Source of the DNA: Pseudomonas flexibilis
GTDB lineage: Bacteria; Pseudomonadota; Gammaproteobacteria; Pseudomonadales; Pseudomonadaceae
DNA: 64,000 nt
Assembly (NCBI RefSeq): GCF_000802425.1
Contig: NZ_JRUD01000007.1
Span: forward strand, 124,001 to 188,000
Direction: 5' to 3'
Numbering within the stretch: position 1 is the stretch's first letter; each line of letters begins with the position of its first letter. Below are positions 1-64,000 of the stretch, in pieces. Position numbers and translations under genes: made by a program. Below the pieces are notes generated by a model, which worked only from the letters and a program-made list of their open reading frames with translations, was not told the DNA's origin and did not search any database.

Positions 1-59
1 CGTGGCGCCCTGGGGTTATTGATGTGGGACAGAACGATCGGCCGTGGGGTGACGGGCAT
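1..59 (-). CDS. Partial divergent ORF, product unknown (5' end only)
   Basis: Reading leftwards from an ATG at 59-57 gives an open frame of 19 codons that runs off the window edge without a stop. It begins M-P-V-T-P-R-P-I-V-L-S-H-I-N-N-P. A GGGAG stretch lies just upstream on the minus strand (about 66-72), which fits a ribosome binding site. Third codon positions are G/C-rich, like the neighbours. It would be divergent from the desulfhydrase gene, so the two may share the promoter region 60-201. Too little protein is visible to name a family. Confidence 0.4.
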   Translation of the reverse strand, partial: MPVTPRPIVLSHINNPRAP

Positions 60-201
60 GGCAGTTCTCCCTGCAAGCGGCACGAAAGAGGCTGTGCGTG
101 AGTGAATGACCATGACGACCGGGGCCAGTTCGTCATGGACGGGTCAACGCCGACGATGGCTTGCCTATAGTCAACGGCGATCGCCCCTGGGAGTCACCAC
201 C

Positions 202-1197
202 ATGCTGAATGCGGCCCTGCAGCGCTTTTCCCGCCTGGAGCTAGTGCCCTCCGCCACCCCGCTGGAACGCCTGGAGCGTCTCTCCGCCCACATGAACTGC
301 GACATCTGGGTCAAGCGTGATGACCTCACCCCGCTGGCCATGGGCGGCAACAAGGTTCGCAAGCTCGAATACCTGGGCGCCGATGCGCTGCGGGCCGGCG
401 CCGACTGCCTGGTGACCGCTGGAGCCATACAGTCCAATCACGTGCGCCAGACAGCCGCTCTGGCCGCCCGGCAGGGCATGGCATGCCACGCCCTCCTGGA
501 GAATCCCCTGGGCGCGACACAGGCCTGCTACCTGGGCAATGGCAACCGACTGCTGCTGGACCTGTTCGGCGTAACGGTAGAAACGGTCGCCACGCTGGGC
601 GATCCGGACGCCCAGCTGGAAGCGCTGGCCGAGCGCCTGCGTGCTCAGGGCAAGCGACCCTATGTGCTGCCCGTGGGCGGTTCCAATGCCTTGGGTACCC
701 TGGGCTATGTGCGCGCCGGGTTGGAGCTGGCGCAGCAGATTCACGCCCTCGGGCTGCGCTTCGCCGCCGTGGTTGTCGCCTCCGGCAGCGCGGGGACCCA
801 GGCAGGTCTGAGCCTGGCACTGGCCCACGAAATGCCGGAACTTCCGGTCATTGGCATCACCGTGTCGCGGCCGGCAGATGCGCAGCGCCCCAAGGTCATG
901 GGGCTGATCGAGCGCTGCGCGGCCCTGCTGGGCGTCGATGTGCCGCACCCGCTACAGGTGCAGCTGTGGGACGAGTACCACGGCCCCTGCTACGGCGAGC
1001 CAAACGAGGGAACCCAGGCGGCACTGCACAAGCTTGCGCGGTGTGAAGGGCTGCTGCTCGATCCGGTCTACACCGGCAAGGCCATGGACGGCCTGCTCGA
1101 CGGCATTGCCCTGACTCGTTTTGCAGAAGGTCCGGTGCTATTCGTACATACCGGTGGTACACCCGCCCTGTTCGCCTATCACCCCGCCGCGGGCTGA
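202..1197 (+). CDS. dcyD: D-cysteine desulfhydrase (PLP-dependent)
   Basis: Predicted 331-residue fold-type II PLP enzyme of the ACC deaminase/D-cysteine desulfhydrase family, which converts D-cysteine to pyruvate, sulfide and ammonia in the cytoplasm. The PLP-lysine motif [11 protein letters not shown] lies near residue 50, followed by a [13 protein letters not shown] cofactor-binding segment and, near the C-terminus, [11 protein letters not shown]. The ATG at 202 follows a GGGAG ribosome site with good spacing. An open frame extends upstream to 106 but lacks family similarity. Length matches the family. Close relatives include ACC deaminase; the overall sequence fits DcyD better, but substrate is inferred. 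A divergent partial gene lies upstream and a PIG-L-like gene follows in the same direction after about 220 bases. Confidence 0.85.
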
Positions 1198-1415
1198 GTT
1201 TGCTCGCAAGGCCGTCTGTCATTTCAGTGTCATCACCGCGTGGGTTGGGCGAACTTCGTCCGTCAGCGCCTGCCTCACCTTCAACGCGGCCACGGGATCA
1301 AGGAAGAGCGGATCAAGTTTTTCCGCCGCTGGCCGCCAATACGGGTGTGGGTCCGTTTCTGACGGCGGCCGGGTTGCGGCAAGCGCAAGGCGGACCTCGC
1401 ACCAATGGAGGTCGA

Positions 1416-2144
1416 ATGGAAATGGACATGCATTCGCGCAACGCCACCAAGGCCCCTCCCTGGAAGGCTGTCGGTTGCCATCAGCTGGATCGGATACCGC
1501 TGATCGAATTCGACACGCTGCTACGCCCCTTCCAGCGGGCCGTGATTCTGGCGACACATCCCTTTGACGAAGTGCTTGCCTGCGGCGGTCTGCTGCAGAT
1601 TCTCAGCCTGCGCGGTCATGCCCTGCAGCTGATCTCAGTGACTGACGAAGCCTATGGGCCGGACGACCTGCCGCAGGGACGCAGCGTCGCGCAAGCGCTG
1701 GAAAATTCCGACTCGCTGCGCCGCCTGGGCATTCCGCCACTGCAGATGAAATGGGTGCGCGGCCGATTTATGCCGAACCAGTTGCGCCCCGACAGCCTGC
1801 TGGACTTCCTGCTGCGCTACCTGCGCCCCGGTGACGTGGTCTTTGCCCCCTGGCGGCTGGATGGTGATCCGGACCGCGAGACAGTAGGCCGTGGTGCACA
1901 CGCGGCTTGCGAAATGCTGGGGACTCGTCTGGTGGAAATGCCTATCCAGGCTTGGCAATGGGCATCCGGCGAGGATGGCAACCTGCCCTGGCGGCGTTCA
2001 TGCAAGCTGGTACTTGATCATCCGACGCTGGCGCGCAAGCGCCACGCCATCAAATTCCAGACATCCGGACCGATGGACTGGCTTGCGTACCGGTCCGACG
2101 AGCGCTGGCATCTGCAACTGCATTACGAGCTGTTCATTCTCTGA
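1416..2144 (+). CDS. PIG-L family protein with altered metal-site motifs
   Basis: Predicted 242-residue protein of the PIG-L/LmbE deacetylase fold, cytoplasmic by absence of a signal peptide. The family motif that normally reads HPDDE appears as HPFDE at residues 48-52, so the acidic residue that serves as general base is a phenylalanine. The downstream motif, usually GHPDH, reads GDPDRE at 150-155, so its metal-ligand histidine is aspartate and the second histidine is arginine. The remaining core (VILATHPFDEVLACGG, DVVFAPWRLDG) is well conserved. The ATG at 1416 follows a strong GGAGG at 1407-1411. Seen: the substitutions. Inferred: loss or change of deacetylase activity. The natural substrate is unknown. 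Confidence 0.75.
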   Translation: MEMDMHSRNATKAPPWKAVGCHQLDRIPLIEFDTLLRPFQRAVILATHPFDEVLACGGLLQILSLRGHALQLISVTDEAYGPDDLPQGRSVAQALENSDSLRRLGIPPLQMKWVRGRFMPNQLRPDSLLDFLLRYLRPGDVVFAPWRLDGDPDRETVGRGAHAACEMLGTRLVEMPIQAWQWASGEDGNLPWRRSCKLVLDHPTLARKRHAIKFQTSGPMDWLAYRSDERWHLQLHYELFIL

Positions 2145-2234
2145 TCGGGCGTTGGATGCCCCTGCCAAGGAAAGGGCAACTCCGCTAGACTTGCGTTCAT
2201 TTTTCCGGGCTCGCTTGCCCTTGTTGGAGTCTTC

Positions 2235-2630
2235 ATGGAGAAGCTGAAAACCGCGCCGGCCGTGGATGCCGGACAGCTCAAGGGCCGTACTGGCCTGGCG
2301 CGTATTCTCAATGCCACCGGTTATTCGATGGCCGGGTTGAAGGCGGCCTTTACGGGGGAAGCTGCCTTCCGACAACTCGTCCTGATCAATCTGGTGCTGA
2401 TCCCCCTCGCTTTCTGGCTGGATGTTACCCGCGCCGAGCGCGCCATCCTGGTAGGGGTGGTGTTTCTGGGACTGATCGTGGAAATCCTCAACTCTGCCAT
2501 CGAGGCCGCGGTGGATCGCATTTCCCTGGACATTCACCCGCTGGCCAAACGCGCCAAGGACATGGGCAGCGCCGCGCAATTCCTGGCACTCAGCCTGATC
2601 GCGCTGGTCTGGAGCACCATCCTGCTCTGA
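2235..2630 (+). CDS. dgkA: Diacylglycerol kinase (prokaryotic DgkA type)
   Basis: Predicted 131-residue inner-membrane enzyme that phosphorylates diacylglycerol to phosphatidic acid, recycling lipid released when membrane-derived glucans or lipopolysaccharide are modified. After a soluble N-terminal helix, three membrane segments are visible: roughly 47-64, 70-90 and 112-130. The catalytic signature is present as EILNSAIEAAVDRIS (about 82-96), with the conserved glutamates. Length matches E. coli DgkA plus a short N-terminal extension. The start follows a GGAG element at 2226-2229. The gene stands alone between a PIG-L gene and a TRAP binding protein; nothing ties its function to theirs. Confidence 0.92.
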   Translation: MEKLKTAPAVDAGQLKGRTGLARILNATGYSMAGLKAAFTGEAAFRQLVLINLVLIPLAFWLDVTRAERAILVGVVFLGLIVEILNSAIEAAVDRISLDIHPLAKRAKDMGSAAQFLALSLIALVWSTILL

Positions 2631-2643
2631 GGTCGCGTCCTCG

Positions 2644-2697
2644 TGTGCCCGATGTCGGGCGCATGAGGCGCAACGTGGCGAAAATACGCCCATTTTT
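2644..2697 (+). terminator. Hairpins downstream of dgkA, possible terminator
   Basis: Two stems follow dgkA. TGTGCCCG at 2644-2651 pairs with CGGGCGCA at 2656-2663 (one G-T pair). A second short stem, GGCG 2677-2680 with CGCC 2687-2690, is followed after two bases by five Ts. The second has the layout of a weak intrinsic terminator. No energy calculation was done. Confidence 0.35.
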
Positions 2698-2705
2698 GTT
2701 AGTCC

Positions 2706-2787
2706 GGCGGCGAACGCTCGCCAACTACCTGACTCGTCTGTTCTGCTGAAAACCCGCGCTCACCCTTCGATACGTGCGTTCGCCGCC
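2706..2787 (+). promoter_or_regulatory. 12-bp inverted repeat upstream of the sigma-54 promoter
   Basis: GGCGGCGAACGC at 2706-2717 is exactly inverted as GCGTTCGCCGCC at 2776-2787, 58 bases apart, with the right arm ending about 46 bases before the -24 element of the promoter at 2833. The distance suits an enhancer-binding activator (DctD-like), but the arms could also form a long-loop hairpin. Confidence 0.35.
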
Positions 2788-2832
2788 AAAACGGAATCAT
2801 TCTCCGCCGAAATCAGGATTAGTTACGGAACC

Positions 2833-2847
2833 TGGCACAGGCCTTGC
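2833..2847 (+). promoter_or_regulatory. Sigma-54 (-24/-12) promoter for the DctP gene
   Basis: TGGCACAGGCCTTGC matches the RpoN consensus TGGCACG-N4-TTGC at all but one position, with the required GG-N10-GC spacing (GG 2834-2835, GC 2846-2847). Predicted transcription start is near 2859, about 60 bases before the GTG start. RpoN control is well known for C4-dicarboxylate TRAP systems in pseudomonads. Confidence 0.75.
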
Positions 2848-2920
2848 GAAAAGCACCCGCCCGACCGTGACCGCAGGTTCCGGCCGGAGCTCCTATCCCC
2901 AGAACAAAAAAGGAAACTCC

Positions 2921-3916
2921 GTGATCAAGACAGTCCTGGCCGTCTGTCTCGGCATCGCCACCCTGGCGGGTGCCGTCGAGGCGCAAGCCGATCCGATCCT
3001 CATCAAATTCTCCCACGTGGTCGCCGAAGACACCCCCAAGGGCAAGGGGGCACTGCTGTTCAAGCAACTGGTCGAAGAACGCCTGGGCGACCAGGTGCAG
3101 GTTGAGGTGTTCCATAACTCCAGTCTTTACGGCGACGCCGAAGAACTGGCCGCCCTGCGTGACAACAAGGTGCAGTTACTGGCCCCCTCGCTGGCCAAGT
3201 TCGAGACCTACACCCGCCAGCTGCGGGTCTTCGATCTACCCTTCCTGTTCGATGACCTGGACGCGGTGGACCGCTTCCAGAAGCGCGCCAAGGGGCGGCA
3301 GTTGCTGTACTCGATGGAGCAGCACGACATCCTGGGGCTGGCGTACTGGCACAACGGCATGAAGCAGCTGTCCGCCACCCGTCCGCTACGCCTGCCTGAA
3401 GACGCAGCCGGTCTGAACTTCCGTATTCAACAGTCGGAGGTTCTGGAGACCCAGTTCAATCAGGTAGGCGCGCTGACCACCCGTCTGGCCTTCTCCAAGG
3501 TGTTTGATGCATTGGCCAGCGGGCAGGTGCAGGGAGCGGAAAACCCCTGGTCCAACGTCTACAGCCAGCGCTTCCACGAAGTGCAGCCGTACATCACCGA
3601 GAGCAACCATGGCGTGCTGGATTACATGCTGGTCACCAATGCGCGCTTCTGGTACGGCATCCCGCACCGGATCCGCACGCAACTGGAAGCCATCATCGAC
3701 GAGGTGAGCTATGCGGTGAACCGGGAGGCCGCCCGGCTCAATGCGCTGGACCGGCAGCGCGTGGCGGAGTCCGGGCACAGCCAGATCATCAGCCTGAGCC
3801 CTCGAGAACGCGAGGCTTGGCGGGTCGCCATGGAACCGGTGTGGAGGCATTTCGAAGCGGACATCGGCCCCGACGTGCTCAGGGCCGCGCGAGCATCCAA
3901 TCTGCGCGAGGAGTAG
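2921..3916 (+). CDS. TRAP transporter solute-binding protein, DctP family
   Basis: Predicted 331-residue periplasmic binding protein for C4-dicarboxylates or similar acids. A signal peptide occupies residues 1-23 with likely cleavage after AQA. The mature start ILIKFSHVVAEDTPKG and the later GLNFRIQ segment, whose arginine binds the substrate carboxylate in this family, are typical. The GTG at 2921 follows AGGAAA; an in-frame ATG far upstream at 2774 would overlap the sigma-54 promoter and add sequence without family character. A full TRAP system also needs DctQ and DctM membrane subunits, but neither is adjacent: the next gene is a convergent efflux gene. It must therefore pair with membrane subunits elsewhere or act in sensing. 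Exact ligand unknown. Confidence 0.85.
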   Translation: MIKTVLAVCLGIATLAGAVEAQADPILIKFSHVVAEDTPKGKGALLFKQLVEERLGDQVQVEVFHNSSLYGDAEELAALRDNKVQLLAPSLAKFETYTRQLRVFDLPFLFDDLDAVDRFQKRAKGRQLLYSMEQHDILGLAYWHNGMKQLSATRPLRLPEDAAGLNFRIQQSEVLETQFNQVGALTTRLAFSKVFDALASGQVQGAENPWSNVYSQRFHEVQPYITESNHGVLDYMLVTNARFWYGIPHRIRTQLEAIIDEVSYAVNREAARLNALDRQRVAESGHSQIISLSPREREAWRVAMEPVWRHFEADIGPDVLRAARASNLREE

Positions 3917-3933
3917 GCCCCGTCGGCAACTAG

Positions 3934-3959
3934 GGTGGACAACGTGTTCCTTGTCCACC
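3934..3959. terminator. 9-bp hairpin between convergent dctP-like and opmB genes
   Basis: GGTGGACAA (3934-3942) pairs perfectly with TTGTCCACC (3951-3959) around an 8-base loop. It has no T-run. It sits in the 106-base convergent gap and may end transcripts from either side. Its sequence style resembles dispersed intergenic hairpins found in Pseudomonas genomes, which I could not check here. Confidence 0.45.
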
Positions 3960-4022
3960 GTTACGCTGAGGTCGCGCTCCGCTGGCGGCCAGACAAAGCG
4001 ATGCCCTCCTACTTCGCCGCTT

Positions 4023-5456
4023 TCAAGGCCGCTCGGGGTCGCTTAGTTCCCCACTTTCCCAACCACCACCCAGCGCGGCGATCAGCTGTACGCTCGCACG
4101 CAGGCGGTTGCCCAGCAGGCTCAATGCGCTGCGCTCGTTGTTCAGCGCAGCCGCCTGCACGATCACCACACTGTTGAAGTCTACGGTGCCGGCCCGGTAC
4201 TGGTTCCCAATCAGACGCAAGGATTCGCGCGCGGCAGCCACGGCTTCTTGCTGCAACTGCTGCTCGCGCTCCAGCACACTCAACTCGACCAGGGCGTCCT
4301 CCACCTCCCGAAAGGCATCCAGCACCGTCTGCCGGTACTGGGCCACCGTCTGGTCGTAGGCCGCCTCGGCCCGTTCCAGCTCGGCGCGCCGGGCACCTCC
4401 ATCGAACAGCTCCAGGGCCAACGCCGGTCCCAGGGACCAGTAGCGATTCGGCAGACTGATCCAGTCGGCAAAGCTGCTGCTGCGGTAACCGCCCAGCGCT
4501 GAAAGGCTGAGATCGGGGAACCAGGCGGTCTTCGCCACGCCGATGTCGGCGTTGGCTGCCATCACGCTGCGCTCGGCCGAGGCCACGTCCGGGCGACGTT
4601 CCAGTAGTTGCGACGGCAGCGCCGGCGGAATATTCGGCAATGCGGGGAGCCCGGTGCGAGCGACAATCGAGAAGCCGGCGGGCGGCAGACCGATCAGCAC
4701 GGCGATCGCATGCTCCAGCTGGGCGCGCTGCCATTCCAGATCGACAGCCTGGGCCTGGGTGCTTTTCAGCTGGGTCAGCGCCTGGCTGACGTCGGATTTC
4801 GGCACGATGCCGGCACGGTACTGGTTTTCGGTCAGGCTCAGCGATCGCTGGTAGGCCTCCAGCGTGGCTTCCAGCAGGCGGCGCTGCTCATCGAGCACGC
4901 GCAACTGCAGGTAGTTCTGCACCAGTTCGGTCTGCAGGCTGAGCCGCGCGGCGGCCAGGTCCGCCTGGCTGGCCTGGGCGCTGGCGCGTTCCGACTCCAG
5001 GGTGCGACGCAGCCGGCCCCACAGGTCCAACTGCCAGTTCAGGCCCAGATTGGCATCGTAGGAATCCCGTCGACTATCTGACGTCACGCCTTGCTGGGAG
5101 CCCGACCCGATGGAGCTGCGCCCGACCTCGGCGCCGGCGCTGACGGTCGGATAGAAGGCTGCGCGCGCGCCGCGTACCAGTGCGCGCGCCTGACGATACT
5201 GCGCCTCGGCAGCCGCCAAATTCTGGTTGGACACGTTCAGGCGCTCGACCAGCGCATCCAGCTCCCAGTCGTCGTACAGCGACCACCAGGCACCGCGCTC
5301 CAAGGCATCGGCGGGGGCTGCCGGCTTCCAGCCCTGCACCTGGCGGTACTGCTCGGGTACGTCCAGTTCGGGACGCTGGTAATCGGGACCCAGGGCACAG
5401 GCGCTAAGGCTGCTGGTCAGCAGGGCGAGGGTCAGAAGTCGAAAGGAAGCGTTCAT
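4023..5456 (-). CDS. opmB: Outer-membrane efflux channel, OprM/NodT family lipoprotein
   Basis: Predicted 477-residue outer-membrane factor that forms the exit duct of the RND pump encoded just upstream. The N-terminus has a lipoprotein signal with lipobox LSAC, Cys at residue 20, followed by ALGPDYQRPEL, the usual OprM-family mature start. Two internally repeated OEP halves follow, each with long helices; the segments LTENQYRAGIVPKSDVSQA and LIGNQYRAGTVDFNSVV are the matching parts of the repeat. Its ATG shares one base with the muxC stop (TGATG), so translation is coupled. It closes the muxABC-opmB operon, in the order known from P. aeruginosa. Family certain; the gene symbol rests on that order. 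Confidence 0.88.
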   Translation of the reverse strand: MNASFRLLTLALLTSSLSACALGPDYQRPELDVPEQYRQVQGWKPAAPADALERGAWWSLYDDWELDALVERLNVSNQNLAAAEAQYRQARALVRGARAAFYPTVSAGAEVGRSSIGSGSQQGVTSDSRRDSYDANLGLNWQLDLWGRLRRTLESERASAQASQADLAAARLSLQTELVQNYLQLRVLDEQRRLLEATLEAYQRSLSLTENQYRAGIVPKSDVSQALTQLKSTQAQAVDLEWQRAQLEHAIAVLIGLPPAGFSIVARTGLPALPNIPPALPSQLLERRPDVASAERSVMAANADIGVAKTAWFPDLSLSALGGYRSSSFADWISLPNRYWSLGPALALELFDGGARRAELERAEAAYDQTVAQYRQTVLDAFREVEDALVELSVLEREQQLQQEAVAAARESLRLIGNQYRAGTVDFNSVVIVQAAALNNERSALSLLGNRLRASVQLIAALGGGWESGELSDPERP

Positions 5457-8400
5457 CAGGCGGCATCCACTGCGGTGTGCACGCGCCGGCGGCCGAAGCG
5501 CTGGCGCAGGCGGTCGAAATACAGGTACACCACCGGCGTGGTGTACAGGGTAAGCAACTGGCTGAGCAGCAGTCCGCCGACGATGGCCAGGCCCAGCGGC
5601 TGGCGCATCTCGCCGCCTTCGCTGCTGTCCAGCAGCAGCGGCACGGCGCCAAGGATGGCCGCCAGAGTGGTCATCAGGATCGGCCGGAAGCGCAGCAGGC
5701 AGGCCTCGCGGATAGCGGCCAGCGAGTCGCGCCCCTCGCGTTCCAGCTGCAGGGCCAGGTCGATCATCAGGATGGCGTTCTTCTTGACGATGCCGATCAG
5801 CAGGAACAGGCCGAGCAGCGAGATCAGGCTGAACTGACCGCCGGTGAGCTGGATGGCCAGCAGCGCGCCGACCCCGGCCGAGGGCAGTGTGGAGAGGATG
5901 GTCAGCGGGTGCACGTAGCTCTCGTAGAGCACGCCCAGCACGATGTAGACGATCACCAGGGCGCCGAGAATCATCAGCGGCTGGCCCTGCTGGGTCTGCT
6001 GCAGCATGCCGCCGGTGCCACCGATCAACCCCTGCACCTCGGTGGGCAGGCCGACCCGCGCCACCGCCTCGTTGATTGCCGCCACGGCCTGATCGGCGCT
6101 GTAACCCGGCGCCACCGAGTAGCCGATGCTCTCCGCGGCGAACTGGCTCTGGTGGCTGACGCGATCCTCTTCCAGGCTACGCTCCCAGGAGGAAAAGGCC
6201 GACAGCGGCACGCGGCTGCCATCGGCGGCGATCACCTGCACCCGGTCCAGGGCTTCCGGATGCTGGGCATAGCGCGGATCGATCTCCATCACCACGCTGT
6301 ACTGGTTGAGGGTGTCGTAGATGGTGGAAATCTGCCGCTGGCTGAAGGCGTTGTTCAGCACGCTGGTCACCATGGCCATGTCCACGCCCAGGCGCTTGGC
6401 GGTTTCGCGATTCACCTGCAGGGTGATCTGCTGGGCGCCCTCGCCCTCGCTGGCATCGATATCGGTGAGCTGTGGCAGCGCGCGCAGGGCTTCGCGCACC
6501 CGGGGCAGCCAGATACGCAGGTCATCCAGGTCGCTGGCCAGCAGCACGAACTCGTTTTCCGTGCTGCGCTGGCGGCCGCCGATCTGCAGGTCCTGGTTGA
6601 CCATCATGAACAGCCGCGCGCCGGGGATCTTCGGCAGCTCGCGACGCAGGCGATCGACCACCGCCTGCGCGCCGATGCGCCGTTCGGCCAGCGGTTTGAG
6701 GCGCACCATCATGAAGGCGTTGTTGATACCGCCACTGCCACCGATGAAGCCGGCCACGCTTTCCACCGCCGGGTCGGTCAGCACCGCCTGGCGAAACTGT
6801 TCCATCTTCGGCTGCATGACCTGGAAGGACAGGCCGTCATCACCGCGGATCATGCCCATCAGCAGGCCGGTGTCCTGCTGCGGCAGGAAGGTCTTGGGCA
6901 CCGCCACGTAGAGATAGACGTTCAGCGCGATGGTGCCCAGCAGCAGGAGCAGCATCAGACGGGTGTGGCGCAACGCCCAGTCCAGGCTGCGCGCATAGCC
7001 GGCAAGCACCCTGCCCTGCAGGTGCTTGCCGGCACGTTGCAGGCGCCCCGGTTCGCGGGATGACTCGGCCTTGAGCCAGCGTGCGCAGAGCATCGGCGTG
7101 AGGGTCACCGAGACCAGCAGGGAAATCAGGATGGCCGCTGCCAGGGTCAGCGAGAACTCGCGGAACAGCCGCTCGACGATGCCACCCATGAACAGGATGG
7201 AGATGAACACCGCGACCAGCGACAGGTTCATCGACAGCAGGGTAAAGCCCACCTCCTTGGCCCCCTTGAGCGCGGCGGGCAGTGGCCTTTCGCCGTTCTC
7301 GATATGCCGGGCGATGTTCTCCAGCACCACGATGGCGTCGTCGACCACCAGACCGGTGGCGACGATCAGCGCCATCAGCGACAGGTTGTTCAGCGAAAAG
7401 CCCCACAGGTACATGGCCGCGAAGGTGCCGATCAGCGACACCGGCACCGCCAGTGCCGGAATCAGCGCCGCCCGCCAGTGGCCGAGGAAGGCGAATACCA
7501 CCAGGATCACCAGCCCCACGGCGATCAGCAGGGTGCGTTCGGCCTCGCGCAGGGTGGCGCGGATCACCGACGAACGTTCCATCGCCACGTCCAGCTCGAG
7601 GCTGGCGGGAATCACCGCACGCAGCGCCGGCAACTGGGCGTTGATGGCTTCGATCGTCTCCAGGATGTTGGCACCGGCCTGGCGGTTGATCACCACCAGC
7701 ACGGCTTCCCGGTCGTTGTAGAAGCCGCTGTTGTAGCGGTCCTCTACCGCATCGCGCACGCTGGCCACGTCGCCCAGGCGAATCGCCGCGCCGTCCTGGT
7801 AGCGAATGATCAGGGGGATGTACTCGGCGGCCGTGCGCAGCTGGTCGTTGGCCTGGATCTGCCAGTGGCGCCGGTCGTCCGCGACGGCGCCCTTGGGGCG
7901 CTGCTGATTGGCGTCGGCGATGGCCCGGCGCACCTCGTCCAGGGCCACGCCGTACTGGTCCAGCAACCGGGGCTGCAGCTCGATGCGCACCGCCGGCAGC
8001 GAGCTGCCGCCGACCTGCACTTCGCCCACCCCAGGCACCTGGGAGAGCTTCTGGCCGACGATGGAGCTGGCGATGTCGTACAGCTCGCCCTGCCCCAGCA
8101 CCGGTGAGGTGAGCGACAGCACCATGATCGGCGCCTGGGCGGGGTTGATCTTGTTGTAGGTGGGCATGCTGCGCATGCCGCTGGGCAGCAGCGGCCGCGC
8201 CTCATTGATGGCCGCCTGCACCTCGCGGGCGGCGGCGTTGATGTCACGGTCCAGGTCGAACACCAGGATGATGCGGGTGTTGCCCTGACTGCTGCGGCTG
8301 GTCATCTCGTTGATGCCGGCGATGCCGCCCAGCGCCCGCTCCAGCGGCGTGGCCACGGTCGAGGCCATGATCTGCGGACTGGCGCCCGGCAGGCTGGCCT

Positions 8401-8542
8401 GCACGGTAATGGCCGGGAAATCCATGTTCGGCAGCGGCGACACCGGCAGCAGGCCGAAGCTCAGCGCGCCGACCAGCAGGATGGCCAGGCTGATCAGCAG
8501 CGTGGCCACCGGCCGGACGATGAACGGCGCCGAAAGGTTCAT
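5456..8542 (-). CDS. muxC: RND efflux permease subunit, MuxC/MdtC type
   Basis: Predicted 1028-residue inner-membrane RND drug/proton antiporter subunit. The first membrane helix is at about residues 12-32; the proton-relay pair Asp-Asp is in [17 protein letters not shown], and the essential lysine of the second half is in [16 protein letters not shown]. Two large periplasmic loops flank the halves. In the Mdt/Mux class, two different permeases assemble as a heterotrimer, so this subunit probably works with MuxB. It overlaps muxB by four bases (ATGA) and opmB by one. Known substrates of the P. aeruginosa pump include novobiocin, aztreonam and macrolides; that spectrum is borrowed, not seen. 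Confidence 0.92.
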
Positions 8543-11500
8543 GAACGGGCGCCGTCCGCGGCGACTCCCGCCGCGCTACGCCCGGTGAGGCGCCGGCTCA
8601 GGCGGTCGAAGTACAGGTAGATCACCGGCGTGGTGAACAGGGTCAGCAACTGGCTGAGCAGCAGGCCGCCGACCAGCACCAGACCCAGCGGCTGGCGCAG
8701 CTCCGCGCCCGAGCCGGTGGCGAACATCAGCGGAATGGCGCCGAACAGCGCGGCCAGGGTGGTCATCAGGATCGGCCGGAAGCGCAGCAGCGCCGCCTGG
8801 TGGATGGCGGCCTGCGGCGCCATGCCCTGATTGCGCTCCGCCTCCAGCGCGAAGTCGATCATCATGATGGCGTTCTTCTTGACGATGCCGATCAGCAGGA
8901 TGATGCCGATGATGGCGATCAGCCCCAGGTCGTTGCCGGTGAGCAGCAACGCCAGCAGCGCGCCGACCGCCGCCGACGGCAGCGTGGAGAGGATGGTGAT
9001 CGGGTGGATGTAGCTCTCGTAGAGCACGCCGAGCACGATGTACATGGTCACGATGGCCGCCAGGATCAGCAGCAGCGTGCTGGACAGCGAGGCGCGGAAG
9101 GCCTGCGCGGCGCCCTGGAACTGGCGAACGATGCCGGCCGGCAGACCGATGTCCTGTTCGACCTGCTCGATCACCGCCACCGCTTCGCCCAGGGACACGC
9201 CCGGCGCCAGGTTGAAGGACAGGGTCACCGCCGGAAACTGGCCGATGTGGTTGATGAGCAGCGGCGTGGCCCGCTCTTCGAGGCGCACCAGCGCCGACAG
9301 CGGCACCTGGCCGCCGTCGCGGGTGGCCAGGTGCACCTGGCGCAGCGCCTGGGGCCCCAGTCGGTCGGCGCCGGCGGTTTCCAGCACCACGCGGTACTGG
9401 CTGGCCTGGGTGTAGATGGTGGAGATCTGCCGCTGGCCGAAGGCGTCGTACAGGGCATCGGTGATGTCCGCGACACTGATGCCCAGCCGCGCGGCGACAT
9501 CGCGATCGATATCCAGGAACAGCTGCAGCCCCCGGTTCTGCAGGTCACTGGCCACGTCACTCAGCTCGGGGCGTGCGCGCAGGGCTTCGACCAGCCGCGG
9601 CGTCCACTCCTCCAGCAGGGCGTCATCCGGCGATTCCAGGCTGAACTGGAACTGGGTGCGGCTGACCCGGTCCTCGATGGTCAGGTCCTGCACCGGCTGC
9701 AGGTACAGCTCGATGCCGGGAATCGCCGCCAGCTGCGGACGCAGCCGCTCGATCACCTGGCTGGCGTTCACGTCGCGTTCGGTGTGCGGGATCAGGTTGA
9801 TCAATAACCGGCCGCTGTTCAGGGTCGGATTGTCGCCATCCACGCCGATGTACGAGGACAGGCCGGCCACTGCCGGGTCCCGCAGGATCACCTCGGTCAG
9901 GCGCTGCTGGCGCTCGCTCATGGCCTGGAAGGAAATGCTCTGCGGCGCCTCGGAAATGCCCTGGATCAGGCCGGTGTCCTGCACCGGGAAGAAGCCCTTG
10001 GGCACCACCAGATACAGCAGCACGGTCAGGCCCAGGGTGGCGACGGCCACCAGCAGGGTCAGCGGCTGATGACGCAGCACCCAGTGCAAGCCTCGGTCGT
10101 AGGCGGCGATCATGCGGTCGATGACGTCGCCGGCGGCGCGGTAGAAGCGCCCCTGGTCGTCCTCGCGCTCCTGGCGCAGGAAACGCGCGCACATCATGGG
10201 CGTGAGGGTCAGCGATACCACCAGCGAAATCAGGATGGCCACCGCCAGGGTGATGGCGAACTCGCGGAACAGACGTCCCACCACGTCTTCCATGAACAGC
10301 AGGGGAATCAGCACGGCGATCAGCGAGAAGGTCAGCGAGATCAGCGTGAAGCCGATCTGTTTCGCACCCTTGAGCGCGGCCTGCAGCGGTGTTTCGCCCT
10401 CCTCCAGATGGCGGGCGATGTTCTCCAGCATGACGATGGCGTCGTCCACCACGAAGCCCGCCGCCACGGTGAGCGCCATCAGGGTCAGGTTGTTGATGGA
10501 GAAGCCCGCCAGGTACATGACCGCGAAGGTGCCGATCAGCGACAAGGGCACGGCGATGGAGGGTATCACCGTGGCCGCCAGCCGACGCAGGAACAGGAAG
10601 GTGACCAGCACCACCAGGCACACCGCCAACAGCAGCTCGAACTGCACGTGGCTGACGGCGGCGCGAATGGTCTGGGTGCGGTCGGTGAGCACCGTCACGT
10701 CCAGGTTGGCCGGCAGGCTGGCGCTGATCTGCGGCAGCAACTGCTGGATGCGGTCGACCACCTCGATGACGTTGGCACCCGGTTGGCGCTGGATGTTAAG
10801 CAGCACCGCGCCATTGCGGTTGGCCCAGGCGGCCAGGCGTTCGTTCTCGGCGCCGTTGACGATGCTGGCCACGTCCTTCAGGCGCAGGGCGGCGCCGTTC
10901 TGGTAGCTGAGGATCAGCTCGGCGTATTCCTCGGCGGAGCGCAGCTGGTCGTTGGCATCCAGCTGCGACACGCGGGTCGGGCCGTCGAAGTTGCCCTTGG
11001 GCTGGTTGACGTTGGAGGCACCGATCAGCGCGCGCACATCGGCGAGGTTCAGCCCGTAGGCGGCCAGCGCCTCGGGATTGACCCGGATACGCACCGCCGG
11101 CCGCTGGCCGCCGGCCAGGCTGACGAGGCCGACACCGCTGATCTGCGCCAGTTTTTGCGCCATGCGGGTGTCCACCAAGTCATGCACCCGGTATAGCGGC
11201 ATACTGGGCGAGGTGATGGCCAGGGTCATCACCGGGGTGTCCGCCGGGTTGACCTTGTTGTACACCGGCGGGGACGGCAGGTCGTTGGGCAGCAGGTTGC
11301 TGGCCGCGTTGATGGCGGCCTGCACTTCCTGTTCAGCGACATCCAGTTCGACGTCCAGGCTGAAGCGCAGGGTAATTACAGAGGCGCCGCCTGAGCTGGT
11401 CGAGGACATCTGCTCCAGGCCGGGCATCTGGCCGAACTGGCGCTCCAGCGGCGCAGTCACCGCGCGGGTCATCACCTCGGGACTGGCGCCCGGATACAGC

Positions 11501-11646
11501 GTCATGACGCGGATGGTCGGGTAGTCCACCTCCGGCAGCGCGGAAACCGGCAGCAGCCGGTAGGCGATCAGTCCACTGAGGAAGATGGCCACCATCAGCA
11601 AGGTGGTGGCTACCGGACGCAGGATGAAGGGCCGCGAGATGTTCAT
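8539..11646 (-). CDS. muxB: RND efflux permease subunit, MuxB/MdtB type
   Basis: Predicted 1035-residue RND permease, paralogous to the next gene. Starts [20 protein letters not shown], a typical cytoplasmic lead and first helix. It has the Asp-Asp proton-relay motif in [21 protein letters not shown] and the second-half lysine in [19 protein letters not shown]. Length and loop layout match MdtB. It overlaps muxA and muxC by four bases at each end, giving a tightly coupled operon. In the MdtABC model, the B-type subunit mainly drives proton translocation while the C-type contributes substrate binding; both keep the relay residues here. Confidence 0.92.
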
Positions 11647-12854
11647 GCGTCGCGCTTGGCGGTGGCCGCCGGCAAGCTCTCGATCACCTGCACGGGCGAA
11701 CCGTCGCGCAGGCGGTCGGTGCCTTCCAGCACCAGGCGCTCGCCGGGCTGCACCCCGGCCTCGATGAGCGTCAGCTCACCACTGCTGGGCCCTGCGGTGA
11801 CCTGGCGCAGCTCGACGGTGTCGCCCTCGCCCACTACATAGACGAAGGTGCCGCGCGAACCGTATTGCAGCGCTGCGGCGGGAATCAGCAGAGCCTGTTG
11901 GCGGGTGCTGACCCGCAGGCGCACATTGACGAACTGGTTGGGAAACAGGCGCTGGTCGGCATTGGCGAAGCGGGCCTTGAGACGCAGGGTGCCGGTGGCC
12001 GTGTCGATCTGGTTGTCGAGGCTTGCCAGTTGCCCTTGCGCCAACACCTCGCGCTCGGCGCGGTCCCAGGCTTCGACGTTCAGCGTTCGCCCGGCACGCA
12101 GTTGCTCCAGCACCGGGGGCAGCTCGCCCTCCGGCAGGGTGAAGCTGACCGCGATGGGCTCGGTCTGGGTGATGCTGACCAGCACGGTGCTGTCATTGCT
12201 GGTCAGTAGGTTGCCCAGATCCACCTGGCGCAGGCCGAGGCGTCCGGAAATCGGCGCGCGGATCTGGGTGAAGTCCAGGTTCAGGCGGGCTTCCTCGACG
12301 CTGGCCTGCTGAACCTTGAGCTGTCCCTGGTACTGGGCGACCAGCGCCTGCTGGGTGTCCAGGGTCTGGCGGGCGATAGAGTCTTCCTGGTACAGGCCCT
12401 CATAACGGGCCAGGTCGATCTCGGCATTCTTCAGCTGGGCGCGGGTCTGCTGCAGCTGACCTTCGGCCAGGCGCAGCGCCGTCTCGTAGGGACGCGGATC
12501 GATCACCGCCAGCAGATCGCCGGCCTTGACGCGTTGGCCTTCTTCGAACAACACCTTGACCAGCTCACCGCCCACCCGCGTCCGTACGTTCGCGGTGTTG
12601 TACGCGGTGACCGTGCCCAGCGCGCGCAGCTCGATGGGGAAGTCACCCCGGGTCACCGGCGCGACGCGTACCGGCACCGGGCCGCCGAAACCGAAGCGTG
12701 CCGGGCCGGCGCCGGGGCCACCCAGTCCACCCGCACCGGTCGTGGCCTTGCCGGCGGGCCACAACCACCAGGCCAGCAGCACGAGCAGAACCAGCAACAC
12801 CAGCAGCCCGCCACGGCGGAGGTTGCGCGACAGGGTGGAAGGAGACTCGGACAT
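11643..12854 (-). CDS. muxA: RND periplasmic adaptor (membrane fusion protein), MuxA/MdtA type
   Basis: Predicted 403-residue adaptor linking MuxBC to the outer-membrane channel. A single N-terminal membrane segment (about residues 15-33, [16 protein letters not shown]) is followed by a Gly/Ala/Pro-rich linker, then a split barrel-sandwich domain ([19 protein letters not shown] and [16 protein letters not shown]) around an alpha-hairpin rich in Gln and Leu, and a C-terminal beta-barrel and membrane-proximal domain. I chose the ATG at 12854 ([11 protein letters not shown]), as in MdtA proteins; an upstream GTG at 12890 is also open. First gene of muxABC-opmB, four-base overlap with muxB. No regulator is adjacent. 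Confidence 0.88.
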
Positions 12855-12981
12855 GACGGATTGCGCCTGGGACAAATCGAATGGCCGCACGATAAGGATT
12901 GAGCAAGCGCCTGCAAAGGCTCTTTACCGCAGTTTTACCTGCGGCGGGCGCGGGGAATTGTAAGGAGGGGTGAATCGAGGG

Positions 12982-13009
12982 AAAAAAGCGCCCCGACCAA
13001 GCGGGGCGC
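12982..13009 (-). terminator. Rho-independent terminator of tpx
   Basis: On the minus strand, GCGCCCCG and CGGGGCGC (13009-13002 and 12995-12988) form a perfect 8-bp stem around a 6-base loop, followed directly by six Ts (12987-12982). It lies 8 bases past the tpx stop. Confidence 0.85.
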
Positions 13010-13016
13010 GGGTGAC

Positions 13017-13517
13017 TCAGCGCAGTACCGCCAGCGCGGCCTGGTAGTCGGGCTCCTGGCCGATTTCCGGAACCAGCTCGCTGTGCAGGACCTTGTCCTG
13101 CTCGTCCAGCACCACCACGGCACGGGCAGTCAGGCCGACCATCGGACCATTGGCGATGGCGACGCCATAGTCCTGCAGGAACTCACGACCGCGCATCGTG
13201 GACAGGCTGACCACGTTCTGGATGCCTTCGGCACCGCAAAAACGCTTCTGGGCGAACGGCAGGTCGGCGGAAATGCACAGCACCACGGTGTTCTGCAGGC
13301 TGGAAGCCTCGGTGTTGAACTTGCGCACCGAGGTGGCACAGGTCGGCGTGTCGATGCTCGGGAAGATGTTCAGCACCTTGCGCTTGCCGGCGAAGCTGGC
13401 CAGGGTGACGTCGGCCAGGTCAGTACCGACCAGGCTGAACGCCGGCGCCTGCTGACCGGGCTGCGGCAGGTTGCCGGAAATCTCGATGGGGTTGCCACGC
13501 ATGGTCACTTGAGCCAT
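13017..13517 (-). CDS. tpx: Thiol peroxidase (atypical 2-Cys peroxiredoxin)
   Basis: Predicted 166-residue peroxiredoxin that reduces hydrogen and alkyl peroxides using thioredoxin. The peroxidatic cysteine is Cys60 in [13 protein letters not shown] and the resolving cysteine is Cys94 in [11 protein letters not shown], as in Tpx. The ATG at 13517 (MAQVTMRGN) follows AAGGATC with good spacing; the frame is open a further 18 codons upstream without family similarity. Length matches the family. A strong terminator ends the transcript, so it is probably monocistronic even though it lies between two minus-strand genes. Confidence 0.95.
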
Positions 13518-13584
13518 TTGCTTGATCCTTCTGGTGGGATTGGGGGATTGCCAGGCTGGCAATTTAAGCATGGCAGCGCCCGGA

Positions 13585-14943
13585 TCACACCCGGACGGCT
13601 GCCTGCTTGGCGAAATACTCCCGGGTCAGGCGCACCACTACCGGGCTCAGTAGCAGCAGCGCGACCAGGTTGGGAATGGCCATCAGCCCATTAAGGGTAT
13701 CGGCTACTAGCCAGGTGAAGTCCAACTGGGTCAGCGCGCCGATCGGCACCGCCAGCACCCAGACCACCCGGAACGGCCAGATGGCGCGCGTTCCCATCAT
13801 GAACTCCCAGCATTTCTCGCCGTAGAAGCTCCAGCCCAGGATGGTGGTGTAGGCGAAGGTGACCAGCGCCAGGGTCAGCAGCGCGCCGCCGAAACCCGGC
13901 ATCGCCGACTCGAAGGCCGCAGCGGACAGCGCCGCCCCGCTCACCCCGCTGGTCCATACGCCGGAGCAGATGATGGCCAGGCCGGTCATCGAGCAGACGA
14001 TGATGGTGTCGATGAACGTGCCCAGCATGCCGATCAGGCCGGAGCGCACCGCGTTGTCGGTGGTGCCTGCCGCCTGGGCGATGCCCGCGGTACCGAGGCC
14101 GGCCTCGTTGGAGAAGATCCCGCGCGCCACGCCATAGCGGATAGCTGCCATGACGGCTGCGCCGGCAAAGCCGCCGGTAGCGGCGATGGGGCTGAAGGCA
14201 TGCTCGATGATCAGGGCGAAGGCGGCCGGGATGGCGTCCAGGTTGACGATCAGCACCACCAGCGCGGCCAGCACATAGGCCACGCACATGAACGGTACCA
14301 GGGCTGCCGCCACCATACCGATGCGACGGATGCCGCCGAGGATCACCAGGCCGGTCAGCAGCATGGCAGCCAGGCCGGTCACCCACAGGGGCACGCTGAA
14401 CGTGGTTTCCAGCGCGTGCGCCATGCTGTTGACCTGCACCATGTTGCCGATACCGAAACCGGCCAGTCCGCCGAACAGCGCGAAGGCCCCGCCCAGCCAG
14501 GCCCACTTGCGGCCCAGGCCATTGCGGATGGCATACATGGGGCCGCCAACGTGCTCGCCCCGTGCGTCCTTCTCGCGGTAATGCACAGCCAGTACCACTT
14601 CGCAGTACTTGGTGGCCATACCCACCAGCGCGGTCATCCACATCCAGAACAACGCACCGGGGCCGCCCAGGAAGATCGCGGTGGCCACACCGGCGATGTT
14701 GCCGGTACCCACGGTCGCCGCCAGGGTGGTCATCAGCGCCTGGAACGGGCTGATCTCGCCAGTGCCCTCCTCGCCCTTCGCCCGCCCCTGCCACATCAGT
14801 CGGAAACCGGGGCCGATCTGCCGCAGCGGCATGAAGCGCAGGTACAGCATCAGGAAGAAGCCTGTGCCCAGAATCAGCACCAGCATCGGCGGACCCCAGA
14901 CAAGGCCGTTCAATTGATTGACCAGGTTCTGTATCGCTTCCAT
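13585..14943 (-). CDS. Sodium:alanine symporter family protein (AgcS)
   Basis: Predicted 452-residue inner-membrane symporter importing alanine or glycine with Na+. About ten or eleven membrane helices are visible. The family signature [28 protein letters not shown] is near residue 100, and [18 protein letters not shown] is further on. The ATG at 14943 follows AAGGATAAC. Length matches AgcS members. It lies 67 bases upstream of tpx and about 90 bases downstream of tamB on the same strand, and is probably its own unit. Substrate is inferred from the family. Confidence 0.88.
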
Positions 14944-15030
14944 AGCGTTATCCTTCTTTTTCGACCGGGGAAGAATCGTGTGAATGTCGGCAATCGGCAA
15001 GAATTTTCGTGTCGTTTAGCCATCAATCCA

Positions 15031-18000
15031 TCAAAAATCCCGCCGGTAGAAGATGTCGAGGGAGCTGGCCAATCCACTGGCCGCCTCCAGGAAAACCCGG
15101 CGGCTGAGACGATAGCGCAGGGACAGGGTGTTCACGGAATCGAACACGCCGACACCGTAGCTGAGGGTCAGGCGGTCGGACAGGCGCCCGCTGGCCACCA
15201 CGCTTGTCTGGGCGCCACTGCCCTCGGTTTCCAGCAGAAAATCCTTGATGCCCAACTGGCGCGCGATGTTGCCGGTGATACCGGCGCTGCCGGCAAGGCC
15301 CAGTCCGATGGCGGCCTGGGCCAGCAAGGCGCCGTCACCCGCACCGTCATCGCCGCTGCCCAGCGGGCGCCCCAGTACCAGATAGGACAGCGCCTGCTCC
15401 TGCGCCATGGCCGGCTCGGAAAAGACCTCGACGCGGGGCGCCGCGGCGCTGCCGGTGATACGCAGGCCGGCCACCACGTCATCGACCCGGCGGATAGCCT
15501 CCACATCCAGGAACGGCTGGTCGATGGGCCCGACGAACAGCAAGCGAGCCCGTCGGATGGTCAGGCGTTGCCCATAGGCCCGGTAACGGCCCCGCGTCAG
15601 GGCCAGTTCGCCCCGGGTATCCAGCTGGTCGCCGATATGCACATCGCCGGCCACCTGGGCGGTGAGGCCGAAGCCTGAGAAGTTCAGCTCCTCCTGACCG
15701 ACTACCACGGTGATGTCCATGCGCATCGGCAGGCCCTCGCCCTTCTCGGCGGGCTCCTCGCCGACCAGCACCACATCCGGCGAGACCTTCACGGTGGAGG
15801 GCGGCAGCTCGCGGATGGTGATGTCGCCACGCGGCACCGCAAGGCGCCCGCTGAGCGACAGGCCCTGGGCGGTGAGGGCGATGCGCAGGTCCGGCTCCAC
15901 TTCCAGTTCGGCGTACGGCGGCACCACCACCGACAGGCGGGTGCCGGATAGGCGGATGTCCGCCGCGGGGCGGTCCTGCCAGGTCAGCCAGCCGGCGATT
16001 CGCCCTGAGCCGCTAGCACCGCTGCGCCAGTTACCGTCCAGATCCATGCGCTGGCCGCTGATGGTTGCCAGCACCTGGAGGTTCTCCAGGCTGGTCGGCA
16101 GCTCCCCCCCGGCCACCAGACCTTCGGTGAGCCGCAGCTGTCCGGTCACTTGCGGCGCCTGCAACGTCCCGCCCAGGCGCCCGTTACCGTTGATCTGGCC
16201 CTCCAATTGCCCCACCTGAGGCACGAAGGGACGGGCGACCGCCAGGTTCAGGCCTCGCAGGGTGAAGGTGCCCGCCAGCGGCTTTTCTTCCCCGCGCGGA
16301 TCAATGCGGGCCTCAAGCTGCAACTCGCCCAGTTGTCCCCCATTGAAGCGGGCCTGCAGATCCACCTGCTCCGGTCGCAGCATGCTGTCCAGGCGCAGTG
16401 CCTGATAGGGGAAATCGACCCACTCCTCCTCTTCGCGAAGCCGCAGAACCCCTTGCCCGGCATCCAGCCGAACCTGGCCACGCGGCCCGCCTTCCGGCAG
16501 CTCCAGTTCCAGGTAGCCGTTCAGCTCGCCCTGCCACTGGAAATCATCGGGCAGCCAGCGCGCCAGGCTGGCCAGGTCGAAGTCGCGCAACTGGTAGCGC
16601 AGGCTCGGCTCCGGCATCAGCCGCTGCTCGCCCTCCCCGCACAGGCTGGCAGCGCCCGAACGCCAGCATTGCGCCCCGAGCACCAGGCGACCGTCCGCAA
16701 AACGCTCCAGGGTTGCAGGCGCCTGCAACCGCCAGCGTTGCTCCTGTGCCGACAGCTGCGCCTCCTCGAGCCGCCCCTGCCAGTGCCAGCCCGCGTCGCT
16801 CTGGGCCAGGCGCCCGGACAGACCCAGTTTGGCCTCCAGCACATCGCCGGTCAGTTGCAGCGCCACTGCCTGGGTATCCAGATCGCCGTTTCCAGTCAGC
16901 GTCAGGCGCCCCCAGTCGGTGTCACCGCTGCGCAAGCCTTCAGCGACGAGGTCGAGGCGGGTCTGGTTGCGCTCGATCAGATTGCCGCGGACATTCAGGC
17001 TGTCGACGAACGTTTCACCGTAACCCAAGCGGCGTCCGGCGAGGCTGAGCACTCCCCGTGGCTGTTGCCGCGTGCCGCTCAGGTCAAGGTGGCCCTGTAC
17101 GGCGCCCCTGAGCTCCGGCCACAACTGGTCGAGACGCGGCAGGGCCAGCTGCAGCTCGGCCGCCAGTTCGCTGCTCAGCAGGCCACGGCCCTGAACACGG
17201 TTGTCGCCCAGTTGCACCTCCAGGCGCGGCAGCACCCAGCGCTCACCCTCCACCCGGCCCTGCAGTGCCAGGGTGGTCGGCAGGCGGCGCAGCTCGCCGT
17301 CGAGCTGTAGATCAGCTTCGGCCTCGAGGTGGCCGTCCTGCAGTTGCCCCTGGCTGACCAGGCTGCCGTCGAGATTCCCCGGCAGCTCGGCCACCCAGTA
17401 GGCAGGGTTCAGCGCGGAAAGCACCAGGCGCGTATTCCAGCGGATGGCGTCGGCAAATCCGAGGCTCAGCTGGCCCGCGGCGCTGCCCTGCCCGGCGTCC
17501 AGGCGCAGGGATGGCAGGTGCACTTCACCAAGGTTGCCGCTCACCGGGCTGGACAGGCTGAACGGCCCTGCCGGGCCGTCGAGATCGCTGCTGAAGTTAC
17601 CCAGGTAACTGCCATCCAGATAACTGAGATCGGCGTCCAGGCGCCGCAGCGTCACCGGCGGCGGCTCCATGGGATACAGGCGCAGCCAGGGAAAATCCCG
17701 CCATTGCAGGTGGGCTTCGGCGCTCAGCGCCTCGCTCCAGTCGAGCGAGCCCTCCAGTTGCACGGACTGCTCGCCGCCGGCCTGCAGGCGCACTTGATTG
17801 ATCTGCGCACCCGTGGCGCTCACCAGAGCGTTGAGCACCAGGGCGACCGGCCCCTCATCAGCGGGCAGCTGCGCGCCGCCCGTGATGCGGTAGCCGGCGT
17901 CCAGCGCGCCTTCGGCCTGCAGGCGAACCTGATTGAGCATCAGGGTGTCGGGTAGCGCGCTACTGGCCTTGAAGCCGCTGGCAGTCAGCAGCAGACTGGC

Positions 18001-18735
18001 GGGCAGATCGGGTTGCAGCGGCTGGACGTTGCCCTCCAGGCGCCCCTGCAGGTAGCCGCCGCTGTCGACGACCAGGCGCAACCTGCCCTGCAGTTCGCCT
18101 TCTGCCTGCAGGGCCAGGGCCCAGGGACGATCATCAGGCGCGGGCAGGATCAGGTTGCCGTTGAGCTGTACGGGCCACTGGCCGCTCGGCTTGACATGCC
18201 CCGTAGCGACCAGCCGCAATGCGTCCCCCTGCGCCACCCGCAGCGTTTCGATGCGCAGGCCCTGTTCGTTCCAGTTGGCGCTCAGCTGCAGGTCATGCAG
18301 CAGCTCGTTGCCGTTGAGCGACAGGTTGCCGATGGCCGCCTGGCGCAGCTCGATGCGCAAGGGCAGGTTCAGCTCCGGTAGCTGAACGGCCTGCGGTTCG
18401 CGTGGGGCTTCCTCGGCAGACGGCGGGAAGACCAGCTGCACGTCCTCGGCACCGAGGTGCTTGATGCACAGGCGCAGCTGGAACAGGCAGCGAAGCGACC
18501 AGTCCAGGCGAGGTGCGACCAGGGTGACGTGCTGGTCGTCCTGCCGCCATTCCACATGATTGGCCCGCCAGCTGCCGCCCAGACGGCCCTCGAAGCCCTC
18601 AACCTGCAGACCTGGCACCTGGCCCAGCACCCAGCGACTGCCGGCAGTCGTACCCAGCACCATGGCAACCGCCAGGGCAAGCAACAGCAGACAGATCAGC
18701 AGAGCCAGCAGGCTCCCCTTGACTACGCGATTCAC
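15031..18735 (-). CDS. tamB: Translocation and assembly module protein TamB (DUF490, AsmA-like)
   Basis: Predicted 1234-residue envelope protein that bridges inner and outer membranes with TamA and is implicated in outer-membrane protein insertion and phospholipid transport. One N-terminal membrane anchor (about 8-30, LLALLICLLLLALAVAMVLG) is followed by a long beta-rich, repetitive body and the conserved DUF490 C-terminal domain from roughly residue 890. The protein ends in an aromatic, barrel-like tail (RYRLSRRVFLEAASGLASS...FYRRDF). The ATG overlaps the tamA stop by four bases. Length matches Pseudomonas TamB. Confidence 0.9.
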   Translation of the reverse strand: MNRVVKGSLLALLICLLLLALAVAMVLGTTAGSRWVLGQVPGLQVEGFEGRLGGSWRANHVEWRQDDQHVTLVAPRLDWSLRCLFQLRLCIKHLGAEDVQLVFPPSAEEAPREPQAVQLPELNLPLRIELRQAAIGNLSLNGNELLHDLQLSANWNEQGLRIETLRVAQGDALRLVATGHVKPSGQWPVQLNGNLILPAPDDRPWALALQAEGELQGRLRLVVDSGGYLQGRLEGNVQPLQPDLPASLLLTASGFKASSALPDTLMLNQVRLQAEGALDAGYRITGGAQLPADEGPVALVLNALVSATGAQINQVRLQAGGEQSVQLEGSLDWSEALSAEAHLQWRDFPWLRLYPMEPPPVTLRRLDADLSYLDGSYLGNFSSDLDGPAGPFSLSSPVSGNLGEVHLPSLRLDAGQGSAAGQLSLGFADAIRWNTRLVLSALNPAYWVAELPGNLDGSLVSQGQLQDGHLEAEADLQLDGELRRLPTTLALQGRVEGERWVLPRLEVQLGDNRVQGRGLLSSELAAELQLALPRLDQLWPELRGAVQGHLDLSGTRQQPRGVLSLAGRRLGYGETFVDSLNVRGNLIERNQTRLDLVAEGLRSGDTDWGRLTLTGNGDLDTQAVALQLTGDVLEAKLGLSGRLAQSDAGWHWQGRLEEAQLSAQEQRWRLQAPATLERFADGRLVLGAQCWRSGAASLCGEGEQRLMPEPSLRYQLRDFDLASLARWLPDDFQWQGELNGYLELELPEGGPRGQVRLDAGQGVLRLREEEEWVDFPYQALRLDSMLRPEQVDLQARFNGGQLGELQLEARIDPRGEEKPLAGTFTLRGLNLAVARPFVPQVGQLEGQINGNGRLGGTLQAPQVTGQLRLTEGLVAGGELPTSLENLQVLATISGQRMDLDGNWRSGASGSGRIAGWLTWQDRPAADIRLSGTRLSVVVPPYAELEVEPDLRIALTAQGLSLSGRLAVPRGDITIRELPPSTVKVSPDVVLVGEEPAEKGEGLPMRMDITVVVGQEELNFSGFGLTAQVAGDVHIGDQLDTRGELALTRGRYRAYGQRLTIRRARLLFVGPIDQPFLDVEAIRRVDDVVAGLRITGSAAAPRVEVFSEPAMAQEQALSYLVLGRPLGSGDDGAGDGALLAQAAIGLGLAGSAGITGNIARQLGIKDFLLETEGSGAQTSVVASGRLSDRLTLSYGVGVFDSVNTLSLRYRLSRRVFLEAASGLASSLDIFYRRDF

Positions 18736-20453
18736 AACTCAGGCCCCATGGAGAAGTGCAGGCGCACGCCACCCGTGCCGTCCAGCGGATGCGCCAGGTC
18801 CAGACGCAGCGGGCCGACCGGCGACACCCACCGCACCCCGAAACCCACCCCGCTCTTCAGCGAGGGAATCTCCAGCGAATTGAAGGCGTTGCCATGGTCG
18901 GCGAAAGTCGCCAGGCGCCAGGTCGGTGTCAGGGCGAACTGGTACTCGCCACTGACCGCCAGCATGTAGCGGCCACCGACGCGGTCGCCCCGGGAGTTGG
19001 TGGGCGACAGGCTCTGGTAGTCGTAGCCGCGCACGCTCTGGTCACCGCCAGCGAAGAAGCGCAGCGACGGCGGTACCGAGGCGTAGTCGTCGGTTTCAGT
19101 GCCGCCGACCTGCACGCGGCCGAGAAAGCGGTGCCGTTCGGCCAGGGTGATCAAGCCGCGCAGGCCGACTTCGCCACTCACCACACTGGCATCCGAACCG
19201 AGGCCTTCCTGGGCACCGGCCAGCTCGAACTGCACCCGGTAGCCACGGCTGGGGTCGAGCCGGTTGTCGCTCTTGAGATAGGAGTAGGCAATGCCGGGCA
19301 TCAACAGCGTACTGATGCCCGAATCATCACCCAGCCGATATTCCTCATGCTGCCATTTGAGCGACAGCACGCGCTGCCAACCGTTGGGGCGCCGGCTGTG
19401 CCACTCCGGGCCGACGGTGATCAGCTTGCTCAGGCTATCGGTATCGGCCAGTTCCTCGTACTGGTAGCCGCCCGCCAGGCGCAGCTTGTCGGTGAGCGGC
19501 TTGTCGCCCGGCATGTCATACCAGAGCCCGACGTTCTGCCGCGGGGCGGACCACTCGGTGTCGATGCCATAGCTGTGGCCTTGGGGATTGCGCCAATGGC
19601 GGGTCCACTCGAAGCGCCCCCGCGGGCCGACGTCCGTGGAATAGCCCAGGCCCACACCGAAGGTGCGTGGCTTGCGGGTATCCAGGCGCACCTCCACCGG
19701 GATCTCGCCGGCCTGCGCCAGGCTGGGCGCGGCGTCCACGCGGATGCTCTCGAAGTAGCCGCTGCCCTGCAGATTCTGGTGCAGCTCGGCGATCAGTTCG
19801 CTGTCGTAGGGCGTACCCGGCTCGAAGGGCAGCATGCGTCGCAGCAGCTGATCCTCGAAGGGGTATTCGCCCGTGAAGGTGATGTCGCCGAAACGATGAC
19901 GCTCGCCGCTCTGGTAGATCAGTTCGATGTCCGCATGGCCCGCGACCGGGTCCACCAGGATGCGCTGCTGCACAAAGCGTCCGGCAAAGTAACCGAAGCG
20001 CGCCGACTGGCTTTCGATGCGGCCCTTCACCGCCTCGTAATCACCGTGGTTGAGCACCTGCCCCGGGCGCAGGCGCTCCAGATCGGGCTTTTGGAAACCC
20101 GCCTGACTGGCGGCGGGACCTTCGATGCGCACCGTGACATTGCGCAGGCGCACCGGCTCGCCGGCATCGATGCGTACCGTCAGGCGCGGCGTCGCGGAGG
20201 TGCTCACCTCGGTGCGAATCTGCGCACGGTAGTACCCCAGCGCTTCGGCGGCCTGGCGCGCCTGCGCGCCGGCAATGCGGCTCAGACGCATCAGTTCGTC
20301 ACGGTCCTTGCCATCCAGCTCGCCGATGTAACCCTCGACGTTCGCCTTGAGGTCCGGGTTCTGCGGGGTGATGCGCACGCGCAGCTGGTCGGCCAGCGCG
20401 GGTCCTGCCAGCAGGTACAGCAGCAGGCTCCATCCTGCTCCATGCCGCCTCAT
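18732..20453 (-). CDS. tamA: Outer-membrane TamA (Omp85 superfamily)
   Basis: Predicted 573-residue Omp85 protein. A signal peptide (about 1-21, ending GPALA) is followed by three POTRA domains to roughly residue 260, with the stretch LRNVTVRIEGPA in the second and RFGDITFTGEYPFEDQLL in the third. The 16-strand barrel holds the Omp85 motif FFAGGDQSVRGYDY (lid loop RGY) and ends VRLHFSMGPEL. I chose the ATG at 20453 (MRRHGAGWSLLL) because it gives a normal signal peptide; a GTG at 20471 adds six residues. Coupled to tamB by a four-base overlap. An acetyltransferase gene lies 54 bases upstream and may be co-transcribed. Confidence 0.9.
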   Translation of the reverse strand: MRRHGAGWSLLLYLLAGPALADQLRVRITPQNPDLKANVEGYIGELDGKDRDELMRLSRIAGAQARQAAEALGYYRAQIRTEVSTSATPRLTVRIDAGEPVRLRNVTVRIEGPAASQAGFQKPDLERLRPGQVLNHGDYEAVKGRIESQSARFGYFAGRFVQQRILVDPVAGHADIELIYQSGERHRFGDITFTGEYPFEDQLLRRMLPFEPGTPYDSELIAELHQNLQGSGYFESIRVDAAPSLAQAGEIPVEVRLDTRKPRTFGVGLGYSTDVGPRGRFEWTRHWRNPQGHSYGIDTEWSAPRQNVGLWYDMPGDKPLTDKLRLAGGYQYEELADTDSLSKLITVGPEWHSRRPNGWQRVLSLKWQHEEYRLGDDSGISTLLMPGIAYSYLKSDNRLDPSRGYRVQFELAGAQEGLGSDASVVSGEVGLRGLITLAERHRFLGRVQVGGTETDDYASVPPSLRFFAGGDQSVRGYDYQSLSPTNSRGDRVGGRYMLAVSGEYQFALTPTWRLATFADHGNAFNSLEIPSLKSGVGFGVRWVSPVGPLRLDLAHPLDGTGGVRLHFSMGPEL

Positions 20454-20507
20454 CGGGGACCATAAGACCACAGGCTCGATTTCTCCGCGAAAGGTATCAG
20501 CCGCGCG

Positions 20508-21161
20508 CTATCCGGAGACGCCAGCCAGGGGTTGGGGATTGGGGTGGAAGAATACATGTTCTCGCACCGGGCCGACGGCCACCTCGCCGATTTCCCGGTA
20601 GCCGTTGCGCCGGTAGAAGTCCAGATACTGCTGGTTGCCGGTATCCAGCACGATGCCATGCGACTGACTGTCCTGGGCGCACCAGTCATGTAGCGCGGCC
20701 AGCAGCCGCTCGCCATAGCCGCGGCCCTGGTAGTCGGGCAGCACCCCGAGCAGTGGCAGCAGATGATGGGGGCCGGTCGGCACGCAGGCCATCACCGCCT
20801 CATGGAATTCCAGATAGCGGCGTGTGGCCCGGCGCCCCGCGCCCAGCAGCATGCGCAGCCGCCAACCCCAGCTTTCCGTCACTTCCAGCCGCCGCTCCGG
20901 CGGGGCGACCAGGGCGATGCCGATCAGCCGGTCGTTCTGCACCAGCCCCAGCGCCGGGCGGTGCTCGGCGATGTGATTGCGCAACAGCTCGCGCAACGTG
21001 GTGCGCAGCCGGTGGTCGTAGCCAGGGCGGCTGGCGTCCATCAGCCAGCGAAAGGTCGGATCGTTGCGGTACGCCCTGAACAGCAACGAGGCGGCTTCCG
21101 GGCCATAGCTGCTGTCCAGCAGGCAGACCTCGGCGGATTCGGCGGCTTGGCTGGCAGACAT
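20508..21161 (-). CDS. GNAT family N-acetyltransferase
   Basis: Predicted 217-residue cytoplasmic acyltransferase. The acetyl-CoA binding motif appears as LGVLPDYQGRGYGERLL (about 142-158, pattern Q-x-x-G-x-G), preceded by the central beta strand and followed by GIVLDTGNQQYLDFYRRNGYREIG, which is motif B. Starts with a strong AAGGAG site before the ATG at 21161. Substrate cannot be told from sequence. It is divergent from the exonuclease gene (108-base shared promoter region) and lies just upstream of tamA on the same strand. Confidence 0.85.
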   Translation of the reverse strand: MSASQAAESAEVCLLDSSYGPEAASLLFRAYRNDPTFRWLMDASRPGYDHRLRTTLRELLRNHIAEHRPALGLVQNDRLIGIALVAPPERRLEVTESWGWRLRMLLGAGRRATRRYLEFHEAVMACVPTGPHHLLPLLGVLPDYQGRGYGERLLAALHDWCAQDSQSHGIVLDTGNQQYLDFYRRNGYREIGEVAVGPVREHVFFHPNPQPLAGVSG

Positions 21162-21269
21162 GCGGTCTCACTCCTTGGTCGGTTCTGCTGCGACCCTAGC
21201 AGCGGGCTCGGGTGGCCGCCAGAAGGCCCCTTGGGCTAGCATCGCGTTTTTCACTCGGGGCCTGCCGTC

Positions 21270-22082
21270 ATGAAGTTCGTTTCGTTCAACATCAATGGCC
21301 TGCGCGCCCGACCGCACCAGTTGGAGGCGCTGATTGAGAAGCATCAGCCCGATGTGATCGGCTTGCAGGAGACCAAGGTGTCCGACGAGCAGTTCCCGCT
21401 GGAGGCGGTCCAGGCGCTGGGCTACCACGTGCATTTCCACGGGCAGAAGAGCCATTACGGCGTGGCCCTGCTGTCGCGTCAGGCACCGCTGACCGTCTTC
21501 AAGGGCTTCCCCTGGGACGGCGAGGAGTCGCAGCGGCGCCTGATCGGCGGCAGCTTCGCGATGGCCGACGGGCAGATCGTCCATGTGCTCAACGGCTATT
21601 TCCCCCAGGGCGAGAACCGCGACCATCCTGTGAAGTTTCCCGCCAAGACGCGCTTCTATGCCGACCTGCAGCGACTGCTCGAAGAACAGTACCGCCCCGA
21701 CCAGCCGCTGGTGGTCATGGGCGACTTCAACATCTCGCCGCAGGACTGCGATATCGGCATCGGCGCGGAGAATGCCAAACGCTGGCTGCGTACCGGCAAG
21801 TGCAGCTTCCTGCCCGAGGAGCGCGAGTGGATGGAGCGCCTGAAGGCGTGGGGCCTGGTAGACAGCTTCCGGCAGCTGCACCCCGAGGTGCATGACCGTT
21901 TCAGTTGGTTCGACTATCGCAGTCGCGGCTTCGAGGACGATCCGCGTCGCGGCCTGCGCATAGACCTGGTCCTGGCCTCGAAGGCCCTGGAAAGTCGCTT
22001 CCGGGACGCCGGCGTCGACTACGACCTGCGCGGCATGGAAAAACCGTCCGACCATGCGCCGATCTGGCTGGAAATCGCCTGA
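21270..22082 (+). CDS. xthA: Exodeoxyribonuclease III family AP endonuclease
   Basis: Predicted 270-residue DNA repair enzyme that cleaves at abasic sites and trims 3' ends. Catalytic landmarks are all visible: Asn7 in NINGL, Glu34 in [24 protein letters not shown] and the terminal [10 protein letters not shown] histidine. Length matches E. coli ExoIII (268). The ATG at 21270 has only a modest ribosome site. Downstream the next gene starts about 100 bases later behind PhoB-like boxes, so xthA is probably a separate unit. Confidence 0.92.
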
Positions 22083-22108
22083 TACGAACCGGTTCGCACC
22101 CGCGCCGC

Positions 22109-22137
22109 TTGTCACTGCGCTGTAACGCAACCGTCAT
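22109..22137 (+). promoter_or_regulatory. Tandem PhoB box (three half-sites)
   Basis: Three 7-mers repeat every 11 bases: TTGTCAC (22109-22115), CTGTAAC (22120-22126), CCGTCAT (22131-22137). The PhoB consensus is two CTGTCAT-like 7-mers separated by four bases, and all three keep the GT core. The array ends 46 bases before the ATG of the PstS-like/OmpA gene, which fits phosphate-starvation control. Confidence 0.65.
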
Positions 22138-22183
22138 CTGGCGACTCTAGCCTTGCGCGGCATCATCCTGCCGGAGTCGCCGC

Positions 22184-23512
22184 ATGTCGCTGTTGCGTGC
22201 CTTGCTTGCCGTTTCGCTGATTTCCGGTTGCGCGCTGAGCGTCGCCAGTCCGCAGCCCGCCACCCTGCTGAGTATCCAGGGCTCCAATACCGTTGGCGCT
22301 GCCCTGGCGCCGGCCCTCATCGAGGGGCTGTTCCGCCAGCAGGGTTTCAGCGTCATCACCCGCCGGCCGGGGCGACAGGAGAACGAACAGACGATACAGG
22401 CGCGCAAGCCCGACGGAAGCTGGGTCGGCATCGCGGTCGCCGCCCATGGCTCCAGCACCGGCTTTCGGGCGTTACGCGAAGGCAGTGCCCAGCTGGCAGC
22501 GTCGTCTCGACCGGTGAAGGACAGCGAGGTGGATGCGCTCGCCGGTCGCGGCGACCTGCGCTCGGCAGCCGCCGAGCAGGTCATCGCGATCGATGGCCTG
22601 GCCATCATCGTGCACCCTACCAATCCGCTACGTACCCTGGATGTGGATCAACTGGCAGCGCTGTTCTCCGGGGAGCTGCGTTCCTGGCGGCAGCTGGGCG
22701 GCGCGGATGCGCCGGTGCGCCTGTATGCCCGCGATGACCAGTCCGGCACCTACGACACCTTCAAGGAACTGGTGCTAGTGCCCCAGGGCAGACAACTGGA
22801 CGCGGCCGCGCAGCGCTTCGAATCGAATGATCGGCTGGCCGAGGCCGTGCTGGCCGATCCCCAGGGGATCGGCTTCGTCGGCCTGGCCTCCGTGGGCAGA
22901 ACCCGCGCCCTGGCCATTTCCGCCGGCGGCGCCCAGGCACTGCTGCCCAGCCCGGACAGCATCGCCACGGAGGATTACCCGCTGGCCCGTCGCCTGTTCC
23001 TGTACCGAGCACCGGACGACAACAACCCCTGGGCGCAGGCACTGATCGATTTCGCCCAGAGTGCCGAGGGCCAGCGCATCGTCGAGCAGGTGGGCTTCAT
23101 CGGTCAGGCCGTGCGCGCCATCCCGGTCGAGGCGCACGCCGACCTGCCCGGCGACTATCGCCAACTGGCGCAAGCCGGCCGACGCCTGTCGGTCAATTTC
23201 CGTTTCCAGGAAGGCAGCGCCCAGCTGGACAACAAGGCGGTGCGTGACCTGCTGCGCGTGCGCGACTATCTGGACGCCCACACCGGTGACGATGCACAAC
23301 TGGTCCTGGTGGGGTTCGGCGATGCCAAGAGCGACCCGAGCCGCGCCCGCCTGCTCTCGCGCCTGCGGGCCGAGACGGTGCGCCGCGCGCTGTCGCGCCT
23401 CGGCGTGACTCATACCCAGGTCCTGGGCATCGGCGACGACCTGCCGGTGGCCGACAACCAGGCCGAATCCGGGCGCATCCGCAACCGGCGGGTGGAGGTG
23501 TGGGTTCGCTGA
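22184..23512 (+). CDS. PstS-like phosphate-binding domain fused to OmpA peptidoglycan-binding domain
   Basis: Predicted 442-residue exported protein. A signal peptide (1-22) leads into a periplasmic binding domain of the PstS type (about 25-300): SIQGSNTVGAALAPALIEGLF, STGFRALREGSAQLAASSRP and DDQSGTYDTFKELVL correspond to phosphate-contacting loops in that family. A C-terminal OmpA domain (about 325-442) has the NFRFQEGSAQLD entry strand, RLRAETVRRALSRLG and the closing NRRVEVWV, which bind peptidoglycan. The ATG follows GGAGTCGCC. Tandem PhoB-like boxes sit just upstream. Reading: a cell-wall-tethered phosphate sensor or scavenger. No pst transporter genes are adjacent. Phosphate as ligand is inferred from fold and promoter. 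Confidence 0.85.
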   Translation: MSLLRALLAVSLISGCALSVASPQPATLLSIQGSNTVGAALAPALIEGLFRQQGFSVITRRPGRQENEQTIQARKPDGSWVGIAVAAHGSSTGFRALREGSAQLAASSRPVKDSEVDALAGRGDLRSAAAEQVIAIDGLAIIVHPTNPLRTLDVDQLAALFSGELRSWRQLGGADAPVRLYARDDQSGTYDTFKELVLVPQGRQLDAAAQRFESNDRLAEAVLADPQGIGFVGLASVGRTRALAISAGGAQALLPSPDSIATEDYPLARRLFLYRAPDDNNPWAQALIDFAQSAEGQRIVEQVGFIGQAVRAIPVEAHADLPGDYRQLAQAGRRLSVNFRFQEGSAQLDNKAVRDLLRVRDYLDAHTGDDAQLVLVGFGDAKSDPSRARLLSRLRAETVRRALSRLGVTHTQVLGIGDDLPVADNQAESGRIRNRRVEVWVR

Positions 23513-23579
23513 ATCCCACCGTTGCAGACGGCAGCGGACAGGCTTAGGCTATGCGCCGCACTGACGCCGGGCCCCTCTG

Positions 23580-23624
23580 GCGGTGGGTTTCCCACCGCGA
23601 TGTCGGAGTCAGCTGTTTCCGACA
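23580..23624 (+). promoter_or_regulatory. Two consecutive hairpins in the terC leader
   Basis: GCGGTGGG (23580-23587) pairs with CCCACCGC (23591-23598) across a 3-base loop, and TGTCGGA (23601-23607) pairs with TCCGACA (23618-23624). They end 24 bases before the terC ATG. Neither has a T-tail. terC/alx-type genes in other bacteria are often preceded by structured regulatory leaders, but I could not match this one to the yybP-ykoY consensus. The first stem could instead end the previous transcript. Confidence 0.4.
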
Positions 23625-23648
23625 ATCCGATGCTGGAGGGCCTGACCG

Positions 23649-24635
23649 ATGCATCCGTTCGACTTTCTCACCACCCCCTTCCTGGGCACCCCCGCCTGGT
23701 TCTGGCTGGGCTTCCTGGCCATTGTCATCCTGCTCTTGGTCCTCGACCTCGGCGTCCTGCACCGCGAAGAGCGCGAAATCGAAATGCGCGAGAGCCTGCT
23801 GCTCTACAGCGGCTATTTCAGCGTGGGCGTGCTGTTCGGCGTGTGGGTGTGGTTCGAGCTCGGCGCGCAGAGCGCCATGGAGTTCTACACCGGCTTTCTG
23901 GTGGAACAGTCGCTGTCCATGGACAACGTGTTCGTGATGGCGATGATCTTCGGTGCCTTCAGCATCCCGCGTCGCTATCAGCACCGGGTGCTGTTCTGGG
24001 GCATCATCGGCGTGGTGGTGCTGCGCGCCATCATGATCGGCCTGGGTACCGCGCTGGTGAAGGAGTTCGAGTGGGTGCTCTACCTGTTCGGCGCCTTCCT
24101 GCTGCTGTCCGGGGTGAAGATGCTCTTCCAGAAGGAAGAGGAGGAGCACCCGGACCTGGAAAACAACCGCATGATCCGCTTCGTGCGCCGCCACATCCGC
24201 ATGACCGACACCCTGCACGAAGGCCGCTTCTTCGTGCGCCTGAAGCCGGCGGGCGCCGAGCGTGCCCTGCTCTACGCCACGCCGCTGTTCCTCTGCCTGG
24301 TGCTGATCGAGCTGGCCGACCTGGTATTCGCGGTGGATAGCGTACCGGCGGTATTCGCCATCACCCAGGACCCGTTCATCGTCTACACCTCGAACATCTT
24401 CGCCATCCTCGGTCTGCGTTCGCTGTATTTCGCCCTGGCGGCGCTGATGCACCGCTTCGTGTACCTCAAGTACGCCCTGGCGCTGGTGCTGATCTTTATC
24501 GGCGGCAAGATCTTCGCCCACGGTTTCATCGGCAAGGTACCCGCCGTGCTGTCCCTGAGCGTGACCCTCGGCCTGCTGGCCGGTGGCGTGCTCCTCTCGT
24601 TGTTCAAGACCCGCGACAAGCCGGCACAGCAGTAA
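23649..24635 (+). CDS. TerC/Alx family integral membrane protein
   Basis: Predicted 328-residue inner-membrane protein with about nine helices. Family motifs with conserved acidic residues in the membrane are present: LVLDLGVLHREEREI (about 31-45), EQSLSMDNVFVMAMIF (about 85-100) and ADLVFAVDSVPAVFAITQDPFIVYTSNIFAILGLRSLYF (about 225-262). These acid clusters are linked in the family to metal handling, mainly Mn2+ export or tellurite resistance. Length is that of the Alx branch. A very strong 16-bp bidirectional terminator follows. Metal and physiological role not shown here. Confidence 0.9.
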   Translation: MHPFDFLTTPFLGTPAWFWLGFLAIVILLLVLDLGVLHREEREIEMRESLLLYSGYFSVGVLFGVWVWFELGAQSAMEFYTGFLVEQSLSMDNVFVMAMIFGAFSIPRRYQHRVLFWGIIGVVVLRAIMIGLGTALVKEFEWVLYLFGAFLLLSGVKMLFQKEEEEHPDLENNRMIRFVRRHIRMTDTLHEGRFFVRLKPAGAERALLYATPLFLCLVLIELADLVFAVDSVPAVFAITQDPFIVYTSNIFAILGLRSLYFALAALMHRFVYLKYALALVLIFIGGKIFAHGFIGKVPAVLSLSVTLGLLAGGVLLSLFKTRDKPAQQ

Positions 24636-24646
24636 GCGACCCCGCG

Positions 24647-24682
24647 AAACGACAAGGGCGCCTCACGGCGCCCTTGTCGTTT
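24647..24682. terminator. Strong bidirectional terminator between terC and the methyltransferase gene
   Basis: AAACGACAAGGGCGCC (24647-24662) and GGCGCCCTTGTCGTTT (24667-24682) form a perfect 16-bp stem with a 4-base loop. The A/T-rich flanks give short T-tails on both strands, fitting the convergent genes on either side. Confidence 0.9.
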
Positions 24683-24690
24683 CCTGCCAA

Positions 24691-25446
24691 TCAGATCGCT
24701 TCGTCGAGCGGCTCGGCGGGCGTGCGCAACCGGGGCAGCAGCATCGGCACGCGGCGCCGGTAATCGGCGTATTCCGGGTGCGCGGCGAGCAGGTCGTGCT
24801 CCTCGAAGCGGATCGCCGTGAGGATGTAGGTCGCGGTCACCAGGGCGAACAGCATGTGGGTCATGCTCATCTGCGGCGTGCACCAGATGGCGAAGAACCA
24901 GCCCACATACAGAGGATGCCGCACCAGCCGGTAGGCGGCCGGGGTCTTGAACGCCAGCGACCGGTAGGCCTGGCCGCGCAGGTGCAGCCAGACCTGGCGC
25001 AGGCCGAACAGATCGAAGTGATTGATCAGGAAGGTGCTGTACAGCACCAGCGCCCAGCCGAAGGCGAAGCCGGCGTACATCAGCACTTGGCCGGCGGTGC
25101 TGTGGATTGACCAGACCTGCCCGCCCAGCGGCTGCCAGAAGCGAAACAGCAGGATCAGCGCCAGGCTGGAGAACAGTACATAGGTGCTGCGTTCGGCGGC
25201 CGCCGGGATGATCCGCGTCCACAGCGCCTTGAAGGCCGGCCGCGCCATCAGGCTGTGCTGCACGGCGAACAGGGCCAGCAGTACCAGGTCGATGAGCAGT
25301 GCCGGCAGGGACGCCATCCGTGGCGCGCCGTCGATGGTGCGCGGCACGCCGGGCAGATCGCCGACAAAGGCGATGGCGTAGAGGAAGGTGGCGAAGAACA
25401 CGGCATAGCAGAGGATGCCGTAAGCGAAGATGGCAAGGCGTTTCAT
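24691..25446 (-). CDS. mddA: Membrane methyltransferase, NnrU/isoprenylcysteine type, probable methanethiol S-methyltransferase
   Basis: Predicted 251-residue inner-membrane protein with about five or six helices. The C-terminal half has the isoprenylcysteine methyltransferase-like signature: YRLVRHPLYVGWFFAIW, then AIRFEEHDLLAAHPEYADYRRRVP, where RHP...Y and FEE...Y..YRRRVP mark the S-adenosylmethionine-binding fold. Overall layout matches MddA, which methylates methanethiol to dimethyl sulfide. The ATG at 25446 follows GGGAGG. A 35-residue ORF with its own GGAGG lies immediately upstream on the same strand. Family firm; MddA function is a best guess. Confidence 0.65.
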   Translation of the reverse strand: MKRLAIFAYGILCYAVFFATFLYAIAFVGDLPGVPRTIDGAPRMASLPALLIDLVLLALFAVQHSLMARPAFKALWTRIIPAAAERSTYVLFSSLALILLFRFWQPLGGQVWSIHSTAGQVLMYAGFAFGWALVLYSTFLINHFDLFGLRQVWLHLRGQAYRSLAFKTPAAYRLVRHPLYVGWFFAIWCTPQMSMTHMLFALVTATYILTAIRFEEHDLLAAHPEYADYRRRVPMLLPRLRTPAEPLDEAI

Positions 25447-25462
25447 CGGAACCTCCCGGGCA

Positions 25463-25570
25463 TCAGCCTGCATGACGCTGGCTTTCGGCCAGGTAGATGA
25501 AGAACAACTGGTCAGAATCGAGGTAGGCGCGCAGCCAGTGCATGGCGCGGGTCAGGGATGAGCGGTGCAT
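25463..25570 (-). CDS. Small 35-residue protein, unknown
   Basis: An ATG at 25570 preceded by GGAGG with six-base spacing opens a 35-codon frame ending in TGA at 25465-25463, 16 bases before the methyltransferase start. The product begins M-H-R-S-S-L-T-R-A-M-H-W-L-R-A-Y-L-D-S and continues DQLFFIYLAESQRHAG. It could form one amphipathic helix and has no signal peptide. The very good ribosome site, G/C-biased third positions and operon-like placement argue for a real gene. No family recognised. Confidence 0.6.
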   Translation of the reverse strand: MHRSSLTRAMHWLRAYLDSDQLFFIYLAESQRHAG

Positions 25571-25674
25571 GGGAACCTCCGGTGACGGCTGCCCTGGGTG
25601 GCAGTCGAGGCCAGTATTCGCCCCGTGCGTATCGCGCCGATGTCGGAGTGCTGCCGGTGTGTTGCCGAAGGGTT

Positions 25675-27678
25675 TCAGCCTGGCAACCGGCTGCTCAGCC
25701 AGTCGTGCAGTACCGGCGCGGCCACCGGCTTGTGCAACAGTGTGAGTCCGAGCTGCCGCGCAGTGCGTTCATCGTCCGGATCGCTGAAGCCGCTATGCAG
25801 GGCGATTGGCAGGTCCGCACGCACCGCCAGCACCTGCTTGGCCAGCGCCAGGCCGCACAGGCGCGGCATGCTCTGGTCGAGAATCAGCGCATCCCAGGCT
25901 CCGGGCTCTGCCAGCAACGCCGTGCGTGCCTGTTCGGCGTCGCTCCAGACGGTGACCTGCAGTCCCCAGTGGCTCAGGCAGTCCTGCAGGTACTCGCCTA
26001 CCAGCGGATCGTCATCCACCACGCAGACCCGCCCCCGGAGCTGCTCACGCGGCGTTTCATGGTCGCCGGCCGGCCGGGCCGACACAGCCGGTGAGCCCGG
26101 TAGGCCGGGCAGCAGCACCTCGAAGCGGGCGCCCTTCCCCGGCTGGCTGTGCAGCAGGAGGTGACCGCCGTACTCGTGCACCAGGCCGTGCACCATGGAC
26201 AGCCCCATGCCACTGCCCTGCCCCGGCGCCTTGGTGGTGTAGAAGGGTTCGAAGATGGTGTGCTGAACGGACTCGTCGATACCGGGCCCGCTGTCTTCCA
26301 CACACAGCGCCTGGAAGTCGCCGGCGATGCGTTGCTGGCAGGATGCGCACAGGCCGTCCACCAGGCTGCGCGCGTGCAGCGCGATGCGCAGGCGTCCGCT
26401 GCCGTTCATGGCGTCGCGGGCGTTGATGCACAGGTTCATCAGCACCTGCTCCAGCTGCAGCGGGTCGACCCGTACTGGCGCGAGACCCTGGCCGAGCTGC
26501 AGATCCAGCTCGATGCCGGCCGGCAAGGCGGATTGCAGCAGCGGGCGAAACTCCTCGACCAGCGCGGCCAGCGACACCACGCGGGGCTGACCCCGACTGC
26601 CGCGACTGAAGACCAGCATCTGGCGGATCAGGTCGCGGGCCTTCTCGGCCGATTGGCGGATGCGCCCGAGGTAGCGGCCGAGCGGCGCGTCGCCGCGCTC
26701 GCCCGCCAGCTCCTCGGCCATCTGCGTGTAGCCGAGCATGCTGGTCAGCAGGTTGTTGAAGTCGTGGGCAATGCCGCCGGTCAGGTGGCCGATGGCTTCC
26801 ATGCGCTGCGCCTGGCGCAACTGCTGCTCGAGCGTCGCCCGCTCCACCTCGGCCGCGACCCGCACCGAGAAGATGCGCAGCACAGACTCCACGCGCTCGC
26901 GTTCCGGCAGCTCGCTCGCATGGCCAACGGCAATCAGCCCCAGCGGACGGCCATCGCTGGCAAACAACGGGTAGCCGGCATAGCTGTCTATACGGATGTG
27001 CTTCAGCAGCGCATCCAGCGAGTAGCGTTCGCCCAGGCCCCGCGGGATGTACAGGAAGCGCTGGCCGAACACCTCGGCGCACGGAGTGCCCTGCAGCACG
27101 TAGTCGAAGTTGTCGATGGCCTCGCCCCGGTAATTGGCCGCCAGGGTGGACAGGTGGGTGCTGTCCGGCCGGCTGGCGTGGCTGACGAAGGCGAAATCCA
27201 CCTGCAGGGAGGACGCCAGATAGCGCACGGTGGCGGGAAACACCGCGTTGCCGGTGGCCCGCGAAACGCCCAGCGCGACATGCCGCAGGGCGTCCTCGGT
27301 GCGCTTGCGCTCGCTGATGTCGGCGGCGATGCCGCCCACCCCGACCACCTGGCCGTGGCTGTCGCAGATCGGAAACTTGGTGGTCAGGTAGGTGTACTGG
27401 CGCCCCTGCCAGAGCACCTGCTCCTCGACCTCGATGGAGCGCCCCTGCTCGACCACGCGGCGGTCGTTGCACAGCAGGGCATCGGCGATCTCGCCCGGGA
27501 ACAGCTGGTGGTCGTCGCTGCCCAGCACCCGCTCGGCAGGTACGCCGAACAGACGCTCGAACGCCGGATTGACCAGCCGGTAGCGGCCTTCGATGTCCTT
27601 GATGAAGATCACCGCGCTGCTGTTGTCGACGATCTGCCGCAGCGGATTGCCCGCTTCAGGCCAGGTGCGCTTGCCCAT
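25675..27678 (-). CDS. Hybrid sensor histidine kinase (PAS-GAF-HisKA-HATPase-REC)
   Basis: Predicted 667-residue soluble sensor kinase without membrane segments. Domains in order: PAS (about 12-125, NSSAVIFIKDIEGRYRLVN, closing ISERKRTEDAL), GAF (about 130-285), HisKA with His305 in GGIAHDFNNLLTSML, HATPase with N-box NLCINARDAM (Asn419), G1 EDSGPGID and G2 GSGMGLSMVHGLV, and a C-terminal receiver with acidic pocket VVDDD and phospho-acceptor Asp601. A Cys pair (CASC, about 444-447) sits in the ATPase insert, common in this NtrB-like class. Strong GGGGAGGG before the ATG. It follows an OmpR-type regulator by 97 bases on the same strand, a likely partner. Signal unknown; a cytoplasmic or redox cue is plausible. 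Confidence 0.9.
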   Translation of the reverse strand: MGKRTWPEAGNPLRQIVDNSSAVIFIKDIEGRYRLVNPAFERLFGVPAERVLGSDDHQLFPGEIADALLCNDRRVVEQGRSIEVEEQVLWQGRQYTYLTTKFPICDSHGQVVGVGGIAADISERKRTEDALRHVALGVSRATGNAVFPATVRYLASSLQVDFAFVSHASRPDSTHLSTLAANYRGEAIDNFDYVLQGTPCAEVFGQRFLYIPRGLGERYSLDALLKHIRIDSYAGYPLFASDGRPLGLIAVGHASELPERERVESVLRIFSVRVAAEVERATLEQQLRQAQRMEAIGHLTGGIAHDFNNLLTSMLGYTQMAEELAGERGDAPLGRYLGRIRQSAEKARDLIRQMLVFSRGSRGQPRVVSLAALVEEFRPLLQSALPAGIELDLQLGQGLAPVRVDPLQLEQVLMNLCINARDAMNGSGRLRIALHARSLVDGLCASCQQRIAGDFQALCVEDSGPGIDESVQHTIFEPFYTTKAPGQGSGMGLSMVHGLVHEYGGHLLLHSQPGKGARFEVLLPGLPGSPAVSARPAGDHETPREQLRGRVCVVDDDPLVGEYLQDCLSHWGLQVTVWSDAEQARTALLAEPGAWDALILDQSMPRLCGLALAKQVLAVRADLPIALHSGFSDPDDERTARQLGLTLLHKPVAAPVLHDWLSSRLPG

Positions 27679-27775
27679 GACGCCCTCCCCGCGTGCGGTG
27701 TCAGTTCAGCGCCAGTATAGGAAGCCGGCCCGCCGCACCGGCCGGCCGGAAACCAGACTGAAACAATTGAAACCT

Positions 27776-28495
27776 TCAGCGCCGTCCGGTCACCAGCATG
27801 TAGCCGACCCCGCGCAGGGTGCGGATGATCTGCGGCTTTTCCGGGTCGTCCTCGAGCTTGCGGCGCAGCCGGGCGATACGGATGTCGATGGAACGGTCGA
27901 ACGGGCTCCAGTCGCGGTTCTGGGTCAGGTTGAGCAATTGATCACGGCTCAGTGGCCGGTTCGGGCGCTGGGCGAAGGCCTGCAGCAGGTCGAACTCCAT
28001 GGCGGTCAGCTCGATGTCGGCGCCCTGCTCGTCGAGCAGCCGGCGACTGTCCAGTTCCAGGCGGAAACGCCCGAGCGGGATGCCGGATGGCTGCGGCTCG
28101 GCAGCTTGCGGCGCGGTCGGAACGGCGCGATAGCGACGCAGCACACTGCGCACCCGGGCGAGCAGTTCGCGCAGCTCGAAGGGTTTGGCCAGGTAGTCGT
28201 CGGCACCGACCTCCAGGCCGACGATGCGGTCCAGGGGCGTGCCGGCGCCCGAGATCATGATCACCGGCAGGTCGTGCCGTTCGCGCAGGAAGCGCGCCAG
28301 ACTCAGGCCGTCCTCGCCGGGCAGGCCCACATCCAGCAGCACCAGATCGGGCAGCTGCGCGGCCAGCGACTGGCGCAGGGCCGTGCTGTCGGCGCAGCCT
28401 TCCACCTGATACCCCTGGCCGCCCAGGTAGTCGCCCAGCAGACGGCGCACCTCGGCGTCGTCATCCACCACCAGCAGTCGCGCCTGTTCCGCCAT
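27776..28495 (-). CDS. OmpR-family DNA-binding response regulator
   Basis: Predicted 239-residue response regulator. The receiver domain (1-120) has the acidic pocket DDD at 11-13, Asp55 in LVLLDVGLPG as phospho-acceptor, and lysine in YLAKPFELRELLARV. A winged-helix domain (about 140-239) contains LTAMEFDLLQAFAQRPNRPLSRDQLL and ends with RGVGYML, both hallmarks of OmpR/PhoB regulators. I chose the ATG at 28495 (MAEQARLLVV) after GAGGGCAGGGG. Lies between an acyl-CoA dehydrogenase gene (50 bases upstream) and the hybrid kinase (97 bases downstream) on the same strand, so the three may be co-transcribed. Target genes unknown. Confidence 0.92.
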   Translation of the reverse strand: MAEQARLLVVDDDAEVRRLLGDYLGGQGYQVEGCADSTALRQSLAAQLPDLVLLDVGLPGEDGLSLARFLRERHDLPVIMISGAGTPLDRIVGLEVGADDYLAKPFELRELLARVRSVLRRYRAVPTAPQAAEPQPSGIPLGRFRLELDSRRLLDEQGADIELTAMEFDLLQAFAQRPNRPLSRDQLLNLTQNRDWSPFDRSIDIRIARLRRKLEDDPEKPQIIRTLRGVGYMLVTGRR

Positions 28496-28544
28496 GCCCC
28501 TGCCCTCGCTGCCCATTCTCAGCTTAGACAGGGGTGCTTGCGCC

Positions 28545-29771
28545 TCAGCGACCGCGCAGCGCCTCGCGCGGCACGTACTTGGCCAGTTCGTGCTTGCCGA
28601 TGCTGGCGCGGTGCACCTCGTCCGGGCCGTCGGCCAGACGCAGGGTGCGCTGCATGGCGTACCAGTAGGCCAGCGGGAAATCCTGGGAGACGCCGGCGCC
28701 GCCGTGCATCTGGATGGCGCGGTCGATCACCCGCAGCGCCACGTTGGGCGCCACCACCTTGATCTGGGCGATCTCGCTGGCCGCCACCTTGTTGCCGACG
28801 GTGTCCATCATGTATGCGGCGTTGAGGGTCAGCAGGCGCGCCATGTTGATCTCGGTGCGCGAGTCGGCGATGTGGTCCAGGTTGCCGCCCAGGCGGGCCA
28901 GTGGCTTGCCGAAGGCGGTACGGCTGACCGAGCGCTTGCACATCAGTTCCAGGGCGCGTTCGGCCATGCCGATCGAGCGCATACAGTGGTGGATGCGCCC
29001 GGGGCCGAGGCGCCCCTGGGCGATCTCGAAGCCGCGACCCTCGCCGAGGATGACGTTCTCGTAGGGCACGCGCACGTTCTCGAACAGCACCTCGGCATGG
29101 CCGTGGGGCGCGTCGTCGTAACCGAACACGTGCAACGGGCGGACCACGGTCACGCCGGGGGTGTCCTTGGGCACCAGGATCATCGAGTGCTGCTGGTGGC
29201 GCGGGTTGTCCGGGTTGGTCAGGCCCATGAAGATCAGCACGGTGCAGCGCGGGTCGCTGGCGCCGGAGGTCCACCACTTGCGGCCGTTGATCACCCACTC
29301 GTCGCCGTCACGCCGGGCGCTGGCCTGCATGTTGGTGGCGTCCGAGGAGGCCACGCCGGGCTCGGTCATGGCGAAGCCGGAACGGATCTCGCCGGCCAGT
29401 AGCGGTTCGAGCCAGCGCTTCTTCTGCTCGGTGCTGCCGTAACGGACCAGCACCTCCATGTTGCCGGTGTCCGGCGCGGAACAGTTGAAGGGCTCCGGGC
29501 CGATCAGCGAACGGCCCATGATCTCGGCCAGGGGCGCGTACTCCAGGTTGGAGAGGCCAGCGCCATAGTCGGACTCGGGCAGAAACAGGTTCCACAGCCC
29601 TTCCGCCTTGGCCCTGGCCTTCAGCGTTTCCATGATCGCCGTCGGCCGCCAGCGATCGCCCTCGGCCACTTGCTGTTCGAACACCGCCTCGGCGGGATAG
29701 ACATGTTCCTCCATGAACGCGGTGAGCCGCTCACGAAGCTGTTGCACCTTGGGCGAATAGGCGAAATCCAT
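28545..29771 (-). CDS. Acyl-CoA dehydrogenase family protein
   Basis: Predicted 408-residue flavoenzyme that introduces a double bond into acyl-CoA. The family signatures are visible: [20 protein letters not shown] (about 131-150, flavin/substrate segment), [11 protein letters not shown], and the C-terminal [34 protein letters not shown] (about 347-380). The catalytic base is not the usual Glu near the signature loop by eye. Length fits the ACAD10/11-like or FadE bacterial branch. ATG at 29771 after AGGTG. Divergent from a LysR gene across a 138-base region, the classic arrangement of a regulator and its target. Chain-length specificity cannot be inferred. Confidence 0.88.
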
Positions 29772-29865
29772 GCTGGCACCTGTAGGGTCGTATGACTGGT
29801 CGAAATCCTAGGGCAGCCCAGCAGATATACCCAGCCTATTTTTGGCGTGTATAAACATTCATAAC

Positions 29866-29880
29866 CTGGATAATATCCGG
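29866..29880. promoter_or_regulatory. Near-palindrome in the divergent acyl-CoA dehydrogenase/LysR region
   Basis: GGATAATATCC at 29868-29878 is a perfect 11-bp palindrome, extended by C at 29866 and G at 29880. It sits in an A/T-rich patch of an otherwise G/C-rich 138-base region between divergent genes, a natural place for a LysR operator. It also contains a TAATAT that could serve as a -10 element. Confidence 0.35.
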
Positions 29881-29909
29881 CACGCTCGTTTTCGCAGGGA
29901 ACTCACGTC

Positions 29910-30809
29910 ATGGGACTCAGCAAGGTCGACCTCAACCTGTTCATCGTCTTCGATGCCATCTACAGCGAAGCCAACCTGACCCGCGCCGGGCAGATCGTCG
30001 GCATCACCCAGCCGGCGGTATCCAACGCGCTGGCGCGGTTGCGCGAGACCTTCAACGATCCGCTGTTCGTGCGCACCGCCCAGGGCATGGTGCCCACGCC
30101 CATGGCACAGAACATCATCGGCTCGGTGCGCCAGGCCCTGCAGTTGCTGAGGGTGTCGGTGCAGGAAAGCCGGACCTTCAACCCCGTCGAGGCGTCAAAG
30201 ACGTTTCGTATCGGCATGACCGACCTGAGCGAAGCCATTCTGCTGCCGCCGCTTTTCCAGCGCCTGGGTCGCCTGGCACCGCAGGTGCGTATCGAAAGCA
30301 CCCTGGCGCGACGCCGGGAAACCACCAGTGAACTGGCTGCAGGCAAGCTGGATTTCGCCGTGGACGTGCCCCTCAACAGCGACCCGCAGGTGCGTCACAT
30401 CAAGCTGCTGGAAGACCGTTTCGTCTGTGCCATGCGCCCGGGACACCCACTGGCAAACGGACCGCTGACACTGGAAGGCTATCTGGCGGCAGGCCATATC
30501 CATATCTCCAGTCGCCGCAATGGTCTGGGCTATGTCGACCTGACACTGGGCAAGCTGGGCAAGCAGCGGCGCATCGCCCTGCGCTCGCCACACTACCTGA
30601 TGGCCACCCGGGTGCTGCAGGAAACCGACCTGTTGCTCACCGTGCCGGAGCGCTTCGCACGCCAGCAGGCCCTGCATGTGGCCGAGCTGCCGCTGGCCGA
30701 TGTGCCGCTGCTGGCCAGTCACCTGTACTGGCACGAAAGTACCGACCAGGATCCGGCCAACCGCTGGATGCGCGAGCAACTGGTGGATATCGCCGAGCGC
30801 ATTTCCTGA
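29910..30809 (+). CDS. LysR-family transcriptional regulator
   Basis: Predicted 299-residue regulator. The N-terminal winged helix-turn-helix is clear: KVDLNLFIVFDAIYSEANLTRAGQIVGITQPAVSNALARLRETFNDPLFVRTAQGMVPT (about 5-63), closest in style to the NodD/LeuO-like branch. The effector-binding domain (about 90-295) starts KTFRIGMTDLSEAILLPPLF. Divergent from the acyl-CoA dehydrogenase gene, which is the likely target. Effector unknown. No unusual feature in length or start. Confidence 0.92.
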   Translation: MGLSKVDLNLFIVFDAIYSEANLTRAGQIVGITQPAVSNALARLRETFNDPLFVRTAQGMVPTPMAQNIIGSVRQALQLLRVSVQESRTFNPVEASKTFRIGMTDLSEAILLPPLFQRLGRLAPQVRIESTLARRRETTSELAAGKLDFAVDVPLNSDPQVRHIKLLEDRFVCAMRPGHPLANGPLTLEGYLAAGHIHISSRRNGLGYVDLTLGKLGKQRRIALRSPHYLMATRVLQETDLLLTVPERFARQQALHVAELPLADVPLLASHLYWHESTDQDPANRWMREQLVDIAERIS

Positions 30810-30899
30810 GGTCGCTTCTGGAAAGCCTTTTCAAGCTGCTGAACTGGCAAGAAAAACGATTCTTGATGTTCTACTTGAAGTACGGCCTGCTCGCTGCAC

Positions 30900-31319
30900 T
30901 CAGTCGGCGGGCAGGCACGCGAACGGTAGGCCGGGCACGATGCCACGCTGGTTGAACCAGCCCTGATTGACTTCCAGGGCATAGCGCGCCGGAGCGCTGG
31001 AGCACTTCACGGTGAGGTCGTGCGGGTGCAGGTCAACCAGGTTGATGATGCGCCCCGCCTCGTCCAGAAATGCCGCCGACAGGGGCAACGGCGTGTTCTT
31101 CATCCACAGGCACTGGGTCTTCAGCTGCGGAAAGCGAAACAGCATGCCGGCGGACTCGGCGAGCTCGGTGCGCCCCATCAGGCCACGCTGGCGATCCGCG
31201 GCGGTGAAGACGTATTCGGCATGCAAGGCATGGCCGCCGACGCTCAGCGCCAGCAGGCGTGGCTCGGTGAGCGCCATGCCGGCGCAAGACAGCAGGGAGA
31301 TGAGCAATAACGCGCGCAT
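30900..31319 (-). CDS. DUF192 family exported protein
   Basis: Predicted 139-residue protein with a signal peptide (about 1-18, MRALLLISLLSCAGMALTEP). The DUF192 core has its hallmarks: TAADRQRGLMGRTEL, GMLFRFP, WMKNTPLPLSAAFLDEAGRI and YALEVNQGWFNQRGIVPG. Function of the family is not established. I chose the ATG at 31319 to give a proper signal peptide; the frame stays open to 31352. A VF530 gene lies 48 bases upstream on the same strand. Convergent with the LysR gene. Confidence 0.88.
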   Translation of the reverse strand: MRALLLISLLSCAGMALTEPRLLALSVGGHALHAEYVFTAADRQRGLMGRTELAESAGMLFRFPQLKTQCLWMKNTPLPLSAAFLDEAGRIINLVDLHPHDLTVKCSSAPARYALEVNQGWFNQRGIVPGLPFACLPAD

Positions 31320-31367
31320 GAGGAGCTTTCCGAGCAATGGGGGCGTGAGCACTATAGCCGTGCTGTC

Positions 31368-31589
31368 TCAGCCTTTGCGCTGGCGTAACTGCACATATAG
31401 CGCCTCGACCTTGTCCCGCGCCCAGGGTGTTTTGCGCAGGAAGGTCAGGCTGGACTTGATGCTCGGATCGCTGCTGAAACAGCGGATGTCGATACGCTGT
31501 GCCAATCCTGGCCAACCGTAATGCTCGACCAGCTCGGTCAGCAGATGCTCCAGGGTGACGCCGTGCAGGGGGTTCTTTGCGCTGTTCAT
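31368..31589 (-). CDS. VF530 family (DUF2132) small protein
   Basis: Predicted 73-residue protein. The family pattern is recognisable: [63 protein letters not shown]530 proteins fold as small helical bundles with a proposed DNA-binding role, but no function is proven. The ATG at 31589 has no clear ribosome site. Divergent from a parvulin gene; shares its strand with the DUF192 gene downstream. Confidence 0.82.
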
Positions 31590-31703
31590 GGATAAAGACC
31601 GGGTTAAAGGGAACGTCACCTGCCAGCGGATTCTTGAGCTCCTGCGTTGAGCCGCGCGGGTGAAGCCGGCAGAATGCCGCCCCCCACAGTAAGGAGTCCA
31701 CGA

Positions 31704-31982
31704 ATGGCCAAAGCCATGGCACGCCACATCCTGGTGAAGACCGAAGCCGAAGCGGTCCAGTTGAAGAAACGCCTGGCCACTGGTGAGCCGTTCGACACGC
31801 TGGCGAAGAAATACTCCACCTGCCCGTCCGGCAAGCGCGGCGGCGATCTGGGCGAGGTGCGGCCGGGCCAGATGGTGCGGGTGATCGACGAGGTGATCTT
31901 CAAGAAGGCCGTGGGCGAAGTTCACGGGCCGGTGAAATCCCAGTTCGGCTATCACCTGGTGCAGGTGTTCTACCGCGGGTAG
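31704..31982 (+). CDS. ppiC: Small parvulin-type peptidyl-prolyl isomerase
   Basis: Predicted 92-residue stand-alone rotamase domain without signal peptide, so cytoplasmic, like E. coli PpiC (93 residues). Active-site landmarks: [12 protein letters not shown] with the first His, [19 protein letters not shown] with Cys and the GGDLG loop, and FGYHLVQVF with the last His. ATG at 31704 after AAGGAGTCC; upstream in-frame codons belong to the leader. It is one of three parvulin-domain proteins in the window. Confidence 0.92.
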
Positions 31983-32003
31983 GGCGCCACAGCGCGGCGC
32001 CCT
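31981..32003. terminator. 8-bp hairpin between convergent ppiC and ybiT
   Basis: AGGGCGCC (31981-31988) pairs with GGCGCCCT (31996-32003), loop 7 bases, overlapping the ppiC stop. No T-run on either strand, so it would be a weak or Rho-assisted terminator. Confidence 0.5.
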
Positions 32004-32011
32004 ACCCTGGG

Positions 32012-33601
<1,590 letters not shown>

Positions 33602-33621
33602 GGCGGGTTCCTGCTTGAGCT

Positions 33622-33634
33622 GCCCCGGAGGGGC
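33622..33634 (-). promoter_or_regulatory. Small GC hairpin in the ybiT leader
   Basis: GCCCC and GGGGC (33622-33626, 33630-33634) form a 5-bp stem with a 3-base loop, about 20 bases before the TTG start. ABC-F genes are often controlled by leader attenuation, but no leader peptide is evident here. Confidence 0.25.
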
Positions 33635-33694
33635 AAAAAGGGGCGGATTGTACGCCTTCCCTCCAGCCAAAACAGCCCTTCGACGTGTGTTTGG

Positions 33695-34078
33695 TCAGCT
33701 AAGGAACCGGTAACTTTCTGGCAGTAGCCAGTAGACCCAGAACAGCTGATGCACGATCACGATGCTCCAGAACGGCATCAGGAAGCGGAGCTTGCGTGTC
33801 TTGTGGCGCAGGCGCTGCTGGGCAACCAGTGCTCCAGGCCAACCCCCGTAGAGGGCCGCCGCGTGGAGCAGCTTTTCCGGAATGCGCCAACGGCCGCGCT
33901 GCGCCTGGCGCTTGTCATGCCGGTACAGGCCGTAGGTCACCAAACTGGCCAGCAGGTAGGCCACCAGTGCAATGGGAAAGCCCAGCACCAGGGCGCTGCC
34001 AACCGGGACCGCCATCAGGGCGGCAAACACGAGCAAGTGGGCGGGTTTCAACCTTGTGCTGTGCTCCAGTCGATCCAT
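33695..34078 (-). CDS. DUF1294 family membrane protein
   Basis: Predicted 127-residue inner-membrane protein. The DUF1294 core is clear: [54 protein letters not shown], followed by a last helix [15 protein letters not shown]. Two earlier helices lie at about 13-29 and 32-47. The ATG at 34078 ([12 protein letters not shown]) lies inside the end of uppP, a 31-base overlap in another frame, so the two are coupled. Function of the family unknown. Confidence 0.8.
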
Positions 34079-34878
34079 CCGAACTGCCAGGTAGCGAGAA
34101 TCAGCAAACCGAACGCGATGCGATACCAGGCAAACGCCGCGTAGCTGTGATTGCCGATGAACTTTAGCAGCGCGCGCACCGCCAGCATGGCGAAGATGAA
34201 CGACACCACGAAACCCAGCGCGAAGACCGGCAGATCGGCCGGCTGAAACAGGTCCCGGTACTTGTAGCCCGAGTACACCGCGGCACCCACCATCGTGGGC
34301 ATGGCCAGAAAGAAGGAGAACTCGGTGGCCGCCTTGCGCGACAGGCCGAACAGCAGGCCGCCGATAATGGTCGAGGCCGAACGCGAGGTGCCGGGTATCA
34401 AGGCCAGGCACTGGGCGCAACCCACCTTCAGCGCCTGCGACCAGCGCATGTCATCGACCGTTTCGGCCTGAACGGCATGAGGACGCCGCTCCGCCCAGAG
34501 CATCACGACGCCACCTACAACCAGGGCGGCAGCCACGGTGATGGGGTTGAAGAGGAACTCATGGATCAGGTCGGAAAAGATCACACCGATCACAGCCGCC
34601 GGCAGGAAGGCCAGCAGCAGGTTGAAAGTGAAGCTCTGCGCCGAGCGCTGACGCGGCAGCCCGACCACCACATCGAGGATCTTGCGGCGGTACTCCCAGA
34701 CCACCGCAAGAATGGCTCCCAACTGGATGATGATGTTGAACGCCCGCGCCCTTTCCCCGCCAAACCCGATGAGGTCGGCAACGATGATCTGATGGCCGGT
34801 ACTTGAAATCGGTAGAAACTCAGTCAGTCCCTCGACAATGCCTAGCAGCAAGGCCTGAAAGGCGGTCCAAAGATCCAT
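34048..34878 (-). CDS. uppP: Undecaprenyl-diphosphate phosphatase
   Basis: Predicted 276-residue inner-membrane enzyme recycling undecaprenyl pyrophosphate for peptidoglycan synthesis and giving bacitracin resistance. Signatures: [21 protein letters not shown] (about 13-33) with the conserved Glu and Ser/Thr/His, and the PGTSRSAST motif (about 160-168) with Arg. About eight helices. ATG follows AAGGAGTG. Downstream, the DUF1294 gene overlaps its last 31 bases. Confidence 0.93.
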
Positions 34879-35194
34879 AACACTCCTTAGGGGGCGGCGC
34901 GCTGCGCCCGGTTCGAGAAGGTGCCGGCATCAGGGTCGGCTAGGGGCGCGCCATGCTACCAGAGCTTGGATATCGATGGAAAAACGTTCTTTTCCCGCGG
35001 TTCTTGCAGCGATTTATTTATTACCTCCCTATCTAATATTGAATTTTGACTTCCAAGAGGAGTTGAACTTCGCCTAAAGGGTAATGGACGTTATGTCGCA
35101 CCCTGATGCAACTTACGCCGACTTGCGGCAACCTATCGACTTGAAGCAAAGCAGCCAGAGTCACCGTAAATAAAAATGAATCAGGGTTAACACC
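34879..35194. other. 316-bp gene-free region between uppP and the chemoreceptor gene
   Basis: No ORF with family character. It contains an unusually A/T-rich patch around 35005-35055, and the motif GACTTG twice (about 35118 and 35139). It must hold the promoters of two divergent genes. I looked for a FliA-type promoter (TAAA-N15-GCCGATAA) for the chemoreceptor and saw only a poor match starting near 35077. Confidence 0.5.
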
Positions 35195-36826
35195 ATGTTC
35201 TTGCGCTCCTTGCCTATTCGCCACCGACTTTGGCTAATCCTTGCCCTATTCCTTTTGATGCTGGTTGTCCAGGGGGTATTCCAGCTCCAGCAACTTTATG
35301 GGGATCTGCACCGGGGGAAAGCGGAAAAGACACAGCACCTGGTCGAAAGCGCCCTCGGCATTCTCCAGCAATACCATCGCCTGGAAACCCAGGGGGTCAT
35401 GGACCGCGCCAAGGCCCAGGAGGAAGCCCAGAAGCTGCTGGCGCAGTTGCGCTATGGCGAAAACGACTACTTCTGGGTCAATGACCTGCATCCGCGCATG
35501 ATCATGCACCCGACCAACCCGAAACTGAACGGCGAGTCCCTGCGTGATTACAAGGATCCGGACGGGACGGAGTTGTTCAATGTCATGGTCAGCGTGGTCA
35601 AGGCCCGGGGTGCCGGTACCGTCGAATACCGCTGGCCCAAGCCAGGCCACGACACTCCGGTGCCGAAGATTTCCTATGTACAACTCTTCGAGCCCTGGGG
35701 CTGGATTCTGGGAACGGGCGTATATATCGACGATATCCGCGAGCAGTTCATTACCCAGACCTTCAAGGCCTCAGCCATTGGCATGGTTATCGTTCTGCTC
35801 AGCGGCCTGCTGCTTACGTTGATTGCCCGCAGCATCACCCGGCCGCTGAATGATGCGGTGCAGGCGATGGCCAGTATCGCCAGTGGCGAAGCCGATCTGA
35901 CACAACGCCTGGAAGCGCATGGCCGGGACGAGGTCAGCCACATGGCCGAGCATTTCAACCGCTTCACCGCGAACCTTCACCAGCTCGTTGAACGTCTACT
36001 CAAGGATGCCGTTTCCCTGCAGCAATCGGCGGACGGTCTCAACCAGGTGGCCGGTAACAGCCAGCAGTTCTGCCAGAAGCAGTCCTTGCAGATGGAGCAG
36101 GTTGCCACGGCTGTCAACGAGGTCAGCTACGCCGTCCAGGATGTCGCGCGCAACGCCGAGCAGGCTTCCAGCGAGGTGAACCAGGCCGAAGCCCAGGCCC
36201 GCCAGGGTCGTCAGAACATCGACCGCAGCCTCGAACAGATCGACCAGCTGTCGGCGCGAATCGCCCAGGCCGTGGACGTCATCCAGGGGCTGGCCGACGA
36301 GAGCACGCAGATTGGTACCGTCGTGGAGGTCATTCGCGGCATCGCCGAACAGACCAACCTGCTGGCGCTTAACGCCGCCATCGAGGCGGCACGGGCTGGC
36401 GAGCAGGGTCGAGGCTTCGCCGTGGTGGCGGACGAAGTGCGCCTGCTGGCGCAGCGTACCCAGCAGTCGACTGCGGAAATCCAGCAGATGATCGAGCGAC
36501 TGCAGGGCAACTCCGGAAACGCGGTCAAGGTAATTGCCGAAAGCAACCAGGCCACCCGACTCACCGTGGAACAGGCTGGCCTTGCCCGGGAGACGCTGGA
36601 GCAGATCACCGGGGCGCTGCGCAATCTGGCCGGGGTGAACGCCTCGATTGCCAGTGCCACGCTGCAGCAATCGCACGTGATCGACGACATCAACCGCAAC
36701 GTCACCGAGGCCGCCGGGCTCGCGCACGAGATTGTGCGATCCGCCGACCAGACCAGCGATGCAGGCCAGCATCTCAACCAGCTGGCCGCACACCTCAACC
36801 GCCTCCTCGGCCAATTCCGCGTCTGA
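35195..36826 (+). CDS. Methyl-accepting chemotaxis protein with periplasmic Cache domain
   Basis: Predicted 543-residue chemoreceptor. Membrane helix 1 at about 10-30; a periplasmic single Cache (Cache_2) domain at about 35-185, with [27 protein letters not shown] and [13 protein letters not shown] typical of it; membrane helix 2 at about 190-210; HAMP to about 265; then the signalling coiled coil, whose tip [36 protein letters not shown] is near residue 390-425. It lacks a C-terminal CheR-docking pentapeptide. Cache_2 receptors of pseudomonads often sense C2-C4 organic acids, but the ligand is unknown. It lies directly upstream of the fap operon, separated by a terminator. Confidence 0.93.
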
Positions 36827-36846
36827 CCCCCCCCTCAGCTGCAGCT

Positions 36847-36881
36847 GGCAGGGCTTCCCCGATTCCCGGAGAAGCCCTGCC
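36847..36881 (+). terminator. Hairpin terminator after the chemoreceptor gene
   Basis: GGCAGGGCTTC (36847-36857) pairs with GAAGCCCTGCC (36871-36881), an 11-bp perfect stem with a 13-base loop, followed by a weak T-rich tail. It isolates the fap operon from the upstream gene. Confidence 0.75.
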
Positions 36882-36904
36882 TATCTGTTTCGAACCTTTG
36901 ACAC

Positions 36905-36947
36905 ACCGGAGGGCTCTAGTCCGGTCGCTGTCTCACATTCGAGACAG
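36905..36947 (+). promoter_or_regulatory. Two adjacent inverted repeats, candidate enhancer sites of the fap promoter
   Basis: ACCGGA (36905-36910) is inverted as TCCGGT (36920-36925), and CTGTCTC (36928-36934) is inverted as GAGACAG (36941-36947). They lie about 100-140 bases upstream of the -24 element, a normal distance for sigma-54 activators. The second, CTGTCTC-N6-GAGACAG, has the size and symmetry of an activator dimer site. Confidence 0.5.
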
Positions 36948-37043
36948 GTGTTTGGCCTGTTTCGTTTCACCCTCGTTACATCTTGCGCCAAGCGCTCCTC
37001 CCTAACTTCCGCAACCTATTGTTTTTAAACACCTTTCAGGAAG

Positions 37044-37058
37044 CGGCACGACTCCTGC
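37044..37058 (+). promoter_or_regulatory. Sigma-54 (-24/-12) promoter of the fap operon
   Basis: CGGCACGACTCCTGC matches TGGCACG-N4-TTGC with two mismatches and exact GG-N10-GC spacing (GG 37045-37046, GC 37057-37058). Predicted start near 37070, about 54 bases before the fapA GTG. The nearby sigma-54 activator gene supports this. Confidence 0.7.
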
Positions 37059-37123
37059 CTGAGCCAGAAGAAATGGATGCACAAGGGATCTGGCATGTAT
37101 CGCCAAGGCGTAAGGAGTTTCTG

Positions 37124-37555
37124 GTGCTGAAGCAATTCGTACTTGGATTGGGAGTGGCGATTATCGCTGGCGAAGCGTTCGCGGCGGGAGATGGCACCAT
37201 CGTCATCCAGCGCGAGCTCCAGCCCCGTGTGGCTTTTCGGCAAACCATGGTGCCCGATCCCCATCCCATCGCGGTTAACCCCAATGTTTCCTCCCAGGTG
37301 AACAACCAGCTGAGCGGACTGGAGCTCAGCGATGGCGATTTCGCCCACATCACCAGTGGCCAGCGCCTAGGCCACGCCAGCCTGGCTGACGGCGATCTGC
37401 CTGGCCTTGATGGTATCCCCTCCACGAGTACGCGACTTCCCGGAATGTCCGCCGGCCGAGCCGGCTCATCGGGTGGCAACAGCATTTCCAGCCAGGTCAA
37501 CAGAAGTGTCCAGAGAGGCCTGGCACCGCTTCAGAACCTGACCGGAGGCCGCTGA
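37124..37555 (+). CDS. fapA: FapA-like accessory protein of the functional amyloid operon
   Basis: Predicted 143-residue exported protein. The GTG at 37124 follows AAGGAG with six-base spacing and gives a signal peptide M-L-K-Q-F-V-L-G-L-G-V-A-I-I-A-G-E-A-F-A; upstream in-frame codons overlap the sigma-54 promoter and cannot belong to it. The mature part is Gly/Ser/Pro-rich with a short motif SSQVN repeated at about 56-60 and 122-126. Position as first gene of the six-gene fap order, and length, fit FapA, which modulates fibre composition in other pseudomonads. The stop is one base from the fapB ATG. Confidence 0.72.
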   Translation: MLKQFVLGLGVAIIAGEAFAAGDGTIVIQRELQPRVAFRQTMVPDPHPIAVNPNVSSQVNNQLSGLELSDGDFAHITSGQRLGHASLADGDLPGLDGIPSTSTRLPGMSAGRAGSSGGNSISSQVNRSVQRGLAPLQNLTGGR

Positions 37556-37556
37556 G

Positions 37557-38135
37557 ATGAATCGCTGGCTCATGCTGATCGCTCTTCTCCTGGCCCTTCG
37601 GGCCCTGGCTGTCGAGCCCAACCCGTCGCACAGCGTGATTGACGACACCGGCATCGATAGCCAGGGACTCGTTTCGGTCAATGTCGGCGCCGGAGATCTG
37701 AATCAGCAAATCAACGCACGGGCAATCGCGATCAGCGCGGAGTTGGCTACGGCCCGACTGCAACTGGAGCAGGAGCTGGAATTGCAGAGCCTCGACCTGA
37801 GCCAGGACGCGCAGGCGAACCTGCTGGGCGATTCCTTCAGCCGCAATAACGGGCTGATCGGCGTGAACCAGGCTTCGGGTTCCGGCAATCAGCAAATCAA
37901 TTCCTTCCGCCTCAGCCTGGCACGGCAGCGGCAGGATCTGGATGACAGCGTGCTCGCACAGCAGCTCGTGGCACCTGCACAACCCTCCGGGGCGACTGAC
38001 CAACCCAAGGGCAACCGTATCGTCGTCACGGACGATAAGGCCTTCGCCGGAAGTCGGGGTGTGGTTCAGCTGAACCAGAGTGCTGGGGTCGGCAACCAGT
38101 CGGTGAACAGCCTCAGCATGACAGTAGTGGACTGA
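37557..38135 (+). CDS. fapB: FapB-like minor amyloid subunit
   Basis: Predicted 192-residue exported protein with a signal peptide of about 18 residues (MNRWLMLIALLLALRALA). It carries three imperfect Asn/Gln/Gly repeats of the Fap type: VNVGAGDLNQQINARAIAIS (about 41-60), VNQASGSGNQQINSFRLSLA (about 103-122) and LNQSAGVGNQSVNSLSMTVV (about 172-191), separated by a Gln/Glu/Leu-rich linker and a second linker. FapB is thought to nucleate FapC fibres. Translation start at GGAGG-CCGCTGAG-ATG, one base after the fapA stop. Confidence 0.85.
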   Translation: MNRWLMLIALLLALRALAVEPNPSHSVIDDTGIDSQGLVSVNVGAGDLNQQINARAIAISAELATARLQLEQELELQSLDLSQDAQANLLGDSFSRNNGLIGVNQASGSGNQQINSFRLSLARQRQDLDDSVLAQQLVAPAQPSGATDQPKGNRIVVTDDKAFAGSRGVVQLNQSAGVGNQSVNSLSMTVVD

Positions 38136-38182
38136 CCCTCTTCGCAACCGCGAAATGACTACGTACCCGCAAGGAGAAACCC

Positions 38183-39181
38183 ATGAAAGTTATGTGGACA
38201 CTGAAACCCCTGGCATTCGCCGTTGCCGCCGGCCTCGCTTTTTCGGCCACCGCTCAGGAGGTTCCGCCTCCCACTACCCCGGGCTCTTCGGCCCAGGCTA
38301 CGGTTAGCGACACTCAAACCAGCACCGGCAACTATGTGTTGAACCAGGGGACTGTCAACACTGCCAGCCTGGAGAGCTCCCTGGACGATGCGGCCGGTAA
38401 CGTAGGCGTCAACATCGCCGGTGGCGATCACAACCAGCAGGCCAACTCCGCCGCCCTGTCGACCGCAGATGAGTTCTTTGTCTTCGGAACCGCCACGGCC
38501 TCGGTCAATCTGAACCAGACCGGCACCAATGTGGTGGACAACTACTCGGTGACCAACTCCGCCAGCGTCCTGGATTCCGGCAACAACGCCTCCGGCAACA
38601 TCGGCATCAACGTGGCCAGCGGCGTGTTCAACCAGCAGAAGAACGACTTCGCAACCGCGACTGCTGGTGGTTTCGTGGCCACCGCAAGTAGCACGGCAAC
38701 CCAGAGCTCGACCGGCAACATCACCAACAACCGGGCTGTGCTGACCGAGTCGGCGACTGTCGCACTCACGCTCGATGGCAACGTAACCGGCACCTATTCG
38801 GGCATTTCCGATCAGGTCGGGGACGTATACCTCGAAGTGTGGGATGGCGCGTTACATCCCAATGGCACCGTACAGCTGGGACACGTGGACGTGGACAGCG
38901 ACACCCAGGGTGCTCAGGCCGGCCCCAACGGTACCGGCGCCTTCCTGTTCGAGGAAAGCGGCGAGATCGACCTGGCCGGCACGCTGACCGGCACCGTGCC
39001 GCTGGTATCCCTGCAGCAGGCCGTCAACAACTCCGCCACCGTCACCGGCTCGCTGAATGGCGCCTCCGGCAATGTCGGCCTGAACGTCGCCGCCGGTTCC
39101 GGTAACCAGCAGAGCAACTCCCTGGCGATCGCTGCGGGCTGCAACGCTTGCTCGGGGAATGGAAGTCCTACCGGTCTGTAA
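38183..39181 (+). CDS. fapC: FapC major functional-amyloid subunit
   Basis: Predicted 332-residue exported fibre subunit. Signal peptide about 1-24. Three Fap repeats with the core G-N-x-G-x-N-x-A-x-G-x-x-N-Q-Q are seen: about 59-92 (AAGNVGVNIAGGDHNQQANS), 125-160 (ASGNIGINVASGVFNQQKND) and 284-318 (ASGNVGLNVAAGSGNQQSNS). Linker 1 is about 32 residues and linker 2 about 120. The C-terminal CNAC motif (Cys320, Cys323) matches the conserved CxxC of FapC. AAGGAG precedes the ATG. A terminator-like hairpin follows the stop, likely making FapC more abundant than the proteins encoded downstream. Confidence 0.93.
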   Translation: MKVMWTLKPLAFAVAAGLAFSATAQEVPPPTTPGSSAQATVSDTQTSTGNYVLNQGTVNTASLESSLDDAAGNVGVNIAGGDHNQQANSAALSTADEFFVFGTATASVNLNQTGTNVVDNYSVTNSASVLDSGNNASGNIGINVASGVFNQQKNDFATATAGGFVATASSTATQSSTGNITNNRAVLTESATVALTLDGNVTGTYSGISDQVGDVYLEVWDGALHPNGTVQLGHVDVDSDTQGAQAGPNGTGAFLFEESGEIDLAGTLTGTVPLVSLQQAVNNSATVTGSLNGASGNVGLNVAAGSGNQQSNSLAIAAGCNACSGNGSPTGL

Positions 39182-39188
39182 CCCTGAC

Positions 39189-39216
39189 AAGGGCTCCACT
39201 CGGAGCCCTTTCCTTT
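39189..39216 (+). terminator. Intercistronic terminator-like hairpin between fapC and fapD
   Basis: AAGGGCTCC (39189-39197) and GGAGCCCTT (39202-39210) make a perfect 9-bp stem, loop ACTC, followed by TCCTTT. It begins 7 bases after the fapC stop and ends before fapD. It looks like a partial terminator that lowers expression of fapDEF. Confidence 0.7.
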
Positions 39217-39238
39217 GAACGTGCAGGAACGCCAACGA

Positions 39239-39922
39239 ATGCTCGCCTGTATTCTTGCCATCTCGCTCGTGCTGCTGGCTACAGACGTTCTGGCCGCCCG
39301 GCTGCCCTTCCCGGTGCTCCCGGGAGGCAACATGGCCTTTCTCGAGGTCCAGAGCATCCGCGAGCGCCGTTTCAGCCATATCGTGCAACAACAGACGGAT
39401 TTCAGCTGCGGGGCCGCATCACTCGCGACGGTCCTGCGCGAAGCCTACGACTTCGATGTCAACGAACAGATGGTCATCGAAGGCATGCTGGCCGGCGCCG
39501 ATCAGAACATTGTCCGCACCCAGGGCTTCTCCATGCTCGACATGAAACGCTATGTGGAGGCAATCGGCCTGAGGGCCCGTGGCTATCGCATAGCACCTGC
39601 GGGCTTGCAGCACCTGCGGGTTCCGGCAGTCGTCCTCCAGGAAGTCCGTGGCTACAAGCATTTTGTCGTGCTGCTGCGTAGTGACGAACAGCATGTCTAC
39701 GTAGGCGACCCGGTACTCGGCCACAAACGCTACAGCCTTGAAGAGTTCGTCCAGGGCTGGAACGGAATTGTGTTTGCTGTCATCGGGCCCGGTTACAACC
39801 GTCTCAATGCCCTGCTCGACCCACCCGAGCCTCTGACCGCCAAGGAGCGCATTGATGCTTTCCAGCCCGTGCGCGATGCCGAACTCATGGAGTTCGGTTT
39901 CATCCAGAGCGATTTCTTCTGA
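39239..39922 (+). CDS. fapD: FapD, C39-like cysteine protease of the amyloid system
   Basis: Predicted 227-residue exported peptidase of the C39 (bacteriocin-leader peptidase) family, without the ABC transporter part usually fused to it. Signal peptide about 1-20 (MLACILAISLVLLATDVLAA). Catalytic Cys57 in QQTDFSCGAASLATVL, His141 in GYKHFVVLL and Asp157 in YVGDPVLG are in the expected order. I chose the ATG at 39239 over a TTG at 39215, because it gives a clean signal peptide and has AGGA upstream. FapD is required for fibre export in other pseudomonads. Confidence 0.9.
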   Translation: MLACILAISLVLLATDVLAARLPFPVLPGGNMAFLEVQSIRERRFSHIVQQQTDFSCGAASLATVLREAYDFDVNEQMVIEGMLAGADQNIVRTQGFSMLDMKRYVEAIGLRARGYRIAPAGLQHLRVPAVVLQEVRGYKHFVVLLRSDEQHVYVGDPVLGHKRYSLEEFVQGWNGIVFAVIGPGYNRLNALLDPPEPLTAKERIDAFQPVRDAELMEFGFIQSDFF

Positions 39923-39949
39923 TGTGAGCAGAACGTCTGGAGGATCCCG

Positions 39950-40672
39950 ATGAACAAATGTGTGTGTGGTTTGCTCGTTGCGTGTCTGCTGGTGCCTTCT
40001 TTGGGCGTAGCCGGCACGCCGTTCGAGCTTGTGGAGCTGACGGACCCGGAGCTTGCCCAACTGCGCGGGCGTTATGTCCTGCCCAGCCATATCGTGCATT
40101 TCGGTGTCACCCTGACCAGCACCTGGGAACAGTCCGGGCAGCAGCTTGGAGCCTCCGTCTCCCTGCAGGCACAGCAAGGTGCCCAGCCGGTCCTGACAGT
40201 CACGCCGGTCTCATCCGGTACCGGATCCACGCCTTCCGCCGGATCCGGGATGATCATCGGTGGCCAGGGCTTGGCCAATGTGGATGGCATCAGCCAGAGC
40301 GTGCGAACCGCTGGCGACCTGAACACCGCCTCGAACGGCATCCAGATCAGCATCCAGCGCAATGGAGAGGCGCCCGATCTGGCGCCTGGAACAGCCCTTG
40401 AGGGCAGCTTCAGCCACTCCAACGCGCTCGGCACCGCTTCGGTCAGCACCTCCCAGGGCAAGCTACAGCTGGGGATAGCGACCCATGGGCAAGGGAGCAG
40501 TCTGCAGCAGCTGGGTGGTGGCCTGCTGCAGGACACCCGAATTGTCAGTTCGCAAAATACCGTCATCAACACCGCCAGGCTCGACGTGGTGATGCAGCAG
40601 GGAAGCCGCACCATGGACCTGATGAACTGCAACCTGGAGCAACTGCGTGCCCTGAGGCCCACGGGATATTGA
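39950..40672 (+). CDS. fapE: FapE, exported amyloid-associated protein
   Basis: Predicted 240-residue exported protein with signal peptide of about 21 residues (MNKCVCGLLVACLLVPSLGVA). The mature start TPFELVELTDPELAQLRGRYVLP is a recognisable feature of FapE and related proteins. The rest is Ser/Gly/Gln-rich with the repeats lacking. Near the C-terminus is an Asn-Cys-Asn motif followed by LEQLRALRPTGY. FapE is secreted and found with the fibre in other species. Position between fapD and fapF confirms the call. AGGAT precedes the ATG. Confidence 0.85.
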   Translation: MNKCVCGLLVACLLVPSLGVAGTPFELVELTDPELAQLRGRYVLPSHIVHFGVTLTSTWEQSGQQLGASVSLQAQQGAQPVLTVTPVSSGTGSTPSAGSGMIIGGQGLANVDGISQSVRTAGDLNTASNGIQISIQRNGEAPDLAPGTALEGSFSHSNALGTASVSTSQGKLQLGIATHGQGSSLQQLGGGLLQDTRIVSSQNTVINTARLDVVMQQGSRTMDLMNCNLEQLRALRPTGY

Positions 40673-40717
40673 TCTACGCTTGCGTTCTTCACCTTTCAGT
40701 CAGACAGGGATGTCAGC

Positions 40718-42295
40718 ATGCTTCGTTCGTTTCGTCCGCATCTGCTTGGAATCACCGCACTGGGTGCGCTGTCCGCACCGCTGGCAGTTGCCTCCACCCA
40801 AGCCGAAATCGAAACCCTGGAGCAGGAAATTCAGGACCTGCGCGATCAGTATGATCGCTACAAACGGGCCCTCGAGGAGCTGTCTGCCAGTGCCGCCCGG
40901 GAAGAAGCACAAGCCGCCGAGGCCGAGAAAGTCATCCAGGAAGCCAGGAGCAAACCTGTTCCCGCACCGCTTCCCAGAGCCAATCCCGCTCCCACGCCGA
41001 TGACGGCTCCTTCGCCCGCAGCGCGTGGCCTCAACGCAGGAACTCCAGCGCAGCCCTTGCCTACGGTTGCACCCGCAAGCCCGGTAGCACCAGCGGCGGC
41101 CACCATGGGAAGCGCAGCTGCTGCACCGGTTCCAAGTGGCGTGCGCATGCCGACGCCGGTCATGGCCACGCCACCCGCGGCGCAACCCTCCACGACAGCC
41201 AATGGCATCCCCATACCGCCGAAACTCCCCAGGGCGGCGCAGACCGCAGGGCCGCAGCTGGCACAGGCACCCGGGCCGCGGACCGTCCAGTCCCTGCAGA
41301 CGGATGGCTACGGGGCAAGCCTGAAGGAAGACGCCGAGCCCATCCGCAGCGTCGAAACCCTCTATGACGAGGCTTCCGGCTTCTTTGGTGGAGGCACCTA
41401 CAGCCTGGAAACAGGCATTACCTACAGCCATTACGATACCCGCCAATTGATCCTCAACGGTTTCCTAGCCCTGGATTCGATCTTCCTTGGGAACATCAAT
41501 GTCGATCAGATCAATGCTGACAACTTCACACTGGATCTGACCGGCCGCTACAACCTGCATAATCGCCTGCAGTTTGATGTGAACGTCCCGTTTCTCTTCC
41601 GAGACGTGACCTACGAATCCGCAGGCGCAGGCAATTCGACCGCCCAGGTTTCAGACCGCACAGTCAGTACAGGCCCCGAGGTCGGGGATATCAGTGTGGG
41701 TATTTCGTACAAGATCCTGGACCAGAACGAGAGCCGGCCCGACACCATCCTCAGTCTGCGGGCCAAGGCGCCCAGCGGCCGGGATCCGTATGGCATCAAG
41801 ATGACCAGGGTGGCTGACAACGACAACATCACTGTCCCGACTGACTTGCCCACCGGAAACGGAGTCTGGTCGTTGACCCCTGGCATCTCGCTGGTGAAAA
41901 CCGTCGACCCGGCCGTGCTGTTCGGCAACCTGTCCTACACGTACAACTTCGAGGAAGAGTTCAGCGATATCAGTGCGCAGCAGGGCACCCGCCTGGGTGG
42001 CAAGGTGCGGCTGGGCAACTGGTGGCAGTTCGGGATGGGCCTGGCATTCGCACTCAACGAAAAGATGAGTCTCTCGATGTCCTATTCGCAGCTGATCGGT
42101 CGGAGCAGCCGCATTCGCCAGAATGGCGGGGACTGGTTCACGGTGGTGGGCAGCGACGCAAACGCGGCCTATTTCAACCTGGGCATGACCTATGCGGCGA
42201 GCAACAATCTCGCAATCGTGCCCAACCTCTCGATGGGTCTGACTCCAGATGCACCGGATTTCACGTTCAGCTTGAAATTCCCCTACTACTTCTGA
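40718..42295 (+). CDS. fapF: FapF, outer-membrane pore for amyloid secretion
   Basis: Predicted 525-residue outer-membrane protein. Signal peptide about 1-25 (ending PLAVA). Next comes a coiled coil, about 27-75 ([26 protein letters not shown]), which gates the trimeric pore in known FapF. A Pro/Ala-rich linker of about 120 residues (about 80-195) follows, then a short plug-like segment and a 12-stranded barrel (about 215-525) ending KFPYYF with terminal phenylalanine, the usual barrel signal. The linker looks long. Last gene of the operon, 26 bases from the convergent activator gene. Confidence 0.88.
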
Positions 42296-42321
42296 CTCTG
42301 GACTTGGCAATGGGCCTGCCG

Positions 42322-43647
42322 TCAGAGCAGGCCGTGCTTGTGGAGCAGACGGTAGAAGGTTGGCCTGGAAATACCGAGGGCCCGCGCGGCTTCGCTCAGA
42401 TTGTTGGTGTGTTGGCGTAATGCCTCACCCAGCGCTTGTCGTTCGGCCTGAAGCCGGTAGTACTCCAAGGTATGCAGCGAGCCTCGGTGGTCCACCGATA
42501 CCGCCAACCCCATGTCTTCGGCCTCGATCTGTCGCCCTTCCGCCAGGACCAGCCCGCGCCGCACCCGGTTGGCCAGCTCACGAATATTGCCTGCCCAGGG
42601 ATGGTCGAGCATGGCTTGAATGGCCGTTTCGCTGAAACTTCGGGGCCTTCGACCGGTTTCGCTGCTGTAAAGACGTGCAAAATGCGCAGCCAGCTGGGGC
42701 AAGTCGGTCAACCTCTCGCGCAGAGGGGGCATGCGAATCTGCAATACGTTCAGGCGGTAATACAGATCCTCGCGGAACCTACCCTCCCGGATAGCCTGCT
42801 CAAGGTCGATATGGGTGGCCGACAGCACACGCACATTGACCGCTATCGGTCGACTACCACCCACGCGCTCAATGTGTTTTTCCTGAAGGAACCGCAGCAG
42901 GTTGGCCTGGAGTTCCAGCGGCAGGTCCCCGATTTCATCGAGCAGCAACGTGCCACCGTCCGCTGCCTCTATCCGCCCGACCTTGCGTTGATGGGCGCCG
43001 GTAAAGGCCCCCTTCTCATGGCCGAACAACTCGGACTGGATGAGGTTCTCGGGAATGGCGCCGCAATTGATGGCCACAAATGCCTCGCCTGCACGGCGCG
43101 AAAGATTATGCAGGGCACGCGCCACCACTTCCTTTCCGGTGCCGCTCTCGCCGCGGATCATCACGGGCGAGTCAGTCGGGGCAAAGCGGGTAATCAGCCT
43201 TCGAATCTCCGACATCGCCCGGCTTTCCCCCAACAGGTCATCCCAGGGGCCACGCTGCTCGTCGGTCCTCTGCCGAAGCCGTGACATGCCATACGCACGC
43301 CCCAGCGCAATGCGGATGCGTGCCTCGTCGAGCGGTAGGGTGTGGAAGTCGAAGAACCACTCGTAGATGAAATCACGCACCCGTTGCAACGGTAGAAGTT
43401 CGGCGCTCAGCACGGCGATCCACTCCCCCGCGTTCTGCAACAGCAAGGCACGAATGCGCTCCAGACGGCCTAGGCTCTGTCCATCCAGGCGGACCATTCC
43501 TACGTGAAAGTCGCGTGCGGAGGCGTCTTCCAGGCTCGCACTGCTCACTTCCCATCCCGCAGCCCGAAGTGCTGGCAGCAGGCGCCTACAGGCATCACAG
43601 GGGTCAACCATGAGCAGGCGCCGGACCCCGTTTGTTGCATCCTGCAT
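42322..43647 (-). CDS. Sigma-54-dependent activator, probable regulator of fap
   Basis: Predicted 441-residue enhancer-binding protein. The N-terminal domain (about 8-122) resembles a receiver fold but lacks the acidic pocket and phospho-acceptor, so it is probably not controlled by phosphorylation. The AAA+ domain (about 138-370) has Walker A GESGTGKE (about 166), the sigma-54 contact loop GAFTGA (213-218) and Walker B LLLDEIGD (about 234). A Fis-type helix-turn-helix ends the protein (LSEAARALGISRPTFYRLL). The domain order is like VpsR and FleQ, but the FleQ LFRS c-di-GMP motif before Walker A is absent. Convergent to fapF; the fap promoter is sigma-54 type, so fap is the likely target. AAGGAACGG precedes the ATG. 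Confidence 0.85.
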   Translation of the reverse strand: MQDATNGVRRLLMVDPCDACRRLLPALRAAGWEVSSASLEDASARDFHVGMVRLDGQSLGRLERIRALLLQNAGEWIAVLSAELLPLQRVRDFIYEWFFDFHTLPLDEARIRIALGRAYGMSRLRQRTDEQRGPWDDLLGESRAMSEIRRLITRFAPTDSPVMIRGESGTGKEVVARALHNLSRRAGEAFVAINCGAIPENLIQSELFGHEKGAFTGAHQRKVGRIEAADGGTLLLDEIGDLPLELQANLLRFLQEKHIERVGGSRPIAVNVRVLSATHIDLEQAIREGRFREDLYYRLNVLQIRMPPLRERLTDLPQLAAHFARLYSSETGRRPRSFSETAIQAMLDHPWAGNIRELANRVRRGLVLAEGRQIEAEDMGLAVSVDHRGSLHTLEYYRLQAERQALGEALRQHTNNLSEAARALGISRPTFYRLLHKHGLL

Positions 43648-43792
43648 GTCCGTTCCTTGGCAGTGGTTCGTCGCTGCTGGCGTAGCGACATAACGGTAGC
43701 AAGGAATGGCGGGCCGGCTTGTCCGCCTGTCTATTTATTAGGGCCTGTCATGTAGGCGCCAAAAAGATTCGGCAGCGCGACGTAAGCGTGAC

Positions 43793-43819
43793 CTTTTGCG
43801 GATTGGAATTATCCAAAAG
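43793..43819. promoter_or_regulatory. Imperfect inverted repeat upstream of the 87-residue ORF
   Basis: CTTTT (43793-43797) with AAAAG (43815-43819) and GGAT (43800-43803) with ATCC (43811-43814) form a broken stem. It lies in the 231-base divergent region between the activator gene and a small unknown gene, about 60 bases before the latter. It may be an operator; no sigma-54 promoter is seen here. Confidence 0.3.
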
Positions 43820-43878
43820 TCGTAAGGCACATGATTGAACTGTTACTTCCCCGGATTCCGTTTTTGGAGAGTAATCGC

Positions 43879-44142
43879 ATGACAGCGCTCCGCACCAACG
43901 AAGCACTCTTGATCGCCTGCCGAGCTTTTCAGCCGTTGCAGTGCATTGCCTGGGCGACCGACTACACAGGCGAGCTGAGCCTGACAGTCATAGACAAGAC
44001 CACCGCTAGCGTTGTGGGGCGTTCCCGGATGTCACGCCTGGACTATGCCGACACGGAGCACTTGGGAAATGTGTTGGCCGAGGCTCGCAGGCAACTGGCT
44101 GACGAGGGGATCGTGCTGGGTCCCTGGCAGATTCCCGAGTAA
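43879..44142 (+). CDS. Small 87-residue protein, unknown
   Basis: Predicted 87-residue protein beginning M-T-A-L-R-T-N-E-A-L-L-I-A-C. It appears soluble, with mixed helix and strand, a central Leu/Ile-rich strand (ELSLTVIDKTTASVVG) and a C-terminal helix (LGNVLAEARRQLADEG). The ATG at 43879 follows GGAGAG; an earlier in-frame ATG at 43831 has no ribosome site. No family recognised. It is divergent from the sigma-54 activator and ends at a strong bidirectional terminator shared with ppiD. Confidence 0.7.
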   Translation: MTALRTNEALLIACRAFQPLQCIAWATDYTGELSLTVIDKTTASVVGRSRMSRLDYADTEHLGNVLAEARRQLADEGIVLGPWQIPE

Positions 44143-44172
44143 CAACGCAGCGCTTTAACGGCACAGCATGGA

Positions 44173-44206
44173 AAAGGGCCCTGCTGCAGTTGCAGCAGGG
44201 CCCTTT
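44173..44206. terminator. Strong bidirectional terminator
   Basis: AAAGGGCCCTGCTGCA (44173-44188) and TGCAGCAGGGCCCTTT (44191-44206) form a perfect 16-bp inverted repeat around two bases. A/T ends give short T-tails on both strands. It separates the unknown 87-residue gene from the convergent ppiD gene. Confidence 0.9.
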
Positions 44207-44220
44207 CGGTTCCGCACGAA

Positions 44221-46089
44221 TCAGAAGCGCTCGATATCCGCCTCACGCTGCAAGCGCGCACGGTAGGCTGCGAAATCGTCCTGACCGGCACGCGACGCCA
44301 GGAAGCGCTGATACATCCGTGCCTCGTTGTCGTCCAGCACTTCCGTCGGCTCACTGACTCCGGTCAGACGCAGCAGAACGTAGTCACCATTGCCGAGCGC
44401 GATACCGGCGAACTGCGGCTTCTGGGCTTGCTCAGGTTTGGGCATGCGGAACAGAGTCTGCAGTACTTGAGGTTCAACCCCTTCCAGAGAGCGGGTGGCC
44501 GCCTCGAAAACCTGCCAGCTGCTCTCCTGGGTGGACGGGGTCTGGCCTTCGCGCAGATTGGCAAGCAGCGCTTCGCCCTGGCTCTTGGCAGCTTCAGCTG
44601 CGGATTCGCGCTGCAGGGTTGCCCGCACACTGCCCGCCACTTGTTCCAGGTTCATACGCTGGGGCTGACGATGCTCTTTTACGCGCATCACCATGATGGT
44701 CTCGGCGTCCAATTCCAGCGCCTGGCTGTTGGCGCCGCTTTCCAGAAGATCCGGGCTGAAAGCCTGCTGGATCACTTGCCGGTTGGCTGTGATGCCAGAG
44801 CTGCCGCCCTCGCGCCCGAAAGGCTCGCTGGTCTGCACCTGCAGACCCAGCTCCTGCGCCGGCTGCTGCAAATCAGCCGCTTCGAAGGCCAGGTTCTCCA
44901 GCTCACGTACCGCCTCGACGAAACGCTGCTCGACCTTCTCGGCCTTCAGGTCACGCTCAAGCTTGTCCTTGAGGGCGGCGAAGCTGGGCACGTCGGCGGC
45001 CTGGGAATCGAGCAACTTGATCAGGTGCCAGCCAAACTCGGTCCGCACCGGCGCAGATACTTCGCCTTTTTTCAGTGCGAACAGCACCGATTCGAACTCC
45101 GGGTCGTAGACACCCGGGCCGGCGAAGCCGAGATCTCCGCCATCAGCCGCCGAGCCGGTATCTTCCGACGCCTCACGGGCCAGGACGGCGAAATCCTCAC
45201 CCTGATCGAGGCGCTGGCGCAGCGCTTCGATCTGCTTGCGTGCCTCGTCGCTGCTACGCGCATCACCCGCTTCAATCAGGATGTGCGCGGCGCGACGCTG
45301 TTCAGCCAGGTTGGCGATCTCTGCCTGGTAACGGGAACGCAGCTCTTCCTCGCTGGTGCTCACCTGGTCGAAGAAGCTGTCCTTCTTGAGCTCGACGTAC
45401 TCGATGACCACCTGCTCGGGGGTCATGAATCGCTGAGCATTCTGTTCGTAATAGGCGGCCACCTGCTCGTCGGTGACGTCAACCTCATTGGTATCGGCCT
45501 TGATGCGATACAGCGCGAAATCACGGGTCTGCTTGTCCAGTCGCACGAAGTCGCGCACTTCTTGCTCGGTCACGAAACCACTGCCAGCAACCGCCGCCTG
45601 CAACTGGCCAATAAGCATCTCTTCTTCAAGCATCTGCCGGAACTGCAGACGGCCGTAGCCCATCTGGCGGATGACCTGGTCGAAGCGCGCTGGACTGAAG
45701 CGGCCGTTCTCCTGGAATTCCGGGGTCTGCAGAATGACCTGATCGAGCGCTGCCTGGGAAAGAGCGAAATCGGATTCCTGGGCAGCCTGCACCAGCAAAC
45801 GACGGTCGATCAGATCGCTGAGTGCCGCATTGCGCAGCAGCTGCTCATCGATCAGAGAGGTATCGAAATCTCGACCAAACTGCTGAAGCAGCTGGCGACG
45901 CTGCATTTCGACAGCCTGGTTGAGTTCGGAAAGACTGATCTCTTCCCCGTTCACCTCGGCGGCAGTCTGCTGGTTTCCGGCACTGTTGAAAATGGCTTCG
46001 AAGCCGGTCAGTGCCAGCAATACGATGATGAGACCGATGATGGTCTTGGCAATCCACCCCTGTGAATTGTCCCTGATATTTTGCAGCAT
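44221..46089 (-). CDS. ppiD: Periplasmic folding chaperone/peptidyl-prolyl isomerase PpiD
   Basis: Predicted 622-residue inner-membrane-anchored periplasmic chaperone at the Sec translocon. One N-terminal membrane helix (about 14-34, AKTIIGLIIVLLALTGFEAIF), a SurA-like N domain, and a parvulin domain (about 265-365: AAHILIEAGDARS, DGGDLGFAGPGVYDPEFE, FGWHLIKLLD), then a C-terminal domain. I chose the ATG at 46089 (MLQNIRDNSQGW) after GGGGGA; the 23 upstream codons lack similarity. It follows hupB and the lon-clpX block, the usual Pseudomonas order. Confidence 0.93.
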   Translation of the reverse strand: MLQNIRDNSQGWIAKTIIGLIIVLLALTGFEAIFNSAGNQQTAAEVNGEEISLSELNQAVEMQRRQLLQQFGRDFDTSLIDEQLLRNAALSDLIDRRLLVQAAQESDFALSQAALDQVILQTPEFQENGRFSPARFDQVIRQMGYGRLQFRQMLEEEMLIGQLQAAVAGSGFVTEQEVRDFVRLDKQTRDFALYRIKADTNEVDVTDEQVAAYYEQNAQRFMTPEQVVIEYVELKKDSFFDQVSTSEEELRSRYQAEIANLAEQRRAAHILIEAGDARSSDEARKQIEALRQRLDQGEDFAVLAREASEDTGSAADGGDLGFAGPGVYDPEFESVLFALKKGEVSAPVRTEFGWHLIKLLDSQAADVPSFAALKDKLERDLKAEKVEQRFVEAVRELENLAFEAADLQQPAQELGLQVQTSEPFGREGGSSGITANRQVIQQAFSPDLLESGANSQALELDAETIMVMRVKEHRQPQRMNLEQVAGSVRATLQRESAAEAAKSQGEALLANLREGQTPSTQESSWQVFEAATRSLEGVEPQVLQTLFRMPKPEQAQKPQFAGIALGNGDYVLLRLTGVSEPTEVLDDNEARMYQRFLASRAGQDDFAAYRARLQREADIERF

Positions 46090-46249
46090 GCATCCCCCAG
46101 TAACGACCGTTCTACGGCCAGGCTGCGCGAGTGAAGCCCGGAAAGTACAAAGGCGCACCGGAGGGATGCGCCTTCGCGATAACCACGGAGTGGGAGGACT
46201 CTAGTTCGGATCCCCCATCTGACAAGCCCAGGCCGCCAGAGTACCCCGC

Positions 46250-46272
46250 TGCCAGGCCGGTGCGGCCTGGCA
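46250..46272 (-). terminator. 10-bp hairpin between hupB and ppiD
   Basis: TGCCAGGCCG (46250-46259) pairs with CGGCCTGGCA (46263-46272), loop of 3. No T-tail on either strand, so it may be a processing or pausing element rather than a full terminator. Confidence 0.4.
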
Positions 46273-46277
46273 ATTCG

Positions 46278-46303
46278 AAAGACGCTTAGTTTACGGCGTC
46301 TTT
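46278..46303 (-). terminator. Hairpin spanning the hupB stop codon
   Basis: AAAGACGC (46278-46285) pairs with GCGTCTTT (46296-46303). The stem encloses the hupB stop in its loop, so the terminator or pause site overlaps the coding end. On the minus strand it ends in CTTT. Confidence 0.45.
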
Positions 46304-46558
46304 CAGTGCCTTGCCCGGCTTGAAGCTCGGGATCTTGGCAGCTTCGATCTTGATCGGCTTGCCAGTCTGCGGGTTGCGACCGGTACGTGCCGCGCGTTCC
46401 TTGACAGCGAAGGTACCGAAGCCCACCAGGACCACGGAATCACCTGCCTTCAGAGCACCAGTGACGGATTCGATCACAGCGTCCAGCGCACGACCAGCAA
46501 CGGCTTTCGGGATATCAGCAGATGCGGCGATGGCATCGATCAGTTCCGACTTGTTCAC
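46286..46558 (-). CDS. hupB: DNA-binding protein HU, beta-type
   Basis: Predicted 90-residue histone-like protein that bends DNA in the nucleoid. The HU fold is complete: [16 protein letters not shown] (helix 1), [30 protein letters not shown] with the RNPQTG arm tip, and [13 protein letters not shown] at the end. The start is GTG at 46558 after AGGGGA; no suitable ATG exists. Located directly downstream of lon on the same strand, as in E. coli and Pseudomonas. Confidence 0.97.
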
Positions 46559-46682
46559 TCTAAGTCCCCTTATCTAACTTTAATGAAGTTATTTTTTACA
46601 GTTAACTTGATTTCGCAGAACAACCTGTACACGCAGCGACAATTAACCAGCGCCGAAAATCGTGTCGAGGGAGGCCTTTCGG

Positions 46683-48083
46683 CTAATGCGTGCTGATTCT
46701 CTCCTTGGAATCAGTCTCGCGGGTTTCATCCTTGGCTACCATGTCCGGAGCCGCATCAGGCAAGGGCTCCGGGGCGTATTGCAGCGCAATTTGCAGGACC
46801 TCGTCAATCCATTTGACGGGCTTGATTTGCAGATCCTGTTTGATGTTTTCAGGAATCTCCTTCAAATCCCGCAGGTTTTCCTCGGGAATGATCACCGTCT
46901 TGATGCCGCCGCGGCGAGCCGCGAGGAGTTTCTCCTTCAGCCCGCCAATTGCCAGGACCTGGCCGCGCAAGGTGATTTCGCCCGTCATGGCCACATCGGC
47001 GCGCACCGGGATCTGGGTCAGCGCCGACACCAGGGCCGTGCACAGACCGATGCCAGCACTGGGACCATCCTTCGGGGTTGCTCCCTCGGGCATGTGGATG
47101 TGCACGTCGCGCTTCTCATGAAAATCCAGAGGGATACCCAGGCTCTTGGCACGGCTGCGCACCACGGTCAGGGCGGCGGTCATGGACTCGGCCATCACAT
47201 CGCCCAGCGAACCGGTCTTGATCAGTTGGCCCTTCCCTGGCACCACTGCGGTTTCGATGGTCAGCAGCTCGCCGCCCACCTGTGTCCAGGCGAGTCCGGT
47301 GACCTGCCCCACCTGGTCTTCCTGCTCGGCCAGCCCATACCGGTACTTGCGCACACCCAGATAATGCTCGAGCGACTCCGGCGTCACCTCCACCTGGAAG
47401 CGCTTTTCCTTGATGTTCTCTTTCACCACCTTGCGACAGACCTTGGCGATCTGGCGTTCAAGACCGCGCACACCTGCTTCCCGGGTGTAGTAGCGAATGA
47501 CGTCGCGGATCGTTTCCTCGCTGACCGTCAGCTCGCTCGGCTTGAGGCCATTGGCGCGAATCTGCTTGGGCAGCAGGTATTTGGTAGTGATGTTGACCTT
47601 CTCGTCCTCGGTGTAACCCGGCAGGCGAATGACTTCCATACGATCCAGCAACGGCGCCGGAATGTTCATGGAGTTCGAGGTGCATACGAACATCACATCC
47701 GAAAGGTCGTAGTCGACTTCCAGGTAGTGGTCATTGAAATGGTGGTTCTGCTCGGGATCCAGCACTTCCAGCAAAGCCGAGGCCGGATCGCCTCGCATGT
47801 CACTGCCGAGCTTGTCGATCTCATCCAGCAGGAACAGCGGGTTGCGCACGCCGCCCTTGGTCATCTTCTGAATCAGGCGCCCCGGCATGGAACCGATGTA
47901 GGTACGGCGGTGGCCACGAATCTCGGCCTCGTCGCGAACGCCACCCAGCGCCATGCGCACGAACTTGCGGTTGGTGGAACGCGCAATGGACTTCTCGCGT
48001 CCGACGAACAGCGGGATCACCATGTGTGGATAGACCACGACATCACGCAACGGCAGGAGTGGCAATTCGATGGTTTTCTTCAT
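46683..48083 (-). CDS. lon: Lon protease with in-frame internal deletion (Walker A lost)
   Basis: A 466-residue Lon-type protein where about 798 is normal. It starts normally ([20 protein letters not shown]...[10 protein letters not shown]) and after residue 33 jumps straight to [21 protein letters not shown], which in intact Lon lies just after Walker A. About 332 residues are absent: most of the N-terminal substrate-binding domain, the coiled coil and GPPGVGKT. Walker B (LFLLDEIDK), the sensor regions and the Ser-Lys protease site (Ser342 in PKDGPSAG, Lys385) remain. The junction is TCCATTGCG at 47982-47990. Frame and flanks are intact, with the normal C-terminal end. ATPase-driven proteolysis is expected to be lost. 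A real deletion or an assembly error are both possible. Confidence 0.9.
47982..47990 (-). other. Junction of the lon deletion
   Basis: The joined residues are Ser-Ile-Ala. The normal left flank reads GREKSI and the normal right flank QSIAKAT or ESIARAT in other Lon proteins, so both parental sites encode Ser-Ile and probably shared TCCATT. That fits a recombination-independent deletion between short direct repeats. The parental sequences are inferred from related proteins, not seen here. Confidence 0.55.
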
Positions 48084-48139
48084 AACTGGACTCTGCGACG
48101 GCCGGTGGCCGTGATCGGTGGGTTGCCCTTGCCGCCAAG

Positions 48140-48166
48140 ATGAGGGCGAACCTGAAAAAACACAAG
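48140..48166 (-). promoter_or_regulatory. Candidate heat-shock (sigma-32) promoter of lon
   Basis: On the minus strand CTTGTGT (48166-48160), 13 bases, then CCCTCAT (48146-48140), close to the CTTGAAA-N13/14-CCCCAT pattern and about 55 bases before the lon ATG. lon is heat-induced in related bacteria. One -35 half is weak. Confidence 0.35.
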
Positions 48167-48184
48167 CAAGGGACCTTAATGAAG

Positions 48185-48204
48185 AAGGGGCCCGCAGGCC
48201 CCTT
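48185..48204. terminator. Terminator between clpX and lon
   Basis: AAGGGGCC (48185-48192) and GGCCCCTT (48197-48204) form a perfect stem with loop CGCA. On the minus strand it lies just after the clpX stop and ends in TTCTTC. The plus strand has TTTTT after the stem, so it works better in that direction. Confidence 0.7.
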
Positions 48205-48208
48205 TTTC

Positions 48209-49489
48209 TCACGCGTCCGGCGCTGCCTTGGCGGTAGGCTCGCTGTTCTCGTAGATGAGCAGCGGCTTGGAGGTGCCTTCGATGACGTTTTCATCGATCA
48301 CCACCTTGCTGACGTCGCCCTGCGAGGGGATCTCGTACATGGTATCCAGCAGGATGCCTTCGAGGATGGAGCGCAGGCCACGCGCACCAGTCTTGCGCTC
48401 GAGCGCGCGGCGCGCCACGGCGCGCAACGCATCGGGACGGAACTCCAGGTCGACACCTTCCATCTCGAACAGCTTGGCGTACTGCTTGGTCAGCGCATTC
48501 TTCGGCTCGGCGAGGATTTCGATCAGCGCAGCTTCGTCCAGCTCTTCGAGGGTGGCGATTACCGGCAGGCGACCGACGAACTCGGGAATCAGCCCGAACT
48601 TGACCAGATCGTCCGGCGTGACCTCGCGCAGCGAATCACCGACCGACTTGCCGGCATCCTTGCTGCGCACTTCGGCCGTGAAGCCGATGCCACCCTTGGT
48701 GGAGCGACCCTGGATGACCTTCTCCAGCCCGGCGAAGGCGCCACCGCAGATGAACAGGATGTTGCGAGTGTCCACCTGCAGGAATTCCTGCTGCGGATGC
48801 TTGCGACCACCTTGCGGCGGAACGGAGGCAACCGTGCCCTCGATCAGCTTGAGTAGCGCCTGCTGCACGCCCTCACCCGAGACATCACGGGTGATCGACG
48901 GGTTGTCCGACTTACGTGAGATCTTGTCGATCTCGTCGATGTAGACGATGCCCATCTGGGCCTTTTCCACGTCGTAGTCGCACTTCTGCAACAGCTTCTG
49001 GATGATGTTCTCCACGTCCTCGCCCACGTAACCGGCTTCGGTCAGCGTGGTGGCATCGGCGATGGTGAACGGCACATTCAGCAGGCGCGCCAGGGTTTCG
49101 GCCAGCAGTGTCTTGCCCGAACCGGTCGGGCCGATCAGCAGGATGTTGCTCTTGCCGAGCTCGACATCATCCTTCTTGTCCCGCTGGTTGAGGCGCTTGT
49201 AGTGGTTGTAGACAGCGACGGCCAGAATCTTCTTGGCACGCTCCTGACCGATCACATACTGATCGAGGATCGCACTGATCTCCTTGGGCGTCGGCAATTT
49301 GTGCGCATTGCTCTCGGCCTGTGCTTCCTGCACCTCCTCGCGGATGATGTCGTTGCACAGATCTACGCACTCGTCGCAGATAAAGACAGAGGGTCCGGCG
49401 ATCAGCTTGCGCACTTCGTGCTGGCTCTTGCCGCAGAAGGAGCAATAAAGCAGCTTGCCGTTGTCCTCGCCATTGCGGGTATCAGTCAT
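48209..49489 (-). CDS. clpX: ClpX, ATP-binding unfoldase of ClpXP
   Basis: Predicted 426-residue AAA+ unfoldase. The N-terminal zinc domain has [30 protein letters not shown], with four cysteines. Walker A is [12 protein letters not shown], Walker [10 protein letters not shown], the pore loop GYVGEDVE, and the ClpP-docking IGF-type loop is seen as IGFTAEVRS (about 270). The ATG at 49489 ([12 protein letters not shown]) is preceded by weak ribosome sequence. Length matches family (424 in E. coli). Follows clpP by about 99 bases and precedes lon. Confidence 0.97.
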
Positions 49490-49553
49490 TCGGTCAATCC
49501 AATACGGTAGGCGTGAAACACAAGATGAGGGCAATCAGGGGCATTTTCAACCC

Positions 49554-49581
49554 TGCGGCGACCGGATATCCGACCGCCGCA
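49554..49581 (-). terminator. Hairpin between clpP and clpX
   Basis: TGCGGCG (49554-49560) pairs with CGCCGCA (49575-49581); inside, CGGAT (49563-49567) pairs with ATCCG (49568-49572) after two mismatches. It starts about 8 bases past the clpP stop. No T-run. It probably tunes read-through from clpP into clpX. Confidence 0.5.
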
Positions 49582-49588
49582 CACAGAA

Positions 49589-50224
49589 TTACAGCGCCAG
49601 TCGACGCTCGAGCACCTGGTCGATCAGTCCGTATTTGACCGCTTCTTCGCCGCTCATGAAGTTGTCCCGGTCGGTATCGCGGGCGATCACATCGATCGGC
49701 TGGTTGCAGTGGTGAGCCAGGATCTTGTTCAGACGCTCGCGGATGGTCAGGATTTCCCGGGCATGGATCTCGATGTCAGACGCCTGGCCCTGGAAACCGC
49801 CCAGGGGCTGGTGAATCATCATGCGCGAATGCGGCAGGCAGTAACGCTTGCCGGCGGCGCCGCCAGCCAGCAGCAGCGCACCCATGCTGCAGGCCTGGCC
49901 GATGCAGTAGGTGGTGACGTCCGGCTTGATGAACTGCATGGTGTCGTAGATCGACATGCCGGCGGTCACCGAACCGCCCGGCGAGTTGATGTACAGGTGG
50001 ATATCCTTGTCGGGGTTCTCGGCTTCCAGGAACAGCAGCTGGGCAACCACCAGGTTGGCCATGTAGTCCTCGACCTGGCCGACCAGGAAGATCACCCGCT
50101 CCTTGAGCAGGCGGGAATAGATGTCGTAGGCGCGCTCGCCACGAGCGGACTGCTCGATCACCATCGGCACCAGGCCACCGGCGGCCTGGATTTCAGGCAT
50201 TTGCATAAAGGAATTGCGGGACAT
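49589..50224 (-). CDS. clpP: ClpP, ATP-dependent protease proteolytic subunit
   Basis: Predicted 211-residue serine peptidase forming the ClpP tetradecamer. The catalytic triad is clear: Ser in [11 protein letters not shown], His in [20 protein letters not shown], Asp in [20 protein letters not shown]. The ATG at 50224 (MSRNSFMQ) is the family start; a GTG at 50263 is also open and has a GGAG between it and the ATG. Lies between tig and clpX. Confidence 0.96.
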
Positions 50225-50262
50225 TTCCAGCGATCGCTCCCTATTGAACGGTCCTAAAGACA

Positions 50263-50289
50263 CATAAGCCAGCGCTAGGCTGGCTTATG
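50263..50289 (-). terminator. 11-bp hairpin between tig and clpP
   Basis: CATAAGCCAGC (50263-50273) pairs perfectly with GCTGGCTTATG (50279-50289), loop of 5. On the minus strand it is followed by TGTCTTTAG, a weak T-rich tail. It lies 24 bases past the tig stop. Confidence 0.65.
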
Positions 50290-50312
50290 CGGTGCTCGAG
50301 CGGGGGGAAGAA

Positions 50313-51623
50313 TCAGGCGACTTGCGGAGCTTCCGCCGGCTTGACAGCTTCTTCGTAGGAGACCGACTTGTCGGTTACCTTGGCCTTACCGAGGACAGTA
50401 TCTACAACTTGTTCTTCCAGTACAACCGAGCGCACTTCGTTCAGCTGCTTCTCGTTCTTCAGGTACCAGGCCACCACCTGCTCGGGCTCCTGGTAGGCCG
50501 AAGCCATTTCCTCGATCAGCGCACGGACGCGGGTTTCGTCGGGCTTCAGCTCGTTCTGCTTGACTACCTCGGCGATGATCAGACCCAGCACCACGCGACG
50601 CTTGGCCTGCTCCTCGAAAAGCTCGGCGGGCAGGTTTTCCGGCTTGATGTTGCCACCGAACTGCTGGACTGCCTGCACACGCAGACGGTTCACTTCGTCG
50701 GCGACCAGTGCCTTGGGCACTTCAACCGGGTTGGTTTCCAGCAGACCTTCCATGACCTGGTTCTTCACCTTGGTCTTGATGGCCTGGCGCAGCTCGCGCT
50801 CCATATTCTTGCGGACTTCGGCGCGGAAGCCTTCCAGACCGCCTTCCTTCACACCGAACAGGGCGAAGAAGGCGTCGTTCAGTTCCGGCAGTGCCGGGGC
50901 CGCGACGGCAGTCACGTTGACAGTGAATTCGGCAGTCTTGCCGGCCAGATCCAGGTTCTGGTAGTCCTCGGGGAAGGTCGGGTTGATAACGCGCTCTTCA
51001 CCGGCCTTGACGCCAACCAGGGCGTCTTCGAAGCCCGGGATCATGCGACCCGAACCGAGAACCAGCGGCACACCCTTGGCGGAACCGCCAGCAAAGGCCT
51101 CGCCGTCGATCTTGCCCACGAAGTCGATGGTGATCTGGTCGCCGTTCTCGGCAGCGCGTTCGACAGCTTCGAAACGGGTGTTCTGCTTGCGCAGCACGTC
51201 CAGCATGGTGTCGACATCGGCATCGCCGACTTCAGCCTGCGGACGCTCCACGGCAATGCCTTCGAAGCCAGCCAGTTTGATTTCCGGGAACACTTCGAAC
51301 GTGGCAACGTATTCCAGATCCTTGCCCTTTTCGAACACCTTCGGCTCGATGGACGGGGCGCCGGCCGGGTTCAGTTTCTGCTCGACCACGGCTTCGTAGA
51401 AGGTTTCCTGGATCAGATCACCCAGGGCCTCCTGACGGGCAGCACCTTCGTAACGCTGACGAATGACGCTCATCGGCACCTTGCCCGGGCGGAAGCCGGG
51501 GACCTTGGCGCGACGGGCGGTCTGCTGCAGGCTCTTGTCGACTGCGGACTCGATGCGTGCGGCCGGCACGCCGACAGTCATCCGGCGCTCAAGAGCGGAG
51601 GTGGCTTCTACAGAAACTTGCAT
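50313..51623 (-). CDS. tig: Trigger factor
   Basis: Predicted 436-residue ribosome-bound chaperone with prolyl isomerase activity. The ribosome-binding signature [17 protein letters not shown] is near residue 44, the FKBP-like domain (about 150-245) has [22 protein letters not shown], and the helical C-terminal arms follow. The ATG at 51623 ([14 protein letters not shown]) is the family start; upstream frame lacks similarity. First of tig-clpP-clpX-lon. Confidence 0.97.
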
Positions 51624-51845
51624 GGATATTCCTCGTTGCACAGACGTGGTGCCGGCCGTTCCGGCTTGATCAAGGGCATGCATTCTAGATGCACCCCGGG
51701 TGGAAGTCACCCCATGGAACGGATCGGCAGAAAGGGGCGGCGGGAGCGCTCAAACGCAGCACGACAGCGCTTCCCGACCTGTCAAAAATCGCAGGGCGGC
51801 GATTCTAGCCGGCGAAAGACAGGCTTGTATACCGAGGCGTGGAGC

Positions 51846-52397
51846 TCAGGCGTGCACGCTCGTGTTCATCGAGCCATGGGGCATGTGCAGCTCGTCGATG
51901 GCCTGGATCAAGCCGCAGGCCAGCGCCTCGTCCGGACTGATGATGCGCGGCGCCGCGGTGAGGTAGGTGGCAACGTCCAGGGGCTCGGCCGCTCCCCGGG
52001 TGCGCTCCAGGACAATCTGCTCATACAGGAAGCGGTCGTGATCCATGCTCATCGCGTATTCCGTCATGCGCGCATGGTCGATCGCGCCATGCAGCGTCCA
52101 GTGGAAAGGGTGAAACAGGAACTTGCTGAACCGACTCGCCGTGCGCCGCTCCCCGGCAAGGAAGATGATGTTGCCCATGGATTCCACAGTACCCAGGTTG
52201 TGGGTATGCACCGGAACCGGCAGCGACATCAGGAAATTGAACAGCGAAAAGCCGTAGCTGCACTCCCCGCCCATCGTCGCGATCTTGATCACCAGCTCGC
52301 TGGCTTCCTGCTGCACCGCCTTGGTGCATTTATCGATCAACTGTCCGGTAGTGGAAGAATTGATCGGGCCGGTGAAATGCACGACATAACTGGTCAT
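51846..52397 (-). CDS. ClpP-like serine peptidase paralog
   Basis: Predicted 183-residue ClpP-fold protein, much diverged from the neighbouring ClpP. The nucleophile is seen in GTVESMGNIIFLAGE (Ser about 91) and a His in FLFHPFHWTLHG. At the position aligned with the catalytic Asp of ClpP, the sequence reads APRIISPDEAL, so that Asp seems replaced by Pro; another acidic residue would have to serve. The ATG at 52397 gives MTSYVVHFTGPIN. It precedes tig on the same strand, with a DUF2795-like gene 11 bases upstream. It could be an independent peptidase or a regulatory partner. No signal peptide. Confidence 0.8.
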   Translation of the reverse strand: MTSYVVHFTGPINSSTTGQLIDKCTKAVQQEASELVIKIATMGGECSYGFSLFNFLMSLPVPVHTHNLGTVESMGNIIFLAGERRTASRFSKFLFHPFHWTLHGAIDHARMTEYAMSMDHDRFLYEQIVLERTRGAAEPLDVATYLTAAPRIISPDEALACGLIQAIDELHMPHGSMNTSVHA

Positions 52398-52408
52398 CTC
52401 GCAACCGC

Positions 52409-52612
52409 TCAACGCCGCTCGTAACGCTTAAGGATCTCCGCCATGCTGCCGAAATCCTGCGCCGGCAGGGCCTCCAGCATGCGCAGCACCGCCTCGCTGG
52501 CACCGTTCTCCCTGGCCTTGCGAATCAACCGATCGCGATCAGCGGGAAAATCCAGGCCGTGCAGATAGCGACTGACCTGATCATCCGGCGCAGGTTTTTT
52601 TTCAAGGCTCAT
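52409..52612 (-). CDS. Small DUF2795-like protein
   Basis: Predicted 67-residue soluble protein (MSLEKKPAPDDQVSRYLHGL...). The pattern VSRYLHGLDFPADRDRLIRKARENGASEAVLRMLEALPAQDFGSMAEILKRY fits DUF2795, small helical proteins with a proposed link to stress or nucleic acids but no proven function. The stop lies 11 bases before the ClpP-like ATG, so the two are probably co-translated. Confidence 0.75.
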   Translation of the reverse strand: MSLEKKPAPDDQVSRYLHGLDFPADRDRLIRKARENGASEAVLRMLEALPAQDFGSMAEILKRYERR

Positions 52613-52844
52613 ACACCACCCCAATTGTTCAACTTCCCTTTTCCTTCAAAGGTATGGAACCGCTCTCCAGCCAAGCAGTTCGGCAAACGCAGCTGCCAGC
52701 GGACGGGCGGCGAGACCCGGTTTGCCCGCCATGGCTTCGCTGTCTACGCTCAAAAGCACTTTGGCGCAGCCTTGGCTGTGTGGCGCCTGCGCAGGCAAGA
52801 CCTTCGGGCGCAGCGCCCGATGCAACGGGACGGGAGCAAGCACC
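52613..52844. other. Gene-free region upstream of narK
   Basis: This 232-base divergent region should contain the nar promoter. I could not find a good ANR/FNR box (TTGAT-N4-ATCAA) or NarL heptamers. Open frames here (for example 52646-52846, minus) have no recognised family. The G/C-rich part at 52700-52840 might be a dispersed repeat. Confidence 0.4.
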
Positions 52845-55487
52845 ATGCCGATGCCTATGCCGGTCTCGCGCCGGGCTCAATACCGCGCGCTGACCCTGTC
52901 CACTTTCGCCTTCACGCTCTGTTTCGCAGTCTGGACGGTCTTTTCCATTCTGGGCCTGCAGATCAAGAACGAATTCACCCTTAGCGACACCCAGCTTGGC
53001 CTGCTGATGGCCACACCGGTGCTCTCGGGCTCGCTGACCCGCCCCCTACTGGGCTGGCTGACCGACCGTTACGGTGGTCGCTGGGTCTTCGGCCTGCTGA
53101 TGCTGGTTTCCGCGCTGTGCATCTATCTGCTGACCTTCGCCAGCAGCTACCCAATGCTGTTGATCGGCGCGCTGGGCATCGGCCTGGCCGGCGGTGGTTT
53201 CAGCGTCGGCGTGGCCTATACCTCGGCCTGGTTCGAACCTGAACGCCAGGGCACGGCGCTGGGCATCTTCGGTGCCGGCAACGTGGGCGCTGGCTTGACC
53301 AACTTCGTCGCGCCCTTCCTGCTGCTGGCACTCGGCTGGCAAGGCACCGCCCTGGTCTATGCCAGCGTGCTGGCAGCCACGGGACTGGGCTTTATCCTGC
53401 TGGCCCGCCCCGATCCGCAGAGCAGCCAGCGCCGCGCCGAGGCGATGCCCCTGGCACAGCAACTGGCGCCGCTCGCCGAAATGCGCGTGTGGCGCTTTTC
53501 CCTCTATTACTTCTTCGTGTTCGGCGCTTTCATCGCCCTGGCACTCTGGCTGCCCCACTACCTGATGGAGGTCTACGGGCTGAGCCTGGCCGCAGCCGGC
53601 ATGGTGGCTGCGCTCTATACAGTGCCGGCCTCAGTATTTCGCATCCTGGGCGGCTGGCTGTCGGACCGCTACGGCGCGCGCCGGGTGATGTACTGGACGT
53701 TGACCGCCTCGGTGCTCTGTACCTTCCTGCTCAGCTACCCGCCGACCCACTACACCGTCACCGGTGTCGAAGGCGAGATCAGTTTTTCCCTGACCCTCAA
53801 TGTCGTCGGCTTCGCGCTGCTGACCATGGTGCTGGGCTTCTTCATGTCGCTGGGCAAGGCTGCGGTGTTCAAACACATCCCCGCCTACTACCCCCGTCAC
53901 GTCGGCATCGTCGGCGGCGTGGTGGGCATGGTCGGCGGCCTGGGCGGCTTCTTCCTGCCGCTGACCTTCGGCATGCTCAACGATGTGGTCGGCATCTGGC
54001 AGAGCACCTTCATGCTGCTGTTCCTGATCGCCGCCGGCGCTTTGGCCTGGATGCATTACGCGATCCGCATGGCCGAGCGGGTCGAGTGGCCGGCGCAGCG
54101 CGAAATCAGCGACCTGCCGGAACTGTCCACCCCCGGCAGCCTGGTGCTGCGGGACTGGCGCCCGGAGGACCCCACTTTCTGGAGCGAAACCGGCGAGCGC
54201 ATTGCCCGGCGCAACCTGTGGATCTCGATTCCTAACCTGCTGCTGGGCTTCGCCATCTGGATGGTCTGGTCGGTGGTGGTCGCCCGGCTGCCCCAGGTGG
54301 GCTTCGACTACACCCCTAACCAGCTGTTCTGGCTGGCCGCCCTGCCCGGCCTGTCCGGCGCGACACTGCGCATCTTCTACAGCTTCATGGTGCCGATTTT
54401 CGGAGGCAGACGCTGGACCGCGCTGTCGACCGCTTCGCTGTTGCTGCCGGCGCTGTGGATCGGCGTCGCCGTGCAGAACCCGGACACCCCATACCTGGTG
54501 ATGCTGATCCTCGCCCTGCTCTGCGGCCTGGGCGGCGGCAATTTCTCCTCCAGCATGGCCAACATCTCCTTCTTCTACCCCAAGGCCTCCAAGGGCAAGG
54601 CCATGGGTCTGAATGCCGGCCTTGGCAACCTGGGCGTCAGCGTCATGCAATTCCTGGTGCCGGTCGTCATCACCATGGGTGTGTTCGGCGCCCTGGGCGG
54701 CGAGCCGGCGTTGACGGAAAGCGGCCAGCCGCTGTGGCTGCAGAACGCCGGATTCATCTGGGTACCCTTCATACTCCTGGCCACCCTGGCGGCCTGGTTC
54801 GGCATGAACGACATCGCCAGTGCCAAGTCCTCGTTCGCCGACCAACTGGTGATCTTCAAGCGCAAGCACACCTGGCTGATGAGCGTGCTGTACACCGGCA
54901 CCTTCGGCAGCTTCATCGGCTTTTCCGCCGCCTTCCCACTGCTGGCCGGCAACCTGTTCCCCGGGGTTGATGTGCTGAAGTTCGCCTTCCTCGGTCCGCT
55001 GGTCGGAGCCCTGAGCCGCGCAATGTCCGGCGGACTGGCCGATCGCTTCGGCGGCGCGCGGGTAAGTTTCTGGGTATACGTGGCCATGGCCGCGTGCGTG
55101 CTGGGCGTGCTGTTCTTCCTCGAGGCGCGCAGCTTCGCCGGTTTCTTCGCCATGTTCCTGCTGCTGTTCTTCTTCTCCGGCGTGGGCAACGCCAGTACCA
55201 CCCAGATGATCCCGGCGATCTTTCGACACCAGACGCCCCGCCTGAACCCCCAGCTACCGCCCGCCGAGCAGCAACGCCAGGCGGAGAAGGAGTCCGCCGC
55301 CGCGGTCGGCTTCATCTCGGCGGTGGCCGCCTACGGCGCGTTCTTCATCCCCAAGGCCTACGGCACATCGCTGGCTCTAACCGGCAGCGCGGCGGCGGCA
55401 CTGTACGGCTTCATCCTTTTCTACGGCCTGTGCATCGCTCTGACCTGGTTCTACTACACCCGCCGCTCTGCGGAGGTGCCCTGCTGA
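52845..55487 (+). CDS. narK: Fused NarK1-NarK2 nitrate/nitrite transporter
   Basis: Predicted 880-residue inner-membrane protein made of two complete MFS transporters in tandem, about 24 helices. The N-terminal half (about 15-450) is the NarK1 type (proton-linked nitrate uptake), the C-terminal half (about 490-880) the NarK2 type (nitrate/nitrite exchange). Landmarks include GFSVGVAYTSAWFEPERQGTALG in the first half, LGGGNFSSSMANISFFYPKASKGKAMG in the second and GNASTTQMIP. Other pseudomonads carry narK1 and narK2 as separate genes; the fused form is known in Paracoccus. The ATG at 52845 follows GGGAG; an open frame runs upstream to 52722. Confidence 0.88.
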   Translation: MPMPMPVSRRAQYRALTLSTFAFTLCFAVWTVFSILGLQIKNEFTLSDTQLGLLMATPVLSGSLTRPLLGWLTDRYGGRWVFGLLMLVSALCIYLLTFASSYPMLLIGALGIGLAGGGFSVGVAYTSAWFEPERQGTALGIFGAGNVGAGLTNFVAPFLLLALGWQGTALVYASVLAATGLGFILLARPDPQSSQRRAEAMPLAQQLAPLAEMRVWRFSLYYFFVFGAFIALALWLPHYLMEVYGLSLAAAGMVAALYTVPASVFRILGGWLSDRYGARRVMYWTLTASVLCTFLLSYPPTHYTVTGVEGEISFSLTLNVVGFALLTMVLGFFMSLGKAAVFKHIPAYYPRHVGIVGGVVGMVGGLGGFFLPLTFGMLNDVVGIWQSTFMLLFLIAAGALAWMHYAIRMAERVEWPAQREISDLPELSTPGSLVLRDWRPEDPTFWSETGERIARRNLWISIPNLLLGFAIWMVWSVVVARLPQVGFDYTPNQLFWLAALPGLSGATLRIFYSFMVPIFGGRRWTALSTASLLLPALWIGVAVQNPDTPYLVMLILALLCGLGGGNFSSSMANISFFYPKASKGKAMGLNAGLGNLGVSVMQFLVPVVITMGVFGALGGEPALTESGQPLWLQNAGFIWVPFILLATLAAWFGMNDIASAKSSFADQLVIFKRKHTWLMSVLYTGTFGSFIGFSAAFPLLAGNLFPGVDVLKFAFLGPLVGALSRAMSGGLADRFGGARVSFWVYVAMAACVLGVLFFLEARSFAGFFAMFLLLFFFSGVGNASTTQMIPAIFRHQTPRLNPQLPPAEQQRQAEKESAAAVGFISAVAAYGAFFIPKAYGTSLALTGSAAAALYGFILFYGLCIALTWFYYTRRSAEVPC

Positions 55488-55537
55488 CGCTTCAGCACCC
55501 AGCGGGGTCTGCCTGAGCCCCGTTCAGGAGGAAAAAC

Positions 55538-58500
55538 ATGAGTCATTTCATTGACCGCCTGAAGTACCTCACCAAGCGCCCGCCGGAGTTCGCCGACGGC
55601 CATGGCGAAACCCGTGACGAAAACCGCGAATGGGAAGATGGTTATCGCCAGCGCTGGCAGTACGACAAGATCGTCCGCTCCACCCACGGGGTGAACTGCA
55701 CCGGCTCGTGCAGCTGGAAGGTCTACGTGAAGAACGGCCTGGTCACCTGGGAAACCCAACAGACCGATTACCCACGCACCCGCCCCGACCTGCCCAACCA
55801 CGAACCGCGTGGCTGTCCGCGCGGCGCCAGCTACAGCTGGTACCTCTACAGCGCCAACCGGCTCAAGTACCCGCTGATCCGCAAACCTCTCATCCAGCTA
55901 TGGCGGGCAGCGCTGGAGCAGCACAAGGACCCGGTGGACGCCTGGGCGAGCATCGTCGAAGACCCGGCCAAGACCCGCCTGTACAAGCACGATCGCGGGC
56001 ACGGCGGTTTCGTGCGCGCCGACTGGGACGAGATGCAGACGCTGATCGCCGCGGCCAACGTCTACACCGTCAAGCAGTACGGCCCGGACCGGGTGATCGG
56101 CTTCTCGCCGATTCCGGCCATGTCCATGGTCAGCTACGCGGCCGGCACCCGTTACCTGTCGCTGATCGGCGGGGTGTGCCTCTCCTTCTACGACTGGTAC
56201 TGCGACCTGCCGCCCTCCAGCCCGCAGACCTGGGGCGAGCAGACCGACGTGCCGGAATCCGCCGACTGGTACAACTCCGGCTACATCATCGCCTGGGGCT
56301 CCAACGTGCCGCAGACGCGCAGCCCGGACGCGCACTTCTTCACCGAGGTGCGCTACAAGGGCACCAAGACGGTGGCCATCACCCCGGACTATGCGGAAGT
56401 CTCCAAGCTCTGCGACGAGTGGCTGAGCCCCAAGCAGGGCACCGACGCGGCGCTGGCCATCGCCATGGGCCACGTGATCTTCAAGGAATTCCACCTGGAG
56501 AACCCCAGCGGCTACTTCACCGACTATGTCCGCCGCTACACCGACCTGCCGATGCTGGTTGAGCTGGAACTGCGTGACGACGGCAGCTATGTGCCCGGCC
56601 GGCAACTGCGCGCCAGCGACTTCGTCGCCAACCTGGGGCAGAACAACAACCCGCAATGGAAGACGGTCGCCTGGGACGAGACCGGCGACCGCCTGGTGGT
56701 GCCGCGCGGTTCCATCGGCTTTCGCTGGGGCGAAGACGGCCGCTGGAACCTGGAGCCCCTGGACGCCAAGGGCGAGCCCGTATCCCTGGCGCTGTCCCTG
56801 CTGGGCCGGCATGACGACGTGGCCCGGGTTGCCTTCCCCTATTTCGGCGGCATCGAGCATCAGCACTTCCCCCATGTGAAGGTGCGCGACGTGCTCTACC
56901 ACCACCTGCCTGCCAAGCGGCTCAAGCGCGCCGATGGCAGCACGGTGCTGGCGGTGACGGTGTTCGATCTGGTGGCCGCCAACCACGGCATCGACCGGGG
57001 TCTGCAAGCCACGGTCGGCGGCAGTGGCACCGATGATGGCGCCACCGACTACGATCAGCCCAAGCCCTATACGCCGGCCTGGCAGGAAGCCATCACCGGT
57101 GTGCCGGCGGCCCAGGTAACCCGGCTGGCACGCGAGTTCGCCCAGAATGCCGACCGGACCCATGGCCGTTCGATGATCATCGTAGGCGCCGGGGTGAATC
57201 ACTGGTATCACATGGACATGACCTACCGTGGGCTGATCAACCTGCTGATCCTATGCGGGTGCGTCGGGCAGAGCGGTGGTGGCTGGGCGCATTACGTCGG
57301 CCAGGAGAAGCTGCGCCCGCAGACCGGCTGGACGCCGCTGGCTTTCTCCCTCGACTGGCACCGGCCGCCACGCCACATGAACGGCACCTCGTTCTTCTAC
57401 AACCATTCCAGCCAATGGCGCTTCGAGAAGCTCAAGGTTCGCGAGATCCTCTCGCCGCTGGCGCCGCCGGAGAAGTACAGCGGCAGCCTGATCGACTACA
57501 ACGTGCGCGCCGAACGCATGGGCTGGCTGCCCTCGGCCCCCCAACTGGATCGCAATCCACTGCGCCTGGCCGCCGAGGCCCGCGCCGCCGGCAAAAGCAC
57601 CGCGGATCATGTGGTCGATCAGCTGAAAAGCGGCGCGCTGCGTTTCGCCGCCGAGGACCCGGACAACCCGGCCAACTTCCCGCGCAACCTGTTCGTCTGG
57701 CGTTCCAACCTGCTGGGCTCTTCCGGCAAGGGCCACGAATACATGCTGCGCTACCTGCTCGGCACCCGCCACGACCTGCTGGGCAACGACCTGAGCAAGG
57801 GCGGCGGCGAGAAGCCCGAGGAAGTCGTCTGGCGCGACGACCCCGGCGAGGGCAAGCTCGACCTGCTGGTGACCCTGGACTTCCGCATGTCCACCACCTG
57901 CCTGTACTCGGACATCGTGCTGCCCACCGCCACCTGGTACGAGAAGAACGACCTCAATACCTCGGACATGCATCCGTTCATCCACCCGCTGACCGCCGCC
58001 ACCGACCCGGCGTGGGAGGCGCGCAGCGACTGGGATATCTACGACGGCATCGCCAAGGCCTTCTCGCGCGTCTGCCTCGGCCACCTGGGCGAGGAAACCG
58101 ACCTGGTCACCGTTCCACTGCTGCATGACAGCCCCGGCGAACTGGCGCAGCCCGAGGTGCTGGACTGGAAGCGCGGCGAATGCGAGCCGATTCCCGGCAA
58201 GACGATGCCGTCGCTGGTCGAGGTGCAGCGCAACTATCCCCAGACGTGGGAGCGCTTCAGCTCGGTGGGACCGCTGCTGGACACCCTGGGCAACGGCGGC
58301 AAGGGTATCACCTGGAAAACCGAGGACGAGGTCGAACTGCTCGGCAAGCTCAACTACCGCAAGCCGGACGGTCCGGCCAAAGGCCGCCCGCGCCTCGCCT
58401 CGGCCACCGACGCCGCCGAGATGATCCTCACCCTCGCCCCGGAAACCAACGGCAACGTGGCGGTCAAGGCCTGGGCGGCGCTGTCACGGATCACCGGCCG

Positions 58501-59308
58501 CGATCACACCCACCTGGCGCTGCCCAAGGATGACGAGAAGATCCGCTTCCGCGACCTGGTCGCCCAGCCGCGCAAGATCATCTCCAGCCCCACCTGGTCC
58601 GGCCTGGAGGACGAGCATGTCTCCTACAACGCCGGCTACACCAACGTTCACGAGCTGATCCCCTGGCGCACCCTCAGCGGCCGCCAGCAGCTGTACCAGG
58701 ACCATCCCTGGATGCGCGATTTCGGCGAAAGCCTGATGGTCTACCGCCCGCCCATCGACACCCGTGCGCCAGCGGCGGTAGCCGAGCACAAGGCGATCAG
58801 CAACGGCAACCCGGAAATCCTCCTCAACTGGATCACTCCGCACCAGAAGTGGGGCATCCACTCCACCTACAGCGACAACCTGCTGATGCAGGAACTGTCG
58901 CGTGGCGGGCCGATCGTGTGGATCTCGGAAACCGATGCCGCGCGCATCGGCCTGGAAGACAACGAATGGGTCGAGCTGTACAACGCCAACGGCGCGGTGG
59001 CCGCCCGGGCGGTAGTCAGCCAGCGGGTCAAGCCCGGCATGGTGCTGATGTACCACGCCCAGGAGCGCCTGCTGAACACCCCCGGCAGCGAGATCTCCGG
59101 CACCCGGGGCGGCATCCACAACTCGGTGACCCGCGTGTGCCCCAAGCCCACCCACATGATTGGCGGCTACGCCCAGCTGTCCTACGGGTTCAACTACTAC
59201 GGCACGGTCGGCTCCAACCGCGACGAGTTCGTCATCGTGCGCAAGATGAAGCATGTGAAGTGGCTGGATGGCGAAGGCAACGACTACACCCAGGAGGCCG
59301 TGAAATGA
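55538..59308 (+). CDS. narG: Respiratory nitrate reductase alpha subunit
   Basis: Predicted 1256-residue catalytic subunit (molybdopterin guanine dinucleotide) reducing nitrate to nitrite on the cytoplasmic side of the membrane. The FS0 iron-sulfur site is complete: His50, Cys54, Cys58 and Cys93, all at the E. coli positions. Sequence is near-continuous with E. coli NarG, for example WGEQTDVPESADWYNSGYIIAWG and VGQSGGGWAHYVGQEKLRPQTG. Strong AGGAGG before the ATG. The stop overlaps the narH ATG by four bases. Confidence 0.97.
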   Translation: MSHFIDRLKYLTKRPPEFADGHGETRDENREWEDGYRQRWQYDKIVRSTHGVNCTGSCSWKVYVKNGLVTWETQQTDYPRTRPDLPNHEPRGCPRGASYSWYLYSANRLKYPLIRKPLIQLWRAALEQHKDPVDAWASIVEDPAKTRLYKHDRGHGGFVRADWDEMQTLIAAANVYTVKQYGPDRVIGFSPIPAMSMVSYAAGTRYLSLIGGVCLSFYDWYCDLPPSSPQTWGEQTDVPESADWYNSGYIIAWGSNVPQTRSPDAHFFTEVRYKGTKTVAITPDYAEVSKLCDEWLSPKQGTDAALAIAMGHVIFKEFHLENPSGYFTDYVRRYTDLPMLVELELRDDGSYVPGRQLRASDFVANLGQNNNPQWKTVAWDETGDRLVVPRGSIGFRWGEDGRWNLEPLDAKGEPVSLALSLLGRHDDVARVAFPYFGGIEHQHFPHVKVRDVLYHHLPAKRLKRADGSTVLAVTVFDLVAANHGIDRGLQATVGGSGTDDGATDYDQPKPYTPAWQEAITGVPAAQVTRLAREFAQNADRTHGRSMIIVGAGVNHWYHMDMTYRGLINLLILCGCVGQSGGGWAHYVGQEKLRPQTGWTPLAFSLDWHRPPRHMNGTSFFYNHSSQWRFEKLKVREILSPLAPPEKYSGSLIDYNVRAERMGWLPSAPQLDRNPLRLAAEARAAGKSTADHVVDQLKSGALRFAAEDPDNPANFPRNLFVWRSNLLGSSGKGHEYMLRYLLGTRHDLLGNDLSKGGGEKPEEVVWRDDPGEGKLDLLVTLDFRMSTTCLYSDIVLPTATWYEKNDLNTSDMHPFIHPLTAATDPAWEARSDWDIYDGIAKAFSRVCLGHLGEETDLVTVPLLHDSPGELAQPEVLDWKRGECEPIPGKTMPSLVEVQRNYPQTWERFSSVGPLLDTLGNGGKGITWKTEDEVELLGKLNYRKPDGPAKGRPRLASATDAAEMILTLAPETNGNVAVKAWAALSRITGRDHTHLALPKDDEKIRFRDLVAQPRKIISSPTWSGLEDEHVSYNAGYTNVHELIPWRTLSGRQQLYQDHPWMRDFGESLMVYRPPIDTRAPAAVAEHKAISNGNPEILLNWITPHQKWGIHSTYSDNLLMQELSRGGPIVWISETDAARIGLEDNEWVELYNANGAVAARAVVSQRVKPGMVLMYHAQERLLNTPGSEISGTRGGIHNSVTRVCPKPTHMIGGYAQLSYGFNYYGTVGSNRDEFVIVRKMKHVKWLDGEGNDYTQEAVK

Positions 59309-60861
59309 AGATTCGCTCGCAAGTCGGCATGGTCATGAACCTGGACAAGTGCATCGGCTGCCACACCTGCTCGATCACCTGCAAGAACGTCTGGACCAGC
59401 CGCGAAGGCATCGAATACGCCTGGTACAACAACGTCGAGACCAAGCCCGGCATTGGCTATCCCAAGGAGTGGGCCAACCAGAAGCGCTGGCGCGGCGGCT
59501 GGGTGCGCAACGCCGACGGCAGCATCAACCCGCGCATCGGCGGCAAGTGGCGGGTTCTGGCGAACATCTTCGCCAACCCGGACCTGCCCGAGATCGACGA
59601 CTACTACGAACCCTTCACCTTCGACTACCAGCACCTGCACACCGCCAAGGCCGGCGAGCACCAGCCCACCGCGCGGCCGCGTTCGCGCATCTCCGGGCAG
59701 CGCATGCGCAAGATCGAATGGGGACCGAACTGGGAGGAAATCCTCGGCACCGAGTTCGCCAAACGCCGCAAGGATGTCAACTTCGACCAGATACAGGCGG
59801 ACATCTACGGCCAGTTCGAACACACCTTCATGCTCTACCTGCCGCGCCTGTGCGAGCACTGCCTGAATCCCAGCTGCGTGGCCTCCTGTCCGAGCGGCGC
59901 GATCTACAAGCGCGAGGAAGACGGCATCGTGCTGATCGACCAGGACAAGTGCCGTGGCTGGCGCATGTGCATCAGCGGCTGCCCGTACAAGAAGATCTAT
60001 TACAACTGGAAGAGCGGCAAATCGGAGAAGTGCATCTTCTGCTTCCCGCGCATCGAATCCGGCCAGCCGACCGTGTGCTCGGAAACCTGCGTCGGGCGCA
60101 TCCGCTACCTGGGCGTGCTGCTGTATGACGCCGACCGTATCGGCGAGGTGGCCGCCGCCGAGGACGAGCGCGACCTCTATCGGCGCCAATGCGACATCTT
60201 CCTGGACCCCCACGATCCGGCAGTCATCGAGCAGGCTCGCAAGGACGGCATAGCGGACAACGTGATCGTCGCCGCCCAGGCCTCGCCGGTGTACAAGCTG
60301 GCCATGGACTGGGGCCTGGCGCTACCGCTGCACCCAGAGTTCCGGACCCTGCCGATGGTCTGGTACGTGCCGCCGCTCTCCCCCATCCAGTCCGCCGCCG
60401 AGGCCGGGCACATCGAGTTCGACGGCATCCTGCCAAAAATCGAATCGCTGCGCATTCCGGTGCGCTACCTGGCCAACATGCTCACCGCCGGCGACGAGGC
60501 CCCGGTGGTGCTGGCCCTCAAGCGGCTGATGGCGATGCGCGTGTACATGCGCGGCAAGCACGTGGACGGCAACCCCGACAGCCGCGTGCTGGACCAGGTG
60601 GGCCTGACCCAGGCGCAGGTCGAGGACATGTACCGCTACCTGGCCATCGCCAACTATGAGGACCGCTTCGTGATTCCCACCGCCCACCGCGAAATGGCCC
60701 GCGACGCCTTCCCGGAACGTAACGGCTGCGGCTTCACCTTCGGCAACGGCTGCCAGGGCGGCAACAACGAAGCCAGCCTGTTCGGTGGCCGCAAGGCCAC
60801 CACCACCCTGGTCAAGCCCGTCGGAGAGTTCGATCCGCTGGAGGACATGCGCCGTGACTAG
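59305..60861 (+). CDS. narH: Respiratory nitrate reductase beta subunit
   Basis: Predicted 518-residue iron-sulfur electron-transfer subunit. Four cluster motifs are visible: CIGCHTCSITCKN, CEHCLNPSCVASCP, CRGWRMCISGCP (Trp in place of Cys gives the [3Fe-4S] site) and CIFCFPRIESGQPTVCSETC. Start chosen at the ATG overlapping the narG stop. The stop overlaps narJ by eight bases. Confidence 0.96.
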   Translation: MKIRSQVGMVMNLDKCIGCHTCSITCKNVWTSREGIEYAWYNNVETKPGIGYPKEWANQKRWRGGWVRNADGSINPRIGGKWRVLANIFANPDLPEIDDYYEPFTFDYQHLHTAKAGEHQPTARPRSRISGQRMRKIEWGPNWEEILGTEFAKRRKDVNFDQIQADIYGQFEHTFMLYLPRLCEHCLNPSCVASCPSGAIYKREEDGIVLIDQDKCRGWRMCISGCPYKKIYYNWKSGKSEKCIFCFPRIESGQPTVCSETCVGRIRYLGVLLYDADRIGEVAAAEDERDLYRRQCDIFLDPHDPAVIEQARKDGIADNVIVAAQASPVYKLAMDWGLALPLHPEFRTLPMVWYVPPLSPIQSAAEAGHIEFDGILPKIESLRIPVRYLANMLTAGDEAPVVLALKRLMAMRVYMRGKHVDGNPDSRVLDQVGLTQAQVEDMYRYLAIANYEDRFVIPTAHREMARDAFPERNGCGFTFGNGCQGGNNEASLFGGRKATTTLVKPVGEFDPLEDMRRD

Positions 60862-61633
60862 TCTTGCCGCAACCCAACCCGAGACGTTCCAGGGCCTGCG
60901 CAGCCTGCGTGTGCTGGCGCGCCTGCTGGATTACCCGAGCGCCGAGCTGCAGGCGGCCGCCGATGAGCTGGAGGCCGTCCTGCGGGCCGAAGCGCGCTTG
61001 CCCGTGCCGCTGCGCCAGCGTCTGGGCGCCTGGTGCCGTGCGCTGGCCGACACCCCGCTGCTGGATCTGCAGGCGAGCTACGTGGCGCTGTTCGACCGTG
61101 GGCGTGCCACCTCGCTGCTGCTGTTCGAGCATGTGCATGGCGAATCCCGTGCCCGCGGGCAGGCCATGGTCGACCTGCTGGCCGAGTACGAAGCGGCGGG
61201 CTTCCGGATCGCCACCCGGGAGCTGCCGGATCACCTGCCGCTGTTTCTCGAATACCTGTCGACCCGCGATGAGGAGGAGATCGGCCGCTGGCTAGGCGAG
61301 ATCCGCCACATCCTCGGCCTGCTGGCGGCGCGCCTGGAGGAACGCGGCGCCAGCCATGCGTTGGTACCCCAGGCGCTGCTGGCACTGATCGGGGCCAGCG
61401 AGGAGATCGCCCGGCACCGCGCCACGGTGGCCGAGGAAACGCCTGACCACACGCCCCAGGCGCTGGATGCGGTATGGGAGGAGGAAGTCGTGCGCTTCTC
61501 CGCCGAGTCCGACCAGGACTGCGCTCTGCAATCCGCCGAGGGCCGCCGTCTGGCCGAGCGCAAGTACCAGGCGACGCCCCAGACCGTCACTCTCATGCCC
61601 GCCAGTCCGTCGTCGCCGGCGACGGATAGATAG
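60854..61633 (+). CDS. narJ: Nitrate reductase molybdenum cofactor assembly chaperone
   Basis: Predicted 259-residue chaperone that holds NarG for cofactor insertion. Helical; features LDYPSAELQAAADELEAVL, LYVALFDRGRATSLLLFEHVHGESRARGQAMVDLL (about 75-110, the NarJ/NarW signature) and LPLFLEYLS. Start is a GTG at 60854 preceded by GGAGGA, overlapping narH by eight bases. The C-terminus has an acidic and basic tail. Confidence 0.93.
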   Translation: MTSLAATQPETFQGLRSLRVLARLLDYPSAELQAAADELEAVLRAEARLPVPLRQRLGAWCRALADTPLLDLQASYVALFDRGRATSLLLFEHVHGESRARGQAMVDLLAEYEAAGFRIATRELPDHLPLFLEYLSTRDEEEIGRWLGEIRHILGLLAARLEERGASHALVPQALLALIGASEEIARHRATVAEETPDHTPQALDAVWEEEVVRFSAESDQDCALQSAEGRRLAERKYQATPQTVTLMPASPSSPATDR

Positions 61634-61646
61634 AAGGAGAGCCCCC

Positions 61647-62330
61647 ATGTTCTTCGAATACCTGCAGCACCTGATCTATGGCTACTACCCCTACCTGGCC
61701 GGCACCGTGTTCCTGGTCGGCAGCCTGCTGCGCTTCGATCACGGGCAGTACACCTGGAAGGCGCATTCCAGCCAGATCCTCTCGAAAAAGAACATGCGCC
61801 TGGCCAGCAATCTGTTCCACGTCGGCATGCTGGTCATCTTCTTCGGCCACCTGTTCGGCATGCTCACGCCGCACTGGATGTACGAACCCTTCCTCAGTGC
61901 CGGCCACAAGCAACTCCTGGCCATCATCATCGGCGGCATCGCCGGGGCCATGGTGGTGATTGGCGGCGCCATGCTGCTGTACCGGCGCTTCTTCAACCCC
62001 AGGGTCAAGGCCACCTCGGGCTTCATGGACAACCTGATTCTCGCGCTGATCGTGTTCCAGGCGGCCCTGGGCATGGTCACCATCATCTTCTCCCTCGGCC
62101 ACCTGGAGGGCGACGTGATGCTGACCCTGGCGTCCTGGGCGCAGGCCATCGTGTTCTTCAATGGCAATGCGGCGAACTACCTGGAAGAGGTCTCCTGGAT
62201 CTACAAGGTGCACATCTTCGTCGGCCTGACCATCATCTTCCTGTTTCCCTTCACCCGCCTGGTGCACATCTGGAGCATTCCGCTGGGCTATCTGGGGCGC
62301 AACTACCAGATCGTGCGCAAGCGCGGCTGA
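61647..62330 (+). CDS. narI: Respiratory nitrate reductase gamma subunit (cytochrome b)
   Basis: Predicted 227-residue diheme cytochrome b with five membrane helices that takes electrons from quinol. Candidate heme-ligand histidines occur in the second (FHVGMLVIFFGHLFGM, about 50-65) and the last helices (WIYKVHIFVGLTIIFLFPFTRLVHIWSIP), as in E. coli NarI. Starts with AGGAG before ATG at 61647; the frame is open upstream but is part of narJ. Confidence 0.95.
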   Translation: MFFEYLQHLIYGYYPYLAGTVFLVGSLLRFDHGQYTWKAHSSQILSKKNMRLASNLFHVGMLVIFFGHLFGMLTPHWMYEPFLSAGHKQLLAIIIGGIAGAMVVIGGAMLLYRRFFNPRVKATSGFMDNLILALIVFQAALGMVTIIFSLGHLEGDVMLTLASWAQAIVFFNGNAANYLEEVSWIYKVHIFVGLTIIFLFPFTRLVHIWSIPLGYLGRNYQIVRKRG

Positions 62331-62342
62331 CGGAGGCTGGCG

Positions 62343-63149
62343 ATGGAACTGATCGACGTTCAGACGCTAGCGGACGTGCCTGCTCCGGTGATCCGCGTCG
62401 GCGCGGTGACCTTCGGCGAGGCGGACATCGCCCGGGAAACGCCGTTCCATCCGGCCGCCACGCTGGCCGAGGCTCAACTGCAGGCAGCGCGCGCGCTGGT
62501 GGTGCGCGAACTGCTGCGCCAGCGCGCCACAGCGCTGGGCCTGCCGTTGCAGGCTGCCGATGACGATCACACCCTGGCAGCCCTGCTGGAACGCGAGCTG
62601 CAGGTGCCCGAGCCGGACGAGGCCGCCTGCCGGCGTTTCTTCGAGCACAACCGCTCTCGCTTCGCCGAACCCCTGCGCCTGCGGGTGCGCCACATCCTGC
62701 TGGCGGCGGCGCCGGACGATGCCCGGGCCCGGGACGGGCAGTACCGCCTCGGCCAGAAACTGCTGCGGCAGTTGAACGAAGCGCCGGAACGCTTCACCGA
62801 ACTGGCCTTGCGCCATTCGGTCTGTCCATCGAAGGCGGATGGCGGCGAACTCGGCTGGCTGGCGCCCGGCCAAACCGTGCCCGAGCTGGACCGCGCCCTG
62901 CGGCATTTGCCGCTCGGCCTGCACGAGCGACCGCTGGCCTCGCGCTACGGTTGGCACCTGATCGCCGTCGACGAACGCCAGGAAGAACGCCCACTGCCCT
63001 ATGAACAGGTGGCCGAGCGGGTGCGCCACAACCTGCGCGAACAGGCCACGCGCCGAGCTCTGCGGCATTACCTGCTGGCCCTGGAGGAGGAGATCGGCGT
63101 CGAGGGCCTGAAACTGGACGCCGACGCCGAGGGTGCGCTGATGCGCTGA
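62343..63149 (+). CDS. PpiC-type peptidyl-prolyl isomerase of the nar operon
   Basis: Predicted 268-residue cytoplasmic (no signal) parvulin protein with an N-terminal helical domain (about 35-105) and a parvulin core (about 115-215: RVRHILLAAAPDD, HSVCPSKADGGELGWLAPGQTVPELDRAL, RYGWHLIAVDE). Similar to NifM-like and PA3871-like proteins; in pseudomonads such a gene regularly follows narI, suggesting help with nitrate reductase folding. Starts 12 bases after narI, with CGGAGG in the gap. Confidence 0.88.
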   Translation: MELIDVQTLADVPAPVIRVGAVTFGEADIARETPFHPAATLAEAQLQAARALVVRELLRQRATALGLPLQAADDDHTLAALLERELQVPEPDEAACRRFFEHNRSRFAEPLRLRVRHILLAAAPDDARARDGQYRLGQKLLRQLNEAPERFTELALRHSVCPSKADGGELGWLAPGQTVPELDRALRHLPLGLHERPLASRYGWHLIAVDERQEERPLPYEQVAERVRHNLREQATRRALRHYLLALEEEIGVEGLKLDADAEGALMR

Positions 63150-63174
63150 GCGCCGCCCGTGAGCCGGGCGGCGC
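63150..63174. terminator. Bidirectional hairpin between nar operon and convergent ttrA-like gene
   Basis: GCGCCGCCCG (63150-63159) pairs perfectly with CGGGCGGCGC (63165-63174), loop TGAGC. No T-tail; stem strength suggests termination or RNA protection for both convergent transcripts. Confidence 0.7.
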
Positions 63175-63182
63175 GACCTGGA

Positions 63183-64000
63183 TCAGGCGCGCTCGATGCG
63201 CGCCGGCAGGCCCTGGCGCACCGCCGCCCCGGAGACCCAGTCGATCCACACATTGCGGTCCGCACGCGTCGGGTCAGCGAAGCCCAGGTCGTTGAGGTTC
63301 ACACCCGCACCCAGGGCCGGGTTGTGCGGCATCGGCAGGCCATCCACCTGATGGGCACGTGCGCCCAGCTCGGTGTGGCCGTAGCCATGCTCCACGGCGA
63401 TAGTGCCGGGCATCAGCCCGTCGCGCACCAGCGCCACCCCTTCCCGCGCGCCACCCGGCGTCACCAGGCGCACCGTGTCGCCATGGCCAATACCCAGGCG
63501 TGCCGCATCGTCGCGGTGCAGGTACACAGGATTGTGCGGGTGCACCTGGCGCAGCCGGTCGGCACCGATTGAGTAGGCACTCATCAGGTGCGACTTGAAG
63601 GAGATCATCAGCATCGGCCACTGGTCTTCGCCATACAGCTCCCGCATCGGGCGGCCGTCGGCCATGCGTACCGGGTACCAAGTCGGGCAGCCGCTGTAGC
63701 GCTCGCCGGTCAGCGAGTGGCGCATGTTGGCCAGGTCCTCATACCAGACCTGCTGCGGCTTGGCGTAGCCCTGGCGCAACTGGCCCTTGTCGTTCCAGGC
63801 CTCCTCGATGCGCGCGAAGCGACCGCCCCGGCTCATCAGCAGCGCCACGCGACGCCATTCCTCGGGCTTGAGGTTACGCTGCAGATGCTCGGCGAAGCGT
63901 TGCACGCCGGTCAGCGACAGGTCGTCGTCGCTGGCTTCCGGCACCGCCTGGCCGCCCGCGTAGGCGATGTTGGCGAAGCCGCGCAGGTAGAAGTCGGCGG
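63183..64000 (-). CDS. ttrA: Molybdopterin oxidoreductase, probable tetrathionate reductase subunit A (3' part)
   Basis: The last 271 residues of a larger protein; the frame runs uninterrupted to the window edge, so the start lies outside. It shows the C-terminal domain of the DMSO-reductase superfamily (LMISFKSHLMSAYSIGADRLRQVHPHNPVYLHRDDAARLGIGHGDTVRLVTPGG), followed by PGTIAVEHGYGHTELGARAHQVDG and a W-I-D-W-V-S-G end. These fit TtrA better than NarG or DMSO reductase, but the active-site domain is outside. The subunit would receive electrons from quinols to reduce sulfur oxyanions. Convergent with the nar operon. Confidence 0.65.
   Translation of the reverse strand, partial: ADFYLRGFANIAYAGGQAVPEASDDDLSLTGVQRFAEHLQRNLKPEEWRRVALLMSRGGRFARIEEAWNDKGQLRQGYAKPQQVWYEDLANMRHSLTGERYSGCPTWYPVRMADGRPMRELYGEDQWPMLMISFKSHLMSAYSIGADRLRQVHPHNPVYLHRDDAARLGIGHGDTVRLVTPGGAREGVALVRDGLMPGTIAVEHGYGHTELGARAHQVDGLPMPHNPALGAGVNLNDLGFADPTRADRNVWIDWVSGAAVRQGLPARIERA

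Follow-up and report, generated by a model that had tools for sequence, protein, structure and literature searches.

A predicted PhoB-controlled Psp3 gene in Pseudomonas flexibilis joins a PstS-type domain to an OmpA-like domain

Relationship to described proteins

What is already known of this type of protein is its domain architecture and one case of a response to phosphate. Psp3 (phosphate scavenging protein 3) was described as a phosphate-binding protein that carries an OmpA domain, and each Pseudomonas screened encodes it (Lidbury 2016, PMC5082522). It was secreted upon phosphate stress in only one of the three strains, P. stutzeri DSM4166 (PMC5082522). The main text of that paper contains no Pho box and does not discuss wall-binding residues. 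A second example is PP_3818 of P. putida KT2440, an annotated phosphate-binding protein that also has an OmpA domain; the authors who deleted it likened it to Psp3 (PMC9358898). The deletion was made in a strain already without its Pit and Pst transporters and one phosphonate transporter, and the final OD on phosphite was somewhat lower; the authors found no clear role and regarded scavenging as unproven (PMC9358898). Because the gene was removed only in a strain without Pst and Pit, the modest effect says little. In our literature search, PP_3818 is named in no further paper, and term searches of the main texts of two P. aeruginosa papers, one on PhoB ChIP-seq and one on phosphate-limitation proteomics, returned no mention of this protein type.

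The gene considered here occupies 22184..23512 on the plus strand of the window, by which we mean the whole 64,000-nucleotide stretch of Pseudomonas flexibilis DNA analysed. From an ATG start it encodes a 442-residue protein made up, according to profile and fold matches, of a signal peptide, a PstS-type domain and an OmpA-like domain. Its domain make-up and distribution identify it as the probable Psp3 gene of this species. The P. stutzeri DSM4166 protein (PSTAA_2217) has the same pairing of PF12849 with an OmpA domain and would be its orthologue in another species, the likeness being one of domains and distribution. The comparison with PP_3818 is one of annotation and description. Like Psp3, the target family is generally present in Pseudomonas. 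Of 71 genomes from the same family, 56 have a full-length homologue, as do 9 of 44 from the order's other families; at the level of the class, only 7 of 274 sampled genomes have one, and two of those belong to the same family. Among the relatives listed, the closest named one is from Serpens gallinarum, at 62% identity. What is new here is the conserved promoter geometry and the residue-level analysis.

The Pho box and its promoter

A Pho box stands in front of the gene at 22109..22137 (plus strand), recognised from the sequence itself, from its consensus score, from other sites in the same genome and from the homologues. It consists of the half-sites TTGTCAC (22109-22115), CTGTAAC (22120-22126) and CCGTCAT (22131-22137), separated by the spacers tgcg and then gcaa, for an exact 11-bp period. 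With three copies of CTGTCAT, the textbook E. coli half-site, as a reference that was not fitted to these data, this position ranks first of 127,944 on the two strands of the window, with 16 of 21 matches to the runner-up's 15. The three PhoB-like 7-mers on an 11-base period described in the earlier note are thus confirmed. A weight matrix built from homologue promoters, with the target's own genus left out, also places its two top hits in the window at the target site; their absolute scores, 1.8 and 0.8 bits, are low, which reflects the AT-rich composition of a model drawn from other genera. Exactly 10 bp past the last half-site is a probable −10 hexamer, TAGCCT (22148..22153, plus strand), at a spacing that the homologues keep. 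A probable ribosome-binding site, CGGAG (22172..22176, plus strand), is located 7 bases 5' of the ATG at 22184, which itself lies 46 bases past the end of the box.

The spacing between box and −10 is conserved among the homologues. In 122 of 148 homologue promoters, two half-sites are followed exactly 10 bp on by TANNNT; at each of 14 other spacings, TANNNT is found in 0 or 1 of the 148, and shuffled promoters give a mean of 0 at the 10-bp spacing. The 148 homologues span many genera; they are related, so the 148 promoters do not count as 148 independent events. In 56 of the 69 loci fetched first, the three-unit score exceeds that of shuffled sequence with a p of at most 0.05.

The same arrangement recurs in the Pho regulon of the 3.76-Mb genome. 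PhoB itself is encoded (C15:14653-15321; 356 bits, cut-off 296), and the pst genes, including pstS and pstC, are on that same contig, C15, which is separate from the one carrying the target gene. The roughly 7 kb to each side of the target gene contain no pst genes, so the earlier note was right that none is nearby. A composite motif of two half-sites, 10 bp and TANNNT has five matches in the genome and none in the control. These fall before the target gene, pstS, pstC and two genes for small predicted lipoproteins, and the pstS and pstC boxes have the same 10-bp spacing to the −10 as that of the target. A degenerate three-unit pattern allowing up to two mismatches has seven matches, to 0 for the reversed control. 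That pattern was partly shaped on the target site, so a perfect score at that site carries no weight of its own. One of its matches is 48 bp upstream of phoB; others precede pstC, a GT4 glycosyltransferase gene, and an olsB-like gene with an acyltransferase gene behind it. The olsB-like assignment reflects the top match, which scores under the curated cut-off.

The genome-wide search also brought out genes apart from the one under study. The two small predicted lipoproteins, of 216 and 236 aa, each have a full Pho box, 10 bp and a −10 (L177:1501-1532, at G000:C3:68769, and L179:1501-1532, at G000:C7:259009), and they are candidates for new envelope proteins of the Pho regulon. At L080:1501-1529 (G000:C16:75857, minus strand), a weaker Pho-like box, 10 bp after which comes TATAGT, stands in front of an enoyl-CoA-hydratase-like gene.

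The minus strand of the window at 25675-28516 encodes a PAS/GAF hybrid histidine kinase adjoining an OmpR-type response regulator (27776-28516). Regulators of the OmpR family commonly bind direct repeats of a similar kind, and this one is encoded 4 kb from the target gene; it, or another member of its family, might be the protein that binds the repeats. This two-component system is found near the homologue in just 1 of 80 named loci, although the box is conserved. These 80 loci, mostly from Pseudomonas, are the listed part of 569 relatives confirmed in named genomes. Moreover, the same motif occurs before pstS, pstC and phoB in this genome. Control by the neighbouring regulator is rejected, and binding by any OmpR-family protein other than PhoB is extremely improbable. 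Two findings give strong support to reading the repeats as a PhoB box: the motif also stands before pst genes of this genome, and its spacing to the −10 is fixed across relatives. As a prediction, PhoB control of the target gene is close to certain, and from the conserved box we predict that Psp3 increases under phosphate depletion.

The signal region and the two binding domains

The signal peptide region (22184..22252, plus strand) can be read in two ways: LISGC is a possible lipobox with Cys16, and SVA-SP is an alternative site for signal peptidase I. Cys16 is not conserved. A lipobox-like motif is present in 3 of 148 homologues, the target included, and an AxA-like site in 146. Lipoprotein anchoring is therefore rejected as a family trait, while the LISGC motif makes a lipoprotein-type signal peptide possible in this particular species.

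Residues of about 26-311 (22259..23116, plus strand) form a type 2 PstS phosphate-binding domain, as judged by fold match and conserved pocket motifs. PF12849 (PBP_like_2) matches residues 83-295 at 110 bits (cut-off 27). An AlphaFold2 model of the protein, made with 46 sequences, has a mean pLDDT of 90.1, and its best fold matches are PstS proteins and other phosphate receptors, including V. cholerae 1twy (Z 25.0, 2.1 Å over 242 residues). The pocket motifs are G33-S34-N35-T36, S90/T92, S108-R109, R183 and S187-G188-T189. Across the 148 homologues, G33, S34, T36, G89, R109, D137, S187 and G188 are invariant, and N35, S90 (T in 12), S108, R183 and T189 almost so. A gap-free alignment places R183 opposite residue 125 of C. 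perfringens 4Q8R, which is a phosphate-contacting arginine (PMC12421899). The genome's own PstS shares with the target domain the motifs GS, GSST, SRP(M/V)KDSE and R..xSGT. At the position of E. coli Asp56, the target has Ser-Arg, as do other members of its PstS subfamily.

The target thus shares its fold and phosphate-pocket motifs with PstS of the Pst2 type (TIGR02136; 1twy and 4Q8R), from which it differs in its C-terminal OmpA domain, in having no pstCAB alongside, and in an extra hairpin. Its TIGR02136 score of 156.1 bits is under the cut-off of 206.6, whereas the true PstS of the genome scores 318.1. Relative to that PstS, the target domain is longer by about 25 residues in the stretch linking the first helix to the GSST loop. 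They are predicted to form a β-hairpin at about 56-78 (window 22349-22417) with near-invariant N67 and E68, and no such hairpin is present in the genome's own PstS. In the model, this insert lies in the N-lobe and could possibly serve as a contact surface or as a bar to docking on PstCA.

An identity of only 22-30% to PstS proteins of known structure, together with an insert near the N-lobe, leaves some room for a ligand such as phosphite, a phosphate ester, another oxyanion or a wall component. The top fold matches are nevertheless phosphate receptors, the Arg, Ser, Gly and Thr contacts are retained, and the gene appears to be under PhoB. A ligand of that kind is accordingly unlikely, and phosphate, as the fold and the conserved contact residues suggest, is the likely one.

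A few homologues depart from this pattern. Arg183 is lost in 3 of 148, and in two loci, L058 and L060 (G019:C5, G002:C14), the fusion gene is followed immediately by a second copy in tandem. At the Arg183 position, the L058-type copy has MANESGS; these paralogues may therefore bind another ligand or none.

The OmpA-like domain covers residues 340-435 (23201..23488, plus strand), identified by profile, fold and conservation (PF00691, 46 bits, cut-off 27.2). In the AlphaFold2 model, the C-terminal fold matches A. baumannii Pal 4g4v with a Z of 12.7. D380 is kept in 144 of 148 homologues and R395 in all 148. Their spacing of 15 is that of D271 and R286 in A. baumannii OmpA, residues shown to bind diaminopimelate (PMC6572160). 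Fold and Asp/Arg pair are thus shared with Pal and the C-terminal domain of OmpA; the target differs from these in lacking a Pal-type or β-barrel context, in being joined to a substrate-binding domain, and in scoring far under the Pal equivalog cut-off. Peptidoglycan binding through D380 and R395 is likely. With PF12849 and PF00691 both above their cut-offs, the earlier note's description of a phosphate-type binding domain and a peptidoglycan-binding domain in one product holds; its readings of phosphate binding and wall binding stand as predicted functions, supported by fold and conserved contact residues.

The presence of a wall-binding domain raises the question of whether the protein is mainly a tether that stabilises the envelope while the outer membrane is remodelled in starvation, with the binding domain secondary. 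The OmpA domain keeps its diaminopimelate residues, a lipobox here, if LISGC is one, would give the protein a Pal-like character, and membrane-lipid genes (the olsB-like gene, the acyltransferase and the GT4 glycosyltransferase) have the same box. On the other hand, the phosphate pocket is conserved at least as strictly as the OmpA residues, and the lipobox is no trait of the family. We consider such a tether quite unlikely.

Gene neighbourhood and proposed function

Upstream of the homologues, xth is found on the same strand in 77 of the 80 named loci, within 400 bp in 67 of them, and a tamBA-GNAT block in 65-74. Downstream, a terC cis-regulatory RNA (RF03067; 23559-23615, plus strand; 59.3 bits, cut-off 39.9) is followed by a TerC/Alx-family metal homeostasis gene (23649-24635). 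Since the terC RNA sits between them, the target and TerC/Alx genes are probably separate transcription units. Co-transcription is also made unlikely by Alx being next in only 28 of 80 loci.

The best explanation of the locus, and one we consider fairly probable, has the protein act as a phosphate trap, induced by PhoB and tethered to the wall, which supplies a distantly encoded PstSCAB. Under phosphate starvation, phosphorylated PhoB would bind the 11-bp direct repeats, which would stand in for a −35 element, and recruit RNA polymerase to the −10 placed 10 bp downstream. The product would be exported to the periplasm, where the OmpA domain would grip the meso-diaminopimelate of peptidoglycan via D380 and R395 and the PstS-type domain would bind inorganic phosphate. 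Immobilised at the wall, such a trap or buffer could raise the local phosphate concentration for the separately encoded PstS-PstCAB importer. The box, the promoter geometry, the Pho regulon of the same genome, the folds and the conserved residues support this by sequence and comparison; from them we infer PhoB binding in this species, phosphate as ligand, wall binding and the hand-off to Pst. The least certain step of the mechanism is the scavenging or buffering role. Counting against a trap, Psp3 responded in a single strain of the three (PMC5082522), and its secretion into the culture medium sits badly with tight wall anchoring. The Ser-Arg at the E. coli Asp56 position also counts on this side.

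The earlier note had proposed scavenging or sensing at the cell wall. A sensor or signalling adaptor would likewise be PhoB-induced and wall-linked, with a partner reading the closure of the binding domain on its ligand. The predicted fixed wall position and the lack of transporter genes alongside are compatible with that, and the family-specific insert, with its N67 and E68, could be the contact surface. However, phosphate sensing in Pseudomonas is already accounted for by PstSCAB-PhoU-PhoR. Nor is there a conserved partner, the hybrid kinase and OmpR-type regulator being nearby in a single one of the 80 named loci. Sensing is therefore very unlikely. The scavenging half of the proposal fits the sole published data, the secretion of Psp3 by P. 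stutzeri, and the trap remains our preferred reading.

Tentatively, a binding protein uncoupled from a transporter and fixed to the wall might constitute a PhoB-induced, phosphate-capturing layer between the outer membrane and Pst. If true, nutrient uptake would have a "periplasmic capacitor" mode that has been retained across the Pseudomonadaceae. The PhoB promoter geometry found across many genera, with the conserved pocket and wall residues, would make Psp3 a core gene of the Pho regulon. Psp3 is widespread in Pseudomonas, and its role matters for the question of phosphate storage or channelling at the bacterial wall.
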